Both the position numbers and the translations under genes were made by a program. Positions 1-62,872 of a stretch of 62,872 bases of DNA are shown here, piece after piece; positions within the stretch are counted from its first letter, which is position 1, and every line of letters starts with the position of its first letter. The notes below the pieces were generated by a model. It was not told where the DNA came from, searched no databases, and saw nothing but the letters and a program-made list of their open reading frames with translations. Source of the stretch: Mesorhizobium sp. (lineage in GTDB: Bacteria; Pseudomonadota; Alphaproteobacteria; Rhizobiales; Rhizobiaceae); assembly GCA_022833215.1 (NCBI GenBank), contig JAIPUZ010000076.1, positions 1-62,872 of the forward strand. The letters are read 5' to 3'.

Positions 1-611
1 AGACCGACACGGTCGCCTTCACGCCTTACGCAACCATCAAGGACGCGCTGGGCATGATCGTGTTCCTGATCTTCTTCGCCTACTTCATCTTCTACATGCC
101 GAACTATCTCGGCCATCCGGACAACTACATCCAGGCCGATCCGCTGAAGACGCCGGCTCACATCGTTCCGGAATGGTACTTCCTGCCGTTCTACGCGATC
201 CTGCGCGCCATCACCTTCAACATCGGCCCGATCGACTCCAAGCTGGGCGGCGTTCTAGCCATGTTCGGCGCCATCGCGGTGCTGTTCGTGGTGCCGTGGC
301 TCGACACGTCGAAGGTCCGTTCGGCGGTCTATCGTCCGTGGTACCGGCTGTTCTTCTGGATTTTCCTGATCGACTGCATTTTCCTCGGCTGGCTGGGATC
401 GCGTCCGGCGGAAGGCTCCTACGTCATCATGGCGCAGATCGCGACGCTCTATTATTTCGGGTTCTTTATCGTGATCATGCCGGTTCTGGGTCTGATAGAG
501 ACGCCACGGCGTCTGCCCAACTCGATCACCGAGGCGGTGCTGGAAAAGAACAAGGCCGGTGGCGCCGTTCATCCCGAGGGCGCTGCCGCGTCTCCGGAAA
601 TCCGAGGCTAA
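1..611 (+). CDS. petB: Cytochrome b of the bc1 complex, C-terminal part
   Basis: Only the 3' part is present; the frame is open from base 3 and gives about the last 200 residues. Cytochrome b is the quinone-binding membrane subunit of the cytochrome bc1 complex (complex III), passing electrons from ubiquinol towards cytochrome c1. The Qo-site PEWY motif lies at 168-179 inside '[15 protein letters not shown]', followed by further hydrophobic helices and a short polar tail. Cytochrome c1 starts 29 bases downstream on the same strand, the normal petABC order; petA and the start of petB lie off the left edge. Confidence 0.97.
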
Positions 612-640
612 GCGAAGAGTCTTTCGAGAGGAATTTGGGT

Positions 641-1498
641 ATGAAGAAGATTCTCGCTTCTCTGGCAGCCATAGGCTTCGTGATGGCCGCGGGTGCAGCC
701 ATCGCACAGGACGACGAGCACAGTGCCGCCGAGCCGACGCATTTCCCCATCCACAAGCCCAAGCAGGTGGAGTGGAGCTTTGCGGGTCCGTTCGGCACCT
801 ACGACAAGGCGCAGCTTCAGCGTGGCCTCAAGGTCTACAAGGAAGTCTGCTCCGCGTGTCACTCCATGGATCTGGTTGCATTCCGTACGCTTGAGGATCT
901 CGGCTATTCGGAGGCGCAGGTGAAGGCATTCGCCGCCGAGTACACCATCGAGGACGGCCCGAACGACGACGGCGACATGTTCGAGCGTCCGGGGCTGCCG
1001 TCCGACTATTTCACGCCGCCCTTCCCGAACATGCAGGCGGCCGCGGCCTCCAATGGCGGAGCGGCTCCGCCGGACTTCTCGCTTATCGCGAAGGCGCGCG
1101 GCGTCGAGCGCGGTTTCCCGACCTTCATTTTCGACATCTTCACACAATATGCCGAAAACGGTCCGGACTACATCTATTCGCTGCTGACCGGCTACGACGA
1201 GGAGCCGCCGGCAGGCATGGAGATCGCCGAAGGCACGCACTACAATCCATACTTCATCGGCGGCAAGTCGCTGGCCATGGCTGCGCCGCTGTCCGACGAC
1301 CAGGTGACCTATGACGACGGCGCGCCGCAGACCGTCGACCAGTATGCGCGCGACGTGTCCGCCTTCCTGATGTGGGCGGCCGAGCCGCATCTGGAGAGCC
1401 GTAAGAAGACTGGCTTCCGGGTGATGGTCTTCCTGATCCTGTTTGCGGGGCTCATGTATGCCACCAAGCGCAGGGTGTGGGCCAACGTTCCCCACTGA
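641..1498 (+). CDS. petC: Cytochrome c1 of the bc1 complex
   Basis: A 285-residue periplasm-facing haem protein anchored in the inner membrane; it carries electrons from the Rieske protein to soluble cytochrome c. It has a Sec signal peptide (MKKILASLAAIGFVMAAGAA...), the haem c attachment motif CSACH near residue 70, the probable axial methionine in 'SLAMAAPLSDD', and a C-terminal membrane anchor (VMVFLILFAGLMYA) followed by basic residues. An in-frame open stretch runs upstream into petB, but the ATG at 641 with a GAGAGGA ribosome site gives the proper signal peptide. It is cotranscribed with petB and followed by a strong terminator. Confidence 0.97.
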   Translation: MKKILASLAAIGFVMAAGAAIAQDDEHSAAEPTHFPIHKPKQVEWSFAGPFGTYDKAQLQRGLKVYKEVCSACHSMDLVAFRTLEDLGYSEAQVKAFAAEYTIEDGPNDDGDMFERPGLPSDYFTPPFPNMQAAAASNGGAAPPDFSLIAKARGVERGFPTFIFDIFTQYAENGPDYIYSLLTGYDEEPPAGMEIAEGTHYNPYFIGGKSLAMAAPLSDDQVTYDDGAPQTVDQYARDVSAFLMWAAEPHLESRKKTGFRVMVFLILFAGLMYATKRRVWANVPH

Positions 1499-1524
1499 GC
1501 CGGTCGTCCGGTGATCAAAAAATG

Positions 1525-1549
1525 AAAGGGCGCTGCTTGGCGCCCTTTT
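1525..1549 (+). terminator. Rho-independent terminator after petC
   Basis: A perfect 9-bp stem (AAAGGGCGC / GCGCCCTTT) with a 6-base loop, ending in a T-rich run (TTTTCTTTT), lies 27 bases after the petC stop. It closes the bc1 operon before apt. Confidence 0.85.
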
Positions 1550-1597
1550 CTTTTGCTCCGAACCCCCGCAACATCAGCGCGAAACCGGAATTCGTTC

Positions 1598-2143
1598 ATG
1601 ACGTCTTCGACTGCCGAAAAACTTCTCGCCGCAATCCGCACCATCCCCGACTATCCGAAGCCGGGCGTCCAGTTTCGCGACATAACCACGCTTCTGGGAA
1701 ATGCCAATGCCTTCGCCACGGCCGTGGAGGGGCTGGCACAGCCATTCATCGGCACTGGCATCGACAAGATCGCAGGGATAGAGGCGCGTGGCTTCATTCT
1801 TGGGGGTGCCGTCGCACACCGACTCTGCGCCGGCTTCGTGCCGATCCGCAAGAAGGGCAAGCTGCCGCATGACATCGTGCGGGTCGCGTACAGTCTCGAA
1901 TACGGGCTCGACGAGATGGAGATGCACCGTGACGGTGTCAAACCCGGCGAAAAGGTGATCCTGATCGACGATCTGATTGCCACGGGCGGAACGGCCGAAG
2001 CCGCGGTGAAGCTGCTCGGCCAGATCGGCGCGGATATAGTGGCCGCCTGCTTCGTCATCGACCTGCCGGACCTTGGCGGCCGCAGCAAGCTGGAAGCGCT
2101 TGGCGTGCCTGTCCGCACGCTCATTGCGTTCGAAGGCGAGTAG
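1598..2143 (+). CDS. apt: Adenine phosphoribosyltransferase
   Basis: A 181-residue cytosolic purine-salvage enzyme that makes AMP and pyrophosphate from adenine and PRPP. The family signature is complete: N-terminal '[18 protein letters not shown]', the central '[14 protein letters not shown]', and the PRPP loop '[16 protein letters not shown]'. Length is normal for bacterial Apt. The ATG at 1598 puts the conserved PDYPKPG segment about 18 residues in, as expected; the longer open frame upstream crosses the petC terminator and is not credible. It is a single-gene unit. Confidence 0.96.
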
Positions 2144-2221
2144 CACCACAATCTGCGGCCGGGTTCGGCGTTGCAGAAGCATAGGGGCGGTGCTTGCGTG
2201 CTCCGGGGCTGAAGCACTGCC

Positions 2222-2326
2222 GTTAGATCATTTCATCGTTTCACGGAATAGATGAAATGATCTAACTGTTTGTTTATGCTGCATTTGTGCGACGCCAAAT
2301 GTTTCCATTTGGCTGCAAAATGCTCT
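2222..2326. repeat. Composite palindromic intergenic element (RIME-like)
   Basis: There are two palindromes side by side. The first is a perfect 16-bp inverted repeat (2222-2237 GTTAGATCATTTCATC with 2251-2266) around a 13-base loop. The second is GCCAAATG-TTTC-CATTTGGC (2294-2313) nested between GCATTT (2281-2286) and AAATGC (2318-2323). The element ends in AAAATGCTCT. The layout resembles the mosaic intergenic palindromes of rhizobia (RIME type); copy number cannot be judged from one window. Confidence 0.6.
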
Positions 2327-2340
2327 AGTTGCGCTTTGCC

Positions 2341-2820
2341 TTATGCAGGCTCGTTTCCGACCTTCACAAGGAGGGCGTTTTCGAACTCCAGCACCTTGGC
2401 GCCCTTGTCGTCGAAAGCTTCGCCCCGCACGTCGAGCAATATCCAGCCCGGCCGCGACGCGAGCGGGCGATACCCCAGATCGGTGCGGGAAAAGGTTATG
2501 GTCTGTCCGGCATGGACGGGCCTGAGCCATTTCAGATCGCGGAAGCCGGGCGAGGGGCCGAATTCCGGCGCAGGTCCCTCACCCTTCCAGTTCGCGACAG
2601 CGGCCTTCCGATCGAGGGCGTTGAAACGCATCCACATGGATGCGGTATGCCAGCCCGAGGCGCACAGCCCGCCCAGCACGCTGTTGCGCGCGGCCTCTTC
2701 GTCCATGTGGAAGGGTTGTGGATCGAACTTTGCCGCAAACGCCTTGATCTCCTGCGCCTGAAACGTGTGAGCGCCCAGTGTCCGGCTCACGCCGATGCTG
2801 AAGAATTCATTCAGGCTCAT
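2341..2820 (-). CDS. MaoC-like hotdog-fold protein (distal of tandem pair)
   Basis: 159 residues of the MaoC/(R)-hydratase hotdog family; members hydrate or dehydrate acyl-CoA thioesters. The family segment 'FAAKFDPQPFHMDEEAARNS' near residues 28-47 is present, followed by 'VLGGLCASGWHTASMWMR'. The hydratase Asp/His pair is matched by D in 'KFDPQPFH' and the nearby H. Its ATG overlaps the stop of the upstream paralogue (ATGA at 2817-2820), so the two are translationally coupled and may form a heterodimer. The substrate is unknown. Confidence 0.85.
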   Translation of the reverse strand: MSLNEFFSIGVSRTLGAHTFQAQEIKAFAAKFDPQPFHMDEEAARNSVLGGLCASGWHTASMWMRFNALDRKAAVANWKGEGPAPEFGPSPGFRDLKWLRPVHAGQTITFSRTDLGYRPLASRPGWILLDVRGEAFDDKGAKVLEFENALLVKVGNEPA

Positions 2821-3278
2821 CAGGCGGCCTCCCGGCTCAGAAACATGCCCGTGTTCTGCAACTCGAACACGCTTTCACCGCGCTGATTGATCATCTCCGC
2901 ACGCATGGTCACAAATCCGAGGCCGGGACGGGAAGACGAAAGCCGTTTGCCCAGTATTCTGGAACGGGCGGTCAAGGTGTCGCCGGCAAGCACCGGATTC
3001 TTCCATTTAACCTGATCGATGCCCGGCGAACCCTGTGAGGTGGAGTCGAGCAGGAAGGCGTCGCACATCAGGCGCATGAAGATGCAGCAGGTATGCCAGC
3101 CGGAGGCCGCCAGTCCGCCGAGCACGCTCGCCTTGCCGGCTTCCTCGTCGAGATGCATGGGTTGGGGGTCGAATTCCGAGGCGAATTCGATGATTTCCCC
3201 GGCCGTCACCAGCTTGGAGCCGAGATCGAGCGATGTGCCGACCTCGAAATCCTCATAGGCCCATTTCTTTCCAGCCAT
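2820..3278 (-). CDS. MaoC-like hotdog-fold protein (proximal of tandem pair)
   Basis: 152 residues, the paralogue of the next gene. Both carry 'FDPQP.H.DEEA...VLGGL.ASGWHT' at the same depth, so the pair arose by duplication. The conserved Asp/His of the family active site are present in 'FASEFDPQPMHLDEEA'. I chose ATG 3278 (MAGKKWAYEDFEVG), which matches how family members begin; a TTG at 3296 is in frame but unnecessary. It is the first gene of a two-gene minus-strand operon. The substrate (acyl-CoA or related thioester) is not deducible. Confidence 0.85.
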   Translation of the reverse strand: MAGKKWAYEDFEVGTSLDLGSKLVTAGEIIEFASEFDPQPMHLDEEAGKASVLGGLAASGWHTCCIFMRLMCDAFLLDSTSQGSPGIDQVKWKNPVLAGDTLTARSRILGKRLSSSRPGLGFVTMRAEMINQRGESVFELQNTGMFLSREAA

Positions 3279-3600
3279 TCGTGGAATCCCGTTCAATCTT
3301 GTACGATCACCATGAATGCTGCCGATGCTTTTCGCAAGCCGGTTTCAGCGGCGTTGTCAGCGTGCGACCTATCTGGTGTCCAATGCATATGGAAACTCGA
3401 AATTCCTCAGGGCAGGAGGTTTTTTTGCGATCGGGGGCCGGATGCGAATGGAGACCGCCACAGGTCCAGTTGGCCCGAACCGGATGGGACAAGCCTCGAT
3501 TTCGCGGATATCGCCAAAGGCCGCATTGTGTTTGGCCGATCGGCTCACTAAACAAGTTGCCGTGGCAGGTCTGCTGCTTCCAGCAAGGATCGATACAGCG
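3279..3600. other. Gene-free spacer
   Basis: 322 bases between the divergent MaoC operon and the EamA transporter gene. A plus-strand frame is open through it into the transporter, but the translation is not protein-like and has no membrane character. An AAGGA ribosome site immediately before 3601 marks the real start. Promoters for both directions should lie here; I saw no convincing box or repeat. Confidence 0.5.
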
Positions 3601-4539
3601 ATGTCAGTTTCGGCCGATAGTGCACATTCGGCGGCCGGTACAATGTGGCCGGCGCTTATTGCCCTCGTCGCCGGCGCGCTGGCCATGGCGATCTCACCGA
3701 TTCTGGTGCGGCTTTCCGACGTCGGTCCATTCGCAAGCGCTTTCTACCGCGTGTTCCTAGCGTTGCCGTTTCTTTTTGCGTGGATGCAGATCGAGCAGCG
3801 GCACGGCAAATCGGCTGTACCGAAAAAGCGGTTCTCGCCGGCAGTGATCGCGACCGGCCTTGCGTTCGCGGGCGACCTGTTTTTCTGGCATCTGGCCATT
3901 CTCAATACAACCATTGCCAACTCCACCTTCTTCGCCACCACCGCACCGATCTGGGTCGGTCTGCTTGGATGGATCGTTCTCGGCCGCCGCGTCACCTCGG
4001 CGACGGCCGTGGGCCTTGTCTTCTGTCTTGCCGGCGGCGGGGCGCTGGTCTGGCGATCTTTCGAATTGTCACCCGACCATCTGCTCGGTGATTTCTACGG
4101 CGCGCTCACGGGCCTGTTCTTCGGCATCTACTTCCTTACGGTTGAGCGGGCGAGGGAAACCGAGGGCGCAGCATGGATCACCTTTCATATGAGCGTGATC
4201 ACCGCGGCCCTGCTTGCTCTGGCGGCAGCGGGTGCCTGGATATTCTACGGCCAGCAGATGTTTCCGTCGAATGCCACAGGCTGGCTGGTTCTGGTGTGTC
4301 TCGCCGCGATCAGCCATGTGGGAGGCCAGGGGCTGCTTTCCTATGCCCTCGGAACCCTGCCTTCGATGTTCTCCTCGCTGGTGATCTTCATGGAGGCGCT
4401 GGTGGCCTCGGCGCTTGCATGGCTCATTCTTGGCGAAGCCATCACGCCGCTTCAGGGGCTTGGCGGCCTGACCATCCTCTTCGGCATCTGGCTGGCAAGG
4501 CCGCAGGCACGGGCCGGCAAGAACGGCAGGACAAAGTAG
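3601..4539 (+). CDS. EamA/DMT-family transporter
   Basis: 312 residues with ten predicted hydrophobic segments in two EamA repeats (about residues 15-145 and 160-300), typical of drug/metabolite exporters of the inner membrane. It begins 'MSVSADSAHSAAGTMWPALIALVAG' in part, with the first helix at residues ~15-33. The ATG at 3601 has an AAGGA ribosome site about 12 bases upstream. The substrate is unknown. It is a single plus-strand gene converging on ychF, whose stop lies 22 bases away. Confidence 0.88.
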   Translation: MSVSADSAHSAAGTMWPALIALVAGALAMAISPILVRLSDVGPFASAFYRVFLALPFLFAWMQIEQRHGKSAVPKKRFSPAVIATGLAFAGDLFFWHLAILNTTIANSTFFATTAPIWVGLLGWIVLGRRVTSATAVGLVFCLAGGGALVWRSFELSPDHLLGDFYGALTGLFFGIYFLTVERARETEGAAWITFHMSVITAALLALAAAGAWIFYGQQMFPSNATGWLVLVCLAAISHVGGQGLLSYALGTLPSMFSSLVIFMEALVASALAWLILGEAITPLQGLGGLTILFGIWLARPQARAGKNGRTK

Positions 4540-4561
4540 TAGGCTGTGCCGGCCGGCCCGG

Positions 4562-5665
4562 TCAGGTGTTGAACTTGAACATCATCACGTCGCCATCCTG
4601 AACGACATATTCCTTGCCTTCGTCGCGGGCTTTGCCTGCCTCCTTGGCGGCGACCTCGCCGCCGAGCGTCACGAAGTCGTCATAGGCGATGGTCTGGGCG
4701 CGGATGAAACCGCGCTCGAAGTCTGTGTGGATGACGCCGGCGGCCTGTGGGGCCCGGGTGCCCCGCTCGATGGTCCAGGCGCGCGTTTCCTTCGGGCCGG
4801 CGGTGAAATAGGTGATGAGGTGCAGGAGTTCGTAGCCGGCCCGGATCAGGCGGTCGAGCCCCGGTTCCTCAAGACCCATGGATGACAGGAATTCCTGCGC
4901 CTCCTCATCGGGAAGCTGGGCCACTTCGGCCTCGATCGCGGCGGAAATGATGACCACGCGGGCGCCTTGCGCTTCCGCCATCTTTTCCACGGCTCCGGTG
5001 TGCTCGTTGCCGTCGGCTGCATCGCCTTCGGCGACGTTGCAGACATAGAGGACGGGGTGCGAGGTGAGCAGATTGAGACCCCTGAGGATGCGCAGGTCCT
5101 CTGCCGCGATGCCGTCGAGCAGAATGCGGGTGGGCTTGCCGCCCTGCAGCAGCTCCAGCGCCTGCTCCATCATCGGCAGGACGGTGATGGATTCCTTGTC
5201 CTTTCCGGTGGCGCGTTTGCGGGTCTGCACGATACGCCGTTCGAGGCTTTCCAGATCGGCCAGCATCAGCTCGGTCTCTACCGTCTCGGCATCGGCAACA
5301 GGATCGATGCGACCTTCGACATGGGTGATGTCGTCATCCTCGAAGCAGCGCAGCACATGCACGATGGCGTCGACCTCGCGGATATTGGCGAGGAACTGGT
5401 TGCCCAGCCCTTCGCCTTTGGAGGCGCCGCGCACCAGGCCGGCGATATCGACGAAGGAAATGCGGGTCGGGATGATTTCCTTCGATCCCGCCGCCGCGGC
5501 AATTTTCTGCAGGCGGGGATCGGGAACCGCCACCTCGCCGGTATTGGGTTCGATCGTGCAGAACGGATAGTTGGCTGCCTGCGCGGCAGCGGTCCTGGTC
5601 AGCGCGTTGAAGAGCGTCGACTTGCCGACATTGGGCAGGCCGACGATGCCGCATTTGAAACCCAT
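4562..5665 (-). CDS. ychF: Ribosome-associated Obg-family ATPase YchF (OLA1)
   Basis: 367 residues. YchF/OLA1 is a universally conserved P-loop protein of the Obg group that prefers ATP over GTP and associates with ribosomes; it is linked to stress and redox responses. Visible features are the P-loop 'GIVGLPNVGKSTLFNAL' at the N-terminus, the 'DIAGLVRGASKGEGLGNQFL' switch segment, the altered base-specificity motif 'NVAEGD' instead of NKxD, and a C-terminal TGS domain ending 'YVVQDGDVMMFKFN'. It is the last gene of rplY-pth-ychF, 81 bases after pth. Confidence 0.96.
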   Translation of the reverse strand: MGFKCGIVGLPNVGKSTLFNALTRTAAAQAANYPFCTIEPNTGEVAVPDPRLQKIAAAAGSKEIIPTRISFVDIAGLVRGASKGEGLGNQFLANIREVDAIVHVLRCFEDDDITHVEGRIDPVADAETVETELMLADLESLERRIVQTRKRATGKDKESITVLPMMEQALELLQGGKPTRILLDGIAAEDLRILRGLNLLTSHPVLYVCNVAEGDAADGNEHTGAVEKMAEAQGARVVIISAAIEAEVAQLPDEEAQEFLSSMGLEEPGLDRLIRAGYELLHLITYFTAGPKETRAWTIERGTRAPQAAGVIHTDFERGFIRAQTIAYDDFVTLGGEVAAKEAGKARDEGKEYVVQDGDVMMFKFNT

Positions 5666-5746
5666 GATTTACTGATCCTGTCCTGCTGGGGAAGTATTCC
5701 CGGCTATGGTCGATAGGGCGGCCGCTCGTCAAGGTCGCGCAAGCTG

Positions 5747-6472
5747 TTACTTGCCGAGCAACTTCCTGAGCATGGCGGCCATCGGCCCGTCTTCCGGGAT
5801 CTTGACGTTCGATGTCTGCTGGCGCGCCGGTCTTATGTGGCTCTGTGCCTTGGGAGCAGCGCTCTTCGGCGGAGGTGTATCATGCTCGCCCGTCGGCTGG
5901 AGCCTGTCGCGCAGCGCCAGCGTGATCCGGTTCATGAACGAGTTGTCGTCACCTTTGGCGATCAGGCCGGCATTGTCACCGATTGCATCGATCAGCACGT
6001 CCAGCCATTCACGCTCGCTTTTGGAGAAGTCTCCAAGCACATGGCCATGCACCATCTCCCTGACGCCGGGATGGCCGACACCGATGCGCACACGGCGGTA
6101 GTTTCTGCCGATGTGCTGGTCGAGCGAGCGGATGCCGTTGTGTCCGCCTGCACCGCCGCCCGTCTTCACCCGCACCTTGCCGGGTTCGAGGTCGATCTCG
6201 TCATAGAAAACTGTGACCGCGGAGGGATCGAGCTTGTAGAAGCGCATCGCCTCGCCGACCGACTGGCCTGAAAGATTCATGAAGGTCTGGGGCTTTACCA
6301 GCAGAACCTTCTGGCCTTCGAGCTTTCCTTCTGCGATCTCGGCGTGGAACTTGCGCGTCCAGGGCGAAAAGGAATGGCGGCGGGCAATCGCGTCCGCCGC
6401 CATGAAGCCGACATTGTGCCGGTTGTTCGCGTATTTCGCGCCCGGATTGCCGAGGCCCACAAAGAGCAGCAT
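5747..6472 (-). CDS. pth: Peptidyl-tRNA hydrolase
   Basis: 241 residues. Pth releases tRNA from peptidyl-tRNAs that drop off the ribosome and is essential in bacteria. Landmarks are '[20 protein letters not shown]' with the catalytic His, '[13 protein letters not shown]', 'YDEIDL' with the catalytic Asp, and '[12 protein letters not shown]'. The C-terminal ~50 residues form a charged, low-complexity tail beyond the enzyme core, common in rhizobial Pth. ATG 6472 gives the canonical start [11 protein letters not shown]. It lies 22 bases after the rplY stop. Confidence 0.96.
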
Positions 6473-6494
6473 CGTCAGCCTCCGGGCGTTGAGA

Positions 6495-7112
6495 TTACTT
6501 CTCTTCGCCGGCAGCAGCCTCGTCGCCATCGGCCTCGGACTTGGCAGCGGCGGAACCGGCAATGGTTGCCACGGTGAAGTCGCGGTCGGCGATGACTGGC
6601 GTGATGCCTTCCGGAACCGGGATCTTGGAGATGTGGATCACATCGCCGATCTCGGTGCCGTCCAGATCGACAACGATCGAATCCGGAATCTTGTCGGCCG
6701 GGCAAACGAATTCGACTTCGTGGCGGACGACGTTGAGCACGCCACCGCGCTTGAGGCCCGGCGACTTCTCTTCGTTGATGAAGTGCACCGGAATGTTGAC
6801 GGTCACCTCGGTCTTGGCGCTGACGCGCAGGAAGTCGACATGCAGCGGGAAGTCGCGAACGGCGTCGAGCTGGTAGTCCTTCGGCAGAACGCGGATTTTC
6901 TTGCCGTCCACGTCGATGGTGGCAACGGTGGTCATGAAGCCGCCGCCGTGGATCTTGTAGAAGATGTCCTTGTAGGACACGACAATGGCCAGGGGAGGCT
7001 GCTTGTCGCCGTAGATGACTGCGGGAATCTTGCCTTCACGGCGAATGGCACGGGCGGACCCCTTACCGACCCTGTCGCGCGTTTCGGCCTTGAGCTCGTA
7101 GCTGGTGCTCAT
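6495..7112 (-). CDS. rplY: 50S ribosomal protein L25/general stress protein Ctc
   Basis: 205 residues: an N-terminal 5S-rRNA-binding L25 domain (about 1-95, '[20 protein letters not shown]') joined to a C-terminal CTC/TL5 beta domain and an Ala/Glu-rich acidic tail. This is the long, two-domain form found outside enterics. I chose ATG 7112 ([10 protein letters not shown]) because AAAGGAA sits just upstream; an in-frame ATG at 7127 precedes that ribosome site. It is the promoter-proximal gene of the conserved rplY-pth-ychF translation operon. Confidence 0.95.
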
Positions 7113-7345
7113 GGCATTTCCTTTCATAGTGTGCGGAGCGTCTGCGGCGAAATGTTTCGGGCGCAAACGTGGAAGACACCATTCCCGAAATGCGGCACGC
7201 CTGCGGTGCAGGTGGCGGCGGTACGGGAAGACGGGCTTCGACCGCGTTGCCTCCAAGGGTGTCTACGCGGCTGGCGGCTCTATAACGGAACGGACTTTTT
7301 TTCGCAAGGCCGCGGGCGAAAACGCCGCGGCCTCGCTTGCCGGTC

Positions 7346-8590
7346 TCAGGCCCGCAGTGCCCGCGCCTGCTTCATGTTTGGCAGGAACACGGTCAGAAGC
7401 CCAAGCAGGGGCAGGTACGAGCAGAGACGGTAGACATATTCGATGCCCCTGGCATCCGCGACCACGCCCAGAAGGGCCGCGGCAATGCCGCCCATGCCGA
7501 AGGCGAAGCCGAAGAAGATGCCGGCGATCATGCCGACCCGTCCGGGTACAAGCTCCTGCGCGAACACGACGATGTTGGAAAAGGCGGACGACATGATCAG
7601 GCCGATGATGATCGTGAGCACGATCGTCCACTCGTAATTCGCATAGGGCAAAGCCAGCGTGAAGGGGATGACGCCGACGATGGAGAACCAGATCATCGCC
7701 TTCTGGCCGAAGCGGTCGCCGAAGGGGCCGCCCAGCAGAATGCCGAGCGCGCAGGCGCCGAGGAAGGCGAAAAGCAGGATTTGCGACATCTGCACGGACA
7801 CGCCGAACTTCTCGATGACATAGAAGGTGTAGTAGCTGGAAAGACCGGCCATGTAGGCGTTTTTCGACAGCACCAGAATGGTGAGGACGACGAGCGCCCA
7901 GGCGACCCGCCTGCGTGGCAGGCTCAGGCCAGGTGCAACGGATTTCGCACTTGTCGCCATCCTCTCCTGAAACCGCTTGTACCAGTTGCCAACCTGGTAG
8001 AGCACGACGATGCCGAGCAGCGAACCGACGGCAAACCAGGCAACGCTCGTCTGGCCATACGGAACGACGATGAAGGCCGCCAGAAGCGGGCCGATGGCCT
8101 GGCCGGCATTGCCGCCGACCTGAAACAGCGATTGCGCCATTCCGTGCCGCCCGCCCGAGGCGAGACGTGCAATGCGGGAGGATTCGGGGTGAAATATGGA
8201 TGAGCCGATGCCGATCAGGGAAGCTCCGATGAGCAATATCCAGTAGTGGCCGGCATATGCCACCACGATCAGGCCGATCAGCGAGGCGGTCATGCCTACG
8301 GGGAGCGAGAACGGCATCGGCTTCTTGTCGGTGATCATGCCGACCACAGGCTGCAACAGCGAGGCCGTGAGCTGGAAGGTGAAAGTCAGCAGTCCGATCT
8401 GCCAGAAGTCGAGACCATAGTTGTCCTTCAGCAGCGGATAAATCGCCGAAAGCAGCGACTGCATGATGTCGTTGATGCCATGGCAAAGGCTAACCGCCAG
8501 AATCACGGTGAAGGCCGTGCCGGTGGCGGAGGCACTTTGGGCGGGCATGGCGGTCTCGGTCACTTCAGGCTCCCTGAATTCGGGCAACAT
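7346..8590 (-). CDS. MFS efflux transporter, fosmidomycin-resistance (Fsr) type
   Basis: 414 residues with twelve hydrophobic segments, an inner-membrane proton-driven efflux pump of the major facilitator superfamily. 'SLCHGINDIMQSLLSAIYPL' in helix 1 and 'GIGSSIFHPESSRIARLASG' in the first half are hallmarks of the Fsr/YfnC branch. The start is either 8590 (MLPEFREP) or 8548 (MPAQSAS); neither has a strong ribosome site. It is divergent from an AraC regulator 84 bases away, the arrangement of a pump with its own activator, similar to nimT/nimR in E. coli. The natural substrate is unknown. Confidence 0.9.
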   Translation of the reverse strand: MLPEFREPEVTETAMPAQSASATGTAFTVILAVSLCHGINDIMQSLLSAIYPLLKDNYGLDFWQIGLLTFTFQLTASLLQPVVGMITDKKPMPFSLPVGMTASLIGLIVVAYAGHYWILLIGASLIGIGSSIFHPESSRIARLASGGRHGMAQSLFQVGGNAGQAIGPLLAAFIVVPYGQTSVAWFAVGSLLGIVVLYQVGNWYKRFQERMATSAKSVAPGLSLPRRRVAWALVVLTILVLSKNAYMAGLSSYYTFYVIEKFGVSVQMSQILLFAFLGACALGILLGGPFGDRFGQKAMIWFSIVGVIPFTLALPYANYEWTIVLTIIIGLIMSSAFSNIVVFAQELVPGRVGMIAGIFFGFAFGMGGIAAALLGVVADARGIEYVYRLCSYLPLLGLLTVFLPNMKQARALRA

Positions 8591-8674
8591 ATGATCAAGC
8601 CGGGCTTATAGTCCGGTTGCAAAGCGTTTTCTTTCGTGGTTTGGTCCATTACTTTCGCAAGTGGGCCAATTCCA

Positions 8675-9559
8675 ATGGCAGGCAGATACATGGTTTCGGC
8701 GGGCCAGGGCGCCGATCTCTTCGAAATGCATTTTCGGCGACTGAAATGGCTGGAGCAGGCAAGCGACCAGATCCTTGCCTTGCCGTGCGATTATCCAGAC
8801 GGGTACCGGGTGCCCGATCACGAGCACAGCCGCGCCCAGTTGCTGCATGCCATTCACGGCGTGGTTCTGATCAAGACCCGTTTCGGGCGGTGGATCGTGC
8901 CGCCCGATCATGCCATGTGGATACCTGCGGGCATCGTTCACTCGGTGGAGATGCTGGGCGATGTCAGCATGCGCTCGGTCTATGTCGTTCCGGAAGCGAT
9001 CGAAGGATTGCCAGCCCGACTGCACGTCGTCGCAGTCGGCGATCTCATGCGCAGCCTGATCGTCGAGGCGGTGAAACTTCCGGTCAAGGCCGTGCCGTCG
9101 GAACGCGCATTGCTGGTCCTGAATCTCATACTTCATGAAATTCCACGCCTGCCAGAGCGTCCGCTCGGCCTGCCGTTTCCCTCGGATGCGCGCATTGCTT
9201 CGCTTTGCCGGCGATTTCTCGCGGAACCTTCACCGCACACGACGATCGATGACTGGGCAGCATGGCTCGGCATGAGCCGGCGTTCGTTCACGCGTACCTT
9301 CCAGCGCGAGACGGGCCTTTCACTTTCGACATGGCGCCAGCAGGCGCTGCTTTTTGCCGCGCTGCCGAGGCTGGCCGATGGCGAGCCGGTCACCAGCGTC
9401 GCCCTCGATCTCGGCTATGACAGCGTGCCGGCCTTCACCACCATGTTCAGGCGCATGCTCGGTGCCTCGCCGCGCAGCTATCTGCGCCGGTCAGGCGAAG
9501 GTGACCGGCCGCCCCGTCAGACGGAAGGCGGGTTGCTGTCAACTTCTCCGCTTCCCTGA
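8675..9559 (+). CDS. AraC-family regulator with N-terminal cupin
   Basis: About 294 residues. The N-terminal half is an AraC-type cupin effector domain ('VPDHEHSRAQLLHAIHGVV', 'WIVPPDHAMWIPAGIVHSVE'); the C-terminal half has two helix-turn-helix motifs ('DWAAWLGMSRRSFTRTFQRE' and 'SVALDLGYDSVPAFTTMFRR'). This is the NimR/YeaM-like layout. The start is uncertain: GTG 8636 and ATG 8675 and 8690 are all in frame without a clear ribosome site. Being divergent from the MFS pump, it probably controls that gene (inference). Confidence 0.9.
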   Translation: MAGRYMVSAGQGADLFEMHFRRLKWLEQASDQILALPCDYPDGYRVPDHEHSRAQLLHAIHGVVLIKTRFGRWIVPPDHAMWIPAGIVHSVEMLGDVSMRSVYVVPEAIEGLPARLHVVAVGDLMRSLIVEAVKLPVKAVPSERALLVLNLILHEIPRLPERPLGLPFPSDARIASLCRRFLAEPSPHTTIDDWAAWLGMSRRSFTRTFQRETGLSLSTWRQQALLFAALPRLADGEPVTSVALDLGYDSVPAFTTMFRRMLGASPRSYLRRSGEGDRPPRQTEGGLLSTSPLP

Positions 9560-9711
9560 ACAGGATGCAGTTGCGTCTCGTCCGATGAAGATGACGAGGA
9601 CAGCGTGCCGGGCAGCGAAATGGGGCACAAGATCGTCGCTACCAGCCGCTGCCGGGTTCCGTCGGAAACGGCGGCGGTGGGTTTTCCAATCCGGAAGCTT
9701 TGACAGGAAGT

Positions 9712-10647
9712 TCAGTCGAACAGGCTGGAGACCGACTGCTCGGAGGCTGTGCGCGAGATCGCTTCGCCAAGCAGATCGGCGATGGTGATGGTGCGGATGT
9801 TGTGCGCGTCGAGCGCAGCCTGCGTGGGTTCGATGGAATCGGTGATCACCAGTTCCTGCAACTTCGAGCCCGCTATGCGCGCCGCCGCACCGCCGGAAAG
9901 CACGCCATGGGTAATATAGGCGGTGACGCTGGTGGCGCCCTTTTCAAGCAGGGCATCGGCAGCGTTGCAGAGCGTGCCGCCGGAATCGACGATGTCGTCG
10001 ATCAGCAGGCAATCCTTGCCGCGCACGTCGCCGATGACGTTCATGACTTCCGATTCTCCGGGGCGCTCGCGGCGCTTGTCGACGATGGCAAGCTGGGCGT
10101 CGAGGCGTTTGGCGAGCGCACGGGCGCGCACCACGCCGCCGGTATCCGGGGACACCACCATGACGTTGTTGAGCTGCTTGTACTTGGCCTTCACGTCACG
10201 CGCCATCACCGGTACCGAAAACAGATTGTCGGTGGGGATGTCGAAAAAACCCTGGATCTGGCCGGCGTGGAGGTCGAGCGTCAGCACGCGCGACGCGCCG
10301 GCTCGGGTGATCATGTTGGCGACCAGCTTGGCCGAGATCGGCGTGCGGCCGGAAGCCCGGCGATCCTGGCGCGCGTAGCCGAAATAGGGGATGACCGCCG
10401 TAATGCGGCGCGCTGACGAGCGCATGAAGGCGTCGATCATGATGAGCAGTTCCATCAGGTGATCGTTGGTCGGATAGGAGGTGGACTGGAGGACGAAGAC
10501 ATCCTCGCCGCGCACGTTTTCCTGAATCTCGACGAAGATTTCCTGATCGGCGAAGCGGCGGACGCTGGCCTTGCCCAGGGGGATGTTCAGATAGCGGGCG
10601 ACCGCCTCGGCAAGCACCTTGTTGGAATTGCCCGCGAAAAGTTTCAT
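9712..10647 (-). CDS. prs: Ribose-phosphate pyrophosphokinase
   Basis: 311 residues. It makes PRPP from ribose 5-phosphate and ATP, feeding purine, pyrimidine, NAD, His and Trp synthesis. Key motifs are '[15 protein letters not shown]' at the start, '[10 protein letters not shown]' of the ATP flexible region, '[18 protein letters not shown]' and the PRPP loop '[12 protein letters not shown]'. Full length and standard start. Transcribed alone; its leader at 10648-10690 contains a run of Gs and Ts but no hairpin I would name. Confidence 0.97.
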
Positions 10648-10786
10648 GTCTTGTCCCCGGAGAGAAATTTAGGGGGTTTTTAGCCGCCTTGATCGGTATT
10701 GCAAGCGCCGGAGATCGGAATTCCGGCGCAAATCCCAAGAATCGGACCTTGCTGTTGCCCGCAGGACATGGGGAAAACGTCGCAGG

Positions 10787-11347
10787 CTAGCCCTGATCGG
10801 CTGAACTCTGGAACCAGCTGGAGAGCTGGTCCATGGTCGCATCGGCGATCGCCCTGAGCGTGTCGGGTGCGACGCTGGGCCAGCCCTCGGCCCCGTTCAC
10901 GGCCTGTGCCTTCTGCTGGCCGGAGATCCGATGCAGGCGGCTGCCTGCCGGATCATAGACGTCCCACACGTAGATAACCGTGGCAGCCCCGTCCTCGTTC
11001 AGAACGGAGAAATAGCCCTTGAGGACATGGGTCGCGTTCTGGCCCGAACTTCCGGCGAGAGTGACGCCGCGCTGGCGGGCACGCTGTTGCAGCTCTTCCA
11101 TAAGAGGGCTGGCGGCCTCCACCGATGCACCGACGATGGGGGCGACCTGAAGCCGGATGCGACTGCTTCGCGCCGGCGGCTGCACGGCCGTGACCGGCGG
11201 TTGTGCGGCGCTTTCCGCCGACGAAGGCTGTGTCGCGACCTGCTGGCCCGAAGCGGCGACGGATGCCGGATCGAGCACGCTTGAGCTGTTGCAGGCGGAC
11301 AAGGACAGCGCAGCGAACAGCACGGTCGATAAAGACGCTCGGCTCAT
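10787..11347 (-). CDS. Putative outer-membrane lipoprotein, unknown function
   Basis: 186 residues. It begins with a signal peptide and lipobox (MSRASLSTVLFAALSLSAC), so it is likely lipidated at Cys19. A Ser/Ala/Pro/Gln-rich linker follows, then a compact domain with 'RLQVAPIVGASVEAASPLME', 'GYFSVLNEDGAATVIYVWDV' and a C-terminal helix. I know rhizobial lipoproteins of this general shape but not a function. ATG 11347 was chosen over upstream in-frame starts because it gives the lipoprotein signal. It is the last gene of the lgt-midA-pgeF-M24 run, 47 bases after the M24 gene. Confidence 0.75.
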   Translation of the reverse strand: MSRASLSTVLFAALSLSACNSSSVLDPASVAASGQQVATQPSSAESAAQPPVTAVQPPARSSRIRLQVAPIVGASVEAASPLMEELQQRARQRGVTLAGSSGQNATHVLKGYFSVLNEDGAATVIYVWDVYDPAGSRLHRISGQQKAQAVNGAEGWPSVAPDTLRAIADATMDQLSSWFQSSADQG

Positions 11348-11394
11348 GCCCCTCAACACTCCACACGCCCGGGACCCTTCCCGAACAGAATGTA

Positions 11395-12546
11395 TCACTT
11401 CACGATCAAGTCGAGATCATGGCGCGAAAGCGGCCGGGCCTGGGATTCCGTGGTCAGACAGGTGCGGCCGAGCGTCATCGCCGTCTCGGTTTCGGAGTCC
11501 ATGATGATCATGTGGGCGAACAGGGTCATGTTCGGTGCGATGGGCTCGGGATTGCCCTGGTAGAACATCGGCATGTCCATCCACGATGGCGAAAAGCGTG
11601 CGCCCACGGAATAGCCGCAGGCATTCAGCCTGTGCTTTGTCAGGCCGTGCGCCTCCATGGCGCGGGCATGGGCGTCGAACACGTCGCCGAAGGTGTTGTC
11701 TGGCGTCATCACTTTTTCTACTGCCAGAAGCGCGGCGAGCGCGGCCTCGTACAGTTCCTGATGCCGTCTGGAAACCTTGCCGGTCAAAACGGTACGCATC
11801 ATCGGCGCATGGTAGTGATGGAAGACGCCGGCCCATTCCAGTGTGAGCTGGTCGTTCTTGTTGAGCTTGCGGCGGCCTGCCTTGTAGCGGCACAAAAGCG
11901 CATCCGGGCCCGATCCGACGATGAATTCATTGGCGGGATAGTCGCCCCCGCCGGCCAGAATGGTGCTCTGCATGGCAGCCAGAATTGCGGCTTCGTCGCC
12001 TCCCTGTTTGATGAGGGGAAGCGCGGCGTCCAGCGCATCGTCGGTCAATGCGGCCGCTTTCTCCACCTTGGCGATCTCGGCTGGGCTCTTGAACAGGCGC
12101 AACCTGCCCACGATCCCGGATGCATCGGAGATCTGGCCGAAGGTCTGCAACTGTTCGTCCAGTCTGCGACCGTTCAGGGCCGTGAGGCCGTGGGTATCGT
12201 ATTCAACGCCGATGCGGGCGCCAAGAAGGTCCATTTCGTTCAGCAGATTGCGCAGATCGATGGCAGGGTTTGCACCGTCGCGGTCGGTCCACAGCTCGAT
12301 GTTGTCGATGATGGAGGTGTGGCGCGCCTGGCGCAGATCGGCTGACCGTGTGAGCAACGTCATCGAGCCGTCAGCTCTCACCACGAGGCATTGGAAGAAG
12401 CAGAATCCGAACGTGTCGTAGCCGGTCAGCCAATACATGCTTTCCTGGGCAAACAGCAAAAGGGCGTCGAGCTTGCGCTCAGCCATTTCGATCATCAGGC
12501 GGTCGCGACGGGCGTCGAATTCTGAGCGTTCGAAATGCAGCGCCAT
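11395..12546 (-). CDS. M24-fold (creatinase/ectoine-hydrolase-like) protein
   Basis: 383 residues with an N-terminal creatinase domain (to about 130) and a C-terminal pita-bread M24 domain. The usual metal-binding positions look replaced: where aminopeptidase P has the DxG...SDxTRT segment, this has 'LEWAGVFHHYHAPMMRT', and the later His/Glu ligands are not evident in 'GYSVGARFSPSWMDMP'. That is the pattern of metal-independent members such as creatinase and the ectoine hydrolase DoeA. It may hydrolyse a small C-N bond rather than a Xaa-Pro peptide (inference). It starts 5 bases after pgeF. Confidence 0.8.
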   Translation of the reverse strand: MALHFERSEFDARRDRLMIEMAERKLDALLLFAQESMYWLTGYDTFGFCFFQCLVVRADGSMTLLTRSADLRQARHTSIIDNIELWTDRDGANPAIDLRNLLNEMDLLGARIGVEYDTHGLTALNGRRLDEQLQTFGQISDASGIVGRLRLFKSPAEIAKVEKAAALTDDALDAALPLIKQGGDEAAILAAMQSTILAGGGDYPANEFIVGSGPDALLCRYKAGRRKLNKNDQLTLEWAGVFHHYHAPMMRTVLTGKVSRRHQELYEAALAALLAVEKVMTPDNTFGDVFDAHARAMEAHGLTKHRLNACGYSVGARFSPSWMDMPMFYQGNPEPIAPNMTLFAHMIIMDSETETAMTLGRTCLTTESQARPLSRHDLDLIVK

Positions 12547-12551
12547 GATAT

Positions 12552-13343
12552 TTATCCCTCGATTGCGATCGCCGAGACCTGCCGGCCGTAATCCGGCTCG
12601 TCGCGGTGGGTCGTGCGGCGATAGGAATAGAAAAGTTCTTCTTCCGCGTAGGTGCAGCGTCCGAGCGCTTCGGCCGTCACGCCTGCCCTGCGCAGGCGCT
12701 CGAGCGTGTACCCGTTCAGGTCGAACATGAAATGGCCTGGCTTGCCGGACGAAACGAACCATCCTTCGGTTGCGGCGTCCGCATTCACGAATCGCTCGCG
12801 AAATTCGGGGCCGACCTCGTAGTTGCGGCCGCTGATGGATGGGCCAAGCACGGCCACGATATTTTCACGCCGTGCGCCGATGCCCTCCATCGCGACGATC
12901 GTGTTTTCGAGCACTCCGGTGAAGGCGCCTTTCCAGCCCGCGTGGGCTGCCCCGACAACGCCGGCCCGAGCATCGGCGAACAGGACAGGCCCGCAATCGG
13001 CCGTCGATGCGCCGACGGCGATGCCCGGCCGGTCGGTGACGATCGCGTCGGCTTTCGGCCGCTCGCCGGCAAAGGGCTCGCGCGCGACGACGACGTCGGG
13101 CGAGTGAATCTGATGCGCGGTCAGCAGGCGATCCGGGGCAACACCCATCCACTCCGCCACGCGCCGCCGGTTCTCGGCCACCAGTGTCTGGTCGTCCTGC
13201 GAGCCGGTGCCGATGTTGAGGCCGCGATAGATGCCTTCGGAAACGCCGCCGATGCGGGTGAAGTAGCCGTGCCGTATGCCGTTTGCCCCTGCGTTTTCCA
13301 GCAGTGGAGAGCGGATCGGTTCCGGCTTTTGCTGATTCGACAT
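12552..13343 (-). CDS. pgeF: Peptidoglycan editing factor PgeF (laccase-domain protein, YfiH family)
   Basis: 263 residues. The family was long called polyphenol oxidase; in E. coli PgeF corrects mis-incorporated amino acids in muropeptides, and human FAMIN/LACC1 is a purine nucleoside enzyme of the same fold. The metal-site residues are visible: His in 'LLTAHQIHSPDVV', Cys in 'STADCGPVLFAD', His in 'VGAAHAGWKGAF'. ATG 13343 (MSNQQKPEPI) was chosen as the first Met giving family length. It lies in the operon with midA-like and M24 genes. Confidence 0.92.
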   Translation of the reverse strand: MSNQQKPEPIRSPLLENAGANGIRHGYFTRIGGVSEGIYRGLNIGTGSQDDQTLVAENRRRVAEWMGVAPDRLLTAHQIHSPDVVVAREPFAGERPKADAIVTDRPGIAVGASTADCGPVLFADARAGVVGAAHAGWKGAFTGVLENTIVAMEGIGARRENIVAVLGPSISGRNYEVGPEFRERFVNADAATEGWFVSSGKPGHFMFDLNGYTLERLRRAGVTAEALGRCTYAEEELFYSYRRTTHRDEPDYGRQVSAIAIEG

Positions 13344-13444
13344 CGGGATTTTGTTGTCTCCGCGGAGCTTTTCGTCAAGCGGGAGATGGATGCGAACCCG
13401 CAAGCGCAACAGCTTGCCAGAGTGGAGCGGGAGACAGGCGGAAG

Positions 13445-14533
13445 TCAATCGCCCGATGGAAAGGGCACGTCGCATGCGGCTTCCGGCAAAATAGCCAGCA
13501 CCTTGAACAGATCGCCCATCTGTTCGGGTCCGGCCAGCCGCTCCACCTGCGATCTGATTGCTTCGCGTCCTGTCTCATCGGCATGCGCGCCAAGACGTCC
13601 GGCGCGTTCCAGCAAGCCCATGGCAAGCAGGAAAGCCCCCTGAGTGGTCGTCAGAACCTTCAGGCTGTGCGCACGGGCCACCTCGCCAAGTGCGGCAAAA
13701 TCGACATGGGTCGTCAGGTCCGCCTCGCCGGGATGGGCAAGCACATGGTCATGGGCATGGCCCTTCAGCGCCTGCAATGTGTCGCCGAGGCCGGGCTTCA
13801 GATAGCCGTAGTCGATGAACAGGCCAGCCCCGCCATGCGCTGTAATCCGGGCGGCGATGTCCGCTATCAGCGCATTGCGGGCCGGTCCAAGCTCGACAAT
13901 GGCGCCCTCGGAGGCGCTTTCGGCCCCTGGGGGCAGAAGCGCTGTGTCCAGCGATGCCGCTCCGGCGAATAAGGCAAGTTCGCCGGCCTCGTCCACGCCG
14001 ACCATGCGCTCGCGCCAGCCGGAAGGCGTGCGAACGAACTGGCGCACCGGAATGGCGTCGAACAGCTCGTTGCCGACGATAAGCAGTGGCGCGTCGGGCA
14101 GGGTGGCCACCGTTTCGTGCCATCCGGTGCGCCCTGCCGTGGCGCCCAGCGTGTCGCGCTGGATTTCTCTCAGGCGAGGGCTCGTCTCGATGAGGGCGAA
14201 ATCCGCGCCGTCGAAAAAGGCCGGGTCGAGCTGCGCCCATGTGCGCAGCATGTCCTTCATCAGGGTGCCGCGTCCTGGTCCGATTTCCGCGACGGTCACC
14301 GGCAACGGGCGTCCGTTGGCGATCCATGCCTGATAGAGCCAGATTGCGACCAGTTCGCCGAACATCTGGCTGATCTCGGGGGCGGTGATGAAGTCGCCGC
14401 CCGTCCCGAACGGCTCACGCGTCGTGTAGTAGCCGTGCTCGGGGTGGAACAGGCAAAGCGCCATATATTCGCTGACCGGGATCGGGCCGTCTGTCGCGAT
14501 CAGCTGGACGATGCGTTCCCCGAGCTTCGTCAT
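13445..14533 (-). CDS. SAM-dependent methyltransferase of the MidA/NDUFAF7 family
   Basis: 362 residues. NDUFAF7/MidA methylates an arginine of the NDUFS2 subunit during complex I assembly in eukaryotes; bacterial homologues are assumed to have a similar protein target. Landmarks are '[20 protein letters not shown]', the SAM loop '[16 protein letters not shown]', '[16 protein letters not shown]' and '[17 protein letters not shown]'. Its ATG overlaps the lgt stop (ATGA at 14530-14533), so it is coupled to lgt. pgeF follows after 101 bases. Confidence 0.93.
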
Positions 14534-15357
14534 GTCGGGGTGTGCCGGGGCAGCGCCTTTGCCGTGACCATCGCCCAGACGCCGATGAGAACCATCGGAA
14601 CCGACAGGATCATGCCCATGGTGAGCCAGTTGCCGGCGAGGTAGCCGATATGCGCGTCCGGTTCCCGGAAGAACTCGACAAAAATGCGCGACAGCCCGTA
14701 GCCGCAGATGAAGGCACCGGAAACGAAGCGCGGCGTCTTCAGCTTCAGGCGCGAATGGGTCAGCAGACGAAGCACCAGAAACAGCACCACGCCTTCCAGC
14801 AGGCCCTCGTAGAGCTGGCTCGGATGGCGGGGCAGGGGGCCGCCAGTGGGAAACACCACCGCCCACGGCATGTCGGAAACGCGGCCCCACAGCTCGGAAT
14901 TGATGAAGTTCGCCAGCCTTCCCAGACCGAGCCCGACCGGTACGCCCGCAGCTACCACGTCGAACAGCGACCAGGCATGGATGCCGCGCGAACGGGCGAA
15001 TAGGAGCATGGCGATGGTGGTTCCGAGAATGCCGCCGTGGAACGACATGCCGCCCTGCCAGACGGCGAAGATATCGGTTGGATTGGCGAGATAGCGGGCG
15101 AAATCGTAGAACAGCACATAGCCGATGCGCCCGCCCAGAACCACGCCCACAGCCGCCCAGATCACGAAATCATCGATGTCCTGTGGCTTCATCGGCAGCA
15201 CGCCTTCCGGCCACAGGCGCGGATTCGAGACAAGCCTCTTGGCGTACCACCATGCAAAGACGATGCCGACGACATAGGCCAGGCCATACCAATGGATGGC
15301 GAGCGGACCGATCTGCACAAGCACCGGGTCGATTTCAGGAAACGACAGGGCGGCCAT
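14530..15357 (-). CDS. lgt: Prolipoprotein diacylglyceryl transferase
   Basis: 275 residues with about seven membrane spans. Lgt transfers a diacylglyceryl group from phosphatidylglycerol to the lipobox cysteine, the first step of lipoprotein maturation in the inner membrane. Conserved segments are '[11 protein letters not shown]' with the essential His, the Lgt signature '[13 protein letters not shown]', and '[13 protein letters not shown]'. ATG 15357 gives [20 protein letters not shown], the usual N-terminus; an upstream in-frame extension is not membrane-like. It opens the minus-strand operon. Confidence 0.95.
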
Positions 15358-15546
15358 CGGCAGCAGGCTGGGAAAGCTCAACGCGGTATTCCTCGGGCGG
15401 TTGGGTCGGCGCGGACCATGATGCAGGGTTGGGGCATGGTCAAGGCAGCGAAGGAGGGATGCTGCCATTGTGCCGGTTCCGGCGCGGGCGCACTTGCATT
15501 CGAGCCGTATCGCCACTACGTCAAATCGACCAAGTGAGGTGCTGCC

Positions 15547-15852
15547 ATGACAACCGGACCCAACCGCATTCTGGATGAATTCGCCAAGTTGATGACCGAC
15601 GCTGCCGGCGCGGCGCAGGGCGTGCGGCGCGAGGTGGAAACCGCATTCCGGGGGCAGGCCGAACGTATCCTCAATTCCATGGATATCGTCCAGCGTGAGG
15701 AATTCGAAGCCGCCCGCGACATGGCGGTCAAGGCGCGCGAGGAAAATGCCAGGCTTTCCGCGCGTATCGATGAACTCGAGGCAAGGCTTGTCGCGCTGAC
15801 CGCTGCTGCGGAGAAGTCCGCACCTGCTTCTGGCTCCCGCGCAAGGAAATAA
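15547..15852 (+). CDS. ubiK: UbiK-type ubiquinone biosynthesis accessory factor (BMFP domain)
   Basis: 101 residues of the membrane fusogenic/UbiK family: an amphipathic N-terminus ('[20 protein letters not shown]') and a C-terminal coiled coil ('[20 protein letters not shown]') that trimerises in homologues, then an Ala/Ser tail. UbiK binds UbiJ and supports aerobic ubiquinone synthesis in enterobacteria. A GAGG ribosome site precedes ATG 15547. It is divergent from lgt with a 189-base promoter region between them. Confidence 0.88.
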
Positions 15853-16179
15853 TTTCAGAAGTTTTCCACAAAGGGCGATTCTGGAAAAGCTCTTTGTCAT
15901 GAATCGCTTACGTGCCGGCAGCGAATCCGGCGTCGGGCGACTGTCCACATGCGAATGACTCTTTGCCGAAAATTGGGCTGGTCACGCGACTCCGGATCAA
16001 TACACTGAATTTGTTGCATGATTCGTGAAGGCGAACATGCGCCGGGCGGTGGGGTCCGGTCATGGGTTGTTGTTGCGTCGAGCAGTCCAGGCCGTCCGAG
16101 TTCAAAAATAACAAGGTTCGTCCGGAGTGTTTGCCATGGAGCGAGTGGCGGCATTCCCGCGAATGACGGGAAGCATTAA
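15853..16179. promoter_or_regulatory. Gene-free spacer with GANTC cluster and a DnaA-box-like site
   Basis: 327 bases with lower GC than the flanks. Six GANTC sites, the CcrM methylation target of alphaproteobacteria, fall within 148 bases: 15877, 15901, 15923, 15957, 15988 and 16020 (first base). A 9-mer TTTTCCACA at 15862-15870 fits the relaxed DnaA-box consensus TTWTNCACA. No coding sequence is evident. It probably contains the promoter of ybjN-csaA, whose ribosome site (GACGGGAAG) is at its right end. Confidence 0.6.
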
Positions 16180-16680
16180 ATGGAACTCCTTGAACTCGAG
16201 ATCTCGCGCGAAATTCATCCGGTGGATGTAATCGAACAGGTCGCACACAATAATGACTGGTCCTTCGAGCGGGCCGGCGACGACGAAATCTCCATCTCGG
16301 TTGCGGGGAGCTGGACCGAGTATCACGTCTCTTTCTCGTGGATGGAAGATTTCGAGGCGCTGCATCTGGCCTGCGCCTTCGACATCAAGGTGCCGGAAAA
16401 CCGCGCGCTGGAAGTCATGCGCCTGCTGTCGCTCATCAACGAGCAGATGCTGTTCGGCCATTTCGATCTGTGGGAGCAGGAAGGGGCCATCATGTTCCGG
16501 CAATCGCTGCTTCTTGCCGGGGGCGTCGAGCCGTCGAGCCAGCAGGTCGAGGTCCTTCTGTCCTCGGCGCTGGAGGCGTGCGAGTGCTATTTCCAGGCGT
16601 TCCAGTTCGTGGTCTGGTCCGGCACCTCGGCCAAGGATGCGCTGGCCAGCGTCCTGTTCGAGACGCAGGGCAACGCATAA
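16180..16680 (+). CDS. YbjN-domain protein
   Basis: 166 residues of the YbjN family (type III secretion chaperone-like fold), a widespread sensory or regulatory family whose biochemical role is unclear. Typical segments are 'WSFERAGDDEISISVAGSW', 'YHVSFSWMEDFEALHLACAF', 'LLSLINEQMLFGHFDLWEQE' and 'IMFRQSLLLAGG'. It is acidic, with no signal peptide. The gene starts after a GANTC-rich spacer and is followed 13 bases later by csaA, so the two form an operon. Confidence 0.9.
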   Translation: MELLELEISREIHPVDVIEQVAHNNDWSFERAGDDEISISVAGSWTEYHVSFSWMEDFEALHLACAFDIKVPENRALEVMRLLSLINEQMLFGHFDLWEQEGAIMFRQSLLLAGGVEPSSQQVEVLLSSALEACECYFQAFQFVVWSGTSAKDALASVLFETQGNA

Positions 16681-16693
16681 GGGTTACGCGGCG

Positions 16694-17053
16694 ATGAGTT
16701 CAGGTACGGCGCGCAAGCCCGAGATCACCTTTGCCGATTTCGACAAGGTCGACATCCGCACGGGAACCGTCGTTGAGGCAGAGCCTTTTCCGGAGGCGCG
16801 CAAGCCAGCCTTCAAGCTGAAGATCGACTTCGGACCCGAGATCGGCGTCAGGAAATCCTCGGCCCAGATCACCCGCCATTACACGCCCGAGACTCTGGTC
16901 GGACGGCAGGTTTTCGCGGTGGTGAACTTTCCGCCGCGTCAGATCGGCCCCTTCATGTCCGAGGTGCTGACGCTGGGATTTTCCGACGAGAACGGCGATA
17001 TCGTTCTGGGCGCAACCGAGCGTCCCGTCCCGGATGGCAGCCCTCTTCACTGA
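16694..17053 (+). CDS. csaA: CsaA-like tRNA-binding-domain protein
   Basis: 119 residues consisting of one OB-fold tRNA-binding domain (EMAP-II/Arc1p/CsaA type). 'FDKVDIRTGTVVEAEPFPEA', 'AFKLKIDFGPEIGVRKSSAQ' and 'VNFPPRQIGPFMSEVLTLGF' are the diagnostic strands. B. subtilis CsaA acts as a chaperone-like protein connected with secretion and binds tRNA-like structures. ATG 16694 follows ybjN by 13 bases; translation is probably coupled. A strong hairpin follows the stop. Confidence 0.92.
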   Translation: MSSGTARKPEITFADFDKVDIRTGTVVEAEPFPEARKPAFKLKIDFGPEIGVRKSSAQITRHYTPETLVGRQVFAVVNFPPRQIGPFMSEVLTLGFSDENGDIVLGATERPVPDGSPLH

Positions 17054-17057
17054 CTGC

Positions 17058-17098
17058 ACCTCCGGATTCCGATGGCGGAATCCGGAGGTTGGAATTTT
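17058..17098 (+). terminator. Terminator of ybjN-csaA
   Basis: A perfect 13-bp stem (ACCTCCGGATTCC at 17058-17070 with 17077-17089) and a 6-base loop begin four bases after the csaA stop. The hairpin is followed by TGGAATTTTT. Confidence 0.8.
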
Positions 17099-17275
17099 TG
17101 CTGCCGATAGAGCATTTTATTTTTTTGAAATTTGATATTTTGAATTTGAATTCCATTCATTTGCTGGATTCGGGAATCGTATCCTTTGAGAAAGAGATGG
17201 TCATTTGTGAGGATATGTCAGGCTTCGCAAGATGCGATGCCGCAAGATATCCTCCCAATGCCTGTGAGAACTGAA

Positions 17276-18124
17276 ATGACCATCCTCGAGACCACTTCGC
17301 GCGTTGCCGTGATCCCCGGCAGACGCACTGCGCTCATCGCGCTTGCTGCTTCCGTGTTCACCGTCGCAGCGCTGACATTCGCGCCTGCCGTACATGCGCA
17401 GGACAAGACCTCCATCAAGGTCGGTATCATGGCGGGCGAGGAGGAGGACACCTGGGTTGCCGTGAAGGAGCAGGCGGCAAAGAACGGCCTCACCGTGGAG
17501 ACCGTCATCTTCAACGACTATACCCAGCCCAACGAGGCGCTGGCGCGCGGCGAGATCGACGCCAATGCCTTCCAGCATGAGCCTTATCTCGAAAATCAGA
17601 TCGCCACGCAGGGCTACAAGATCGTGGTTGCCGGTTACACGGCGCTCTGGCCTGTCGGCCTTTATTCGAAGAAGCACAAATCGCTTGAGGAATTGCCCGA
17701 TGGCGCGGTGATCGGCGTGCCGAACGACCCCTCGAACGAGGGGAGGGCGCTGAGGGTGCTGGAAGACGCCGGCCTGATCAAGCTGCGCGAGGGCGCCGGC
17801 ATTCTCGCCACCGTGGCGGACGTTGATGAAAATCCGAAGAAGCTGGATATCAAGGAGCTTGATGCCGGCATCGTCGGGCGTGCGGTCGACGATCTCGACG
17901 GTGCTGTGGTCAACACGGACTGGGCGCTGAAAAGCGGGCTGACGGCCGATATCCAGATCGCCCGCGAGACGATCGAGAACAACCCCTATCGCAACTTCAT
18001 CGCGGTTCGCGCCGAGGACAAGGATGCGCCCTGGGTGCAGAAGCTGGTCGCGTCGTACCAGAACGATGCGGTCAAGGAAGCCTTTGACCGCATCTACAAG
18101 GGTTCGGGCGTTTCGGCCTATTGA
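17276..18124 (+). CDS. metQ: Methionine-type ABC transporter substrate-binding protein (NlpA/MetQ family)
   Basis: 282 residues. It binds D/L-methionine or derivatives in the periplasm and delivers them to MetNI. A long signal peptide ends at about 'VHAQDKTSI'; there is no lipobox Cys, unlike many MetQ proteins, so it is probably soluble. Family segments are 'VGIMAGEEEDTWVAVKEQAA', 'NDYTQPNEALARGEIDANAF', 'QHEPYLENQIA' and 'AGYTALWPVGLYSKKHKS'. The ATG at 17276 follows an AT-rich leader. metN and metI follow, giving the order Q-N-I rather than the common N-I-Q. Confidence 0.93.
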   Translation: MTILETTSRVAVIPGRRTALIALAASVFTVAALTFAPAVHAQDKTSIKVGIMAGEEEDTWVAVKEQAAKNGLTVETVIFNDYTQPNEALARGEIDANAFQHEPYLENQIATQGYKIVVAGYTALWPVGLYSKKHKSLEELPDGAVIGVPNDPSNEGRALRVLEDAGLIKLREGAGILATVADVDENPKKLDIKELDAGIVGRAVDDLDGAVVNTDWALKSGLTADIQIARETIENNPYRNFIAVRAEDKDAPWVQKLVASYQNDAVKEAFDRIYKGSGVSAY

Positions 18125-18311
18125 TCCGACAGGTTTGCGTGGCGCCCGTTTGAGCGTCACGCAATTTCCGTAAACCGAACGGCCATTGCCCGGTCCTCCG
18201 ATCTGGCGCAAGAAAAGGCGGCCTGCGGCGCAAGCGGTAGGTCGCATTTTCGTATGAAGCATCATGAGACGGCAGGGCACAATGGCATCCCGGCGCGTGA
18301 AAGACGACAAG

Positions 18312-19403
18312 ATGAACCAGCATGTGAGTGCGCTCGCATCGAACGGAGCCCTGGCCGCCGCGGCGGGTGGTGCTGGAGAACCGGTGGTGCGCCTGATCGA
18401 TGTCAGGCGCCATTTCGGTCCGACAGCGGCGCTGGACGGTGTGTCGCTTACCGTCGGCAAGGGTGAAATCGTCGGAATCATCGGCCGCAGCGGTGCCGGC
18501 AAGTCGACGCTGATCCGATGCCTGAACGGGCTGGAGCGGCCGGATTCCGGCGAGGTCCATATCGAAGGGCGCGAGATCGGGCGGCTGGGCGAAAACCAGT
18601 TGCAGCCGCTGCGCCGCCGCATCGGCATGATCTTCCAGCATTTCAATCTCTTGTCCGCCAAGACGGTAGAGGAAAATGTCGCCCTGCCGCTCAAGATCGA
18701 GGGCGTTTCCAGGCCCGAGCGGCTTCGGCGCGCAGCGGAACTGCTCGAGCTGGTCGGACTGGCCGGCAAGGCGAAAGCCTATCCGGCCTCGCTTTCGGGG
18801 GGGCAGAAGCAGCGGGTCGGCATTGCCCGCGCGCTGGCCGCGCGGCCAGCGCTTCTGCTCTCCGACGAGGCCACCTCGGCGCTAGATCCGGAGACGACGC
18901 GCTCCATTCTCGCCCTGCTCAGGGACATCAACCGCCAGCTCGGCCTCACCATCATACTCATCACTCACGAGATGGAGGTGGTGCGCTCTATTGCAGATCG
19001 CGTTGCCGTCATCGATGCCGGTCGTATCGTCGAGGAGGGCGAAGTCTGGAAGGTGTTCGCAGACCCGCAATCCGACATCACCACCAGCCTGTTGCAGGGC
19101 ATTCGCCCGCAACTGCCGGCGGAAATCGCGCAACGGCTCTCGCCGACGCTCGGGTCGGAAGCGGTGCTGCGTGTGGACATTGCCGGCGAGGCGGCGCTGG
19201 GGCCGCTGCTGGCCGACCTTGGCGGGCAGGCCGGCGCATTCCGCTTCATCCATGGCGGCATCGAGCGCGTGCAGGGCCGCCCGGTCGGCACGCTGTTTCT
19301 TGCCGTTCCGTCCGGGGAGCCGGACCTTTTGCGAACCGTACAATTCCTGACGGGCCGTGGCGCCCGCGTCGAGGTGCTGGGCCATGTCTTCGACAATGAT
19401 TGA
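18312..19403 (+). CDS. metN: Methionine ABC transporter ATP-binding protein
   Basis: About 363 residues. The ATPase of the MetNIQ importer: Walker A 'GRSGAGKSTLIRCLNGL', Q-loop 'GMIFQHFNLL', signature 'LSGGQKQRVGIARALA', Walker B 'LLLSDEATSALDP' and H-loop 'LITHEMEV'. The C-terminal ~90 residues form the NIL/ACT-like domain that binds methionine and gives trans-inhibition. Starts at 18264, 18282 and 18312 are all possible; 18312 (MNQHVSALAS) is taken. The N-terminus before the ABC domain is an Ala/Gly-rich stretch of about 25 residues. Its end overlaps metI. Confidence 0.95.
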   Translation: MNQHVSALASNGALAAAAGGAGEPVVRLIDVRRHFGPTAALDGVSLTVGKGEIVGIIGRSGAGKSTLIRCLNGLERPDSGEVHIEGREIGRLGENQLQPLRRRIGMIFQHFNLLSAKTVEENVALPLKIEGVSRPERLRRAAELLELVGLAGKAKAYPASLSGGQKQRVGIARALAARPALLLSDEATSALDPETTRSILALLRDINRQLGLTIILITHEMEVVRSIADRVAVIDAGRIVEEGEVWKVFADPQSDITTSLLQGIRPQLPAEIAQRLSPTLGSEAVLRVDIAGEAALGPLLADLGGQAGAFRFIHGGIERVQGRPVGTLFLAVPSGEPDLLRTVQFLTGRGARVEVLGHVFDND

Positions 19404-20043
19404 CCTCTTCCTGCGCTCGCTCTGGGAAACGGTTCTGATGACCGGCGCCTCCGGTGCGATCTCCTTTGTCTTCGGCTTGCCGCTCGGGCTCGCCCTTGTG
19501 GTGACGGACCGCGGTGGCATCGCCCAGAATCTGTGGGTTAACCGCATACTGGGCAGCATCGTCAACGGCTTCCGCGCGGTGCCGTTCATCATCCTGCTCG
19601 TGGCCCTGATCCCGCTCACGCGGTTGATCGCGGGCACGTCCATCGGCACGTGGGCGGCCATCGTACCGCTATCCATTGCCGCGACGCCCTACTACGCCCG
19701 TATTGCCGAAGTCTCCCTGCGCGAGGTCGATCGGGGATTGATCGAGGCGGTTCGCGCCATGGGCGGTTCACGCTGGACCATTGTGCGCGAGGTGCTGGTG
19801 CCAGAGGCGATGCCGGGCATCGTGGCGGGTTTTACCGTTACGCTGGTCACGCTTGTCGGTGCCTCGGCCATGGCCGGTGCCATCGGGGCCGGGGGGCTTG
19901 GTGACCTCGCCATCCGCTACGGCTATCAGCGTTTCGAGACTTCGGTGATGATCGCCGTCGTCTCGGTGCTGATTGTCATGGTGTGTGCTCTCCAATGGGC
20001 CGGCGACCGCCTGGTTGCCCGTCTCGATCGCCGGGTTGCGTGA
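19384..20043 (+). CDS. metI: Methionine ABC transporter permease
   Basis: 219 residues with five membrane spans, the MetI permease. 'MSSTMIDLFLRSLWETVLMT' lines up with the E. coli MetI N-terminus, which supports ATG 19384; that start overlaps the metN end by 20 bases. The EAA coupling loop appears as 'EAVRAMGGSRWTIVREVLVP', and the family sequence 'GAIGAGGLGDLAIRYGYQRF' follows. It is the last gene of metQNI and meets the kinase gene tail to tail with a 3-base gap. Confidence 0.95.
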   Translation: MSSTMIDLFLRSLWETVLMTGASGAISFVFGLPLGLALVVTDRGGIAQNLWVNRILGSIVNGFRAVPFIILLVALIPLTRLIAGTSIGTWAAIVPLSIAATPYYARIAEVSLREVDRGLIEAVRAMGGSRWTIVREVLVPEAMPGIVAGFTVTLVTLVGASAMAGAIGAGGLGDLAIRYGYQRFETSVMIAVVSVLIVMVCALQWAGDRLVARLDRRVA

Positions 20044-20046
20044 AGA

Positions 20047-21459
20047 TCAGGCCGGTATCCTGATTTTGGCGCGCAGGCCGCCAAGCGGACTGTCCTCGAA
20101 GGTCAGATCGCCGCCATGGCTGCGGGCGATATCGCGGGCAATGGGCAGGCCGAGGCCGGTCCCGCTGGCATCGAGATTGCGCGCCTCATCCAGCCGCACG
20201 AAGGGCTTGAATACCTCCTCGCGCTTGTCAGGCGGAATGCCCGGTCCGTCGTCGGTTATCGTGATGGTGAGCCAGCCATCGCCATGCTCGGCATCGATCT
20301 CGACGCATTTGGCGTAGCGGAAGGCATTGCCAGCCACATTGGCCATCAAGCGGGAGAAGGCATTGGGCCGCACCTGAATGGTCGGCGATCCCGAAATCGA
20401 TGTCGTGAGCTTGCACTTGCGCAACCTGGCCTCGTCCTCCAGCCTCCGGAAGCAGGCTGCAAGATCGAATGGGCCCGTGTCCTCGGCGGCTTCGCCCCGG
20501 GCGAAGGCAAGATAGCCTTCCAGCATGGACTGCATGTCGTCTATGTCCTTGCCCAGCGCCTCGATGTCGGCCTTGGTGCGGGTCAGCGCCAGTTGCAGCT
20601 TGAATCTGGTCAGGATGGTGCGCAGGTCGTGGCTGACACCGGTAAGCATGGCGGTGCGCTGTTCGATCTGGCGCTCGATGCGCTCGCGCATCTGCATGAA
20701 GGCGAAGCCCGCGCGCCGCACTTCCTCGGCCCCGCGCGGACGGAAGTCGCGCGGCATCGGCCGCCCCTTGCCGAAACTTTCCGCTGCTTCGGCCAATGCC
20801 AGGATCGGCCTTATCTGATTGCGCAGGAACGGGATCGCGATCATCAGCAGCACCAGCGACGTGCCGACCATCCACAGCAGGAAGATGTGGGTGTTGGAAG
20901 CGTAAGCCTGACTGCGGCGGACGAAGACCCGCAGCACCTTGTCTTCAAGCTGGATGCGCACCTCGATGATGTTGGAGTTGCCGACCGTGTCGAGCCAGAA
21001 GGGGCGATTGATCTGGCGGGTGATTTCCTCCGACAGGATCTGGTCGAGGATCGAGAAGAAGGGCTTGGGACCGGGCGGGGGCAGGGGCTCCGGCGGCAGC
21101 AGGTCCACCTTGAGCTGCATCCGGTCCTGCGCGATGCGGATGACGTTGGCGTAGTCGGCTTCGTCGGGATAGGTTTCCAGAAGGTCGACGATGGCGGCGA
21201 TGTCGCGCGTAACGGCCTGTGACAGGCGCTGCGTCACCGTCTGCCAGTGACGTTCCATGAAGTCGAACGCGATCATCGACTGCAGGAGGATCATCGGCGC
21301 GATGATGATGATCAGCGAGCGGGCATAGAGCCGCTTGGGCATGTAGAGCGAGACGAGACGCCAGAAGCGCCGCCATGCCTTTCGCACCGACGCGGCAGCG
21401 CGTTCGATGCGGGCGCGGAAGCTGTCCGGTGGCGGAGCTTGCAATTCTGTCGTCGTCAT
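20047..21459 (-). CDS. EnvZ-type sensor histidine kinase
   Basis: 470 residues: TM1 at about 48-66, a periplasmic sensor domain of ~125 residues, TM2 at about 191-211, then HAMP, a DHp domain with 'GVSHDLRTILTRFKLQL' (phosphoacceptor His277) and a HATPase domain with an N-box 'NVAGNAFRYAK', G1 'DDGPGIPPDK' and G2 'GTGLGLPIARDIARSHGG'. It autophosphorylates and is expected to phosphorylate the adjacent response regulator (stop-to-start gap 57 bases). The stimulus is unknown. The periplasmic part contains an unusual Pro-rich piece, 'PPEPLPPPGPKP'. Confidence 0.94.
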   Translation of the reverse strand: MTTTELQAPPPDSFRARIERAAASVRKAWRRFWRLVSLYMPKRLYARSLIIIIAPMILLQSMIAFDFMERHWQTVTQRLSQAVTRDIAAIVDLLETYPDEADYANVIRIAQDRMQLKVDLLPPEPLPPPGPKPFFSILDQILSEEITRQINRPFWLDTVGNSNIIEVRIQLEDKVLRVFVRRSQAYASNTHIFLLWMVGTSLVLLMIAIPFLRNQIRPILALAEAAESFGKGRPMPRDFRPRGAEEVRRAGFAFMQMRERIERQIEQRTAMLTGVSHDLRTILTRFKLQLALTRTKADIEALGKDIDDMQSMLEGYLAFARGEAAEDTGPFDLAACFRRLEDEARLRKCKLTTSISGSPTIQVRPNAFSRLMANVAGNAFRYAKCVEIDAEHGDGWLTITITDDGPGIPPDKREEVFKPFVRLDEARNLDASGTGLGLPIARDIARSHGGDLTFEDSPLGGLRAKIRIPA

Positions 21460-21516
21460 TCGGTTCCGGCCTGAGCTGGACTTCGGTGCGGCCCCGGCGA
21501 GACCGTCCAGCCGACT

Positions 21517-22239
21517 CTATTCCACGCTGAGCCGATACCCAATACCGCGAACGGTCTGCAGCCACACCGGATTGGACGGGTCGCGCTCGATCTTGCGGCG
21601 CAGCCGGTTGATCTGCACATCGATGGTGCGTTCGCCGACTTCCGAATCCTCGCCCACCAGTTCGTGGCGGGGAATGGTCTCACCGGCCCGCTCGGCGAAG
21701 ATGGCGAGGATTTCCTGCTCGCGGTCCGTCAGCTTGAGTATCTCGCTGCCCCGCTTCAGTTCGCGTCGGGCGATCTGGAAGGTGTAAGGGCCGAACACGA
21801 GCTGTTCCACCTTGGGCGGCGAGGCCGGCCCGCCGCGCCGCAATATGTTGTTGACGCGCAGGATGAGCTCACGCGGGTCGAAAGGTTTTGGCAGGTAGTC
21901 GTCGGCTCCGGCTTCGAGGCCCGTGATGCGGTTGTCGGTCTCGGACAAAGCGGTCAGCATGAGGATTGGAACGTCGCGCTCGGAGCGTAGCGATTTCGTC
22001 AGCTCCACGCCGCTTTCGCCGGGCATCATCACGTCGAGCACGAGGAGGTCGAAATCCAGGCCCGCCAGCTTGCGGCGCGCCTCCGCGGCCGTGCCCGCGA
22101 CGGTGACGCGAAAACCGTTCTCGGTCAGGAACTGCCTGAGCAGATTGCGGATACGGGTGTCGTCGTCGACCACCAGAAGGTGAAACGCATCGTCATCCGG
22201 CGCATTGACCTGCTGGTCGAGCCTGTCGGTGCCTTCCAT
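21517..22239 (-). CDS. OmpR-family response regulator
   Basis: 240 residues: a receiver domain (about 18-135; acidic pocket 'VVDDD', phospho-acceptor Asp69 in 'LVLDVMMPGESG', Thr in 'LMLTALSE', Lys in 'YLPKPFDPREL') and a winged-helix DNA-binding domain ('LTDREQEILAIFAERAGETI', 'ERTIDVQINRLRRKIERDP'). An N-terminal extension of ~17 residues precedes the receiver. The gene begins 4 bases after the MarR-gene stop and ends 57 bases before the kinase, so the three are one operon. Confidence 0.95.
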   Translation of the reverse strand: MEGTDRLDQQVNAPDDDAFHLLVVDDDTRIRNLLRQFLTENGFRVTVAGTAAEARRKLAGLDFDLLVLDVMMPGESGVELTKSLRSERDVPILMLTALSETDNRITGLEAGADDYLPKPFDPRELILRVNNILRRGGPASPPKVEQLVFGPYTFQIARRELKRGSEILKLTDREQEILAIFAERAGETIPRHELVGEDSEVGERTIDVQINRLRRKIERDPSNPVWLQTVRGIGYRLSVE

Positions 22240-22243
22240 GCCG

Positions 22244-22771
22244 CTACTCCCGGTCTTCTTCCATACGGTGCAGAGGGTCGGCGTCGATCTGTACGCGCAG
22301 TTCCGGATTGACCATCGCCTTGAGGAACTGCTCGATCGCCTTGCGGCCCTCGCCCTTCATCTCCATCAATGCGCCATGTATCCGGCGGGACTGTGGCCGG
22401 GAAAGGGCAAGCGCCAGTTCCCGTCCCCTGGCGGTTGGATATAACTCGCGTTGCCGCCGGTCGCGTGGTCCCTGCAACTGTACGATATGACCTGTGTCGA
22501 TGAGTTGCTTGAGCACCCGCGCCAGGGATTGTTTGGTGATCTTGAGGACATCCAGAAGTTCGGCGACGGTCAGGCCGGGTCGGCGATTGACGAAGTGGAG
22601 CACCCTGTGATGCGCCCGCCCGAACCCGTAGTCGGCCAGCATCTGATCCGGATCCGAGGTGAAGTCGCGATAGGCGAAGAAGAACAGCTCGATCAGCGTG
22701 AAATCGATGCCATCCTCATTGGCCACCGCCGCGCGGATCGGGGCCACATCGCCGTTTTTTTCCTTCAGCAT
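22244..22771 (-). CDS. MarR-family transcriptional regulator
   Basis: 175 residues. The winged-helix core is seen in 'FGRAHHRVLHFVNRRPGLTV', 'LLDVLKITKQSLARVLKQLI' and the wing 'GPRDRRQRELYPTARGRELA'. ATG 22771 has GAGAG upstream; an in-frame TTG at 22786 is possible. First gene of the marR-RR-HK operon and divergent from ilvE with 243 bases between starts, an arrangement I recognise from other Hyphomicrobiales. A short dyad in the spacer may be its operator. Confidence 0.92.
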   Translation of the reverse strand: MLKEKNGDVAPIRAAVANEDGIDFTLIELFFFAYRDFTSDPDQMLADYGFGRAHHRVLHFVNRRPGLTVAELLDVLKITKQSLARVLKQLIDTGHIVQLQGPRDRRQRELYPTARGRELALALSRPQSRRIHGALMEMKGEGRKAIEQFLKAMVNPELRVQIDADPLHRMEEDRE

Positions 22772-22787
22772 GCTTCTCTCAAACAAT

Positions 22788-22808
22788 TAAGTCAGCACTA
22801 TTGACGTA
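22788..22808. promoter_or_regulatory. Possible MarR operator in the marR/ilvE spacer
   Basis: A short dyad GTCA-N7-TGAC (22791-22794 and 22802-22805) with flanking TTA/TA symmetry sits 20-35 bases upstream of the MarR start. The arms are short, so this is only suggestive of an autoregulatory site. Confidence 0.3.
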
Positions 22809-23014
22809 TTCTGCGACCGCTGATAATTTTTGACAAGCTTTAGGGCTTATTGCGACCGAAAACGCAAGGCGGGACCGTAAATCCGGAACTTCCTGAGTTT
22901 GCCATGGCCACAATATGGGCCTACGCTCCCGAACCGCGGTCGCCTCATCGCTGCCGGATCAAATTTCAACACGCAGACTTATGCGGGCAGGGTTGCTCGC
23001 GGGAGGTTATTGTC

Positions 23015-23908
23015 ATGGCATCCGTTTCCTTCGACAGGCTCGATGGCTATATCTGGATGAATGGTGAGTTCGTCAAATGGGCGGACGCCAGGATCCACGT
23101 ACTCACGCACGGTCTTCACTACGCCAGCGCTGTGTTCGAAGGTGAGCGTGCCTATGGCGGCGAGATTTTCAAGCTGACCGAGCATACCGAGCGCCTGCAT
23201 GAGTCGGCACGTATTCTCGGCTTCAAGATTCCCTATTCGGTCGCCGAGATCGATGACGCCTGCAATGAATTGCTGAAGAAGCAGGGTTTTCAGGACGCCT
23301 ATGTGCGCCCCATCGCTTGGCGCGGCAGCGAGCAGATGGGCGTTTCGGCACAGAACAACCGCATCAATCTCGCCATCGCCATCTGGCAGTGGCCCAGCTA
23401 TTTCGATCCCGAGCAGAAGCTGAAGGGCATCCGCCTCGATATCGCCGAGTATCGTCGTCCCGATCCGCGCACGGCTCCGTCAAAGTCGAAGGCTGCGGGC
23501 CTTTACATGATCTGCACCATCTCCAAGCACGCGGCCGAGGCCAAGGGCTATGCGGACGCCATGATGCTCGACTGGCGCGGCCAGGTGGCCGAGGCGACGG
23601 GCGCCAACATCTTCTTTGTCAAGGAAGGCAAGATCCATACGCCGACTCCGGATTGCTTCCTCGACGGCATCACCAGACGCACGGTGATCGGCCTTGCCCG
23701 TGACCGTGGCTACGAAGTGATCGAGCGGGCCATCCAGCCTGAGGAGCTGGAAGGTTTCGAGCAGTGCTTCCTTAGCGGGACAGCCGCTGAGGTCACCCCG
23801 GTCTCGGAGATCGGCCCGTATCGCTTCGAAGTCGGCGAGATCGCCAGGACGCTGATGAACGACTATTCCGCCGCTGTTCAGCCCAAGAAAGCCATCGCCG
23901 CGGAGTAA
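23015..23908 (+). CDS. ilvE: Branched-chain amino acid aminotransferase
   Basis: 297 residues, a fold-type IV PLP enzyme that interconverts Leu/Ile/Val with their 2-oxo acids using glutamate. Typical segments are 'YIWMNGEFVKWADARIHVLT', 'THGLHYASAVFEGERAYGG', the PLP-Lys region 'SKSKAAGLYMICTISKHAAE', 'AMMLDWRGQVAEATGANIFF' and 'FLSGTAAEVTPVSEI'. ATG 23015 has GGGAGG upstream at about 23001. The 55-codon in-frame extension upstream is not conserved-looking. It ends before a hairpin. Confidence 0.95.
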   Translation: MASVSFDRLDGYIWMNGEFVKWADARIHVLTHGLHYASAVFEGERAYGGEIFKLTEHTERLHESARILGFKIPYSVAEIDDACNELLKKQGFQDAYVRPIAWRGSEQMGVSAQNNRINLAIAIWQWPSYFDPEQKLKGIRLDIAEYRRPDPRTAPSKSKAAGLYMICTISKHAAEAKGYADAMMLDWRGQVAEATGANIFFVKEGKIHTPTPDCFLDGITRRTVIGLARDRGYEVIERAIQPEELEGFEQCFLSGTAAEVTPVSEIGPYRFEVGEIARTLMNDYSAAVQPKKAIAAE

Positions 23909-23931
23909 GGCCCAATATTCGTTTCAGATCG

Positions 23932-23960
23932 TGGGGAACGGCGTCATGCCGTTCCCCATT
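23932..23960 (+). terminator. Terminator-like hairpin after ilvE
   Basis: An 11-bp perfect stem TGGGGAACGGC / GCCGTTCCCCA with a 5-base loop lies 23 bases after the ilvE stop. The following T content is weak (TTGCGTCT), so termination may be partial. Confidence 0.55.
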
Positions 23961-24048
23961 GCGTCTGGGCGTTTGACATTCGTCAGAATCGGCGTCTCAT
24001 GACGACACTCGGCTCGCGCGAGTCGGGATTGTCTGAGAGGGACTATAG

Positions 24049-24360
24049 ATGGAAACGCTTCTTCCTATCATTGTGCAGGTCATCACCGGCATCATCGGCG
24101 GTCAGGCCGTCGGTGCGGCACTCAAGCAGGCCGCCATGGGGCAGCTCCCCAAAATCCTCAGCGGTGCAATCGGTGGCGTCGGCGGTGCCGCCATACTCGG
24201 CAGCCTGCTGGGCGGCGGCGGAATTGATCCTTCGGCGGCAACAGCAGCGGCAGAGGGCCTCGGCGGGGCAATCAACCTGAACAACATTCTCGGCGGCGCA
24301 GGCGGTGGCGCGATCCTGACCGGCATCGTCGGTGCGGTCATGAACGCCATGAAGAAATAG
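24049..24360 (+). CDS. Small Gly/Ala-rich membrane protein, unknown function
   Basis: 103 residues. I do not recognise a function. The protein is almost entirely small and hydrophobic residues with glycine-zipper-like runs ('GIIGGQAVGAALKQAA', 'AIGGVGGAAILGSLLGGGG', 'ILGGAGGGAILTGIVGAVM') and ends in MKK. It could insert in a membrane or form an oligomeric coil. GAGAGGGA precedes the ATG and a strong terminator follows, so it is a real monocistronic gene. Homologues are frequent in rhizobia as hypothetical proteins. Confidence 0.75.
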   Translation: METLLPIIVQVITGIIGGQAVGAALKQAAMGQLPKILSGAIGGVGGAAILGSLLGGGGIDPSAATAAAEGLGGAINLNNILGGAGGGAILTGIVGAVMNAMKK

Positions 24361-24388
24361 ATCCCACGCAGCTTTTCAATAGAATAGA

Positions 24389-24414
24389 GGGCGGCCCGGG
24401 GCCGCCCTTTGTCT
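24389..24414 (+). terminator. Rho-independent terminator
   Basis: Stem GGGCGGCC / GGCCGCCC with a 3-base loop (24389-24407) followed by TTTGTCTTTT, 28 bases after the Gly-rich gene. Confidence 0.85.
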
Positions 24415-24551
24415 TTTGAACGCCGCAGTTACTCCGCTTCTTCCTCTGCGACCATTCATCGGCATGGTTTGCGGTGGACGCCATCGCGTCCCGACCCTAC
24501 ATCGGGGCAAGGTTTCTCGGCCGTCTTTCGGCCGACAAGGAAAGGATTATC

Positions 24552-25193
24552 ATGGGTCAGATCAATGCCGGCATCGTCCCCGTCACGCCATTTCAGCAGA
24601 ATTGCACCATCCTGTTCGATCAGGATGAGAAGATCGGCGTCGTCGTCGATCCGGGCGGCGATGTCGACCGCATTCTTGCCGCGCTGAAGGAGAATGCCAT
24701 CACTGCAACAGCCATCTGGATCACCCATGGCCATATCGACCATGCCGGCGGAGCGATGGAGCTGAAGGATGCGCTCGGCGTGGAGATCATCGGGTCGCAC
24801 GCGGACGACCGGCCGCTGCTCGACAACCTGGAAAACCAGGCGCAGCGATTTGGGTTGACCGGCGCGGTCCGCAACTGCGTTCCGGACCGCTTCCTCAGCG
24901 AGGGTGACAAGGTTTCGTTCGGAGGGCACGAATTCGAGGTTCTGCATTGCCCCGGCCACGCGCCGGGCCATGTCGTCTACTACAATCGGGCGGCCAGGTT
25001 CGCCCATGTCGGCGACGTGCTGTTTCGTGGCTCCGTAGGCCGTACCGACCTGCCCGGCGGCGATCACGATGCCCTTATCCGCTCGATCAAGGAAAAGCTT
25101 CTGCCGCTCGGCGACGATATCGGCTTCATCTGCGGACATGGGCCGGGGGGACGTTTCGGGGAGGAGAGGCGCTCGAATCCGTTCCTCGTCTGA
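24552..25193 (+). CDS. Metallo-beta-lactamase-fold hydrolase (glyoxalase II-like)
   Basis: 213 residues. The metal-binding HxHxDH motif is seen as 'ITHGHIDHAGG', with further ligands in 'VLHCPGHAPGHVVY', 'HVGDVLFRGSVGRTDLPGG' and 'ICGHGPGGRFGEER'. That is the short glyoxalase II/YcbL-type hydrolase, usually a thioester hydrolase of the cytosol. ATG 24552 has AAAGGA upstream. The exact substrate is not deducible. It converges on the BA14K gene, and a shared bidirectional terminator sits between them. Confidence 0.92.
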   Translation: MGQINAGIVPVTPFQQNCTILFDQDEKIGVVVDPGGDVDRILAALKENAITATAIWITHGHIDHAGGAMELKDALGVEIIGSHADDRPLLDNLENQAQRFGLTGAVRNCVPDRFLSEGDKVSFGGHEFEVLHCPGHAPGHVVYYNRAARFAHVGDVLFRGSVGRTDLPGGDHDALIRSIKEKLLPLGDDIGFICGHGPGGRFGEERRSNPFLV

Positions 25194-25220
25194 TGTGCCG
25201 TAAGGCCACGTCAATCGCAG

Positions 25221-25248
25221 AAAAGGGCCGCTCGAAAGCGGCCCTTTT
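25221..25248. terminator. Bidirectional terminator
   Basis: A perfect 12-bp stem AAAAGGGCCGCT / AGCGGCCCTTTT with a CGAA loop, A-run on the left and T-run on the right, lies between the convergent hydrolase and BA14K genes. Confidence 0.9.
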
Positions 25249-25277
25249 CATCGGGCAGGGAACCCGTTTTCGCCTCG

Positions 25278-25703
25278 TCAGTTGGCCTGGCAGAAATGCC
25301 GCTGCCCGTCATAGCCGAGGAATGTGCCGGTGCGCGCGTCGAAACTGCGATAGCGATCCGAGCAGTATCTGTACCACTCCGGGCTCCAGGGCTCGTAGGT
25401 CGCGCGATAGTAATTGTCGCGATAATAGGTGCGGGCAGGGCGCGGTTCGCGAATGACGTATGTGGGCTCCGGCTCGTAATAGCGGGGCTGCGATGCCAAT
25501 GCGCTGCCGAGCAGGGCGCCGGCTGCGAGGCCAATGACGCCGGCAGCTACCGCATCGCCGTTGGAGCGCTTGTGATGATGGTTGTAATTCTGGCCGTGAT
25601 AGCCATGGCGACGCCAGTCCCGCGCTTCGGCGGCGGGAAGTGCGCTCAGCATGATCGCGGCGACCGCCGTCGACAATACGCTGGCCTTGAAAAATCTGTT
25701 CAT
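25278..25703 (-). CDS. BA14K-family secreted protein
   Basis: 141 residues. It has a signal peptide (MNRFFKASVLSTAVAAIMLS...PAAEA), a His/Lys-rich patch, a glycine-zipper helix ('AAGVIGLAAGALLGSALA'), and the conserved BA14K tail 'YCSDRYRSFDARTGTFLGYD' ending in 'GQRHFC'. The Brucella 14-kDa relative is an immunoreactive protein with reported lectin-like properties; the rhizobial members are of unknown role in the envelope. ATG 25703 gives the signal peptide. Confidence 0.9.
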   Translation of the reverse strand: MNRFFKASVLSTAVAAIMLSALPAAEARDWRRHGYHGQNYNHHHKRSNGDAVAAGVIGLAAGALLGSALASQPRYYEPEPTYVIREPRPARTYYRDNYYRATYEPWSPEWYRYCSDRYRSFDARTGTFLGYDGQRHFCQAN

Positions 25704-25848
25704 GACGGTCTCCTGTTCGAAGCCCCACCGCCGGTATCGGTCCGATGTTGCCTGAACAAATAGGACACCGTGCCTGAACGGCGGCTGAACGAAACGCTGC
25801 TCGATCCGTTGAACGCAACCGCCGGTCAGTTGTTCCCCCCCCGGCGTT

Positions 25849-26061
25849 TTAGCCGATGGTGAGGTTGACCGCCTTCGGTCCCTTGCCGCGTTTGTCCGGC
25901 TCGGTTTCGAAAGTGACCTTCTGGCCATCCTCCAGACCGGGAAGGCCAGAAGCCTGCACGGCCGAGATGTGGACGAAGACGTCCTTGGCACCATCGTCCG
26001 GCGTGATAAAGCCGAAGCCTTTGGCATGATTGAAGAATTTTACGGTGCCGGTCTGCGGCAT
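25849..26061 (-). CDS. Cold-shock domain protein (copy 1)
   Basis: 70 residues, a single CspA-type cold-shock domain that binds single-stranded RNA/DNA. RNP-1 'KGFGFITPD' and RNP-2 'VFVHISAV' are intact. It is about 70% identical by eye to the next gene upstream, so these are tandem duplicates. An AAGGGAG ribosome site precedes ATG 26061. Just upstream lies a short conserved hairpin shared with the other copy. Confidence 0.95.
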
Positions 26062-26091
26062 GGGATGCTCCCTTATAGTCCCACAGTCTTG

Positions 26092-26115
26092 CTCCCGGGA
26101 TTGCAAATTCCCGAA
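26092..26115 (-). promoter_or_regulatory. Conserved cold-shock leader element, copy 1
   Basis: On the minus strand this reads TTCGGG..ATTTGCA..TCCCGG, a small stem (CGGGA/TCCCG) with an A/T-rich loop, 31 bases upstream of the start codon. A near copy is at 26653-26674 before the second cold-shock gene, while the flanks of the two differ. Confidence 0.5.
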
Positions 26116-26210
26116 GATTGAATTTGTCGTTTATTTTGACTTCATCGGCAACAAAAACTTTGGTGACATCGGCTATTCAAACCGTCGACATCAAAGAGAC
26201 TGTGATGAAG

Positions 26211-26242
26211 CACAAAGGGCGCGGACATTGCTGTCGCGCCCC
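26211..26242 (-). terminator. Terminator after cold-shock copy 2
   Basis: GGGCGCG-ACA / TGT-CGCGCCC stem (26217-26241, one bulge) lies 30-55 bases after the stop; on the minus strand it is followed by TTTGTGCTT. Confidence 0.6.
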
Positions 26243-26271
26243 CTGCCAGAACTGCAATGCGCAGTCGTCGA

Positions 26272-26484
26272 TCAGGCGGCGCGCAGGTTGACTGCCTTGG
26301 GGCCCTTGCCCATGCGGTCGGGCTCGACGTCGAAGGAAACCTTCTGGCCGTCGACGAGGGTGCGCATCCCCGAAGCCTCGATCGCCGAGATATGGACGAA
26401 GACGTCCTTTGCTCCACCATCAGGCGTGATGAAGCCGAAGCCCTTGGTGCTGTTGAAGAATTTTACGGTGCCGGTCTGGGACAT
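26272..26484 (-). CDS. Cold-shock domain protein (copy 2)
   Basis: 70 residues, a CspA-type single cold-shock domain with RNP-1 'KGFGFITPD' and RNP-2 'VFVHISAI'. It starts [15 protein letters not shown] against [15 protein letters not shown] in copy 1. The leader is longer: the shared hairpin element is ~170 bases upstream, leaving room for the long 5' untranslated region typical of cold-induced csp genes. It has its own terminator, so the two copies are probably separate transcripts. Confidence 0.95.
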
Positions 26485-26652
26485 GGGAGAACTCCTTCAC
26501 CCGATCGTCGTTCTGGACCTCGGCTCGCCGGAGCAGGTTGAGGTCCGGTGGTTGCTCGGCGGTCATGCATTCGCGCACGGGTAACCCCCCGCCAGAACGG
26601 GGCTGTCAGAGATTCACGATATCGGGGATAGGGTCGTCCAAAACGTTCCATT

Positions 26653-26674
26653 CTCCGGGATGCAAATACCCGAA
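26653..26674 (-). promoter_or_regulatory. Conserved cold-shock leader element, copy 2
   Basis: The minus-strand sequence TTCGGG-T-ATTTGCA-TCCCGG matches the element at 26092-26115 except for two single-base differences. It lies 169-190 bases upstream of the second cold-shock start codon. Confidence 0.5.
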
Positions 26675-26842
26675 CGATGAACTTATCGCATGGTTTTGTG
26701 ACTATGACAAGGTACACTCTTTCCTGGCCAGGGCAGGAGATGACCTGAACAATCAAATTCAAAGGCTTGCTGCGATGAAGGGGAACTGCCAGCATCGTCA
26801 TGCGTTGTTCGCGCTGCCAAAGGCAAACAGGAGAGGACATCG

Positions 26843-27289
26843 ATGAAATTCAGAAACGTCTTTCTGGCGGGAGCGGCGATGTTGCTGAGCTCCGGCCTGC
26901 TCACAGCCTGCGTGGTCGTCGACGAGGGGCCGGGCCACAGGCCGCCGCCTCCGCGGCCGCGTCCTCCTGCGCAGGCATGTACAATGGAATATGCGCCGGT
27001 CTGCGGCGTGCGCGGTTCGGACAGCCGCACGTTCGGCAACAGCTGTCAGGCGAGAGCCGACGGCTATCGCATCAGCCATCAGGGCGCGTGCCGTTCCGGC
27101 GGCGATCGCCCGGGTGCGGACCGGCCGGGATGGGGCCGTCCGGATCGCCCCGAGCGGCCGTCGCGTGCCTGCACGCGTGAATACGCGCCCGTTTGTGCGT
27201 CCAGCCGGGGCCAGTTGCGCACCTTCCCGAATGCGTGCGAAGCAAGGGCCGCCGATTGGCGGATCGTTCGCAGCGGCACCTGCCGCTGA
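26843..27289 (+). CDS. Lipoprotein with two Kazal-like domains
   Basis: 148 residues. The signal peptide ends in lipobox LLTAC, so Cys23 is probably lipidated. A Pro/Arg-rich linker ('RPPPPRPRPPAQ') leads to two repeats, 'CTMEYAPVCGVRGSDSRTFG' (about 46-83) and 'CTREYAPVCASSRGQLRTFP' (about 110-147), each with the Kazal pattern C-E-Y-x-P-V-C ... TF-x-N-x-C-x-A ... C. They are joined by a Gly/Arg/Asp-rich linker. Kazal domains inhibit serine proteases; a role at the cell surface is inferred only. Confidence 0.9.
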   Translation: MKFRNVFLAGAAMLLSSGLLTACVVVDEGPGHRPPPPRPRPPAQACTMEYAPVCGVRGSDSRTFGNSCQARADGYRISHQGACRSGGDRPGADRPGWGRPDRPERPSRACTREYAPVCASSRGQLRTFPNACEARAADWRIVRSGTCR

Positions 27290-27304
27290 TTTCTCAGACA
27301 GTGA

Positions 27305-27337
27305 AGGTGGCGGGCAGGGACGGCCCGCCACCTTTTT
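27305..27337. terminator. Terminator after the Kazal gene
   Basis: A perfect 11-bp stem AGGTGGCGGGC / GCCCGCCACCT with a 7-base loop followed by TTTTT. It lies between convergent genes and may serve both. Confidence 0.88.
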
Positions 27338-27341
27338 GCTT

Positions 27342-27713
27342 CTAGTTTTTCGGCTCCTTGCTGACGTTCAGGAAGGACTCGAAACCTCCATAGATCATGC
27401 GCTTGCCGTCGAAAGGCATGTTTTCCATGTCGCCTTTCAGGCGTGGATCGGCCATTACCCTGGCCAGGATTTCATCCCGATCCTTGCGCGACTGGTAGAC
27501 GACCCAGGAAAAGATCACGACCTCGTCTTCCCTGGCCTGAACTGCGCGGGGGAACGACGTAAGTTCCCCATAGGGCACATCGTCACCCGTGCATTCCGCA
27601 TAGGCAAGCGCACCATGCTCCATCCACACGTCGCAAGCCTTGCGCGCCATTTCCTTGTACTCGTCCAGCTTTGCCTGCGGCACTGCGATCACGAAACCAT
27701 CGACATAGGACAT
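27342..27713 (-). CDS. DUF1428 family protein
   Basis: 123 residues. The family segments 'YVDGFVIAVPQAKLDEYKEM', 'WMEHGALAYAECTGDDVPYG' and 'MIYGGFESFL' place it in DUF1428, a ferredoxin-like alpha+beta barrel family often sitting with VOC genes and used as a small stress or detoxification protein; its chemistry is unknown. An AAGGAGGAAG-type ribosome site precedes ATG 27713. It follows the VOC gene by 32 bases in one operon. Confidence 0.9.
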   Translation of the reverse strand: MSYVDGFVIAVPQAKLDEYKEMARKACDVWMEHGALAYAECTGDDVPYGELTSFPRAVQAREDEVVIFSWVVYQSRKDRDEILARVMADPRLKGDMENMPFDGKRMIYGGFESFLNVSKEPKN

Positions 27714-27745
27714 TGCTTCCTCCTTGAGCGTTGTTGTCCGGTTGC

Positions 27746-28180
27746 CTATTGATTGACGGGTGCATTCATCGCCCAGTCGACCCCGAACGGGTCGCGCAGG
27801 CTGCCCCAGCGGTCGCCCCAGAACATCACGTCCAGCGGCACCACCACTTCGCAGCCGGCATCGACGGCGCGCTGCCACCACGAATCAATGTCGCCCGCCG
27901 TCAGATGCAACTGCATGGTGCAGCCTTGCACCGGCTGGTGGGGATGTCCGTGCTCGGGGTAGGCGTCGCTCAGCATCAGGCTGGAGCCGTTGACGTAAAG
28001 ATGGACATGCATCGTACGGTCCTGCTCGTCCGGCGGCACGGCATAGACCTGCTCGGCGCCGAAGGCTTTCTCATAGAAGGCGGCGGCTTTCAGCGCCCCG
28101 TCCAGTTGCAGGTAAGGGGTAAGGCCCCCGAGCGCCTTCGGCATGGGCTGGGTCTGGGGTCTCGCATTTGCATCGCTCAT
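27746..28180 (-). CDS. VOC-family (PhnB-like) protein
   Basis: 144 residues of the vicinal-oxygen-chelate superfamily, PhnB/YdfO type: 'GGLTPYLQLDGALKAAAFYE', 'KAFGAEQVYAVPP', 'MHVHLYVNGSSLMLSDAYPE' and 'WGDRWGSLRDPFGVDWAM'. Such proteins bind metal or small hydrophobic ligands; the substrate cannot be told. ATG 28180 has GGGAGAA upstream. It is the first gene of the VOC-DUF1428 pair. Confidence 0.9.
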   Translation of the reverse strand: MSDANARPQTQPMPKALGGLTPYLQLDGALKAAAFYEKAFGAEQVYAVPPDEQDRTMHVHLYVNGSSLMLSDAYPEHGHPHQPVQGCTMQLHLTAGDIDSWWQRAVDAGCEVVVPLDVMFWGDRWGSLRDPFGVDWAMNAPVNQ

Positions 28181-28270
28181 GTGTTTCTCCCGGGTTTGAC
28201 ATTGCAAGCCCCCCACATGACGTGTCGACGATGGCGATATGCAGGCGGCGGAAGTTTCCGCCGCCGAAGC

Positions 28271-31297
<3,027 letters not shown>

Positions 31298-31395
31298 ATG
31301 CTGAATATGGGTGGACTCGGCGCAAATGGAAAGAGGGAGCCGGGCAGGCGGTCAGCCGTTCGCGGCTCTCCTGACAGCAGGCTGTCAGGAGATAG

Positions 31396-31653
31396 TCAGC
31401 CGAAACGCAGCTTCATCACCACGATGGCGCCGACAAACATCAGCGTCAGCACATTGGCTACGATTATAGGCCATGAGCCGATGAGGACGCCGTACACTGC
31501 CCATAACGCCACACCAGCGGCTATCGAGCCGGTGGCAATGAGCGAGATGTTGTCCGCCCTGCGCTCGCGCGCCAGTTTGACGACCTGAGGAACCCAGCCG
31601 AGCGTGGTGATGAGCGCGGCCAGCGCGCCAATGGCTTCGATCCAGTAGAACAC
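31396..31653 (-). CDS. SemiSWEET/PQ-loop family transporter
   Basis: 85 residues if the GTG at 31653 is the start; a GGAG ribosome site lies 8 bases before it. That is exactly SemiSWEET size, with three predicted helices and the PQ motif in 'TLGWVPQVVKLARERRADNI'. SemiSWEETs dimerise in the inner membrane and facilitate sugar diffusion; the sugar here is unknown. A longer frame from 31740 is possible but adds a non-conserved tail. The gene is downstream of and divergent from DUF1344, and converges on nothing. Confidence 0.82.
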   Translation of the reverse strand: MFYWIEAIGALAALITTLGWVPQVVKLARERRADNISLIATGSIAAGVALWAVYGVLIGSWPIIVANVLTLMFVGAIVVMKLRFG

Positions 31654-32060
31654 GACAAGGGCTCCAACCCGCACTATCCGGCCTATGCCAGATTTGTGGT
31701 GAACGGGGAAGCTGGCCCGCTGGCTGGACCAATGAAACAAAATGTGTCTGCCGGTTTTTTATGGCGTGGCTTGTGATTGTCGCGTGATGCCGAATGTGGC
31801 GTCGGCGTGCCGTTATCCCTACCGCCCCATCACGTCCAACAGATTCCGCTCCCGGGAAAAGCTTTGCCATGAGATTGCGTATGCCGGGATGGTTCTGGCC
31901 CGGAATACGTCAATGTGTCAGAAATAAGCCGCTGATAATATTTGGAAAAGTTACCCTTCGTGATTTGAAATCGAGGGCAGGTTTCTTAGGTTCCGGGTGT
32001 CGCGAGGCGGCCCGCTTGCCGGACGCCTCAAGCAAACCGCCAAAAACGGGAGTATCCGAC
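31654..32060. other. Gene-free spacer
   Basis: 407 bases between the divergent SemiSWEET and DUF1344 genes, with lower GC than average. It should hold both promoters. No inverted repeat, GANTC cluster or plausible small reading frame stood out. Confidence 0.5.
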
Positions 32061-32303
32061 ATGAAGAAGACCCTTGCCACCGCCGGCGCCCTCCTTGCCT
32101 TTCTGAGCGCTGCCTATGCGGCGACCGTGCAGGGAACGATCCAGGCGGTCGATCCCGAAACGAAATCGATCACCCTGGACGATGGCAAGATCTACCAGTT
32201 GCCTGCCGAAGCTGCGGTCGATCAGCTCGCTGTCGGCACCAGGGTGGTCGTGACCGTGGACGACACCACCGGGATAGTGACCTCTATCGAAGCCGCTTCC
32301 TAG
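32061..32303 (+). CDS. DUF1344 secreted small protein
   Basis: 80 residues: a signal peptide (MKKTLATAGALLAFLSAAYA) followed by a ~60-residue beta-rich domain 'ATVQGTIQAVDPETKSITLD' and 'VGTRVVVTVDDTTGIVTSIE'. This is the DUF1344 pattern, a periplasmic protein common in rhizobia. The fold looks like a small OB/beta-barrel; the function is unknown. Monocistronic, ended by a terminator. Confidence 0.88.
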   Translation: MKKTLATAGALLAFLSAAYAATVQGTIQAVDPETKSITLDDGKIYQLPAEAAVDQLAVGTRVVVTVDDTTGIVTSIEAAS

Positions 32304-32330
32304 CCAGCATCGCAAATCTGCGGGTTTCCG

Positions 32331-32356
32331 GCCGGTCCCATTGGGGCCGGCTTTTT
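32331..32356 (+). terminator. Terminator after DUF1344
   Basis: GCCGGTCCC-ATT-GGGGCCGGC stem (one G-U pair) followed by TTTTT. Confidence 0.8.
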
Positions 32357-32436
32357 CATGCCGATGCAATCGCTGCTTGCCGAAACCGCCGCCTCCGCGC
32401 TTCAATGGCCGATGCACTGCTTCGGGAGGAGGCGTG

Positions 32437-33375
32437 GTGAAAGTCGGGGTGATTCTCAATCCTGTGGCCGGCGGAGGCTGGCTCAGGGACCGGTGGCCGC
32501 AATTGCTGGCAGAGCTTCGCAGTCACTTTGCGGAGATCGAGGTTCGTGAGACACAAGCCGCCGGCGATGCGGAAAGGCTGGCTCTGGATCTTGTGATTTC
32601 AGGCTGTGAACTGGTGATCGCTGCGGGCGGCGATGGCACGGCAAGCGAGGTGGCGGATGGCCTCCTGCTCGCCAGTCGGGAAGGTATCGGCAATGTCGAG
32701 CTCGCCCTTCTGCCTTGCGGCACCGGGTCGGATTTCGCGCGTGGCCTTGGCCTCACAGGCGATGTAGCCGGATTGCCACGGTATATCGCTCAGGCCGAAC
32801 GGCGGACGATTGATGTCGGGCGCATCTCCTTCGTCGATGACCATGGCGCGCTGTCCAGCCGCCATTTCATCAATATCGCCAGCCTTGGCCTGTCGGGCGT
32901 CACCGTGCGGGCGGTGAATGCCGACAGGCGCAAGGGCAGGGTGTCGGCCAGAGCGCTGTTCTACTGGCGCACCGTCAGCTCGTTCCTGCGCTATCGTTTC
33001 CAGACGGTCCGCGTCACGCTGGACGATGGCGAGCCGGTCGAGGCGCGCGTGGCGCTGGTAGCAGTGGCGAATGGACGTTTCTTCGGGGCGGGAATGATGG
33101 TGGCGCCAGATGCGGAGATGGACGACGGCTGGTTCGACGTGGTCATCGTGCGCGCCGCCGGCAAGCCCGGCCTGATCCGTGATTTGACCCAGCTCTATGG
33201 CGGGCGTCATCGCGACCACCCGGCGGTGACGATTCTGCGGGCGAGGAAGGTGCTGGTGGAGCCGGTCGGAAGCGCCATGGTCAATGGTGCGCTGCTTGAC
33301 ATAGACGGCGAGTCGCCCGGCCGTATTCCCGCGATATTCGAGGTCCTGCCACGCGCGCTGACCCTGAGATGCTGA
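32437..33375 (+). CDS. Diacylglycerol/lipid kinase family protein (YegS/DgkB type)
   Basis: 312 residues. The kinase catalytic domain shows 'VGVILNPVAGGG', the nucleotide loop 'VIAAGGDGTASEVADGLL' and 'LLPCGTGSDFARGLGL', then a beta-sandwich domain with 'GAGMMVAPDAEMDDGWFDVV'. Members phosphorylate diacylglycerol or similar lipids at the inner membrane. The GTG at 32437 is taken as start because GGGAGGAGG lies 5-13 bases upstream; the frame extends to 32341 without a better start. Confidence 0.9.
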   Translation: MKVGVILNPVAGGGWLRDRWPQLLAELRSHFAEIEVRETQAAGDAERLALDLVISGCELVIAAGGDGTASEVADGLLLASREGIGNVELALLPCGTGSDFARGLGLTGDVAGLPRYIAQAERRTIDVGRISFVDDHGALSSRHFINIASLGLSGVTVRAVNADRRKGRVSARALFYWRTVSSFLRYRFQTVRVTLDDGEPVEARVALVAVANGRFFGAGMMVAPDAEMDDGWFDVVIVRAAGKPGLIRDLTQLYGGRHRDHPAVTILRARKVLVEPVGSAMVNGALLDIDGESPGRIPAIFEVLPRALTLRC

Positions 33376-33508
33376 TTCAACATGCTGCGAGACAGATTCC
33401 GAAAGACGGTGCAATCGCTTGATTTCGTTGAGCTGGCCTGGCTTGAACGTTGACGCGCTCCTGTCGCGAAGCTACGGCAGGATGAAGCAAACGCTCCGGA
33501 GGTCAGGC

Positions 33509-33901
33509 ATGGTGCAATATGTGAACGGCGCGCCGCAGGGGGAACTCACGTTGCGCACGCTGGCCATGCCGGCGGACGCGAATGCCGCCGACGATATTTT
33601 CGGCGGCTGGGTGATGGCGCAGATGGACCTTGCCTGCGGCATCCGCGCGGCGGAGCGCGCCCGCGGGCGGGTGGTCACTGCGGCAGTCAAGGAGATGTCC
33701 TTCGCAAAGCCCGTGAAAATTGGCGATACGCTGTGCATCTACACGCATATCGAACGCGTAGGACGCAGTTCGATGACGCTCAAGGTGGAGGCATGGGCGC
33801 AGCGGTACCTTTCCGAACTCATGGAAATGGTCACCCATGCCGAGTTTGTCATGGTGGCTCTGGACGGCGATGGCAAGCCAACCCGCGTGCCGGCGGAATG
33901 A
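33509..33901 (+). CDS. yciA: Acyl-CoA thioesterase, YciA type
   Basis: 130 residues, a single hotdog domain. 'LRTLAMPADANAADDIFGGW' followed by 'VMAQMDLACGIRAAERARGR' and 'VVTAAVKEMSFAKPVKIGDT' are the YciA/acyl-CoA hydrolase signature, with the catalytic Asp in NAADDIFGG. It hydrolyses acyl-CoA of various chain lengths in the cytosol. A CCGGAGG ribosome site precedes ATG 33509. It converges on the HxlR gene with a 9-base gap. Confidence 0.92.
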   Translation: MVQYVNGAPQGELTLRTLAMPADANAADDIFGGWVMAQMDLACGIRAAERARGRVVTAAVKEMSFAKPVKIGDTLCIYTHIERVGRSSMTLKVEAWAQRYLSELMEMVTHAEFVMVALDGDGKPTRVPAE

Positions 33902-33910
33902 GCCTTTCGC

Positions 33911-34282
33911 CTATGGTTGTGCCGTCGCATCGAAACGGTCGCGGGCGCTGCTGATACGGTCGATATTCGCACGCGCCCAGTCGCCCAGCGCCGTGACCGG
34001 CACCAGCAACTCGCGTCCGAGACCGGTCAACTCATAATCCACTCTTGGAGGGATGGTGGGAAATACCGTGCGGGTGACGAAACCGTCCCGCTCCAGATTG
34101 CGCAGCGTCGTCGTCAGCATCTTCTGCGAAATGCCGCCGATGGCGTGCCTGAGCTCGTTGAAGCGCATCGGTCCGTCGCCGAGCATCGAAACCACCAGAA
34201 CGGTCCATTTGTCGCCCACGCGTTGCAGAACCGCGCTGACAGCCCGGCAATCCTCGCTGCGGTGTGGGTGCCTCGGTTTCAA
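33911..34282 (-). CDS. HxlR-family transcriptional regulator
   Basis: 123 residues. The winged-helix HxlR pattern is clear: N-terminal Cys in 'SEDCRAVSAVLQRVGDKWTV', 'RFNELRHAIGGISQKMLTTT', 'LRNLERDGFVTRTVFPTIPP' and 'YELTGLGRELL'. HxlR proteins often sense electrophiles or oxidants, sometimes through that Cys. It is divergent from the flavin reductase gene 85 bases away, its likely target (inference). Confidence 0.93.
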   Translation of the reverse strand: MKPRHPHRSEDCRAVSAVLQRVGDKWTVLVVSMLGDGPMRFNELRHAIGGISQKMLTTTLRNLERDGFVTRTVFPTIPPRVDYELTGLGRELLVPVTALGDWARANIDRISSARDRFDATAQP

Positions 34283-34367
34283 AAAGGTGCCTCCTTGCGC
34301 GCTGGCATGCTGGTTTCATAAATAGCGTCGGTTTCCTTTTTATACCACCATCAACGGAGAATTTTGC

Positions 34368-34967
34368 ATGCCGTCTTCCAAGGTCAGGATCGCTGTCGTC
34401 ATCGGTTCGGTCCGCCAAAAGCGCTTTGCCGAAAAGCCTGCCCGCTGGATCGCCGATCTCGTCAACCAGCGCGATGATGCCGAGGCCGGGATCGTCGATC
34501 TGAAGGACTATCCGATGGCGATGTTCGCCGAGGATGCGTCGCCCCTGTGGGCGCCGTCGAAGGACGAGCACGCCCGCCGCTGGCAGGCCAGGCTGGATGA
34601 GTTCGATGGCTACATCTTCACGGCTGCCGAATACAACCATGCGCCGACCGGCGTCCTGAAGAACGCCTTCGACTACGCCGGCTCACAGGTGTTCCGCAAG
34701 CCGGCGGGCTTTGTCGGCTATGGCGGCGTCGGTGGTGCGCGTGCGGTCGAGCATCTGCGCCTGATCGCGGTGGAGATGCAGATGGCGCCTGTGCGTGCGG
34801 CCGTTCACATCCTGCGCAACGATTTCGTGGCCATCATGCAGGGCCAGGACATCGCAGAACTGGAGCACCTGAAGGAAGGTGCCGACGGCTTGTTGAACGA
34901 CATTGTCTGGTGGGCCAAAGCGTTGCGCGCGGCGCGCGTTGCCGAAGAACAGGCAAAGGCAGCCTGA
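34368..34967 (+). CDS. NADPH-dependent FMN reductase family protein
   Basis: 199 residues, a flavodoxin-like reductase. 'RIAVVIGSVRQKRFAEKPAR' (phosphate-binding loop), 'YIFTAAEYNHAPTGVLKNAF' and 'FVGYGGVGGARAVEHLRLI' are the quinone/FMN reductase signature. The likely role is two-electron reduction of quinones or other electrophiles, fitting its pairing with a divergent HxlR regulator. ATG 34368 has GGAGAA upstream. Confidence 0.92.
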   Translation: MPSSKVRIAVVIGSVRQKRFAEKPARWIADLVNQRDDAEAGIVDLKDYPMAMFAEDASPLWAPSKDEHARRWQARLDEFDGYIFTAAEYNHAPTGVLKNAFDYAGSQVFRKPAGFVGYGGVGGARAVEHLRLIAVEMQMAPVRAAVHILRNDFVAIMQGQDIAELEHLKEGADGLLNDIVWWAKALRAARVAEEQAKAA

Positions 34968-35020
34968 CGCCACAGAACGGGAGCAGGGGCCTTTGCCGAT
35001 GCAGGGGCCCCTGTCCGGTA

Positions 35021-36319
35021 TCAGTTCGTACCCGGCAGCTTCGTCGCCAGCACCTTGTCGATGCGGCGGCCGTCGAGGTCGACCACCTCGAAGCGCCAGC
35101 CCTGCGCATCCACCGTCTCGCCGGTGGCGGGCAGGTGATGCATGTGGGAAAGCACATATCCCGCAACGGTCTCGTAGTCGCGGTTCTCCGGCAGGTCGAT
35201 GCCGATCATATCGGCCATTTCGTCAGCCTGCATGTAGCCTGCCAGCAGCCAGGAGCCATCCTCGCGCTGGACGGCGCTTTCCTCCGTGTCGTCCGCATCG
35301 AGGTCTGACCGGAACACCCCGGTGATGGCTTCCAGAATGTCGGCCGGGGTCACCACGCCTTCGAAATGGCCATACTCGTCATGGACGAGGGCCATCGGCA
35401 GGTCGGCTTCCTTGAGTTTGGCCAGAACGTCGAGCGCGTCCGCCTGATCGTGGACGATCGGCGCCTCGCGCACATGCTTGCGGGCGTCCAGCGGCCTGCC
35501 GGCCAGCAATGTGGCAAGGATATCGCGGGTCTGGACGACACCGATCATGTTGTCGACGTTTCCGTCGGCGGCGGGCAGGCGCGAGTGCTGGCTTTCCAGC
35601 AGCAGCTTGCGGATCGACGCTTCGTCCGACTGCACGTTCAGCCAGTCCACGTCGGTGCGGGGCGTCATCACGGCGCGCACGGCGCGGTCGCCAAGCCGCA
35701 TGACGCCAGCGATCATGCGGCGTTCGTCGGATTCGATGGTGCCCTGATGCTCGGCCTCCGCGACGATCATCCTGATCTCCTCGTCGGTGACCTTTTCCTC
35801 GCTTTCGCCGCGCTGGCCGAGGAGCCACAGCACCGAGCGGCCTGACAGGTCGAGCAGCCACACCAGAGGCGCCGAGATCGTAGCCAGAACGGCCATCGGG
35901 CCTGCAACCTTCGAGGCGATGCGTTCGGGGTCGCGGAGCGCGATCTGCTTGGGCACCAGTTCGCCGATGATGAGCGAGCCATAGGTGATGACGGCGACCA
36001 CGATACCGACGCCGAGAGGCTGGGCCACGCCTGCCGACATGCCGAGGTCAATCAGAAATCTTGAAAGACGGTCGCCCAGAGTCGCGCCGGAAAACGCGCC
36101 GGAGAGAACACCGACCAGCGTGATCCCGATCTGCACCGTCGACAGGAATTTGCCCGGATTGGCGCCCAGTTCCAGCGCGCGCGCCGCACCGCGCACGTTG
36201 CGGTCGACCATGGTCTTGAGCCGCGCGGGACGGGAGGAAACGATCGCCAGTTCCGACATGGCCAGCAGGCCGTTCACGCAAATGAGGACGACCACGATGG
36301 CGATTTCAATGTATAGCAT
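35021..36319 (-). CDS. CNNM/CorC (hemolysin TlyC-like) family protein
   Basis: 432 residues: an N-terminal DUF21/CNNM membrane domain with about four helices (to ~140), two CBS domains (about 205-325: 'VMTPRTDVDWLNV', 'DNMIGVVQTRDILATLLAG', 'FEGVVTPADILEAITGVF') and a C-terminal CorC_HlyC domain. The family is linked with Mg2+/Co2+ export and with membrane-stress resistance; calling it a hemolysin is historical. Full length. It converges on the flavin reductase gene, 53 bases away. Confidence 0.92.
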   Translation of the reverse strand: MLYIEIAIVVVLICVNGLLAMSELAIVSSRPARLKTMVDRNVRGAARALELGANPGKFLSTVQIGITLVGVLSGAFSGATLGDRLSRFLIDLGMSAGVAQPLGVGIVVAVITYGSLIIGELVPKQIALRDPERIASKVAGPMAVLATISAPLVWLLDLSGRSVLWLLGQRGESEEKVTDEEIRMIVAEAEHQGTIESDERRMIAGVMRLGDRAVRAVMTPRTDVDWLNVQSDEASIRKLLLESQHSRLPAADGNVDNMIGVVQTRDILATLLAGRPLDARKHVREAPIVHDQADALDVLAKLKEADLPMALVHDEYGHFEGVVTPADILEAITGVFRSDLDADDTEESAVQREDGSWLLAGYMQADEMADMIGIDLPENRDYETVAGYVLSHMHHLPATGETVDAQGWRFEVVDLDGRRIDKVLATKLPGTN

Positions 36320-36413
36320 GCATGCTCATTAGCATTCCCGATGCCTCTTGGAAAAGATGGCAATTCGGAAGCGTCGTTTTTCATTTGCCCGGGAATACGA
36401 GATCGGCTGGAAC

Positions 36414-37226
36414 CTAGCGGCAGGCGCGGTATCCGCTCTTGCGGTTCTTGATGTCGAAATGGAAATGGTCGCGGTGATCGTAGTTGTAGCCAGGGCCGAG
36501 CACCGTTGTGAAATAGGAGCAGCCGTCGGCGCGTACCGTGTTGAGCAGCCCGCGTTCGCGGAAGGCGAACAGGCCGGGCTTGCGCACGTCGATCACCTTG
36601 CCGTTGTTCAGCTCTATGGCCATCACGTCGAGCGCATTGCCCTTGCCGTGCTCGGAAAGCACGCCTTCGCCCCGGATCTTGCGGCAGGAATAGCTCGAAC
36701 CCTGCCGGATCGACCTGACCCCGCTGAAATACCGCCAGCGCGCTGCGGATGTCAGCTCGTTGCGCGTCCAGCTGGCGAAGCTCGCGGCCATGGCGCAGGT
36801 AAGAGTTGCCGCCGGTTTCATCTCGATATTGCCGATGGCCGTCACCTTGACGGGATGGGCGATACCGCACTGGCCGCCATCGTTGATCGGGGCGAGGTCG
36901 GTATAGCTCACGCGCAGCCTCTTCAGTTCCCTGCGGCAGGACACTTCGTCTGCGGGAAGCTGATCGGGGGAGGAAAGCGGTCGGTCGAAGCGGGGATAGG
37001 CGGCCGTCATATAAGGGTTGGAGGGAACGAGAGCCTGCATGCCGTTGCCAGCCGGAACGGCCGATGTGCTGCCGACATCGACTGCGGGCTGGAGATCCAG
37101 CACGCTGCCCGTATTGCACGCCGAAACGCCCGCCACGGCCATCACGGCCGCCACGGTTCCGATGAACCGCACAGGGCGCCGTGAACGAAGGGCGCCGGGC
37201 ATTGCGCTGAGGGATTTCCCGGCCAT
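36414..37226 (-). CDS. Extensin-like family lipoprotein with LAS-type metal motif (copy A)
   Basis: 270 residues. A signal ends in 'AVAGVSAC', so lipidation is likely. The C-terminal extensin-like domain (~95-270) carries 'LSEHGKGNALDVMAIE' and 'YDHRDHFHFDIK'. SxHxxGxAxD plus HxH is the zinc signature of LAS peptidases (VanY, MepA), so a peptidoglycan endopeptidase or carboxypeptidase role is a better guess than anything plant-extensin-like (inference). Four Cys in the domain suggest disulfides. It is the downstream member of a tandem pair. Confidence 0.85.
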   Translation of the reverse strand: MAGKSLSAMPGALRSRRPVRFIGTVAAVMAVAGVSACNTGSVLDLQPAVDVGSTSAVPAGNGMQALVPSNPYMTAAYPRFDRPLSSPDQLPADEVSCRRELKRLRVSYTDLAPINDGGQCGIAHPVKVTAIGNIEMKPAATLTCAMAASFASWTRNELTSAARWRYFSGVRSIRQGSSYSCRKIRGEGVLSEHGKGNALDVMAIELNNGKVIDVRKPGLFAFRERGLLNTVRADGCSYFTTVLGPGYNYDHRDHFHFDIKNRKSGYRACR

Positions 37227-37325
37227 TGCGAAAAACTCTGTTCGTTTGGAAAACAGAGATTATCCGCCAAGGGTAAAGGAAAGATCAGCGCGGGCATTCA
37301 CCCCTGTGGCCGGATTTGGGCAGCA

Positions 37326-38213
37326 TCACTGGCAGAAGGTCGAGCCGTTGCGGCGTGGTGCGAGATCCAGATGCAGATGTGTTTCGTGATCGGGATCGCT
37401 GCCCGGGCCGAGAACGGTCTTGAACGGACCGCAGGCAGCCTTGCGAATGTGATCGAGAAACTTGCCCTGCTTTTCACCCGGGTTCGGCCCCACTTCGACG
37501 CTGCTTCCATCGCGGAATGTGAAGGAGGCGATGTCCAGCGCGTTGCCGAAAGCGTGTTCCGACAGTTTGGTCCCGCTGTGGCGCTGCCGGCAGACATAGG
37601 CTGAAGCGTGGCTGATCCCCGCCAGTTCCCTGCCCATGATGCTCCGGGCCGCAGGCTGGACAATATCGACGGTAAAACGGGCAATTGCCTCGGCCATAGC
37701 GCAGTTCAGCTCTGCTTTCGGAGCCAACTCGATGCCGTTCGACAGGCTTGTAACGCTGAGCGGGTAGGGCATGGAGCAGCCGGCAGTTGCATCTTGTTTT
37801 GCCGGTTCGTCCTCGAAGGCGGCATTCAGGGCATGCAACCTTGTCCGGCATGCCGCTTCCCCGGCTGGCATTTTTTCGGCGGCAACCGTATCGGAACGCG
37901 GATCGGATTGCGGGGAGGACTGTTTGTCGCCGGTTTTTTCCGGTACCTTTTGCTCGTTTTCGGGTGGCCTGGCTTCAGGCACAGGCGCCTGGCCGGGTGG
38001 AGAGGCCGGTTGCTGCGCCTCGTCCGGCCGGGGCACAGGCGTCGGTGTTTCGGGTTGCAAGGCGACTTCCGGCTGTGTCGCACGTTCGGCAAGCATTTCG
38101 GGTACAGGCGCCGATCGCGGCAGCTGCACCGCCTGGCGTCTGGCGACAGCCGGCTCCGCCATCACGCAGGCAAGAGTGAACAGGGTGAGGAAACGGAATC
38201 GCGAAAGAGTCAT
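37326..38213 (-). CDS. Extensin-like family protein with LAS-type metal motif (copy B)
   Basis: 295 residues. It has a signal peptide (MTLSRFRFLTLFTLACVMAE), a Pro/Glu/Gln-rich linker of ~80 residues, then the same domain as copy A with 'LSEHAFGNALDIASFTF' and 'DPDHETHLHLDLAP'. The pattern SxHxxGxAxD...HxH is again intact, so both paralogues keep the putative zinc ligands. The long Pro-rich linker is what would let the domain reach through the periplasm. ATG 38213 gives the signal peptide. The gap to copy A is 99 bases. Confidence 0.85.
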   Translation of the reverse strand: MTLSRFRFLTLFTLACVMAEPAVARRQAVQLPRSAPVPEMLAERATQPEVALQPETPTPVPRPDEAQQPASPPGQAPVPEARPPENEQKVPEKTGDKQSSPQSDPRSDTVAAEKMPAGEAACRTRLHALNAAFEDEPAKQDATAGCSMPYPLSVTSLSNGIELAPKAELNCAMAEAIARFTVDIVQPAARSIMGRELAGISHASAYVCRQRHSGTKLSEHAFGNALDIASFTFRDGSSVEVGPNPGEKQGKFLDHIRKAACGPFKTVLGPGSDPDHETHLHLDLAPRRNGSTFCQ

Positions 38214-38360
38214 CGCCTGCAAACGATTGCGGACCCGCGCGGTTGCAGCGGGAAACGATCACCTTCGGTAACGGGCTGTTGCTGCCGGCAGTTTCATACA
38301 GCTTCGCAAGCAGATTCCGGAATGCCGCCTATGTCGTTGAATGCGAATCCCTTTGTGGGG

Positions 38361-39029
38361 TCAGGCGTCACTGTCGTGCAGCCGGCGGTTCCAGTCTTCC
38401 ACCTGCCGGGTCGCAATGCGGCGGGCGGCAAGGTCACGCCAGGATTGCGCCAGTTCGGGCAGCTTGCTCAGCCTATCCAGCGCCTCCATATCCATGGTGC
38501 GCGTGTAAAGGAGTTCGATGGTCCGGGCGAGCGGCCAATCCGGCTGAGGGCGTCCGTGAAGCACCAGCGCATCGCCCGCTTCGGCCCAGCCCTCTTCCAG
38601 CACCCTGTAATACCAGCCGGTGCGTCCGCTTTTCTGCACCCTGACTGCCATGTCCGGTCGGTCGAAGCGGGCATTCAGCCGCCAGCAGGGCTGGCGTCCC
38701 TGACTTACCTGCAGCAATGCGGAGCCGAAGCGAAACACATCTCCAATGCAGATATCGGCTTCGGACAGGCCGCGTGTGGTGATGTTCTCGCCAAATGCCG
38801 GTGCCGCGGCCTCGATGCCTTCCCTGCGCCATGCGCCGTAGTGGTCGGCGGGATAGTGGTGCACGGCCTTCTCCGGTCCGCCGTGATGGCGGGTGTCGCC
38901 CTGCTTGTCGCCTGCCAGTCCTGTACGGGTGATCTTCTGGCGTCCCAGGACAGGTTTCTTGTCAATGCCACTGGGCACCTGCCGGGGTCCGAGCGGTGCA
39001 AGAGAGCCGATGAACAGTGCTTCGACCAT
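38361..39029 (-). CDS. MOSC-domain protein (YiiM type)
   Basis: 222 residues, the size of E. coli YiiM. The MOSC core contains 'GLAGDKQGDTRHHGGPEKAV', 'ENITTRGLSEADICIGDVFR' and the conserved Cys in 'SQGRQPCWRLNARF', followed by the YiiM 3-alpha domain ('LYTRTMDMEALDRLSKLPEL'). YiiM transfers reducing power from molybdenum cofactor to N-hydroxylated bases such as 6-hydroxylaminopurine. ATG 39029 (MVEALFIGSLAPLG) fits the family N-terminus. It follows DUF3775 by 34 bases. Confidence 0.92.
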   Translation of the reverse strand: MVEALFIGSLAPLGPRQVPSGIDKKPVLGRQKITRTGLAGDKQGDTRHHGGPEKAVHHYPADHYGAWRREGIEAAAPAFGENITTRGLSEADICIGDVFRFGSALLQVSQGRQPCWRLNARFDRPDMAVRVQKSGRTGWYYRVLEEGWAEAGDALVLHGRPQPDWPLARTIELLYTRTMDMEALDRLSKLPELAQSWRDLAARRIATRQVEDWNRRLHDSDA

Positions 39030-39063
39030 TGCCGATGACGGGCTGGAGCCAGAAAGAGGAGAA

Positions 39064-39489
39064 TTATCCGGCAACGCTTTCCAGCCCTTGTTCAAGCCAG
39101 TCGGCCAATTGCGGCAAGCCAAGCAGGTAGCGCGCGGTCTGCCGCAGCGGACGCTGCTTCGCCGCACTCAGCGCCTCGTCCCATTCACCCGGCTCGAAAT
39201 CGCCACGTCCGACCCAGGCGAGCGCGATCAGTTCAGCCGCTTCGTCGACGTTGAGGTCGCCGATCAGGGCGCGCAGCTCGCGCTCGGTCAGGTCTTCCGC
39301 CTCTTCTTCTGCAAGGCCATGGTGGTGCTGGAAATCGCTTCTGTCGCCGTCGAACTCGATTTCGTGCTCGCTGCCGGCGTCGAAGTCGTCGCGCATGCCG
39401 GCGTTGAGCGCCTTCGCCTTGAGGATCAGCATGCGAACCGTATCCGGCCCGATGGAAAGCTCCCACTCCCGTTCCTGGCGGTTCTGCAT
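39064..39489 (-). CDS. DUF3775 family protein
   Basis: 141 residues, acidic and helical. 'LSIGPDTVRMLILKAKALNA', 'ELRALIGDLNVDEAAELIAL' and 'LAWVGRGDFEPGEWDEALSA' are the DUF3775 pattern found throughout rhizobia. Function unknown; no signal peptide or membrane helix. ATG 39489 was chosen as the first Met before the conserved domain. It is the first gene of a two-gene unit with the MOSC gene. Confidence 0.88.
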   Translation of the reverse strand: MQNRQEREWELSIGPDTVRMLILKAKALNAGMRDDFDAGSEHEIEFDGDRSDFQHHHGLAEEEAEDLTERELRALIGDLNVDEAAELIALAWVGRGDFEPGEWDEALSAAKQRPLRQTARYLLGLPQLADWLEQGLESVAG

Positions 39490-39661
39490 CGGAAATCTCC
39501 GCGCGTTCAGCACCCGGACGGCCTTGCCGGGCCGATGCGATGATAGCCTATCTGTCACTTTCCTCATACGGCCGAACATGGGCCCGCTCAGGCCGGATTG
39601 ACAGGGCCAGCGGCACGATTGAAATGGCGCAATACCTCTCCATTCGATCGGATATTCCCGC

Positions 39662-40012
39662 TTGGCGTCGCTCCTCTCTCCCAAGGTCCTGCCCATCCTG
39701 ATGCTGCTTGCCTCGAATGTCTTCATGACCTTCGCCTGGTACGGCCATCTCAAATTCAGAGGCGTCGCGATCTATGCCGTTGTGCTCGCAAGCTGGGGTA
39801 TCGCCTTCTTTGAATACTGGCTGGCCGTTCCGGCCAACCGCATCGGCGCGCAGGTCTACTCGGCTGCCGAATTGAAGACCATTCAGGAGGTGATCACGCT
39901 GGGGGTATTCGCGATATTCTCCGTGGTCTACCTGAAAGAGGCCCTCACGTGGAACCACCTTGCGGGGTTTGCCCTCATCGCCTGCGGTGCCGCCCTGATA
40001 TTCAAGGCCTGA
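39662..40012 (+). CDS. DMT-superfamily protein (DUF486)
   Basis: 116 residues with four hydrophobic segments, the DUF486 half-size drug/metabolite transporter: 'MLLASNVFMTFAWYGHLKFR', 'WGIAFFEYWLAVPANRIGAQ', 'YSAAELKTIQEVITLGVFAI' and 'GFALIACGAALIF'. It would work as a dimer in the inner membrane. The start is uncertain: the TTG at 39662 gives the usual length but lacks a good ribosome site. It is divergent from DUF3775. Confidence 0.85.
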   Translation: MASLLSPKVLPILMLLASNVFMTFAWYGHLKFRGVAIYAVVLASWGIAFFEYWLAVPANRIGAQVYSAAELKTIQEVITLGVFAIFSVVYLKEALTWNHLAGFALIACGAALIFKA

Positions 40013-40071
40013 ATCTTTTTGCCGGAGAAAATGTCTCTTGTTTTTAGGACGTGAAAAACCTTCGGCACTTG

Positions 40072-40137
40072 CTATATTGTAACAAGAATCCGAGACGTGA
40101 CGGTTCCGCCAGTTTCCTGACGGACCGTTTTCTTTTT
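40072..40137 (+). ncRNA. greA leader with internal terminator (GraL-like candidate)
   Basis: A TATATT -10-like box at 40073-40078 would start transcription near 40085. A hairpin follows at 40101-40127 (CGG/CCG, TCCG/CGGA and CAG/CTG pairs around a TTTC loop) and then TTTTCTTTTT at 40128-40137, a rho-independent terminator. The greA ribosome site and ATG lie 40-46 bases further on. This matches the E. coli greA arrangement, where leader transcripts end at an attenuator and form the small RNA GraL. Inference from layout only. Confidence 0.55.
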
Positions 40138-40182
40138 GTCGGAAGGCCGCCCGGAGGGGCGGACGGCAGGAAAGGAGTGGCT

Positions 40183-40656
40183 ATGAACAAGGTGCCGATG
40201 ACGGCTGGTGGCTTCGAGACGCTGAAGGAGGAGCTGCGCTGGCGCCAGCAGGAGGAAAGGCCGCGCATCATCGAGGCGATCTCCGAAGCGCGCTCGCACG
40301 GCGATCTCTCGGAAAACGCCGAATATCACGCCGCCAAGGAAGCGCAGAGCCTTAACGAGGGCCGCGTCAGCGAGCTGGAGGATCTGATCGCCCGCGCCGA
40401 GGTCATCGATATCAGCAAGCTGAGCGGGGACAAGGTGAAATTCGGCGCCACTGTGGTTCTGGTGGATGAGGATACCGAGGAGGAGAAGACTTACCAGATC
40501 GTCGGAGATCAGGAGGCCGATGTTAAGGCGGGCCGCATTTCCATATCTTCTCCCATCGCGCGCGCACTGATCGGCAAGGAAGTCGGCGATGCCGTCGAGG
40601 TCAATGCTCCGGGCGGTGCCCGCGGCTATGAAATCGTCGAGTTGCGCTGGGCCTGA
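40183..40656 (+). CDS. greA: Transcription elongation factor GreA
   Basis: 157 residues. GreA enters the RNA polymerase secondary channel and stimulates cleavage of backtracked RNA. The N-terminal coiled coil includes the acidic tip '[20 protein letters not shown]'; the C-terminal FKBP-like domain holds '[20 protein letters not shown]' and '[16 protein letters not shown]'. An AAAGGAG ribosome site precedes ATG 40183. The leader upstream contains a complete terminator hairpin, suggesting attenuation. lpsB starts 29 bases after the stop. Confidence 0.96.
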
Positions 40657-40685
40657 TCCGGCCGCGGGATAAGAAAGTGCAGCTC

Positions 40686-41750
40686 ATGGCCGCAGCGCCG
40701 GTCGATCTGTCGCGGGTCCATGTCGTGGTGCCCAATTTCAAGAAACGTCTGTCGGGCGTCACGAGCACCATCATCCAGCTCGTGCCGCTCCAGGCGAAAC
40801 AGATCGGCATCGCCACGTTGGGGCCGGGCCTGCCTGACCATCTGCCGAAGCTGCGATGGTGGCAGGTGCCCGGCTTGCTGCGGCGGCCTCAGGGTGCGCC
40901 GTTGCGCGTCTGGCATGCGCGCCGCAATCCGGAGATGCTGGCCGGCGTTGTGCTTCGGGATGCTTTCCGGGCGCCGCTGAAGCTTGTTTTCACTTCGGCT
41001 TCGCAACGCCATCACACGCGCTGGACGACATTTCTCATCCGCCGCATGGATGCGGTGATCGCGACCAGCCGCAAGACGGCGGCCTATCTCGATGTCCCGA
41101 ATACGGTCGTCATGCACGGCATCGACACCGATCGTTTTCATCCGCCAGCGGATCGCGCCGAAGCCGCGCGCGAGCTTAGCCTGGATCCGAACCGGCTCCA
41201 TGTCGGTTGCTTCGGCCGCATTCGCCATCAGAAGGGCACGGACCTTTTTGTCGATGCCATGATCGAGCTTCTGCCGCGCCATCCGCAATGGTCTGCGGTG
41301 GTTGCAGGCCGCGCGACGACCGAGCACAAGGGCTTCGAGACGGGGCTGCGTGAGCGCGTGGAAAAGGCTGGTCTGGCCGACCGCATACTGTTTGTCGGCG
41401 AGCACACGGATATCGAGCGCTGGTATCGCCCTCTGTCCCTGTTCATCGCCCCGCAGCGCTGGGAAGGTTTCGGCCTGACGCCGCTGGAGGCGATGGCCAG
41501 CGGTGTGCCTGTTGTCGCGACAGATGTAGGTGCATTTTCCGAACTGATAGAAGATGGCCTAACAGGAACGCTCATCGCACGCGACGACCTCGGCGCGATG
41601 GTCGCTGCTGCGGAACGCTGGATGGGTGATGAGACGAAGCGTAAGGAGGCGATGGCGGCTGCTCGGGCGCGCACCCTCGCGCTTTTCAAGCTGGACGGCG
41701 AGGCGCAGCGATTGGGCGGCATCTATGCGTCCATTCTGTATGGAGGCTGA
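40686..41750 (+). CDS. lpsB: LPS-core glycosyltransferase LpsB/LpcC (GT4)
   Basis: 354 residues of glycosyltransferase family 4. The start 'VHVVVPNFKKRLSGVTSTII' and 'PLRVWHARRNPEMLAGVVLR' match the rhizobial LpsB mannosyltransferase that acts early on the LPS core. The GT-B donor site is visible in 'VGCFGRIRHQKGTDLFVDAM' and 'EGFGLTPLEAMASGVPVVAT'. Its place directly after greA is the order I know from Sinorhizobium. ATG 40686 is chosen over GTG 40677. It acts at the cytosolic face of the inner membrane. Confidence 0.93.
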   Translation: MAAAPVDLSRVHVVVPNFKKRLSGVTSTIIQLVPLQAKQIGIATLGPGLPDHLPKLRWWQVPGLLRRPQGAPLRVWHARRNPEMLAGVVLRDAFRAPLKLVFTSASQRHHTRWTTFLIRRMDAVIATSRKTAAYLDVPNTVVMHGIDTDRFHPPADRAEAARELSLDPNRLHVGCFGRIRHQKGTDLFVDAMIELLPRHPQWSAVVAGRATTEHKGFETGLRERVEKAGLADRILFVGEHTDIERWYRPLSLFIAPQRWEGFGLTPLEAMASGVPVVATDVGAFSELIEDGLTGTLIARDDLGAMVAAAERWMGDETKRKEAMAAARARTLALFKLDGEAQRLGGIYASILYGG

Positions 41751-41753
41751 TCC

Positions 41754-42608
41754 ATGTCGGAGGTCGCAAGGCAGGAAACTATGATGGTGAAAGGTTCGAT
41801 CCGCACCTATGTCATCAATCTGGACGGCGGGGCCGGGCGTCTCGAATCCGTCAGCCGGATGCTTGCTTCCTTTGAAATGGGTTTCGAGCGTGTTCCTGCA
41901 TTCGATGGGCGCAAGCTCGATTTGCAGGAGATCGCCGACTACGATGCCGCTCGTGCGCAGCGTTATATGGGGCGCAGCCTGGTTGGTGCGGAAATCGGAT
42001 GCTATCGCAGCCATCTCGCGGCTGCGGAACAATTCCTACGCTCCGACGCTCCATATGGTCTGGTTTTCGAAGATGATGTGCTGTTGCGCTGTAATCCGAT
42101 CAAGCTGCTGGGCCAGGCGCTTCCGGTATTGGAGAGCATCGACAAGGACTGGATGCTGCTCAATATCGGTGCGAACAAATCGAAGATCACCACCTTGGTT
42201 TCCAGTCATGAGACAGGCGGCTTTCGGACCAGTCTGGTCGCGGCCCACTATTTTCCGATGATGGGATGTGCAATCGTCTGGTCCCGTGAAGGAGCCCGGC
42301 AGTTCGTTGAAAATCACGAGAAGATCTTCGCGCCTGTCGATAACTATTTCCGCTACTGGCTCACTCGGAGCGGGCACGGATACGCCCTCTGGCCGGCACC
42401 GGTCACCACCACCGATGCTGAAAGCCAGATCGTCGCGGCGGATGGCCGCAAACGCAGCGCATATGGCCGCAAATGGTACTATGGCCTTGCCAAGCAGAAG
42501 AGGCTCCTTGAAGACAAGCTGATTGCACTGGGTCGCCGCCGCCGCTTCAGGTCAGAGACATGGGCAGGTGCAAATCCGAAGGCGCCTGCGGCGAAAACGG
42601 GTCTGTGA
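41754..42608 (+). CDS. Glycosyltransferase family 25 (LPS type), first copy
   Basis: 284 residues. The GT25 N-terminus 'TYVINLDGGAGRLESVSRML', 'VPAFDGRKLDLQEI', 'GAEIGCYRSHLAAAEQFL' and the DxD-like 'GLVFEDDVLL' are diagnostic; family members add galactose or glucose to LPS core. The C-terminal ~45 residues are basic. Starts 3 bases after lpsB; the next GT25 gene follows its stop with no gap (TGAATG). Sugar specificity is unknown. Confidence 0.9.
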   Translation: MSEVARQETMMVKGSIRTYVINLDGGAGRLESVSRMLASFEMGFERVPAFDGRKLDLQEIADYDAARAQRYMGRSLVGAEIGCYRSHLAAAEQFLRSDAPYGLVFEDDVLLRCNPIKLLGQALPVLESIDKDWMLLNIGANKSKITTLVSSHETGGFRTSLVAAHYFPMMGCAIVWSREGARQFVENHEKIFAPVDNYFRYWLTRSGHGYALWPAPVTTTDAESQIVAADGRKRSAYGRKWYYGLAKQKRLLEDKLIALGRRRRFRSETWAGANPKAPAAKTGL

Positions 42609-43436
42609 ATGAAAGTCTATTTCATAAATCTGGAGAGGTCGCCCGAGCGTCTTGCCTGGTTCAAAAAACAGGCGGAGGGCATGGGACTCAATCTGGTGCG
42701 GGTTCCGGCCGTCGATGGCAGGGAGCTGTCGGCGACGGAATTGGAGCGCTGGCGAAAGCTGTGCCGCAAGAACAAGGTTCTTTCCTCCGGCGAGCTCGGC
42801 TGCTTCCTGAGCCACAGGAAAGCATGGGAGATGGTGCGCGACGGCGCCGAAAAATGGGCGTTCGTCGCCGAGGACGATATTCATTTCTCCAAAGATGCCG
42901 CAACTTTTCTGACGGGTGATAGCTGGATTCCGGCAGAGGCGGACCTGATCAAGGCTGAAACGGATTTGAGGCGGCACGAGTTTTCCTCGAATTCGTGGCC
43001 AGCGCCTGATGGTCACGAACTCAGGCGGCTGAAGTCAGATCATCTTGGTTCGGGCGGTTACTTCCTGACCCGCGAGTCTGCCGTTCATTTGTTGGCTCTC
43101 ACGGAACGGAGATGTGAGGTCGCCGATGGCGTTCTGTTTGCCGCCGAATACATGCAGAAGCATCGGTTGAAGGTTTTGCAGATCATTCCGGCCATCTGCA
43201 TTCAGGATGTCTATGTGGATCAGCACATGGAAACGTCGACCCTTGGCAGCATTATCGATAGGGAGCGCATCGAGGAGCGTAAGATTACCAAAAAGCAGAG
43301 GATGACGTTTACCACCAAACTTAAGAGGGAGATGAGGCGTATAACGCTCCAGATGACTGTCAGCGTTGCAAGAATTTACCGTATGCTTGTGCGAAGCTCG
43401 GTGCTTACGGCCGTTGAATTTGATAGGTACAGATAG
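42609..43436 (+). CDS. Glycosyltransferase family 25 (LPS type), second copy
   Basis: 275 residues, a second GT25 enzyme: 'MKVYFINLERSPERLAWFKK', 'VPAVDGRELSATELERW', 'SSGELGCFLSHRKAWEMV' and 'WAFVAEDDIHFS' carry the family motifs. It is only a distant paralogue of the previous gene. Its 3' third becomes visibly poorer in GC, marking the approach to the AT-rich segment. The C-terminus is basic and hydrophobic, possibly a membrane-binding helix. Confidence 0.9.
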   Translation: MKVYFINLERSPERLAWFKKQAEGMGLNLVRVPAVDGRELSATELERWRKLCRKNKVLSSGELGCFLSHRKAWEMVRDGAEKWAFVAEDDIHFSKDAATFLTGDSWIPAEADLIKAETDLRRHEFSSNSWPAPDGHELRRLKSDHLGSGGYFLTRESAVHLLALTERRCEVADGVLFAAEYMQKHRLKVLQIIPAICIQDVYVDQHMETSTLGSIIDRERIEERKITKKQRMTFTTKLKREMRRITLQMTVSVARIYRMLVRSSVLTAVEFDRYR

Positions 43437-43496
43437 ATTATTTAGAGGTGGCGTCTATTGTGCGTTTGCCTATCTGACGTAAGGGAATGCGAAGTA

Positions 43497-44162
43497 ATGT
43501 TGTTCACTAGGGTTGCTCTGCGACGGTGGCGGTATTTTAAGGCGGAAAGAGAGGGATTTGCAGAATCTCTTTCAACTGAAATTCAATATGGGATTAGGGC
43601 GAAATATCGACATCGATTTAATAACGCATTTTTCGATGACACTTTAAGGAAGGACGAGTATCAGCGAGAGGTATATGAAGAGGCTTCTCGGATCGCCAAA
43701 GATATATCCGCTAGGCGCGTTGCAGATGTTGGGTGCGGATCGGGTTACAAACTTGTCTTAAATTTCCCTAACACACCGACCATCGGCTATGATCTTGAGC
43801 CTACCGTGTCTTTTCTGCGTGCTACTTACCCGGATCGTGAGTGGCTATCCGCTGCTTTTACGGATGATGTCGAGCCCTCCGATCTTGTCATTTGTGCGGA
43901 TGTTATTGAGCATATTCCCGATCCCGACACCCTGATGGATTTTCTCGTCAAGATCACCGACAGGCGTTTGGTGCTATCAACACCAGAGCGTAGGCTAATT
44001 TATGGATGGGATCATTCGGGACCGCCTAAAAATATTGCCCATTGCCGAGAATGGACACAAGATGAATTTATTACTTATGTATCTAAATGGTTTAAGGTTG
44101 ACGATGCGAGAATAACAAATAAGAGCCAAGCAACTCAGATGGTTATATGTTCGCATAGATAA
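43497..44162 (+). CDS. Class I SAM-dependent methyltransferase (AT-rich insert)
   Basis: 221 residues. The SAM loop is 'RVADVGCGSGYKLVLNF', followed by 'TIGYDLEPTVSFLRATYPDR' and the methyltransferase motif 'SDLVICADVIEHIPDPDTLM'. ATG 43497 follows an AAGGGA site; an in-frame TTG at 43458 is less likely. Base composition is clearly AT-rich compared with the flanking genome, a sign of transfer. In this context it may methylate an LPS sugar or an O-antigen end (inference). It converges on the GT29 gene. Confidence 0.82.
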   Translation: MLFTRVALRRWRYFKAEREGFAESLSTEIQYGIRAKYRHRFNNAFFDDTLRKDEYQREVYEEASRIAKDISARRVADVGCGSGYKLVLNFPNTPTIGYDLEPTVSFLRATYPDREWLSAAFTDDVEPSDLVICADVIEHIPDPDTLMDFLVKITDRRLVLSTPERRLIYGWDHSGPPKNIAHCREWTQDEFITYVSKWFKVDDARITNKSQATQMVICSHR

Positions 44163-44170
44163 AATTTACT

Positions 44171-44803
44171 TTATTGTTTTTCATTTCCATTAAGTCTGAA
44201 TCGGGAATCTTTAGAGCATAAATCGATAACAAATTTCTTTTCAGCATCGAAATCATGATGCGTCATCTGCTTTTCGGTATGGCAAGATAATGACTGACTA
44301 TTAAAGAAATCAAAGCCATAAAGATCAACTCTTGCGCAGCTTGATCGAGCGAGTAGGTCAATAATCATAATGCCTGAGGATGGGTTTCGACCAAGAATAT
44401 ACTTGAGTCTATTATGATCTTTTAACGGTAACACAAACATATGTTGATCTCGTAACATCGACATTGTAAGTAATTTTCGTTTCGGTGAAAGCCATAAAAC
44501 GCGTTTCACGCCGCGCCTTTTGGGAAAGCCCGCGTCAAGTGCCATGCCTGTTGCAATCCAGTCCAATCTACGCCCGTGGCTTTTCAGGCTGGCGATGGGT
44601 GCTTGGTTAAATCTAATAACTATATCATGCCTATCTATATCATCGCCATATGAGTATCTAGAGAGAGATCTTGCGTTTCCCACAACGGAAACGGATTTTC
44701 CTTCTAATTCATTGAATATATCGGCCTCATTAGAGAACCAATTTGTTTTAATCTTTAGCCATGCTGTTAATTCGCAGATTCTTCTTTTTATTTTCCTCTT
44801 AAT
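44171..44803 (-). CDS. GT29 sialyltransferase-like gene, start unresolved (possible frameshift)
   Basis: The core is bacterial GT29: 'VVGNARSLSRYSYGDDIDRH', 'DIVIRFNQAPIASLKSHGRR', 'GIMIIDLLARSSCARVDLYG' and the late His in 'QMTHHDFDAEKKFV'. The frame is open back to 44803 and gives a sensible N-terminus (KRKIKRRICELTAWLKIKTN), but there is no ATG/GTG/TTG there. The ATG that overlaps the upstream stop (44810) is one base out of frame and hits TAA after three codons. The only in-frame start is GTG 44681-44683, which would cut off the first strand. So it is frameshifted, or uses a rare start (ATT). AT-rich like its neighbours. Confidence 0.7.
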   Translation of the reverse strand: MKRKIKRRICELTAWLKIKTNWFSNEADIFNELEGKSVSVVGNARSLSRYSYGDDIDRHDIVIRFNQAPIASLKSHGRRLDWIATGMALDAGFPKRRGVKRVLWLSPKRKLLTMSMLRDQHMFVLPLKDHNRLKYILGRNPSSGIMIIDLLARSSCARVDLYGFDFFNSQSLSCHTEKQMTHHDFDAEKKFVIDLCSKDSRFRLNGNEKQ

Positions 44804-44806
44804 TCG

Positions 44807-45361
44807 TCATCTATTGTTTACATAAGTAATTCTGCGTATTGTACTGCCTTCGAGTGGCCAAGTGACAAATGCACATGTATCAGCAATGTCTATTTCAATC
44901 CGTTGTATGTATGGGAAGCACTGCCGCAAGATATTTTCCCACCAAGCCTCTGGTTGAACTGTACAGTGGGCGTTTTGGCCATCGCTAAGCAATTGCTCTG
45001 CGTAGCGTGTCGATATTACGAAAAAGCAATGATCAGAAAATGACTTCATATCGTCAAGCACAGACAGTAGAGAATTCTCTGGAATATGCTCTAGAACATC
45101 GGTATTGACCAATAGATCGAAGCGGCCATCCGGTCGAGTGGAAAATTCGGGAACATACGGATCATAGAACTGTGTTTCTATTCCTGTAGATGCTTGAATG
45201 AACTTACCCAGTGCTCCTTTCCCGCACCCGTAATCAATCACTCGCGCGCAGTTGAGCGATTCAATCAGTGGATTTATATAGCGCATCATTTTCCGATCAG
45301 CCGAGCCGTAGCTGGGTTGCGCTGCGTGTATCGTTCGATATTCGGAAGCCAAATCACTCAT
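44807..45361 (-). CDS. Class I SAM-dependent methyltransferase next to GT29
   Basis: 184 residues. 'IDYGCGKGALGKFIQASTGI' is the SAM loop, with 'FDLLVNTDVLEHIPENSLLS' and 'DHCFFVISTRYAEQLL' following. The N-terminus 'EYRTIHAAQPSYGSADRKMM' is typical of small methyltransferases found in surface-polysaccharide clusters. AT-rich. Its TGA overlaps an ATG (ATGA at 44807-44810) that should start the GT29 gene, showing that the two were coupled. Confidence 0.82.
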   Translation of the reverse strand: MSDLASEYRTIHAAQPSYGSADRKMMRYINPLIESLNCARVIDYGCGKGALGKFIQASTGIETQFYDPYVPEFSTRPDGRFDLLVNTDVLEHIPENSLLSVLDDMKSFSDHCFFVISTRYAEQLLSDGQNAHCTVQPEAWWENILRQCFPYIQRIEIDIADTCAFVTWPLEGSTIRRITYVNNR

Positions 45362-45518
45362 GGGGATCTTTTATGATGAGCCATATAGCTTGTCTAGCAA
45401 ATGCCGTGACCAAGCTATTGAGCAGCACAAACCTTGCAAAGCTGCCATTCCGCTTGGATTGCTTTAAACGATAAATGCAAGCACGAGGACGAACTGGCAA
45501 AGAGCTGAGTTTCCTGGT

Positions 45519-45992
45519 TCATGCAATCCCCACCGGCACCTCATCCTTCACCTTGCGGATGGTGAGCGCCGTTCGCACCGTGTCCACGTTCGGCGTGGAG
45601 GTCAGCTCCTCGATCACGAAGGTCTGGAAGGTGCCTATGTCGCTGGTCACGCAGTGGAGCAGGAAGTCGGATTCGCCCGATACCATCCATGCCTCGCGCA
45701 CGTTCACCCATTTGCGGGTGCGCTCGGCAAAGGCTTTCAGCTCGGCTTCCGCCTGATGCTTCAGTCCCACAAGGCAGAAAGCCACGACCTCCATGCCGAG
45801 CGAGGGCGCGTCCAGCAGGGCGCGATAGCCGCGGATGATGCCGCTTTCTTCCAGCCGCCTGACGCGACGCAGACATGGGGGAGCGGAAATGCCCACACGT
45901 TGCGAAAGCTCGACATTCGTCATCCGGCCGTCTTGCTGCAATTCGCGCAATATCTTCCAGTCGATGGCGTCGAGGTCAGCCTTCAGGGTCAT
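45519..45992 (-). CDS. Lrp/AsnC-family transcriptional regulator
   Basis: 157 residues: N-terminal helix-turn-helix ('LDAIDWKILRELQQDGRMTN', 'ELSQRVGISAPPCLRRVRRL') and a C-terminal RAM/ligand domain ('GMEVVAFCLVGLKHQAEAEL', 'MVSGESDFLLHCVTSDIGTF'). Lrp-type proteins bind amino acids and form octamers. It sits divergent from trxB, an order conserved in many alphaproteobacteria. ATG 45992 was preferred over the in-frame start at 46010. GC content returns to normal here. Confidence 0.93.
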   Translation of the reverse strand: MTLKADLDAIDWKILRELQQDGRMTNVELSQRVGISAPPCLRRVRRLEESGIIRGYRALLDAPSLGMEVVAFCLVGLKHQAEAELKAFAERTRKWVNVREAWMVSGESDFLLHCVTSDIGTFQTFVIEELTSTPNVDTVRTALTIRKVKDEVPVGIA

Positions 45993-46223
45993 GCGGTCAT
46001 CTCTGCGCAAGAATCTATCGTAGTCTGGTAATTAAACGACTTTTTATCATGCGCCAGCGGTTTGTCGTTACCCTGCGATATCCGTCCATATCCGGCAAAG
46101 CTTTCCGGGGACACTTCGCCGTTTGCCTTGCTGGTGTGACTGCAAGCACTTACATTGGCGTCATATTTCGATCTGCGTATCTATCGGGCCGTTTGGTCGG
46201 TCCTTCGTCTGCAAGGCTGCATC

Positions 46224-47198
46224 ATGACCGCAAAGCACGCTCCCGTTCTCATTATCGGCTCCGGCCCTGCTGGCTATACCGCTGCCATATATGCGGCGCG
46301 CGCCATGCTGCAGCCGGTTCTGGTCGCGGGTCTGCAGCAGGGCGGGCAGCTTACCATCACCACAGAGGTCGAGAATTATCCGGGTTTTGCCGAACCCGTG
46401 CAGGGCCCGTGGCTCATGGAGCAGATGGCGAAGCAGGCCGAGCATGTCGGTGCGGAAATCGTCCATGACATTATCGTGGAAGTCGATCTCGATGCGCGTC
46501 CCTTCGTTGCGAAGGGAGATTCAGGCACGGTCTACACGGCTGATTCGCTCATCATCGCGACAGGTGCGCAGGCAAAATGGCTGGGCATCCCTTCCGAGCA
46601 GACCTTTATGGGCTTCGGTGTCTCCGCGTGCGCGACATGCGACGGTTTCTTCTACCGCGGCAAGGATGTGGCCGTCGTTGGCGGTGGCAATTCGGCGGTG
46701 GAGGAAGCGCTTTATCTTTCCAATCTGGCCCGTACGGTCACCGTCATCCACCGGCGCAACGATTTCCGCGCCGAGCGCATCTTGCGTGAGCGCCTGCTGG
46801 CCAAGGACAATATCAGGGTGATCTGGGATACGGTGGTGGACGAGATTACGGGTCGTCCGGGGCAGGCGCCGCTTCCGCCCTCCGTCGAGGGGCTCAGGCT
46901 TCGCAATGTGGTGACAGGTGAGGAGAGCCGGCTTCCGATCGACGGCGTCTTCGTCGCCATCGGCCATGCGCCGGCCGTGGAGCTGTTCACGGGCAAGCTG
47001 AAGCAAAAGCCGAACGGCTATCTGTGGACCGAGGCCGATTCCACGCGCACCAACATTCCCGGCGTATTCGCGGCCGGCGATGTAACCGACGATATTTACC
47101 GCCAGGCTGTGACTGCGGCCGGCATGGGATGCATGGCTGCGCTGGAAGCCGAGAAATATCTGGCAGGGGTACAAGCGCACCGGGACGCGGCGGAATAG
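46224..47198 (+). CDS. trxB: Thioredoxin reductase
   Basis: 324 residues, a FAD enzyme that reduces thioredoxin with NADPH. The FAD loop is 'LIIGSGPAGYTAAIYAARA', the redox CxxC is 'SACATCDGFFYRGKDVAVVG' and the second FAD motif 'GVFAAGDVTDDIYRQAV'. The NADPH loop 'GGGNSAVEEALYLSNLA' is intact. ATG 46224 gives the standard N-terminus. The lsrB gene follows in the same direction after 52 bases, as in Sinorhizobium. Confidence 0.96.
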   Translation: MTAKHAPVLIIGSGPAGYTAAIYAARAMLQPVLVAGLQQGGQLTITTEVENYPGFAEPVQGPWLMEQMAKQAEHVGAEIVHDIIVEVDLDARPFVAKGDSGTVYTADSLIIATGAQAKWLGIPSEQTFMGFGVSACATCDGFFYRGKDVAVVGGGNSAVEEALYLSNLARTVTVIHRRNDFRAERILRERLLAKDNIRVIWDTVVDEITGRPGQAPLPPSVEGLRLRNVVTGEESRLPIDGVFVAIGHAPAVELFTGKLKQKPNGYLWTEADSTRTNIPGVFAAGDVTDDIYRQAVTAAGMGCMAALEAEKYLAGVQAHRDAAE

Positions 47199-47250
47199 CC
47201 GCAAAAAATCCCAACTCTTCCTTCAGACGCCGAGCTACAAGAGGGGAAAC

Positions 47251-48147
47251 ATGGCGTTGGATTGGGACAAACTCAGGGTCTTTCATGCAGCTGCGCAGGC
47301 CGGCTCGTTCACCCATGCCGCCGAGACGCTGCATCTGTCGCAATCGGCCATCTCACGGCAGGTGAGCGCGCTGGAGCACGATGTCGGCGTGCCGCTGTTC
47401 CACCGCCATGCGCGTGGACTGGTTCTGACCGAGCAAGGGGAGATGTTGTTCCGCACGGCACATGACGTGCTGATGAAGCTCGAATCCATACGCTCGCGCC
47501 TGCTCGAGACCAAGGATCACCCCACCGGCGTGCTCCGCGTCACGACGACTGTGGGGCTCGGCACCGGCTGGCTCACCGACCGGACCAAGGAATTCCTCGA
47601 ACTCTACCCCGAGATCAACCTTCAGCTGGTGTTCACCAATGAGGAGCTGGACCTGACCATGAGGCAGGCGGATTGCGCGGTGCGTTTGCGCCAGCCGCAA
47701 CAACCGGATCTGATCCAGCGCAGGCTGTTCACCGTGCACCTGCACGTCTTCGCCTCGCAAGACTATATCGATCGCCACGGTGTGCCGAAATCGGCCGCTG
47801 ATCTCGATCGCCATCGCATCATCACTTTCGGTGAGCCAGTGCCGACTTATCTGGCGGGCTTGAATGCGCTGGAGACGGTGGGCAGGCCGGATGGCGAAAA
47901 GCGGCCCAGCGTGTTGCAGATCAACGACCTGATGTCGATCCGCAGGGCAGTCAAGCGTGGAGTGGGGATCGCTATGCTGCCGGACTACATGTCCGGCAAG
48001 GATTCCGGCCTTGTGCCGATCCTTGAAGAGCTGGAAGGACCTTCTTTCGATACGTTCTTCGTCTACCCCGAAGCGATGAAGAACCAGGCCAAGCTCAAGG
48101 CTTTTCGCGACTTCATGTTCGCCAAGGCGCGCAACTGGTCTTACTGA
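47251..48147 (+). CDS. lsrB: LysR-family regulator LsrB/VtlR
   Basis: 298 residues. The start 'MALDWDKLRVFHAAAQAGSF' and 'LSQSAISRQVSALEHDVGV' are those of the alphaproteobacterial LsrB (S. meliloti)/VtlR (Brucella, Agrobacterium) group; the C-terminus 'RDFMFAKARNWSY' also fits. LsrB affects symbiosis, LPS and redox balance; VtlR activates the AbcR small RNA and small-protein genes. Only one Cys (in 'ADCAVRLRQPQQ') is present, so any multi-cysteine redox switch seen in other species would be reduced here. GAGGGGAAAC precedes the ATG. Confidence 0.93.
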   Translation: MALDWDKLRVFHAAAQAGSFTHAAETLHLSQSAISRQVSALEHDVGVPLFHRHARGLVLTEQGEMLFRTAHDVLMKLESIRSRLLETKDHPTGVLRVTTTVGLGTGWLTDRTKEFLELYPEINLQLVFTNEELDLTMRQADCAVRLRQPQQPDLIQRRLFTVHLHVFASQDYIDRHGVPKSAADLDRHRIITFGEPVPTYLAGLNALETVGRPDGEKRPSVLQINDLMSIRRAVKRGVGIAMLPDYMSGKDSGLVPILEELEGPSFDTFFVYPEAMKNQAKLKAFRDFMFAKARNWSY

Positions 48148-48357
48148 TCTGCGTCGATTGCGGCTCCCCGCCTGCATTCTCCGTAGTGGCTTGTGCTGCT
48201 GCGTTGTTGCGCCTGTGAAAGCGGCAGAAACGTTCCGGCAGGGTGTTGAAAGCGGCGCTGTCGCAGCCATGCCATTCAGGCGGGCAATCTTCCCCGGTTT
48301 CTGCTCTGATTCTGGCCTTATTGCCTCTTAATGAGCATTGGACCACAGGTCGTGTGT

Positions 48358-48380
48358 TTTTGCATGAGTGCGTTGCAAAA
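48358..48380. promoter_or_regulatory. Palindromic upstream site of the AbcR-like RNA (possible LsrB/VtlR site)
   Basis: A perfect 7-bp dyad TTTTGCA-N9-TGCAAAA is centred near 48369, about 54 bases before the predicted small-RNA start. That is the usual place for a LysR-type activator, and the regulator gene lies next door. Binding is inferred. Confidence 0.5.
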
Positions 48381-48386
48381 TAGATG

Positions 48387-48415
48387 CTTGTTTGTTGGGC
48401 AGGCGTGGCCCATAT
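48387..48415 (+). promoter_or_regulatory. Predicted promoter of the AbcR-like RNA
   Basis: CTTGTT (48387-48392), a 17-base spacer, then CCATAT (48410-48415). This resembles the rhizobial housekeeping consensus CTTGAC-N17-CTATAT and predicts a start near 48423. Confidence 0.55.
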
Positions 48416-48422
48416 TCCAGTC

Positions 48423-48534
48423 ATCTCCTGAGCGCGTTCTCCTCCCATTAGCGCTCACGAGTGTTCCCCTCTGGAGGTTTAGCCTTTTTGGCACTTCCAT
48501 CAAACTCAGCCGGATCTTCTGATCCGGCTTTTTT
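48423..48534 (+). ncRNA. AbcR-type (alpha-r15) trans-acting small RNA
   Basis: About 112 bases from the predicted start to the terminator. It has hairpin 1 with a perfect stem TGAGCGC/GCGCTCA (48429-48435, 48451-48457) whose loop displays CTCCTCCC, a ribosome-site-like target motif. A C/T-rich single-stranded stretch (GTTCCCCTC) follows, then a small GCC-TTTTT-GGC hairpin and a 9-bp terminator AGCCGGATC/GATCCGGCT (48508-48529) with TTTTTT. Location directly after lsrB/vtlR is where abcR genes sit in related species. AbcR RNAs repress many ABC-transporter mRNAs with Hfq. No second tandem copy was seen. Confidence 0.68.
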
Positions 48535-48816
48535 GTTTGCGATTATCTTCCGCCAAGTGCTGTCGCCGAACCAGTCGTTCCCGTTGAGGGCCGGCTGTTT
48601 GAACATTACGCAATTGCCGGTCCTTCTATTCTTCGCAGTGGCGGATTTCCGGGTTTGTGCCTTCAACAGGTGCGGCTGCCAGGTCGGGAAGGCATCTCCT
48701 TCATCATCCGGAAACGAACGGGATCCCGGGAAACGGCAGCTACACAGACGAATGCCGTTTCGTTGCCTGCTTCCCGGACGATCCAAACTGGCTGCAGGAT
48801 GCTCCGGAGACGGTGC

Positions 48817-48852
48817 GTAACGGTCATGTAACCCCTGTAACGTGACCGTAAG
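48817..48852. promoter_or_regulatory. Phased GTAAC direct repeats
   Basis: GTAAC at 48817, 48828 and 48837 and GTAAG at 48848, spaced 11, 9 and 11 bases, so on nearly the same face of the helix. An ACGGTCA/TGACCGT dyad overlaps them. A CGTGAC-N18-CTACAC promoter-like pair (48841-48846, 48865-48870) follows. Such repeats suit a dimeric response regulator; I recall GTAAC-type repeats for rhizobial ChvI but cannot verify it here. Confidence 0.5.
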
Positions 48853-48876
48853 AACGAATCTTCTCTACACAAAACG

Positions 48877-49057
48877 AAGGACGCGGCGGGCTTTCCGGGG
48901 ATGGGGGCATCTTCCGGAAGGCCGGGTCTCAGGCAACAGCCGCGTCCGTCTCGATTTCTGCCGATGCTTATCGGCATACCATGCGGCGGACCTGCCGTTT
49001 CCTCCCCCGGGGACGGTCCGCAACAAACGGCGGCAGCTCAGTCTGCCGCCGTTTGTT
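48877..49057 (+). ncRNA. Candidate structured transcript of unknown type
   Basis: No protein frame fits, but the stretch from the promoter-like boxes to the 15-bp terminator stem has several self-complementary pieces: CTTCCGGAAG (48911-48920), CCGAT-GCTT-ATCGG (48961-48974), and CGGACC/GGTCCG (48987-49020) enclosing a CCTCCCCC-containing loop. A plus-strand terminator without a plus-strand gene suggests a small RNA. This is an inference from structure alone. Confidence 0.35.
49022..49057. terminator. Bidirectional terminator-like hairpin
   Basis: A perfect 15-bp stem AACAAACGGCGGCAG / CTGCCGCCGTTTGTT with a 6-base loop. The GC core is followed on each strand by TTTGTT, so it can stop the EF-G-like gene (minus strand, 27 bases after its stop) and a plus-strand transcript. 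Confidence 0.75.
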
Positions 49058-49083
49058 CAAAGGCAAAAAAAGCCGGCAGATAC

Positions 49084-51138
49084 TCAGGCGGCCTTGCCTG
49101 CCGCGTTCAAGACATCGTCCGCCAATCGCCCTGTCAGCTCGGCCATATGGCTGAAGCCGCTCACATAGCTGGCGACACCGGCCGTCGCCGAGCGAAGTTC
49201 TATGATCAGGTCACCCATTTCGGCCTGGGGCATGGTTGCTTCCACCACGTCCCAGCCGGGCCAGCCTTCCCGGGCATCGTAACCCAGTATCTGCCCGCGC
49301 CGTTGCGGGATGATTGCGATAATGCGTGCTGTCGCATCCGATGGAGTGAAGATTTCAACCTTCATGATCGGCTCCAGCAACACGGGCGAACAGGCGGCCA
49401 TGCCTTCCTTCATCGCCAGACGCGCGGCCATCTGGAATGCCATGTCCGATGAATCGACGGCGTGATAGGAACCGTCGCTGAGGTTGACCGCGATGTCGAC
49501 GACGGGAAAACCCAGAGGACCGCACTTCAGATAATCGCGAATGCCGGTCTCGACCGAGGGGATATATTGCTTCGGGACCACGCCGCCGGTGATCGTGTTC
49601 GTGAACTCGAAACCGGACCCCCGCGGCAATGGTCTGATCTCGATCAGCACATCGCCGAATTGTCCATGTCCGCCCGACTGCTTCTTGTGGCGGCCGCGCT
49701 GCTGCGCTCCCTTGCGAATGGTTTCCCTGTAGGGAACTGCCGGGGCGTGACCCTCGACTGCGATCTGGTTGCGGCCTTCCAGCCTTTTGTGCACCACCCG
49801 CAAATGCATTTCGCCATGGCCGGAGAGCACGGTTTCGGCCGAGTCCTGATTGTGAGAAAGGCTGAGCGAGGGATCTTCTTCGGCCAGGCGCTGTACGGCG
49901 GCGGAAAGCTTCACGTCGTCCTTGCGTTCCTTTGGCCGCAACGCGAAGGCATAGACGGGCGTTGGAGGGATCAGCTCGATCAGGGATGCCCTGCCGCCTT
50001 TGGCGGAGGTCAGAGTCTGGCCTGTCCGGGCATGCTCGAGCTTGCCCAGCGCTACCGTATCGCCGGCGACTGCTTCACTCAGTCTGGACTGATCCTTGCC
50101 GAACATACGATAAAGGCCCGACACCTTGTCGATAGCCCCGCCAGGGAGATAAAGTTCGGCGCCATCCGTCAGCCGGCCAGAAAGCACGCGCGAGACGGAA
50201 AGCTTGCCGCCATGGGATGTGTAGGCGGTCTTCATCACCTGAACCAGCGTTGCGCCTTCGCTCTCGTCAACCCCGAGGCGCCGCCGCGTTGCCTCGACAT
50301 CGGGCGCGTCGTGGCGGATCGCCTTCAGCAGCCGCAGCACACCGTTGCCTTTCTCGGCCGTTCCAATCAGCACCGGTGTCACCTTGCCGTCGCGCAGGTC
50401 GGCGGCGAGATCGTCGAATACAGAGTCGCGAGGTGGCTCGATCTCTTCGAGCAGCTGCTCCATCAACTCGTCATTGTGATCGGCGAGGGTTTCCAGCATG
50501 GAAAAACGCGCCTCGATTTCGCGCGCCTTCTCGTCGCCGGGAATTTCGGCCACTTCGCTTTCGGCATATTCGCGATAGATGTAGGCGCGTTCCAGGGCCA
50601 GGTCGATCGAGCCGATGACGACGCCGTCCTTGCGCAAGGGAATCTGGCGCAGCAGCAATGGCACAGAGCTTGCCGGCTGTAACGTCTTCAGCATCTCGCG
50701 CACGCCGGAATTGGCTTTCTCGACCTTGTTGAGAAACAGGATACGGGGCACGCCGAGTTCATCCAGCCGTCGCATGATGAGCTGGAGCGCCGGTATCTTC
50801 TTCTCGTCAGGCTCGGCAACCACCACCGCAACATCGCAGGCGGCCAGTACCGGCTCGGCTTCGAAGGCGAACTCGATCGAGCCGGGACAGTCGACGAATG
50901 TCAGCCTGTCGCCCATGAAGTCGACGGTGGCGAAGGTTGCCTCCACGCTCATGGCATGTTCGCGCGCTTCGGGGGAATGGTCGGAAACGGTATTGCCCGA
51001 CGCGACAGGATTCTGGCGGGCAATAGCGCCGGTGCGGGCGAGAATGGCTTCGAGAAGTGTCGTCTTGCCGCTTGAGAAGGGACCGACGATGGCAATGCAT
51101 TTCGGTCCCGTGCGTCTTCCTCCGGCGCGATTACCCAT
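49084..51138 (-). CDS. Divergent EF-G-like translational GTPase
   Basis: 684 residues with all EF-G domains recognisable: G domain, domain II, and 'SHNQDSAETVLSGHGEMHLR' of domain III, then domain IV 'QSGGHGQFGDVLIEIRPLPR'. The GTPase motifs are unusual: G1 'GPFSSGKTTL' instead of AHxDAGKTT, G3 'DCPGS' with Ser in place of the catalytic His of DTPGH, and G4 'NKVE' instead of NKxD. So it is not the housekeeping FusA but a second EF-G family member, of unknown role. ATG 51138 has GGAGGT upstream. Homologues occur across rhizobia. Confidence 0.9.
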   Translation of the reverse strand: MGNRAGGRRTGPKCIAIVGPFSSGKTTLLEAILARTGAIARQNPVASGNTVSDHSPEAREHAMSVEATFATVDFMGDRLTFVDCPGSIEFAFEAEPVLAACDVAVVVAEPDEKKIPALQLIMRRLDELGVPRILFLNKVEKANSGVREMLKTLQPASSVPLLLRQIPLRKDGVVIGSIDLALERAYIYREYAESEVAEIPGDEKAREIEARFSMLETLADHNDELMEQLLEEIEPPRDSVFDDLAADLRDGKVTPVLIGTAEKGNGVLRLLKAIRHDAPDVEATRRRLGVDESEGATLVQVMKTAYTSHGGKLSVSRVLSGRLTDGAELYLPGGAIDKVSGLYRMFGKDQSRLSEAVAGDTVALGKLEHARTGQTLTSAKGGRASLIELIPPTPVYAFALRPKERKDDVKLSAAVQRLAEEDPSLSLSHNQDSAETVLSGHGEMHLRVVHKRLEGRNQIAVEGHAPAVPYRETIRKGAQQRGRHKKQSGGHGQFGDVLIEIRPLPRGSGFEFTNTITGGVVPKQYIPSVETGIRDYLKCGPLGFPVVDIAVNLSDGSYHAVDSSDMAFQMAARLAMKEGMAACSPVLLEPIMKVEIFTPSDATARIIAIIPQRRGQILGYDAREGWPGWDVVEATMPQAEMGDLIIELRSATAGVASYVSGFSHMAELTGRLADDVLNAAGKAA

Positions 51139-51287
51139 GGCTGACCTCCGCTCAGGCATTTTTCAGGGGAGCGGCGGCCGGCCTGACGGCCGTCGCACAT
51201 GGCGGACAATGCTGCACTGCCTGCCGTAAGGGTATGGTCACATGGCTTTCGCAGCAGGGCAAGGGGAATAGGTGGGGCATGCATGCC

Positions 51288-51321
51288 GGAAAAAGCAGAA
51301 AACCCGGCGCGAGGCCGGGCT
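51288..51321 (-). terminator. Terminator after the aminotransferase
   Basis: On the minus strand GCCCGGC-CTCGC-GCCGGGT is followed by TTTCTGCTTTTTC, about 30 bases after the stop. Confidence 0.75.
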
Positions 51322-51351
51322 TTCGGGAGTCTTTTGAATCGCTTGCGCCGG

Positions 51352-53644
<2,293 letters not shown>

Positions 53645-53648
<4 letters not shown>

Positions 53649-54487
53649 CGACGGGCAGCAACAGGCGCCGTCTCGTGACGGACGCCATATTCGCCGACGA
53701 GATCGGCGTCGAATATGCGATCCATGACGATTTCCGTCTCCGCAGCGCCTACCAGCCGATTTTCGCGCCTCGTGGCGATCTGCTGCGCATGGTGGGCATG
53801 GAGGCGTCCGTCGAAGCGCACCGGCAGGGCGGAACCGTCTATCCGGGCGTATTTCTCGATACGATCGGAGCTCACGAGCGCGGCTATATCGATGCACTGT
53901 GCCGGGCGCTCCATATTCGCAACTTCCGCAATCTCGGCCTCGAGAATGTCAGGCTTTTCTTCGGGTTCGAAAGCGATATCGATACGGAAGACGGCACGAT
54001 CGCCGAACTGAGGCAGATGTCGGGCCGGCTGGAGGAACTGGGCCTGCATCCGGGCATGCTCATGTGCCAGATGGATGTGCGGTACGGCGCCGACGCGGAT
54101 CTGCCCGGCGAGGTGGCGCGTGAAATGCGCGCGACGGGGCTGGGGGTGGTCCTTGCCGGGTTCGGCGTTGCGGAAGGCGGCGAGGCGCTGCTCAATCTCG
54201 TCAGGCCCGATGTGGTGCGCATCGACGGGCCCCTGTTTGCGCTGCTGTGTTCCTATCCGGCCGCGGGACGCCTGTTCGGCAGGCTGGTTGCGATGCTGAA
54301 GACCGGCGGCACCCAGGTTCTGGTGGAAGGCATCGCGACGCCACGCCAGTTGCAGGTCGCGCTGGATGCGGGCGTGGATCTTTTGCAGGGCGCCCTGTTG
54401 TCGAAACCGCTTCCCGCCGGCGCGTTCTTCGACCGGGGACCGCTGGTGACGGGACAGCTTCTGTCCCGTACCGGATCGGGAAACTGA
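53645..54487 (+). CDS. EAL-domain protein, degenerate
   Basis: 280 residues, an EAL fold without the catalytic set: EAL is 'GMEASVEAH', the Asn segment is 'FFGFESDI', the DD pair is lost in 'VLAGFGVAEG' and Lys is Arg in 'VVRIDGPL'; the late Glu ('LVEGIAT') and Gln ('LLQGALL') remain. So it probably binds c-di-GMP weakly or acts as a protein partner. Its ATG overlaps the stop of the first EAL gene by ATGA. Translational coupling suggests a heteromeric pair. Confidence 0.85.
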
Positions 54488-54642
54488 TGCGGTTCGCAAG
54501 CCGGGACCCGTACCGCAGCATCTGAAGTTCACTCCCCCTTCCATCGTTGCGCAATGAACTGCCGGTCCATCGCATCGGGGGGAGTATATGCGAGCCGGGC
54601 AGGGCGGGGAAAAATCAGCGACGCCTTGCCCGCAGGCACGAA

Positions 54643-54668
54643 AAAAGGCGGGACAAAGCCCGCCTTTT
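54643..54668. terminator. Bidirectional terminator after the EAL pair
   Basis: A perfect 10-bp stem AAAAGGCGGG / CCCGCCTTTT with a 6-base loop, preceded by A-run and followed by T-run. Confidence 0.8.
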
Positions 54669-54732
54669 CATAGCCGATCCGACCGGGTCGATCTGACCGT
54701 TCATAGTCGATCTGACCGGGTCGATCTGGTCA
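54667..54732. repeat. 33-bp tandem repeat, two copies
   Basis: Unit 1 (54667-54699) and unit 2 (54700-54732) share a 33-base period with about five differences. Each contains CGACC/GATCTGACC-type subrepeats (GACCGGGTCGATCTG). It begins inside the terminator tail. Non-coding; looks like a recent duplication. Confidence 0.65.
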
Positions 54733-54890
54733 GGGGCCTGACAGGGAGCTTTCTGGCCGGGCCGGCAGGCAATCTGCTGCTTCGGCTGATCGGTTTCTTC
54801 AAGCTCCGGCGCGCTTCTCCCGCGACCGCCAGTACATCCGTGGCTTGCCGCGCGATCCGGGTCAGAAACCCGGCGCGCGCCCGCGCAGGA
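54733..54890. other. Spacer between tandem repeat and third cold-shock gene
   Basis: Together with 54488-54732 this is a 403-base gene-free stretch. Apart from the terminator and the tandem repeat I see no gene or clear regulatory signal; it is the 3' region of the minus-strand cold-shock gene. Confidence 0.45.
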
Positions 54891-55100
54891 TCAGGCCGCC
54901 TGAAGAGATCCAGCGGACGACTTGCCGGTGCGGCGGTCCTGCTCGATCTCAAAGCTTACCTTCTGTCCGTCGGCGAGCTCGGTAAGACCGGCGCGCTGCA
55001 CGGCAGAGATGTGGACGAAAACATCCGGGCCACCATTGTCAGGCTGGATGAAACCGTAGCCCTTGGTAGCGTTGAACCACTTGACGGTTCCAGTTGCCAT
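54891..55100 (-). CDS. Cold-shock domain protein (copy 3)
   Basis: 69 residues, a CspA-type cold-shock domain: RNP-1 'KGYGFIQPD' and RNP-2 'VFVHISAV'. It differs from the tandem pair at 26 kb (starts [14 protein letters not shown]; tail '[15 protein letters not shown]'), and its leader lacks the hairpin shared by those two. So it is a separate paralogue, likely differently regulated. Confidence 0.95.
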
Positions 55101-55358
55101 TTGCGTATTCCTTCAGGTTCGCTGCTTTGGTCTGTGACCGGAAAGCCATCCGGCCGGTGGTATCGAAATTTTGGAGATAGACGGCAGCAAGCTCTTAGGA
55201 ACGCGCGGCCCGGATCGATCGGCCGAAAATATCAACGGAACGCATATAGCGATTGCTTGCGACCAAAACAAGGGGCTGCGATAAACGGGATTCTGCCATC
55301 CTGCGGAACAAGATCCGCCGGGATTGCGTTTCACAAGCCTCTCGAGGCGGAGGATGCC

Positions 55359-55706
55359 ATGAAAATCTTTCCTCTCTGCAAGATCGCTTTCGTCGGTCTG
55401 GGATTGTGCCTGTTCGCGGCGCAGGCGCAGGCAATTTCCCGCTACGACCCGACGCGCATGAGCTGCGACGGCGTGCAGGCCCGCGTGGCGCGCGAGGGGG
55501 CGGTGATCCTGCGCTACAGCTCGGCGCGCAATCCGAACCTGCCGATCTACGACCGCTATGTCAGCGACAGCCGCTTCTGCCCGGCCGGACAGGTGCGCGC
55601 ACGCGCCTATGTGCCGAGCGCGGATGCGCGTTCGTGCCCGGTCTACAAGTGCAAGCAGCCGGAGTTCGAGCGGCGCGGCCGTATCTGGCGCTTCGGCCGG
55701 CACTGA
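55359..55706 (+). CDS. Small secreted protein, unknown function
   Basis: 115 residues. A signal peptide (MKIFPLCKIAFVGLGLCLFA..AQA) leads to an 85-residue mature domain with four cysteines ('MSCDGVQARV', 'SRFCPAGQVR', 'SCPVYKCKQP'), basic overall. I do not know the function; proteins with this 'DGVQ....GAVILRY' pattern occur in rhizobia. ATG 55359 has GCGGAGGA upstream. It converges on ogt with a 3-base gap. Confidence 0.8.
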   Translation: MKIFPLCKIAFVGLGLCLFAAQAQAISRYDPTRMSCDGVQARVAREGAVILRYSSARNPNLPIYDRYVSDSRFCPAGQVRARAYVPSADARSCPVYKCKQPEFERRGRIWRFGRH

Positions 55707-55709
55707 CAT

Positions 55710-56297
55710 TCAGAACCCGAACGAGGTCTGGGCAGGCGGCGGCGGGCCGACACGGACGCCTTCAAGTTCGAGCATCTTTTCCTTGGTCGCAGCGCCTCCG
55801 GGCGCGGAAAAGCCGCCGATCCTGCCGCCCGCCGCAACGATGCGGTGGCAGGGCACCACCAGCGGAACCGGGTTGGCGCCGAGCGCCGCGCCGGTTTCGC
55901 GCGCCATGCCCTCATGCCCGGCGCGCCGGGCGAGTTCCCCGTAGGTGACGACTTCGCCGAAACCCAGGCGGCGCGCGGCCGCGTAGATGTCGAGGCGGAA
56001 CGCATCCACGCCGGCAAGATCGACCGGAACCCCGGAAAAATCGACGTTGTTCCCGGCGAAATAGGCTTCGATGCGGGACACCAGCTTCGCCACCCGGCCT
56101 GCCGGCTGTTCCACCAGCGGACCGTGGCCCGCCAGACGCCGTTCGACGCGTGCGCGGCTTTTTTCCGGAAGACACAGGCGCGTGATGCCCGCCGCACCCC
56201 AGGCGAAGCCGCAAAACCCAAGGTTCGTAAGGAAGACCGCGTGCCCGGCGGCTGCCATTCCGGCGGGGTCTTCGGCGGGATTGTTACACATTGTCAT
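55710..56297 (-). CDS. ogt: Methylated-DNA--protein-cysteine methyltransferase
   Basis: 195 residues. The acceptor motif is intact: 'VPLVVPCHRIVAAGGRIGGF', with the HTH-like DNA-binding segment 'RLGFGEVVTYGELARRAG' and the Asn hinge 'GAALGANPVP'. The protein takes O6-alkyl groups from guanine onto Cys in a suicide reaction. There is no AdaA domain, so it is the Ogt form. ATG 56297 or 56291. Confidence 0.94.
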   Translation of the reverse strand: MTMCNNPAEDPAGMAAAGHAVFLTNLGFCGFAWGAAGITRLCLPEKSRARVERRLAGHGPLVEQPAGRVAKLVSRIEAYFAGNNVDFSGVPVDLAGVDAFRLDIYAAARRLGFGEVVTYGELARRAGHEGMARETGAALGANPVPLVVPCHRIVAAGGRIGGFSAPGGAATKEKMLELEGVRVGPPPPAQTSFGF

Positions 56298-56411
56298 ATT
56301 ATCTCATTCGACGGGCCGTGCCACCACCCGAAAACCATACACCCGCAGGTTGCCCGGTGGAATCGGCTGGTGTAAGGAGCGATCAACCGAACAACGGACT
56401 TCGAACCGCTC

Positions 56412-57221
56412 TTGCCAGCGAAGCTCAAAATCGTCGCCTTCGGCATGGTGCTTGCAGCGCTTGGCGTTTCCGGCTGCACGACCACCTCGCAGACCACGCA
56501 AAACTTTGCCGAGACGAGCGAAGCCGATGCCGACGCCGGCTTCGTGATGCCGTTGCCGGAGACTGTGGCGGTTCTGCCCGAGAGCGCATTCGCCGACGGT
56601 TCGCGCAGCGCCGATCTGGCCGCCCTGCCGGCACCCGCGCAGCCCGGCGAGGCCGCCCCGGTGATGGCGCTTGCGCCGCAGTCCGCCGCATCCCCGATCC
56701 AGCTTGCTTCCGCTGCCGCGATGCCGCGCGCGGAGCCGGCGGTGCTGACCACGGCCACCGATGCGACGCCCGCCCCGCGCGGCCATGTCGACGGGCTGAT
56801 CGCCAAATACGCCAATTTCTACGGCCTGCCGGAGCACTTCGTGCGCCGCGTGGTGAAGCGCGAAAGCACCTTCAACCCGAAAGCCTACAATAACGGCCAT
56901 TGGGGCCTGATGCAGATCAAGCACGCGACGGCGCGCGGCATGGGCTATGACGGCCCGGCCAATGGCCTGCTCGACGCCGAGACCAACCTGAAATATGCGG
57001 TGAAATATCTGCGCGGGGCATGGCTGGTGGCCGATGGCGATGAAAACCGCGCCGACCGGCTCTATCAGACCGGCTATTATTACCACGCCAAGAAGCGCGG
57101 AATGCTGGAAATCACCGGCCTCGGCAAGGACCGCAAGCGCCGCCGCGACCCGGCTGCCGCCACTCCGGCGCTTGTCGTGGAAACACCGCAACAGGTCGAT
57201 CTGCCGGTCGCGCTGAACTGA
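56412..57221 (+). CDS. Lytic transglycosylase lipoprotein (SLT domain)
   Basis: 269 residues from TTG 56412, or 258 from ATG 56445. A lipobox 'AALGVSGC' follows a short basic n-region. An Ala/Pro-rich linker of ~100 residues leads to a family-1 SLT domain with the catalytic Glu in 'VVKRESTFNPKAYNN', then 'HWGLMQIKHATARGMGY' and 'LKYAVKYLRGAW'. It cleaves peptidoglycan glycan strands to 1,6-anhydro ends, probably anchored in the outer membrane. The C-terminal tail is basic. Confidence 0.92.
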   Translation: MPAKLKIVAFGMVLAALGVSGCTTTSQTTQNFAETSEADADAGFVMPLPETVAVLPESAFADGSRSADLAALPAPAQPGEAAPVMALAPQSAASPIQLASAAAMPRAEPAVLTTATDATPAPRGHVDGLIAKYANFYGLPEHFVRRVVKRESTFNPKAYNNGHWGLMQIKHATARGMGYDGPANGLLDAETNLKYAVKYLRGAWLVADGDENRADRLYQTGYYYHAKKRGMLEITGLGKDRKRRRDPAAATPALVVETPQQVDLPVALN

Positions 57222-57802
57222 TCCTCCCGTCATTTCTGTCCGTTTCTTCCGTGCGTGTGCTGGCATGGGCTGTGCGTGTCCGTTGCCACGCCCGGAAAAC
57301 CGTCTGGCCATTGATCAAAAAGGGATGACGGGCGGCCGCTCGGTCGCTCATCTGAAGTTTTGTGGTGCGGCCTTGCAGCCGCCCGTCCGACGTCCTACCG
57401 GGCCCGGCGGGCACGCAGCGCTCGAAGCCCGCGCGACGCCGTTGCCGGCATCCACGCGGAATGGACCGACCCGTTCCCGTCTCCGGTACGGATTGAGCCG
57501 GACTGCCGCATTACCGGACAGTCCAGCCTGCGGCGAACCATCGGTCCCTTCGCCAGGCGCTCCCGGTCGGCCCTTGCCCTCACGTTCAGGGTTCGGAGCC
57601 GCGTCGTCCCATCCCCCGTCAGCCACCGTCATGACCGGCGGTCCCCCGGGAAGGGCACGGACATGATAAGCGCGGCGGAGAGGGTGGGGATAAAAACGGG
57701 CGCGGAATGCCTGCCACCCATGCACAGTGGCATTTCCTGTCCCCTTGCCGGCATCCTCTTTTCATGGCATCAGGGCAGCATGAAATCCGCAGACTGTACC
57801 AC

Positions 57803-57873
57803 CTGAACCCGCTTCCGCGTTTTCGACGCGAGAAGCTTCGTGCCGGCTTCCAGCGGAATGCCGGCGGGTTCAG
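57803..57873. repeat. 71-base three-way-junction element
   Basis: The outer arms CTGAACCCG (57803-57811) and CGGGTTCAG (57865-57873) pair perfectly. Inside are two hairpins: CTTC-CGCG / CGCG-A-GAAG with a 7-base loop (57812-57835), and GCCGGC-TTCC / GGAA-T-GCCGGC with an AGC loop (57842-57865). All stems are complete, so the fold is very unlikely by chance. It could be a dispersed palindromic repeat or part of a structured RNA. Confidence 0.6.
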
Positions 57874-57964
57874 TCGTGCCATGACATGAGCGCCAGAGCG
57901 GCGGGCGTTCTGACGAACGCTGCTTCCGCTGCTCCAGTCTCTTTCCTGACTGCATTTATTCGAC

Positions 57965-57984
57965 GTCAGACGATTGCGTCTGAC
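57965..57984. repeat. Perfect palindrome before catB
   Basis: GTCAGACG-ATTG-CGTCTGAC, followed by TGAAAAATGCTCT. The AAAATGCTCT end also closes the palindromic element at 2222-2326, so both may belong to one dispersed repeat family. It lies about 50 bases before the catB start. Confidence 0.5.
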
Positions 57985-58033
57985 TGAAAAATGCTCTGGC
58001 GGCCGGTCTGGCACCTTCAATGGTACTTTTCTC

Positions 58034-58687
58034 ATGACAAATTTCTTCGAAAGCCCGTTCCGGGGCATCACGCTCGACAGGCAGGTGACCAATCCGAACA
58101 TCGTCGTCGGCCGCTACAGCTATTATTCGGGCTATTACCACGGCCACAGTTTTGACGACTGCGCCCGCTTTCTGCTTCCCGACGCGGGCGCGGACAGGCT
58201 GATCGTCGGCAGCTTCTGCTCGATCGGGTCCGGTGCGGCCTTCATCATGGCGGGCAACCAGGGCCATCGCCACGACTGGATCAGCACCTTTCCGTTCCAT
58301 TTCATGAACGAGGTGCCGGCCTTTGCCGGTGCCGGGAACGGATATGCCCCCGCCGGGGACACGGTGATCGGCAACGATGTGTGGATCGGTTCCGAAGCCA
58401 TCGTCATGCCGGGCGTCACCATCGGCCATGGGGCGGTGATCGGCACGCGCGCGCTGGTGACGCGCGATGTCGAGCCCTACGCCATCGTCGGCGGCAATCC
58501 GGGCAAGGTGATCCGCAAGCGCTTCGGCGACGCCGATATAGAGCGGCTGCTGGAAATGGCATGGTGGGAGTGGAGCGACGACCGGCTGCATGACGCGATG
58601 CCGGTGCTGACCAGCGGCGATGTGGAGGCCCTGTACCGGCATTGGCAGGCGGCCCGGTCGGACGTTCCGGCTCATCCGGAGCGATAA
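58034..58687 (+). CDS. catB: CatB-type xenobiotic acetyltransferase
   Basis: 217 residues, the left-handed beta-helix (hexapeptide repeat) acetyltransferase of the CatB/Vat group. '[20 protein letters not shown]', '[20 protein letters not shown]', the catalytic His segment '[19 protein letters not shown]' and '[20 protein letters not shown]' are all there. Family members acetylate chloramphenicol with acetyl-CoA; chromosomal catB copies occur in Agrobacterium and relatives. ATG 58034 fits the family start. Whether it gives resistance in this host is unknown. Confidence 0.94.
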
Positions 58688-58701
58688 GGCCGGGCGGGAC
58701 T

Positions 58702-59358
58702 CTATTCCTCCGCCGATGAAGCGAGAAACACGGCCCGCTGCGCCGCGAATGCGCGCCGGAAAGCTGGCCGTGCCTCGCCGCGGGCGACATAGGCTGCAAG
58801 GTTCGGATAGTCTTCCAGTATCCCCGATCCGTTCAGCCGGCGCAGCACCGTGACCATCATGAGATCGCCGGCGCTGAAGGCGCCGTCCAGCCAGTCGCCG
58901 TCGCCAAGGCGGCTGGAAAGCTCCGCCAGCCGCACGCGGATGCGGTCGCGCAGGAAGGACAGGCGCTCCTCGCAAAACCATGGCTGGCCATGCTCCGCAT
59001 AAGGCGCCTGTTCATGCTCGACGATGGGCGGCTCCACCGTGTTGAGCGCGGCGAAGATCCACATGATCGCGCGGGCCCTGCCGTGCCTGTCGCCCGGCAG
59101 CAGGCCGGCATGACGCTCCGCGATATGGAGGACGATCGCGCCCGATTCGAAGAGGACGAGGCCGTCTTCCTCGTAGGTCGGGATCTGCCCGAAAGGCTGG
59201 AGCCGGCGGTGCGCGGGCCGCTTCATGTCGCCAAACGAAACGGGACGGACGCGACAGGGCTGCCCCGCTTCCTCCAGGGCCCAGCGAACGCGCATGTCGC
59301 GTGCGTGCCCGCTGCCGCGATCGGGTGAGCGTTCAAAAACGGTGATGGTGGGGATCAT
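58702..59358 (-). CDS. Glutathione S-transferase family protein
   Basis: 218 residues: an N-terminal thioredoxin-like domain with 'RVRWALEEAGQPCRVRPVSF', 'FGQIPTYEEDGLVLFESGAI' (the ESxAI glutathione-binding element) and a helical C-terminal domain ('DWLDGAFSAGDLMMVTVLRR'). The catalytic residue is probably the Ser/Arg in 'FERSPDRGSGHARDMRVRW'. ATG 59358 has AAAGGGAG upstream. It is the last gene of the TetR-SRPBCC-GST operon. Confidence 0.92.
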   Translation of the reverse strand: MIPTITVFERSPDRGSGHARDMRVRWALEEAGQPCRVRPVSFGDMKRPAHRRLQPFGQIPTYEEDGLVLFESGAIVLHIAERHAGLLPGDRHGRARAIMWIFAALNTVEPPIVEHEQAPYAEHGQPWFCEERLSFLRDRIRVRLAELSSRLGDGDWLDGAFSAGDLMMVTVLRRLNGSGILEDYPNLAAYVARGEARPAFRRAFAAQRAVFLASSAEE

Positions 59359-59407
59359 CGCAATGCTCCCTTTGCGGGTGGCGCCGGCCGCGAACAGCCA
59401 TGGGTGG

Positions 59408-59851
59408 CTATTCGTTGATCTCCGGCTCCACGAGCTTCGCCAGCTTGTGCAGGGAATCCTGCCAGCCGAGATAGCACGCATCCGGCGGGATGATGTCGGG
59501 CACGCCTTCCTGCTCGATGTTGATCTCGGTGCCCATGGAGACGGCCTTCAGGGTGATGGTGACGCGCATTTCGCCCGGCAGGTTCGGATCGTAGAACGAG
59601 TCGGTGTAGACAAGGCGCTCGCCCGGCACGAGATCGACATAGGTGCCGCCGAAGGAATGGCTCTGGCCGGTCGTGAAATTGCGGAACGACATCCTGTGGC
59701 GCCCGCCCACCTTCGCATCCATCTCATGGACGGTGCACAGGAAGCCATAGGGTGGAAGCCAGCTTGCGATGGCATCGGCCTCGGTGAAGGCGCGATAGAC
59801 CTTCTCGGGCTTTGTGGCGATTACGCGATGAAGGCGGATTGTGCTGGGCAT
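59408..59851 (-). CDS. SRPBCC (AHSA1-like) domain protein
   Basis: 147 residues with the START/AHSA1 pattern: 'KPEKVYRAFTEADAIASWLP', 'KVGGRHRMSFRNFTTGQSHS', 'ERLVYTDSFYDPNLPGEMRV' and 'GWQDSLHKLAKLVE'. The fold has a deep hydrophobic ligand pocket; its ligand is unknown. It is the middle gene of the operon, 23 bases after TetR and 49 before GST, suggesting a detoxification or stress unit. Confidence 0.92.
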   Translation of the reverse strand: MPSTIRLHRVIATKPEKVYRAFTEADAIASWLPPYGFLCTVHEMDAKVGGRHRMSFRNFTTGQSHSFGGTYVDLVPGERLVYTDSFYDPNLPGEMRVTITLKAVSMGTEINIEQEGVPDIIPPDACYLGWQDSLHKLAKLVEPEINE

Positions 59852-59874
59852 GTGACTTTCCTCCTGATGTGACT

Positions 59875-60501
59875 TTACGACTGACGTTCGACAGCCCCCG
59901 GCCCGAAGAGCAGTTTCAGATAGCGGATGAGGTGATCGACGCTGTCGGCGGCGATGCCGGCGCCGCCTTTCGCCTTGGCGAGAATGAAGGCGCCCTGAAG
60001 AACGGCCTGCGTGTGCAGCGCCAGCGAAGCGGCGCTCCAGTCCGCCGCAAGATCGCGATCGCGCATCGCGGCCCCGATGTCGGGCTCAAGGGCCGCCGCG
60101 TGGTCGCTGATGCTTGCGTTGCATGCCTCGCGGATGGCCGGGGCGGTCTCGTAGCTTTCCTGCACCATGGTGCCGACAAGGCAGGTGAACTCCGGAACGC
60201 CGCCCTGCAGCAGCGCCTTGCGGAATTCCAGATAGCCGATGATGCGCGCCAGCGGATCGGCATGCGCGTGATAGGGGGCGGAGGCGAACAACGCGCCGGT
60301 GACCTGCGACCAGTGGTTCGCCGCCGCGACGCCAAGCTCTTCCTTGCTTTTGAAATGGTGGAAGAACGCGCCCTTGGTGACGCCCGCCGCCGCGCACAGC
60401 TCGTCAACCGAGGTGGCCGAATAGCCCTTCGTGCGGATCACGGACAGGGCCGCATCCAGCAGCTTCTGCCTGGCGTCCTGTCTGGCGGCGGCTTTCGGCA
60501 T
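59875..60501 (-). CDS. TetR/AcrR-family regulator
   Basis: 208 residues. The HTH is 'TKGYSATSVDELCAAAGVTK' followed by 'GAFFHHFKSKEELGVAAANH', and the C-terminal ligand domain has 'FTCLVGTMVQESYETAPAIR'. It resembles the NemR/AcuR group that senses electrophilic or toxic small molecules. A palindromic site straddling its promoter points to autoregulation of the operon. Confidence 0.94.
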   Translation of the reverse strand: MPKAAARQDARQKLLDAALSVIRTKGYSATSVDELCAAAGVTKGAFFHHFKSKEELGVAAANHWSQVTGALFASAPYHAHADPLARIIGYLEFRKALLQGGVPEFTCLVGTMVQESYETAPAIREACNASISDHAAALEPDIGAAMRDRDLAADWSAASLALHTQAVLQGAFILAKAKGGAGIAADSVDHLIRYLKLLFGPGAVERQS

Positions 60502-60522
60502 GGTGTTCTCCCTTAGCGATAT

Positions 60523-60544
60523 GCGTACCGACTAGTTGGTATGC
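60523..60544. promoter_or_regulatory. TetR operator palindrome
   Basis: GC(G)TACC(G)ACTAGT(T)GGTA(T)GC, a 22-bp palindrome with two mismatched pairs, begins 22 bases upstream of the TetR gene start. Size, symmetry and place fit an autorepression operator. Confidence 0.75.
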
Positions 60545-60588
60545 TGTCAAGCGGGAAGATGGCGGGGTGACGGGCGACGGGAAGGAGG

Positions 60589-60806
60589 CGGAGTTGTCGA
60601 AGGTGGTGGCGCTGGGGATGGGCGGGGGGAATGGTGGAGAAAGCAGGACAGCACAGGGCCGGGGACCGGCAGGAGCGGCATCCGGGGGGAGGCGGCTGGG
60701 CGCATGGCGGGCAGCGCGGAGGAGGCAGATGGGGGGGCGAGGGGCCGACCGGCAGGAAGACGGAGTTGCCGAAGGTGGTGGCGATGGGGATGGGCGGCGG
60801 GATCGG
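60589..60806. repeat. G-rich segment with a 46-bp direct repeat
   Basis: 60589-60634 and 60761-60806 are near copies (about five differences) 172 bases apart, both starting CGGAGTTG. The whole 60550-60810 stretch is strongly G-rich on the plus strand with many runs of 3-7 Gs, so it could form G-quadruplexes. It runs directly into the decayed hydrolase. Confidence 0.6.
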
Positions 60807-61254
60807 CTATGTGAACGAGGCGCAGGTGAAGGTTGGCAAGGTCGATTTGCGCGCCATCGACAAGGGGCTGTTCGAGCAGTCGAATCTGGACCCCCGCATC
60901 AAATCCGCCGTCCTTGTCGATCCCGGTCTGGCGCAGGCTTATGACGCGCAGAGCCTGAGGGACATTTCCGTTCCGATGAGCTTCATCAACCTCGGAAGCC
61001 TGGGCACCATTCCGCCCGGCGTGATTGCCGACGATCTGGCGTCCCTGACGCCGCATGGGGCCTACAGGACTGTTGCGGATTCCGTTCACTACAGCTTTCT
61101 GCCGGAATGCAGGGAGGGAGCCGCCGAAATCCTGCGGTCGTCCGGTGAGGACGAACCGATCTGCGAGGATGGCGGCGCGCGCGCCCGCGCCGATATTCAC
61201 GCCGAACTGGTGCGGCTGATACCCGGCGATCTTCAGCGCACGCTTGCACCCTGA
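60781..61254 (+). pseudogene. Alpha/beta hydrolase (dienelactone-hydrolase type), C-terminal remnant
   Basis: From about 60829 the translation is that of the C-terminal half of a predicted dienelactone hydrolase: 'VDLRAIDKGLFEQSNLDPRI', 'KSAVLVDPGLAQAYDAQSLR', 'VPMSFINLGSLGTIPPGVIA' and 'DSVHYSFLPECREGAAEI'. The catalytic His region is present, but the whole N-terminal half with the nucleophile (GxSxG) is missing and is replaced by the G-rich repeat segment. No ribosome site is visible. Best read as a 5'-truncated, decayed gene. Confidence 0.65.
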
Positions 61255-61504
61255 CAGGGACGATCTCCTTGTGAATCTCCTGCCTGTGGAGCGCCGGCGC
61301 GGCGGCGCTCCACTCCATGGCGGGGCCGCGGATGTCGCATGAGGATGCCTGAAAAAGTTGCAGGCAGGGTTTGGGCCGGCAGATCCGCTTCTCCTGCCCT
61401 GACGGGTTTATTTCTGCTGCCTTAGTGAGAGGGCGATCAACGGACACCGCTCCTGACCGGATATGCGCACTGCCGCCTCTGCTCTTCATTTTCAGGAGCA
61501 TGCG

Positions 61505-61837
61505 ATGAGTTCCTCCCGTATTCACGCAATCACTTTCGGCCGCGCGGCCCCTCCGGGATTCCGGAAAGTGTTCGGGAACGGCAATCCTGTTGGGTTCATG
61601 GTGCTGAAGAAGGACCGCGCCGAGATACATCTCAGCCAAAGCCGCGATCATGCCGCGATGACCGTCAATGTCTTTCACATGTTCGTCAGCGACATCGACG
61701 CATTTCATGCGATCTGCGAGACGGCCGGTGTTCGCATCATCAAGGCGTTGAAAGACAAGGACTACGGACAAAGAGCCTTCGTTCTTGCCGATCCCGACGC
61801 CAACCGCATCGATGTTGGGGAACGACGCCCGGCCTGA
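61505..61837 (+). CDS. VOC/glyoxalase-family protein, short
   Basis: 110 residues of the bleomycin-resistance/glyoxalase type: 'FGNGNPVGFMVLKKDRAEIH', 'TVNVFHMFVSDIDAFHAICE', 'IIKALKDKDYGQRAFVLADP' and 'DANRIDVGE'. It is ~10 residues shorter at the N-terminus than typical members because the segment before 'KVFGNGNP' is condensed ('AITFGRAAPPGFR'). ATG 61505 has GGAGCATGCG-type upstream sequence. The substrate is unknown; it may be partly degenerate. Confidence 0.75.
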   Translation: MSSSRIHAITFGRAAPPGFRKVFGNGNPVGFMVLKKDRAEIHLSQSRDHAAMTVNVFHMFVSDIDAFHAICETAGVRIIKALKDKDYGQRAFVLADPDANRIDVGERRPA

Positions 61838-61861
61838 GCGTCGTCACGCGGCAGCACCAAC

Positions 61862-61891
61862 AAAAAAGCCGGGTCGAAACCCGGCTTTTTT
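61862..61891. terminator. Bidirectional terminator
   Basis: A perfect 13-bp stem AAAAAAGCCGGGT / ACCCGGCTTTTTT with a CGAA loop, between the VOC gene and carB, which converge here. Confidence 0.92.
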
Positions 61892-61907
61892 AGGGAGTTC
61901 GCGCCGC

Positions 61908-62872
61908 TCAGAAATAGTCCTGCAACGGGCGCACTTCGAGGGAGCCGGCCTTGAGGGCGGCGATGGCTTCGGCTACCGCGGCCATGCCGGCCAGCGTGGT
62001 GTAATAGGGCACCTTCTGCATCAGGGTGGCGCGGCGCAGCGACTTGGAGTCCGACACCGCCTTCTGGCCGTCCGTGGTGTTGAAGACGATCTGCACCTGA
62101 CGGTTGCGAATGGCGTCCTCGATGTGCGGGCGGCCTTCGAGCACCTTGTTGATCTTTTCCGCCGCGACGCCGTTCTCGGCGAGGAAGCGCTGGGTGCCGC
62201 CGGTGGCGAGCACGCGGAACCCCTGTCCGGCGAGACGGCGCACCGGCTCAAGCACACCCTGCTTGTCGTCGTCGCGCACCGAGACGAACAGCGTGCCGGA
62301 GCGCGGCAGGTCCACGCCCGCCCCGAGCTGCGCCTTGGCGAAGGCCAGCGCATAGTCGCGGTCGAGGCCCATGACCTCGCCGGTCGACTTCATCTCCGGT
62401 CCGAGCAGGATATCGACGCCGGGGAAGCGGGAGAAGGGGAACACGGCTTCCTTGACCGCGATGTGGCCCGGATTGCGGGCGTTCGGCTTCTCGCCATAGT
62501 GGGTGAAGGCGGCGTCCAGCGTCTCGCCGGCCATGATGCGGGCGGCGACCTTGGCGATGGGCTTGCCGACCGTCTTGGCGACGAACGGCACGGTGCGGCT
62601 GGCGCGCGGGTTCACCTCCAGCACATAGATGGTGCCGTCCTTGATGGCGTATTGCACGTTCATCAGGCCGCCGACATTGAGCGCCTTGGCAAGTGCCGCC
62701 GTCTGGCGCTCCAGCTCGTCGACGATCTCGTCGGACAGCGAGTGGACGGGCAGCGAACAGGCCGAGTCGCCCGAATGGATGCCGGCTTCCTCGATGTGCT
62801 CCATGATGCCCGAGACATAGACGTTATCTCCGTCGCACAGGCAGTCGACATCGACCTCGATGGCGCCCGACA
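61908..62872 (-). CDS. carB: Carbamoyl phosphate synthase large subunit, C-terminal part
   Basis: The last ~320 residues; the gene continues past the right edge. CarB makes carbamoyl phosphate for arginine and pyrimidine synthesis from bicarbonate, ATP and the ammonia delivered by CarA. The second ATP-grasp ends here ('[20 protein letters not shown]', '[20 protein letters not shown]') followed by the MGS-like allosteric domain ('[20 protein letters not shown]', '[20 protein letters not shown]'). '[15 protein letters not shown]' at the edge shows the frame is open to base 62870. Confidence 0.97.

Follow-up and report, generated by a model that had tools for sequence, protein, structure and literature searches.

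An AbcR1 small RNA gene with a predicted LsrB operator, followed by a second structured RNA candidate, in a Mesorhizobium genome

We analysed a 62,872-nucleotide stretch of a Mesorhizobium sp. genome (contig JAIPUZ010000076.1 of assembly GCA_022833215.1, hereafter the window), in which the gene order is trxB, lsrB, operator, abcR1, a downstream structured RNA candidate and an EF-G-like gene (Table 1). The trxB-lsrB-abcR order of the units activated by LsrB/VtlR is thus present here, and trxB adjoins lsrB in relatives too. The Pfam search for trxB was run on 46218-47198, and the start of the gene was taken from the ORF translation. The window LsrB and its counterpart in Aquamicrobium defluvii DSM 11603 are 100% identical, and a 303-base stretch 3' of abcR1 is 94% identical to the record of that strain, which makes the organism A. 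defluvii or a near relative. A search for LsrB in viral contigs gave no match, and no tandem repeats were reported in 48000-49100. The initial annotation had proposed an AbcR-type small RNA within 48148..48534, adjoining lsrB/vtlR; the Pfam domains agree with the name given to the neighbouring gene and the features within the span are confirmed, although the start at 48148 is merely the base after the lsrB stop.

Table 1. Features of the trxB-lsrB-abcR1 locus and the region downstream (window coordinates)
Feature	Position	Strand	Basis
trxB-like gene (thioredoxin reductase), directly 5' of lsrB	46224..47198	+	Pfam Pyr_redox_2 (1.1e-52); ORF translation
lsrB/vtlR, LysR-type regulator, 298 aa, lone Cys142	47251..48147	+	Pfam LysR_substrate, HTH_1
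LsrB operator (predicted), dyad TTTTGCA-N9-TGCAAAA	48358-48380	+	Sequence, position, conservation
-35 box CTTGTT	48387-48392	+	Sequence; conserved in relatives
-10 box CCATAT, N17 after the -35 box	48410-48415	+	Sequence; conserved in relatives
AbcR1 small RNA (ar15, RF02345)	48423..48535	+	Rfam, folding z, compensated pairs
Anti-Shine-Dalgarno CUCCUCCC (DNA CTCCTCCC), hairpin 1 loop, module M1	48439-48446	+	Sequence, fold, 126-copy check
C/U-rich UUCCCCUCUGGAG, probable module M2	48464-48476	+	TTCCCCTCTG conservation
AbcR1 intrinsic terminator, hairpin (48508-48529) and T tract	48508..48534	+	ar15 match, compensated pairs, terminator scan
Triple GTAAC element (48817-48821, 48828-48832, 48837-48841), 5' of downstream RNA	48817..48841	+	Pattern, conservation
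Second conserved structured RNA (candidate, no Rfam match)	48878..49060	+	Alignment, covariation, Rfam search
3' hairpin of the downstream RNA	49022-49058		
EF-G-like gene	49084-51159	-	ORF list

Judged from its sequence, the RNA gene behind lsrB is AbcR1, a trans-acting small RNA gene of the ar15 family. It matches the ar15 model over its full length (1-112) with 51.9 bits against a cut-off of 40, the sole Rfam match in the window at the curated threshold; this covariance-model search, suggested with the initial annotation, upholds the AbcR-type RNA of about 112 bases described there, the length predicted from the match being 113 nt. The fold has a minimum free energy of -44.6 kcal/mol (z -6.1), and none of 200 shuffled sequences folds equally well. 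Eight of the 26 consensus pairs are compensated, that is, changed on both sides with pairing kept, in 20 non-redundant sequences (window included) drawn from 79 that were gathered by a pattern containing two C-rich motifs. The ar15 family was detected in all 71 genus genomes, in 151 of 198 family genomes and in 29 of 199 order genomes, in surveys whose stricter filters lose weak matches.

Motifs CTCCTCCC and TTCCCCTCTGGAG are invariant in alignment A4, which is uninformative because its sequences were gathered by a pattern holding those motifs. Motif conservation was therefore judged on 126 ar15 copies collected with the covariance model; these comprise 124 copies from 100 stretches of genus and family genomes, the window copy and a second copy from the same genome, and are the best-scoring among the matches listed, weaker and some listed matches being left out. 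The hairpin 1 loop, said in the initial annotation to expose a motif, carries the anti-Shine-Dalgarno sequence UCCUCCC by sequence and fold; CCTCCC is found in 114 of the 126 copies and the full CTCCTCCC in 56. The C/T-rich stretch noted there is the probable module M2, whose TTCCCCTCTG is detected in 124 of the 126. The terminator was also recovered; terminator-like sites number two in the scanned region and 1.5 in shuffles, so the weight of this one comes from the ar15 match and the compensated pairs.

The dyad reported upstream of the RNA is present without mismatch (arms at 48358-48364 and 48374-48380) and spans -65 to -43. Inside it, at 48362-48374 (-61 to -49, counted from the first base of ar15), lies the box GCAT-N3-TG-N3-T, described as the VtlR/LsrB consensus (PMC7486931). 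The LsrB box of the Sinorhizobium meliloti abcR1 promoter occupies the identical position, -61 to -49, and that study describes binding of LsrB to this promoter and AbcR1 as undetectable in the lsrB mutant (PMC8844928). In addition, the reverse complement of the Brucella abortus VtlR motif CAATGCAGCCATGCA (PMC12595884) shares its core with the operator. With up to three mismatches the dyad has two matches in the window, the other one with three mismatches, against 1.78 in shuffles, and the loose dyad by itself is therefore not above chance. Its core TTGCA-N9-TGCAA occurs once without mismatch in the 4.55 Mb assembly, and 68 times with at most one mismatch compared with 31 for the reversed control. 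On the sequence evidence, it is position and conservation that raise the dyad above chance. GCA-N9-TGC starts at -61 (48 copies) or -62 (25 copies) in 73 of the 126 ar15 copies, against a background further upstream of 0.00085 per position.

We then compared 79 AbcR1 promoters in rows of 160 bases, from the window and 78 of 80 named LsrB loci, which are close relatives and non-independent (34 rows remain below 90% identity). GCAT-N3-WG-N3-TGC is found in all 79 and the published box in 59; the dyad is therefore the deeper signal and the fixed T of the box can be A, and by this comparison of sequences the operator is refined to GCAT-N3-WG-N3-TGC. The two named loci left out (L096 and L114) have no RNA-pattern match; L096 has no dyad within 1500 bases, whereas L114 has one. 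The promoter proposed initially, CTTGTT-N17-CCATAT, was read at 48387-48415; a scan with an E. coli-type consensus found no promoter there, but the boxes are conserved among relatives, and the spacing from operator to -35 box is equal in 62 of the 66 rows with a recognised -35 box. The identification of the dyad as the LsrB/VtlR site, offered at first as an inference, is thus supported at the level of sequence by the published consensus and position, the CAATGCAGCCATGCA core, the 79 promoters and a further site at a DUF1127 gene (below).

The initial annotation counted one AbcR RNA, which holds for the window but not for the genome, where a second ar15 copy lies on another contig (G000:C98:22666-22761, 45.1 bits). 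This copy has no LsrB dyad at -70 to -52 and no lsrB beside it. Its promoter, CTTGAA-N16-CCTATCT, differs by one mismatch from CTTGAA-N16-CCTATAT, described as the RpoH1 consensus at AbcR2, and AbcR2 of S. meliloti is described as dependent on RpoH1 (PMC8844928). By analogy, the second AbcR with its sigma-H-like promoter is probably a stress-induced copy. CTTGAA is found at the corresponding place in none of 20 second copies from genus genomes, and the sigma-H reading is therefore not extended to them. Across the 126 copies, GCA-N9-TGC at -70 to -52 is found in 64 of 85 that are linked to lsrB compared with 12 of 41 unlinked ones, linkage being scored by tblastn over the sequence retrieved around each copy (about 1.7 kb upstream); some copies linked at longer range may therefore count as unlinked. 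At least one dyad-bearing copy is present in 57 of 61 lsrB-linked loci: 13 of the 21 linked copies without the dyad share a locus with a dyad-bearing copy, and the remaining eight belong to the four loci without any dyad (L202, L205, L212, L218).

The reading that we favour, with a probability of about 0.93, is that AbcR1 is switched on by LsrB at the dyad and silences transporter and metabolic mRNAs. Most likely, LsrB made from the adjoining upstream gene binds the dyad and, once bound, switches on the CTTGTT/CCATAT promoter. AbcR1 would then pair through CUCCUCCC, and probably also through its second C/U-rich stretch, with ribosome-binding sites, and this pairing would silence the mRNAs. Binding and activation by LsrB, the targets, a part for Hfq and the sigma factor that reads the second promoter are proposed from what is described in relatives; for LsrB, promoter binding and activation are reported from S. 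meliloti and A. tumefaciens. The known systems are alike in many respects. In S. meliloti and Agrobacterium tumefaciens, as here, the AbcR1 gene lies 3' of lsrB and the RNA has three hairpins, the first of them with UCCUCCC in its loop; S. meliloti shares the LsrB box at -61 to -49 combined with a sigma-70-like promoter, and A. tumefaciens the trxB-vtlR-abcR order. The VtlR-abcR2 system of B. abortus and B. melitensis has the same trxB-vtlR-abcR neighbourhood and core motif. Unlike the tandem of AbcR1 and AbcR2 in S. meliloti and A. tumefaciens, the second copy lies on a separate contig here, and both copies carry CUCCUCCC, whereas AbcR2 of A. tumefaciens is described as being without M1 (PMC7486931). 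The AbcR1-LsrB regulatory unit is already in print, and the present locus adds another example. Regarding targets, ABC-transporter parts account for four of the 12 ORFs of at least 60 amino acids behind GGGAGGAG (24 sites) and for three of the 22 distinct ORFs of at least 60 amino acids behind a control Shine-Dalgarno sequence (34 sites, 30 fetched), no clear excess over the control (p 0.18).

What LsrB would sense at this promoter is a separate matter. LsrB of A. tumefaciens is described as redox-responsive, with the cysteine pairs C144/C273 and C236/C244 (PMC11975290). According to the same source, C273S alone gives the H2O2 sensitivity of an lsrB deletion with paraquat and ampicillin unaffected, C144S alone has no effect, and the S. 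meliloti and B. abortus proteins share both C144 and C273 (PMC11975290). VtlR of B. abortus has two cysteines, both of them the conserved ones, whereas the window LsrB has one, the C144 equivalent Cys142; the C273 equivalent (position 271) is Val, so the redox-sensing pair is incomplete and the proposed C144-C273 disulfide is impossible here. Activation of AbcR1 by oxidative stress through the LsrB cysteine pair, as proposed for Agrobacterium, is accordingly improbable in our view. The redox response of the A. tumefaciens protein, the adjacent trxB and the presence of Cys142 in all 81 close LsrBs (80 named and the window) would fit it, but the C273 equivalent is not a cysteine in 64 of these 81, and the C236 and C244 equivalents are cysteine in none. 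In a family-wide set that repeats the window and its genus, 18 of 53 LsrBs are without cysteine at the C273 position. A quick tree of 61 sequences below 95% identity gives at least eight state changes at this position, at least three of them forced by well-supported branches, and all 79 AbcR1 promoters read retain the operator. LsrB may respond by way of Cys142 on its own or by sensing another ligand.

The dyad could also be owned by another regulator, with LsrB a mere neighbour. Exact TGCAT-N3-WG-N3-TGCA sites also stand 5' of genes that by eye resemble pdhA, ahpC and phaR/phbA (L342, L344, L346), and other regulators could own such sites; the one at the phaR/phbA-like gene may, we assume, belong to PhaR. 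We regard this explanation as very unlikely: sequence and position match the box from the Agrobacterium and Sinorhizobium studies, described as supported by gel shifts, the second ar15 copy has neither lsrB beside it nor the dyad, and the genome has another site of this type ahead of a DUF1127 gene. That further site, TGCATTGCTGCCATGCG, is one mismatch from the operator pattern and is followed by two small ORFs in tandem (L350:1502-1516 and 1609-1937), the first of which matches Pfam DUF1127 (1.3e-17) and the second of which is alike by eye. Stretches of CCTCCTCCC occur 3' of these ORFs and are, to our eyes, reminiscent of CcsR RNAs. VtlR of B. melitensis is described as controlling AbcR2 and three DUF1127 small proteins (PMC12595884), a likeness to the LsrB-like site seen here. 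The DUF1127 site is the only one used as evidence from the short-operator genome scan, whose one-mismatch counts (47 and 47, versus 4 and 7 for the reversed control) were not taken as evidence because the reversed control has a different dinucleotide make-up. Finally, the idea that the region is a terminator-like repeat or chance hairpin, whose hairpin and T-run could end lsrB transcription and whose terminator-like sites are no commoner than in shuffles, can be dismissed given the full-length ar15 match, the compensated pairs, the conserved promoter and operator and the presence of both C-rich motifs in most of the 126 model-collected copies.

Downstream of abcR1 we identified a second conserved structured RNA candidate. 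It comprises a closed-stem domain with an invariant GAUG-GGGG-CAUC hairpin, a C-rich loop of the CCUCCC type (CCTCCC in DNA) and a 3' hairpin. Searched against Rfam with E values up to 1, it gave only matches far below the cut-offs (ar14, 19.2 versus 58.8; CcsR1, 15.7 versus 65.3), and no description of it was found in Rfam or in a literature search. Over its length we aligned 25 non-redundant sequences, taken from 55 that a pattern search recovered, the window among them. The consensus structure has 44 pairs and is 97.3% paired, and 14 pairs are changed on both sides compared with 5.3 in shuffles, with none of 500 shuffles as high by any measure; this comparison is biased towards the structure, since the alignment that it was scored on also served to derive it. 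Given the compensated pairs, the segment looks unlikely to be coding. The frequency of G-U pairs suggests the plus strand; the terminator scan reported the 3' hairpin only for the minus strand, and we infer the plus-strand 3' end from the T-rich ends in relatives.

The invariant hairpin GATGGGGGCATC is found in 58 of the 80 named loci, some of which are cut by contig ends, and L114, among the 22 without it, is a hit at E 1e-4 for R1, a model made from the 5' domain; the downstream RNA is therefore common in the group, not general. Searches with R1 gave hits in 19 of the 198 family genomes, spread over 11 of 99 genera, and in five of the 199 order genomes, these five all from the genus of the window. 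Sixteen of 18 copies examined lie 3' of an AbcR motif on the same strand; both exceptions are additional copies carried by a single genome (G189). These extra 5'-domain copies (L283:3001-3074 and L284:3001-3074, on G189:C73) have no GTAAC element and no nearby AbcR motif. A riboswitch was considered and set aside, as the gene that follows runs in the other direction and as G189 has two copies of the domain elsewhere without the element. At another locus (L279:1495-2175), three tandem ar15 copies stand ahead of the downstream RNA.

The triple GTAAC element lies 5' of all 58 downstream RNA copies in the named loci, when the third repeat is scored as TAAC and the spacing is free within limits. 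In a wider-spaced form it occurs once per genome, each time without mismatch, in 24 of 26 genus genomes, and the reversed control has five matches over the 26. By coordinates, 23 of these 24 elements are beside an ar15 copy; the other has no neighbour among the ar15 matches listed. The spacing is shorter in the window, whose genome is one of the two without a match to the wider pattern.

Two un-annotated RNAs of M. huakuii 7653R have a layout compatible with the downstream RNA, a comparison made by layout alone, none of our loci being identified as M. huakuii: MH_s25 lies on the strand opposite its (+)/(+) flanks and was sequenced at 187 and 268 nt, and MH_s39 lies opposite its (-)/(-) flanks with 250 nt (PMC5596092). 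In M. ciceri, similarly, the genes flanking abcR1 and the downstream RNA are both on the opposite strand. The survey of strain 7653R states that AbcR1/2 had not been discovered there (PMC5596092). Since AbcR1 behind an LsrB operator is present in named Mesorhizobium loci, and ar15 in all 71 genus genomes, this gap may be one of detection.

A broader and more tentative reading, to which we give somewhat less than even odds, is that the lsrB-abcR locus has been rewired in Mesorhizobium and Aquamicrobium, through loss of a cysteine, an AbcR2-type copy outside the tandem and a new RNA family after abcR1. The peroxide-linked cysteine has been repeatedly lost with the operator kept, and LsrB would therefore read another signal. 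The AbcR2-type copy would stand outside the tandem, and in many members of the group the new RNA family would follow abcR1 instead. The downstream RNA may be another riboregulator of the anti-Shine-Dalgarno type, controlled by a separate regulator dedicated to it.

Control of nutrient uptake by AbcR RNAs and their activator LsrB/VtlR has been studied in Sinorhizobium, Agrobacterium and Brucella. The refined operator is a motif open to testing, and the repeated loss of the C273 equivalent makes the activation of AbcR1 by LsrB a claim distinct from the one that this activation works by thiol redox sensing. The downstream RNA candidate would represent a tractable RNA family, with a GTAAC promoter element nearly private to that family.
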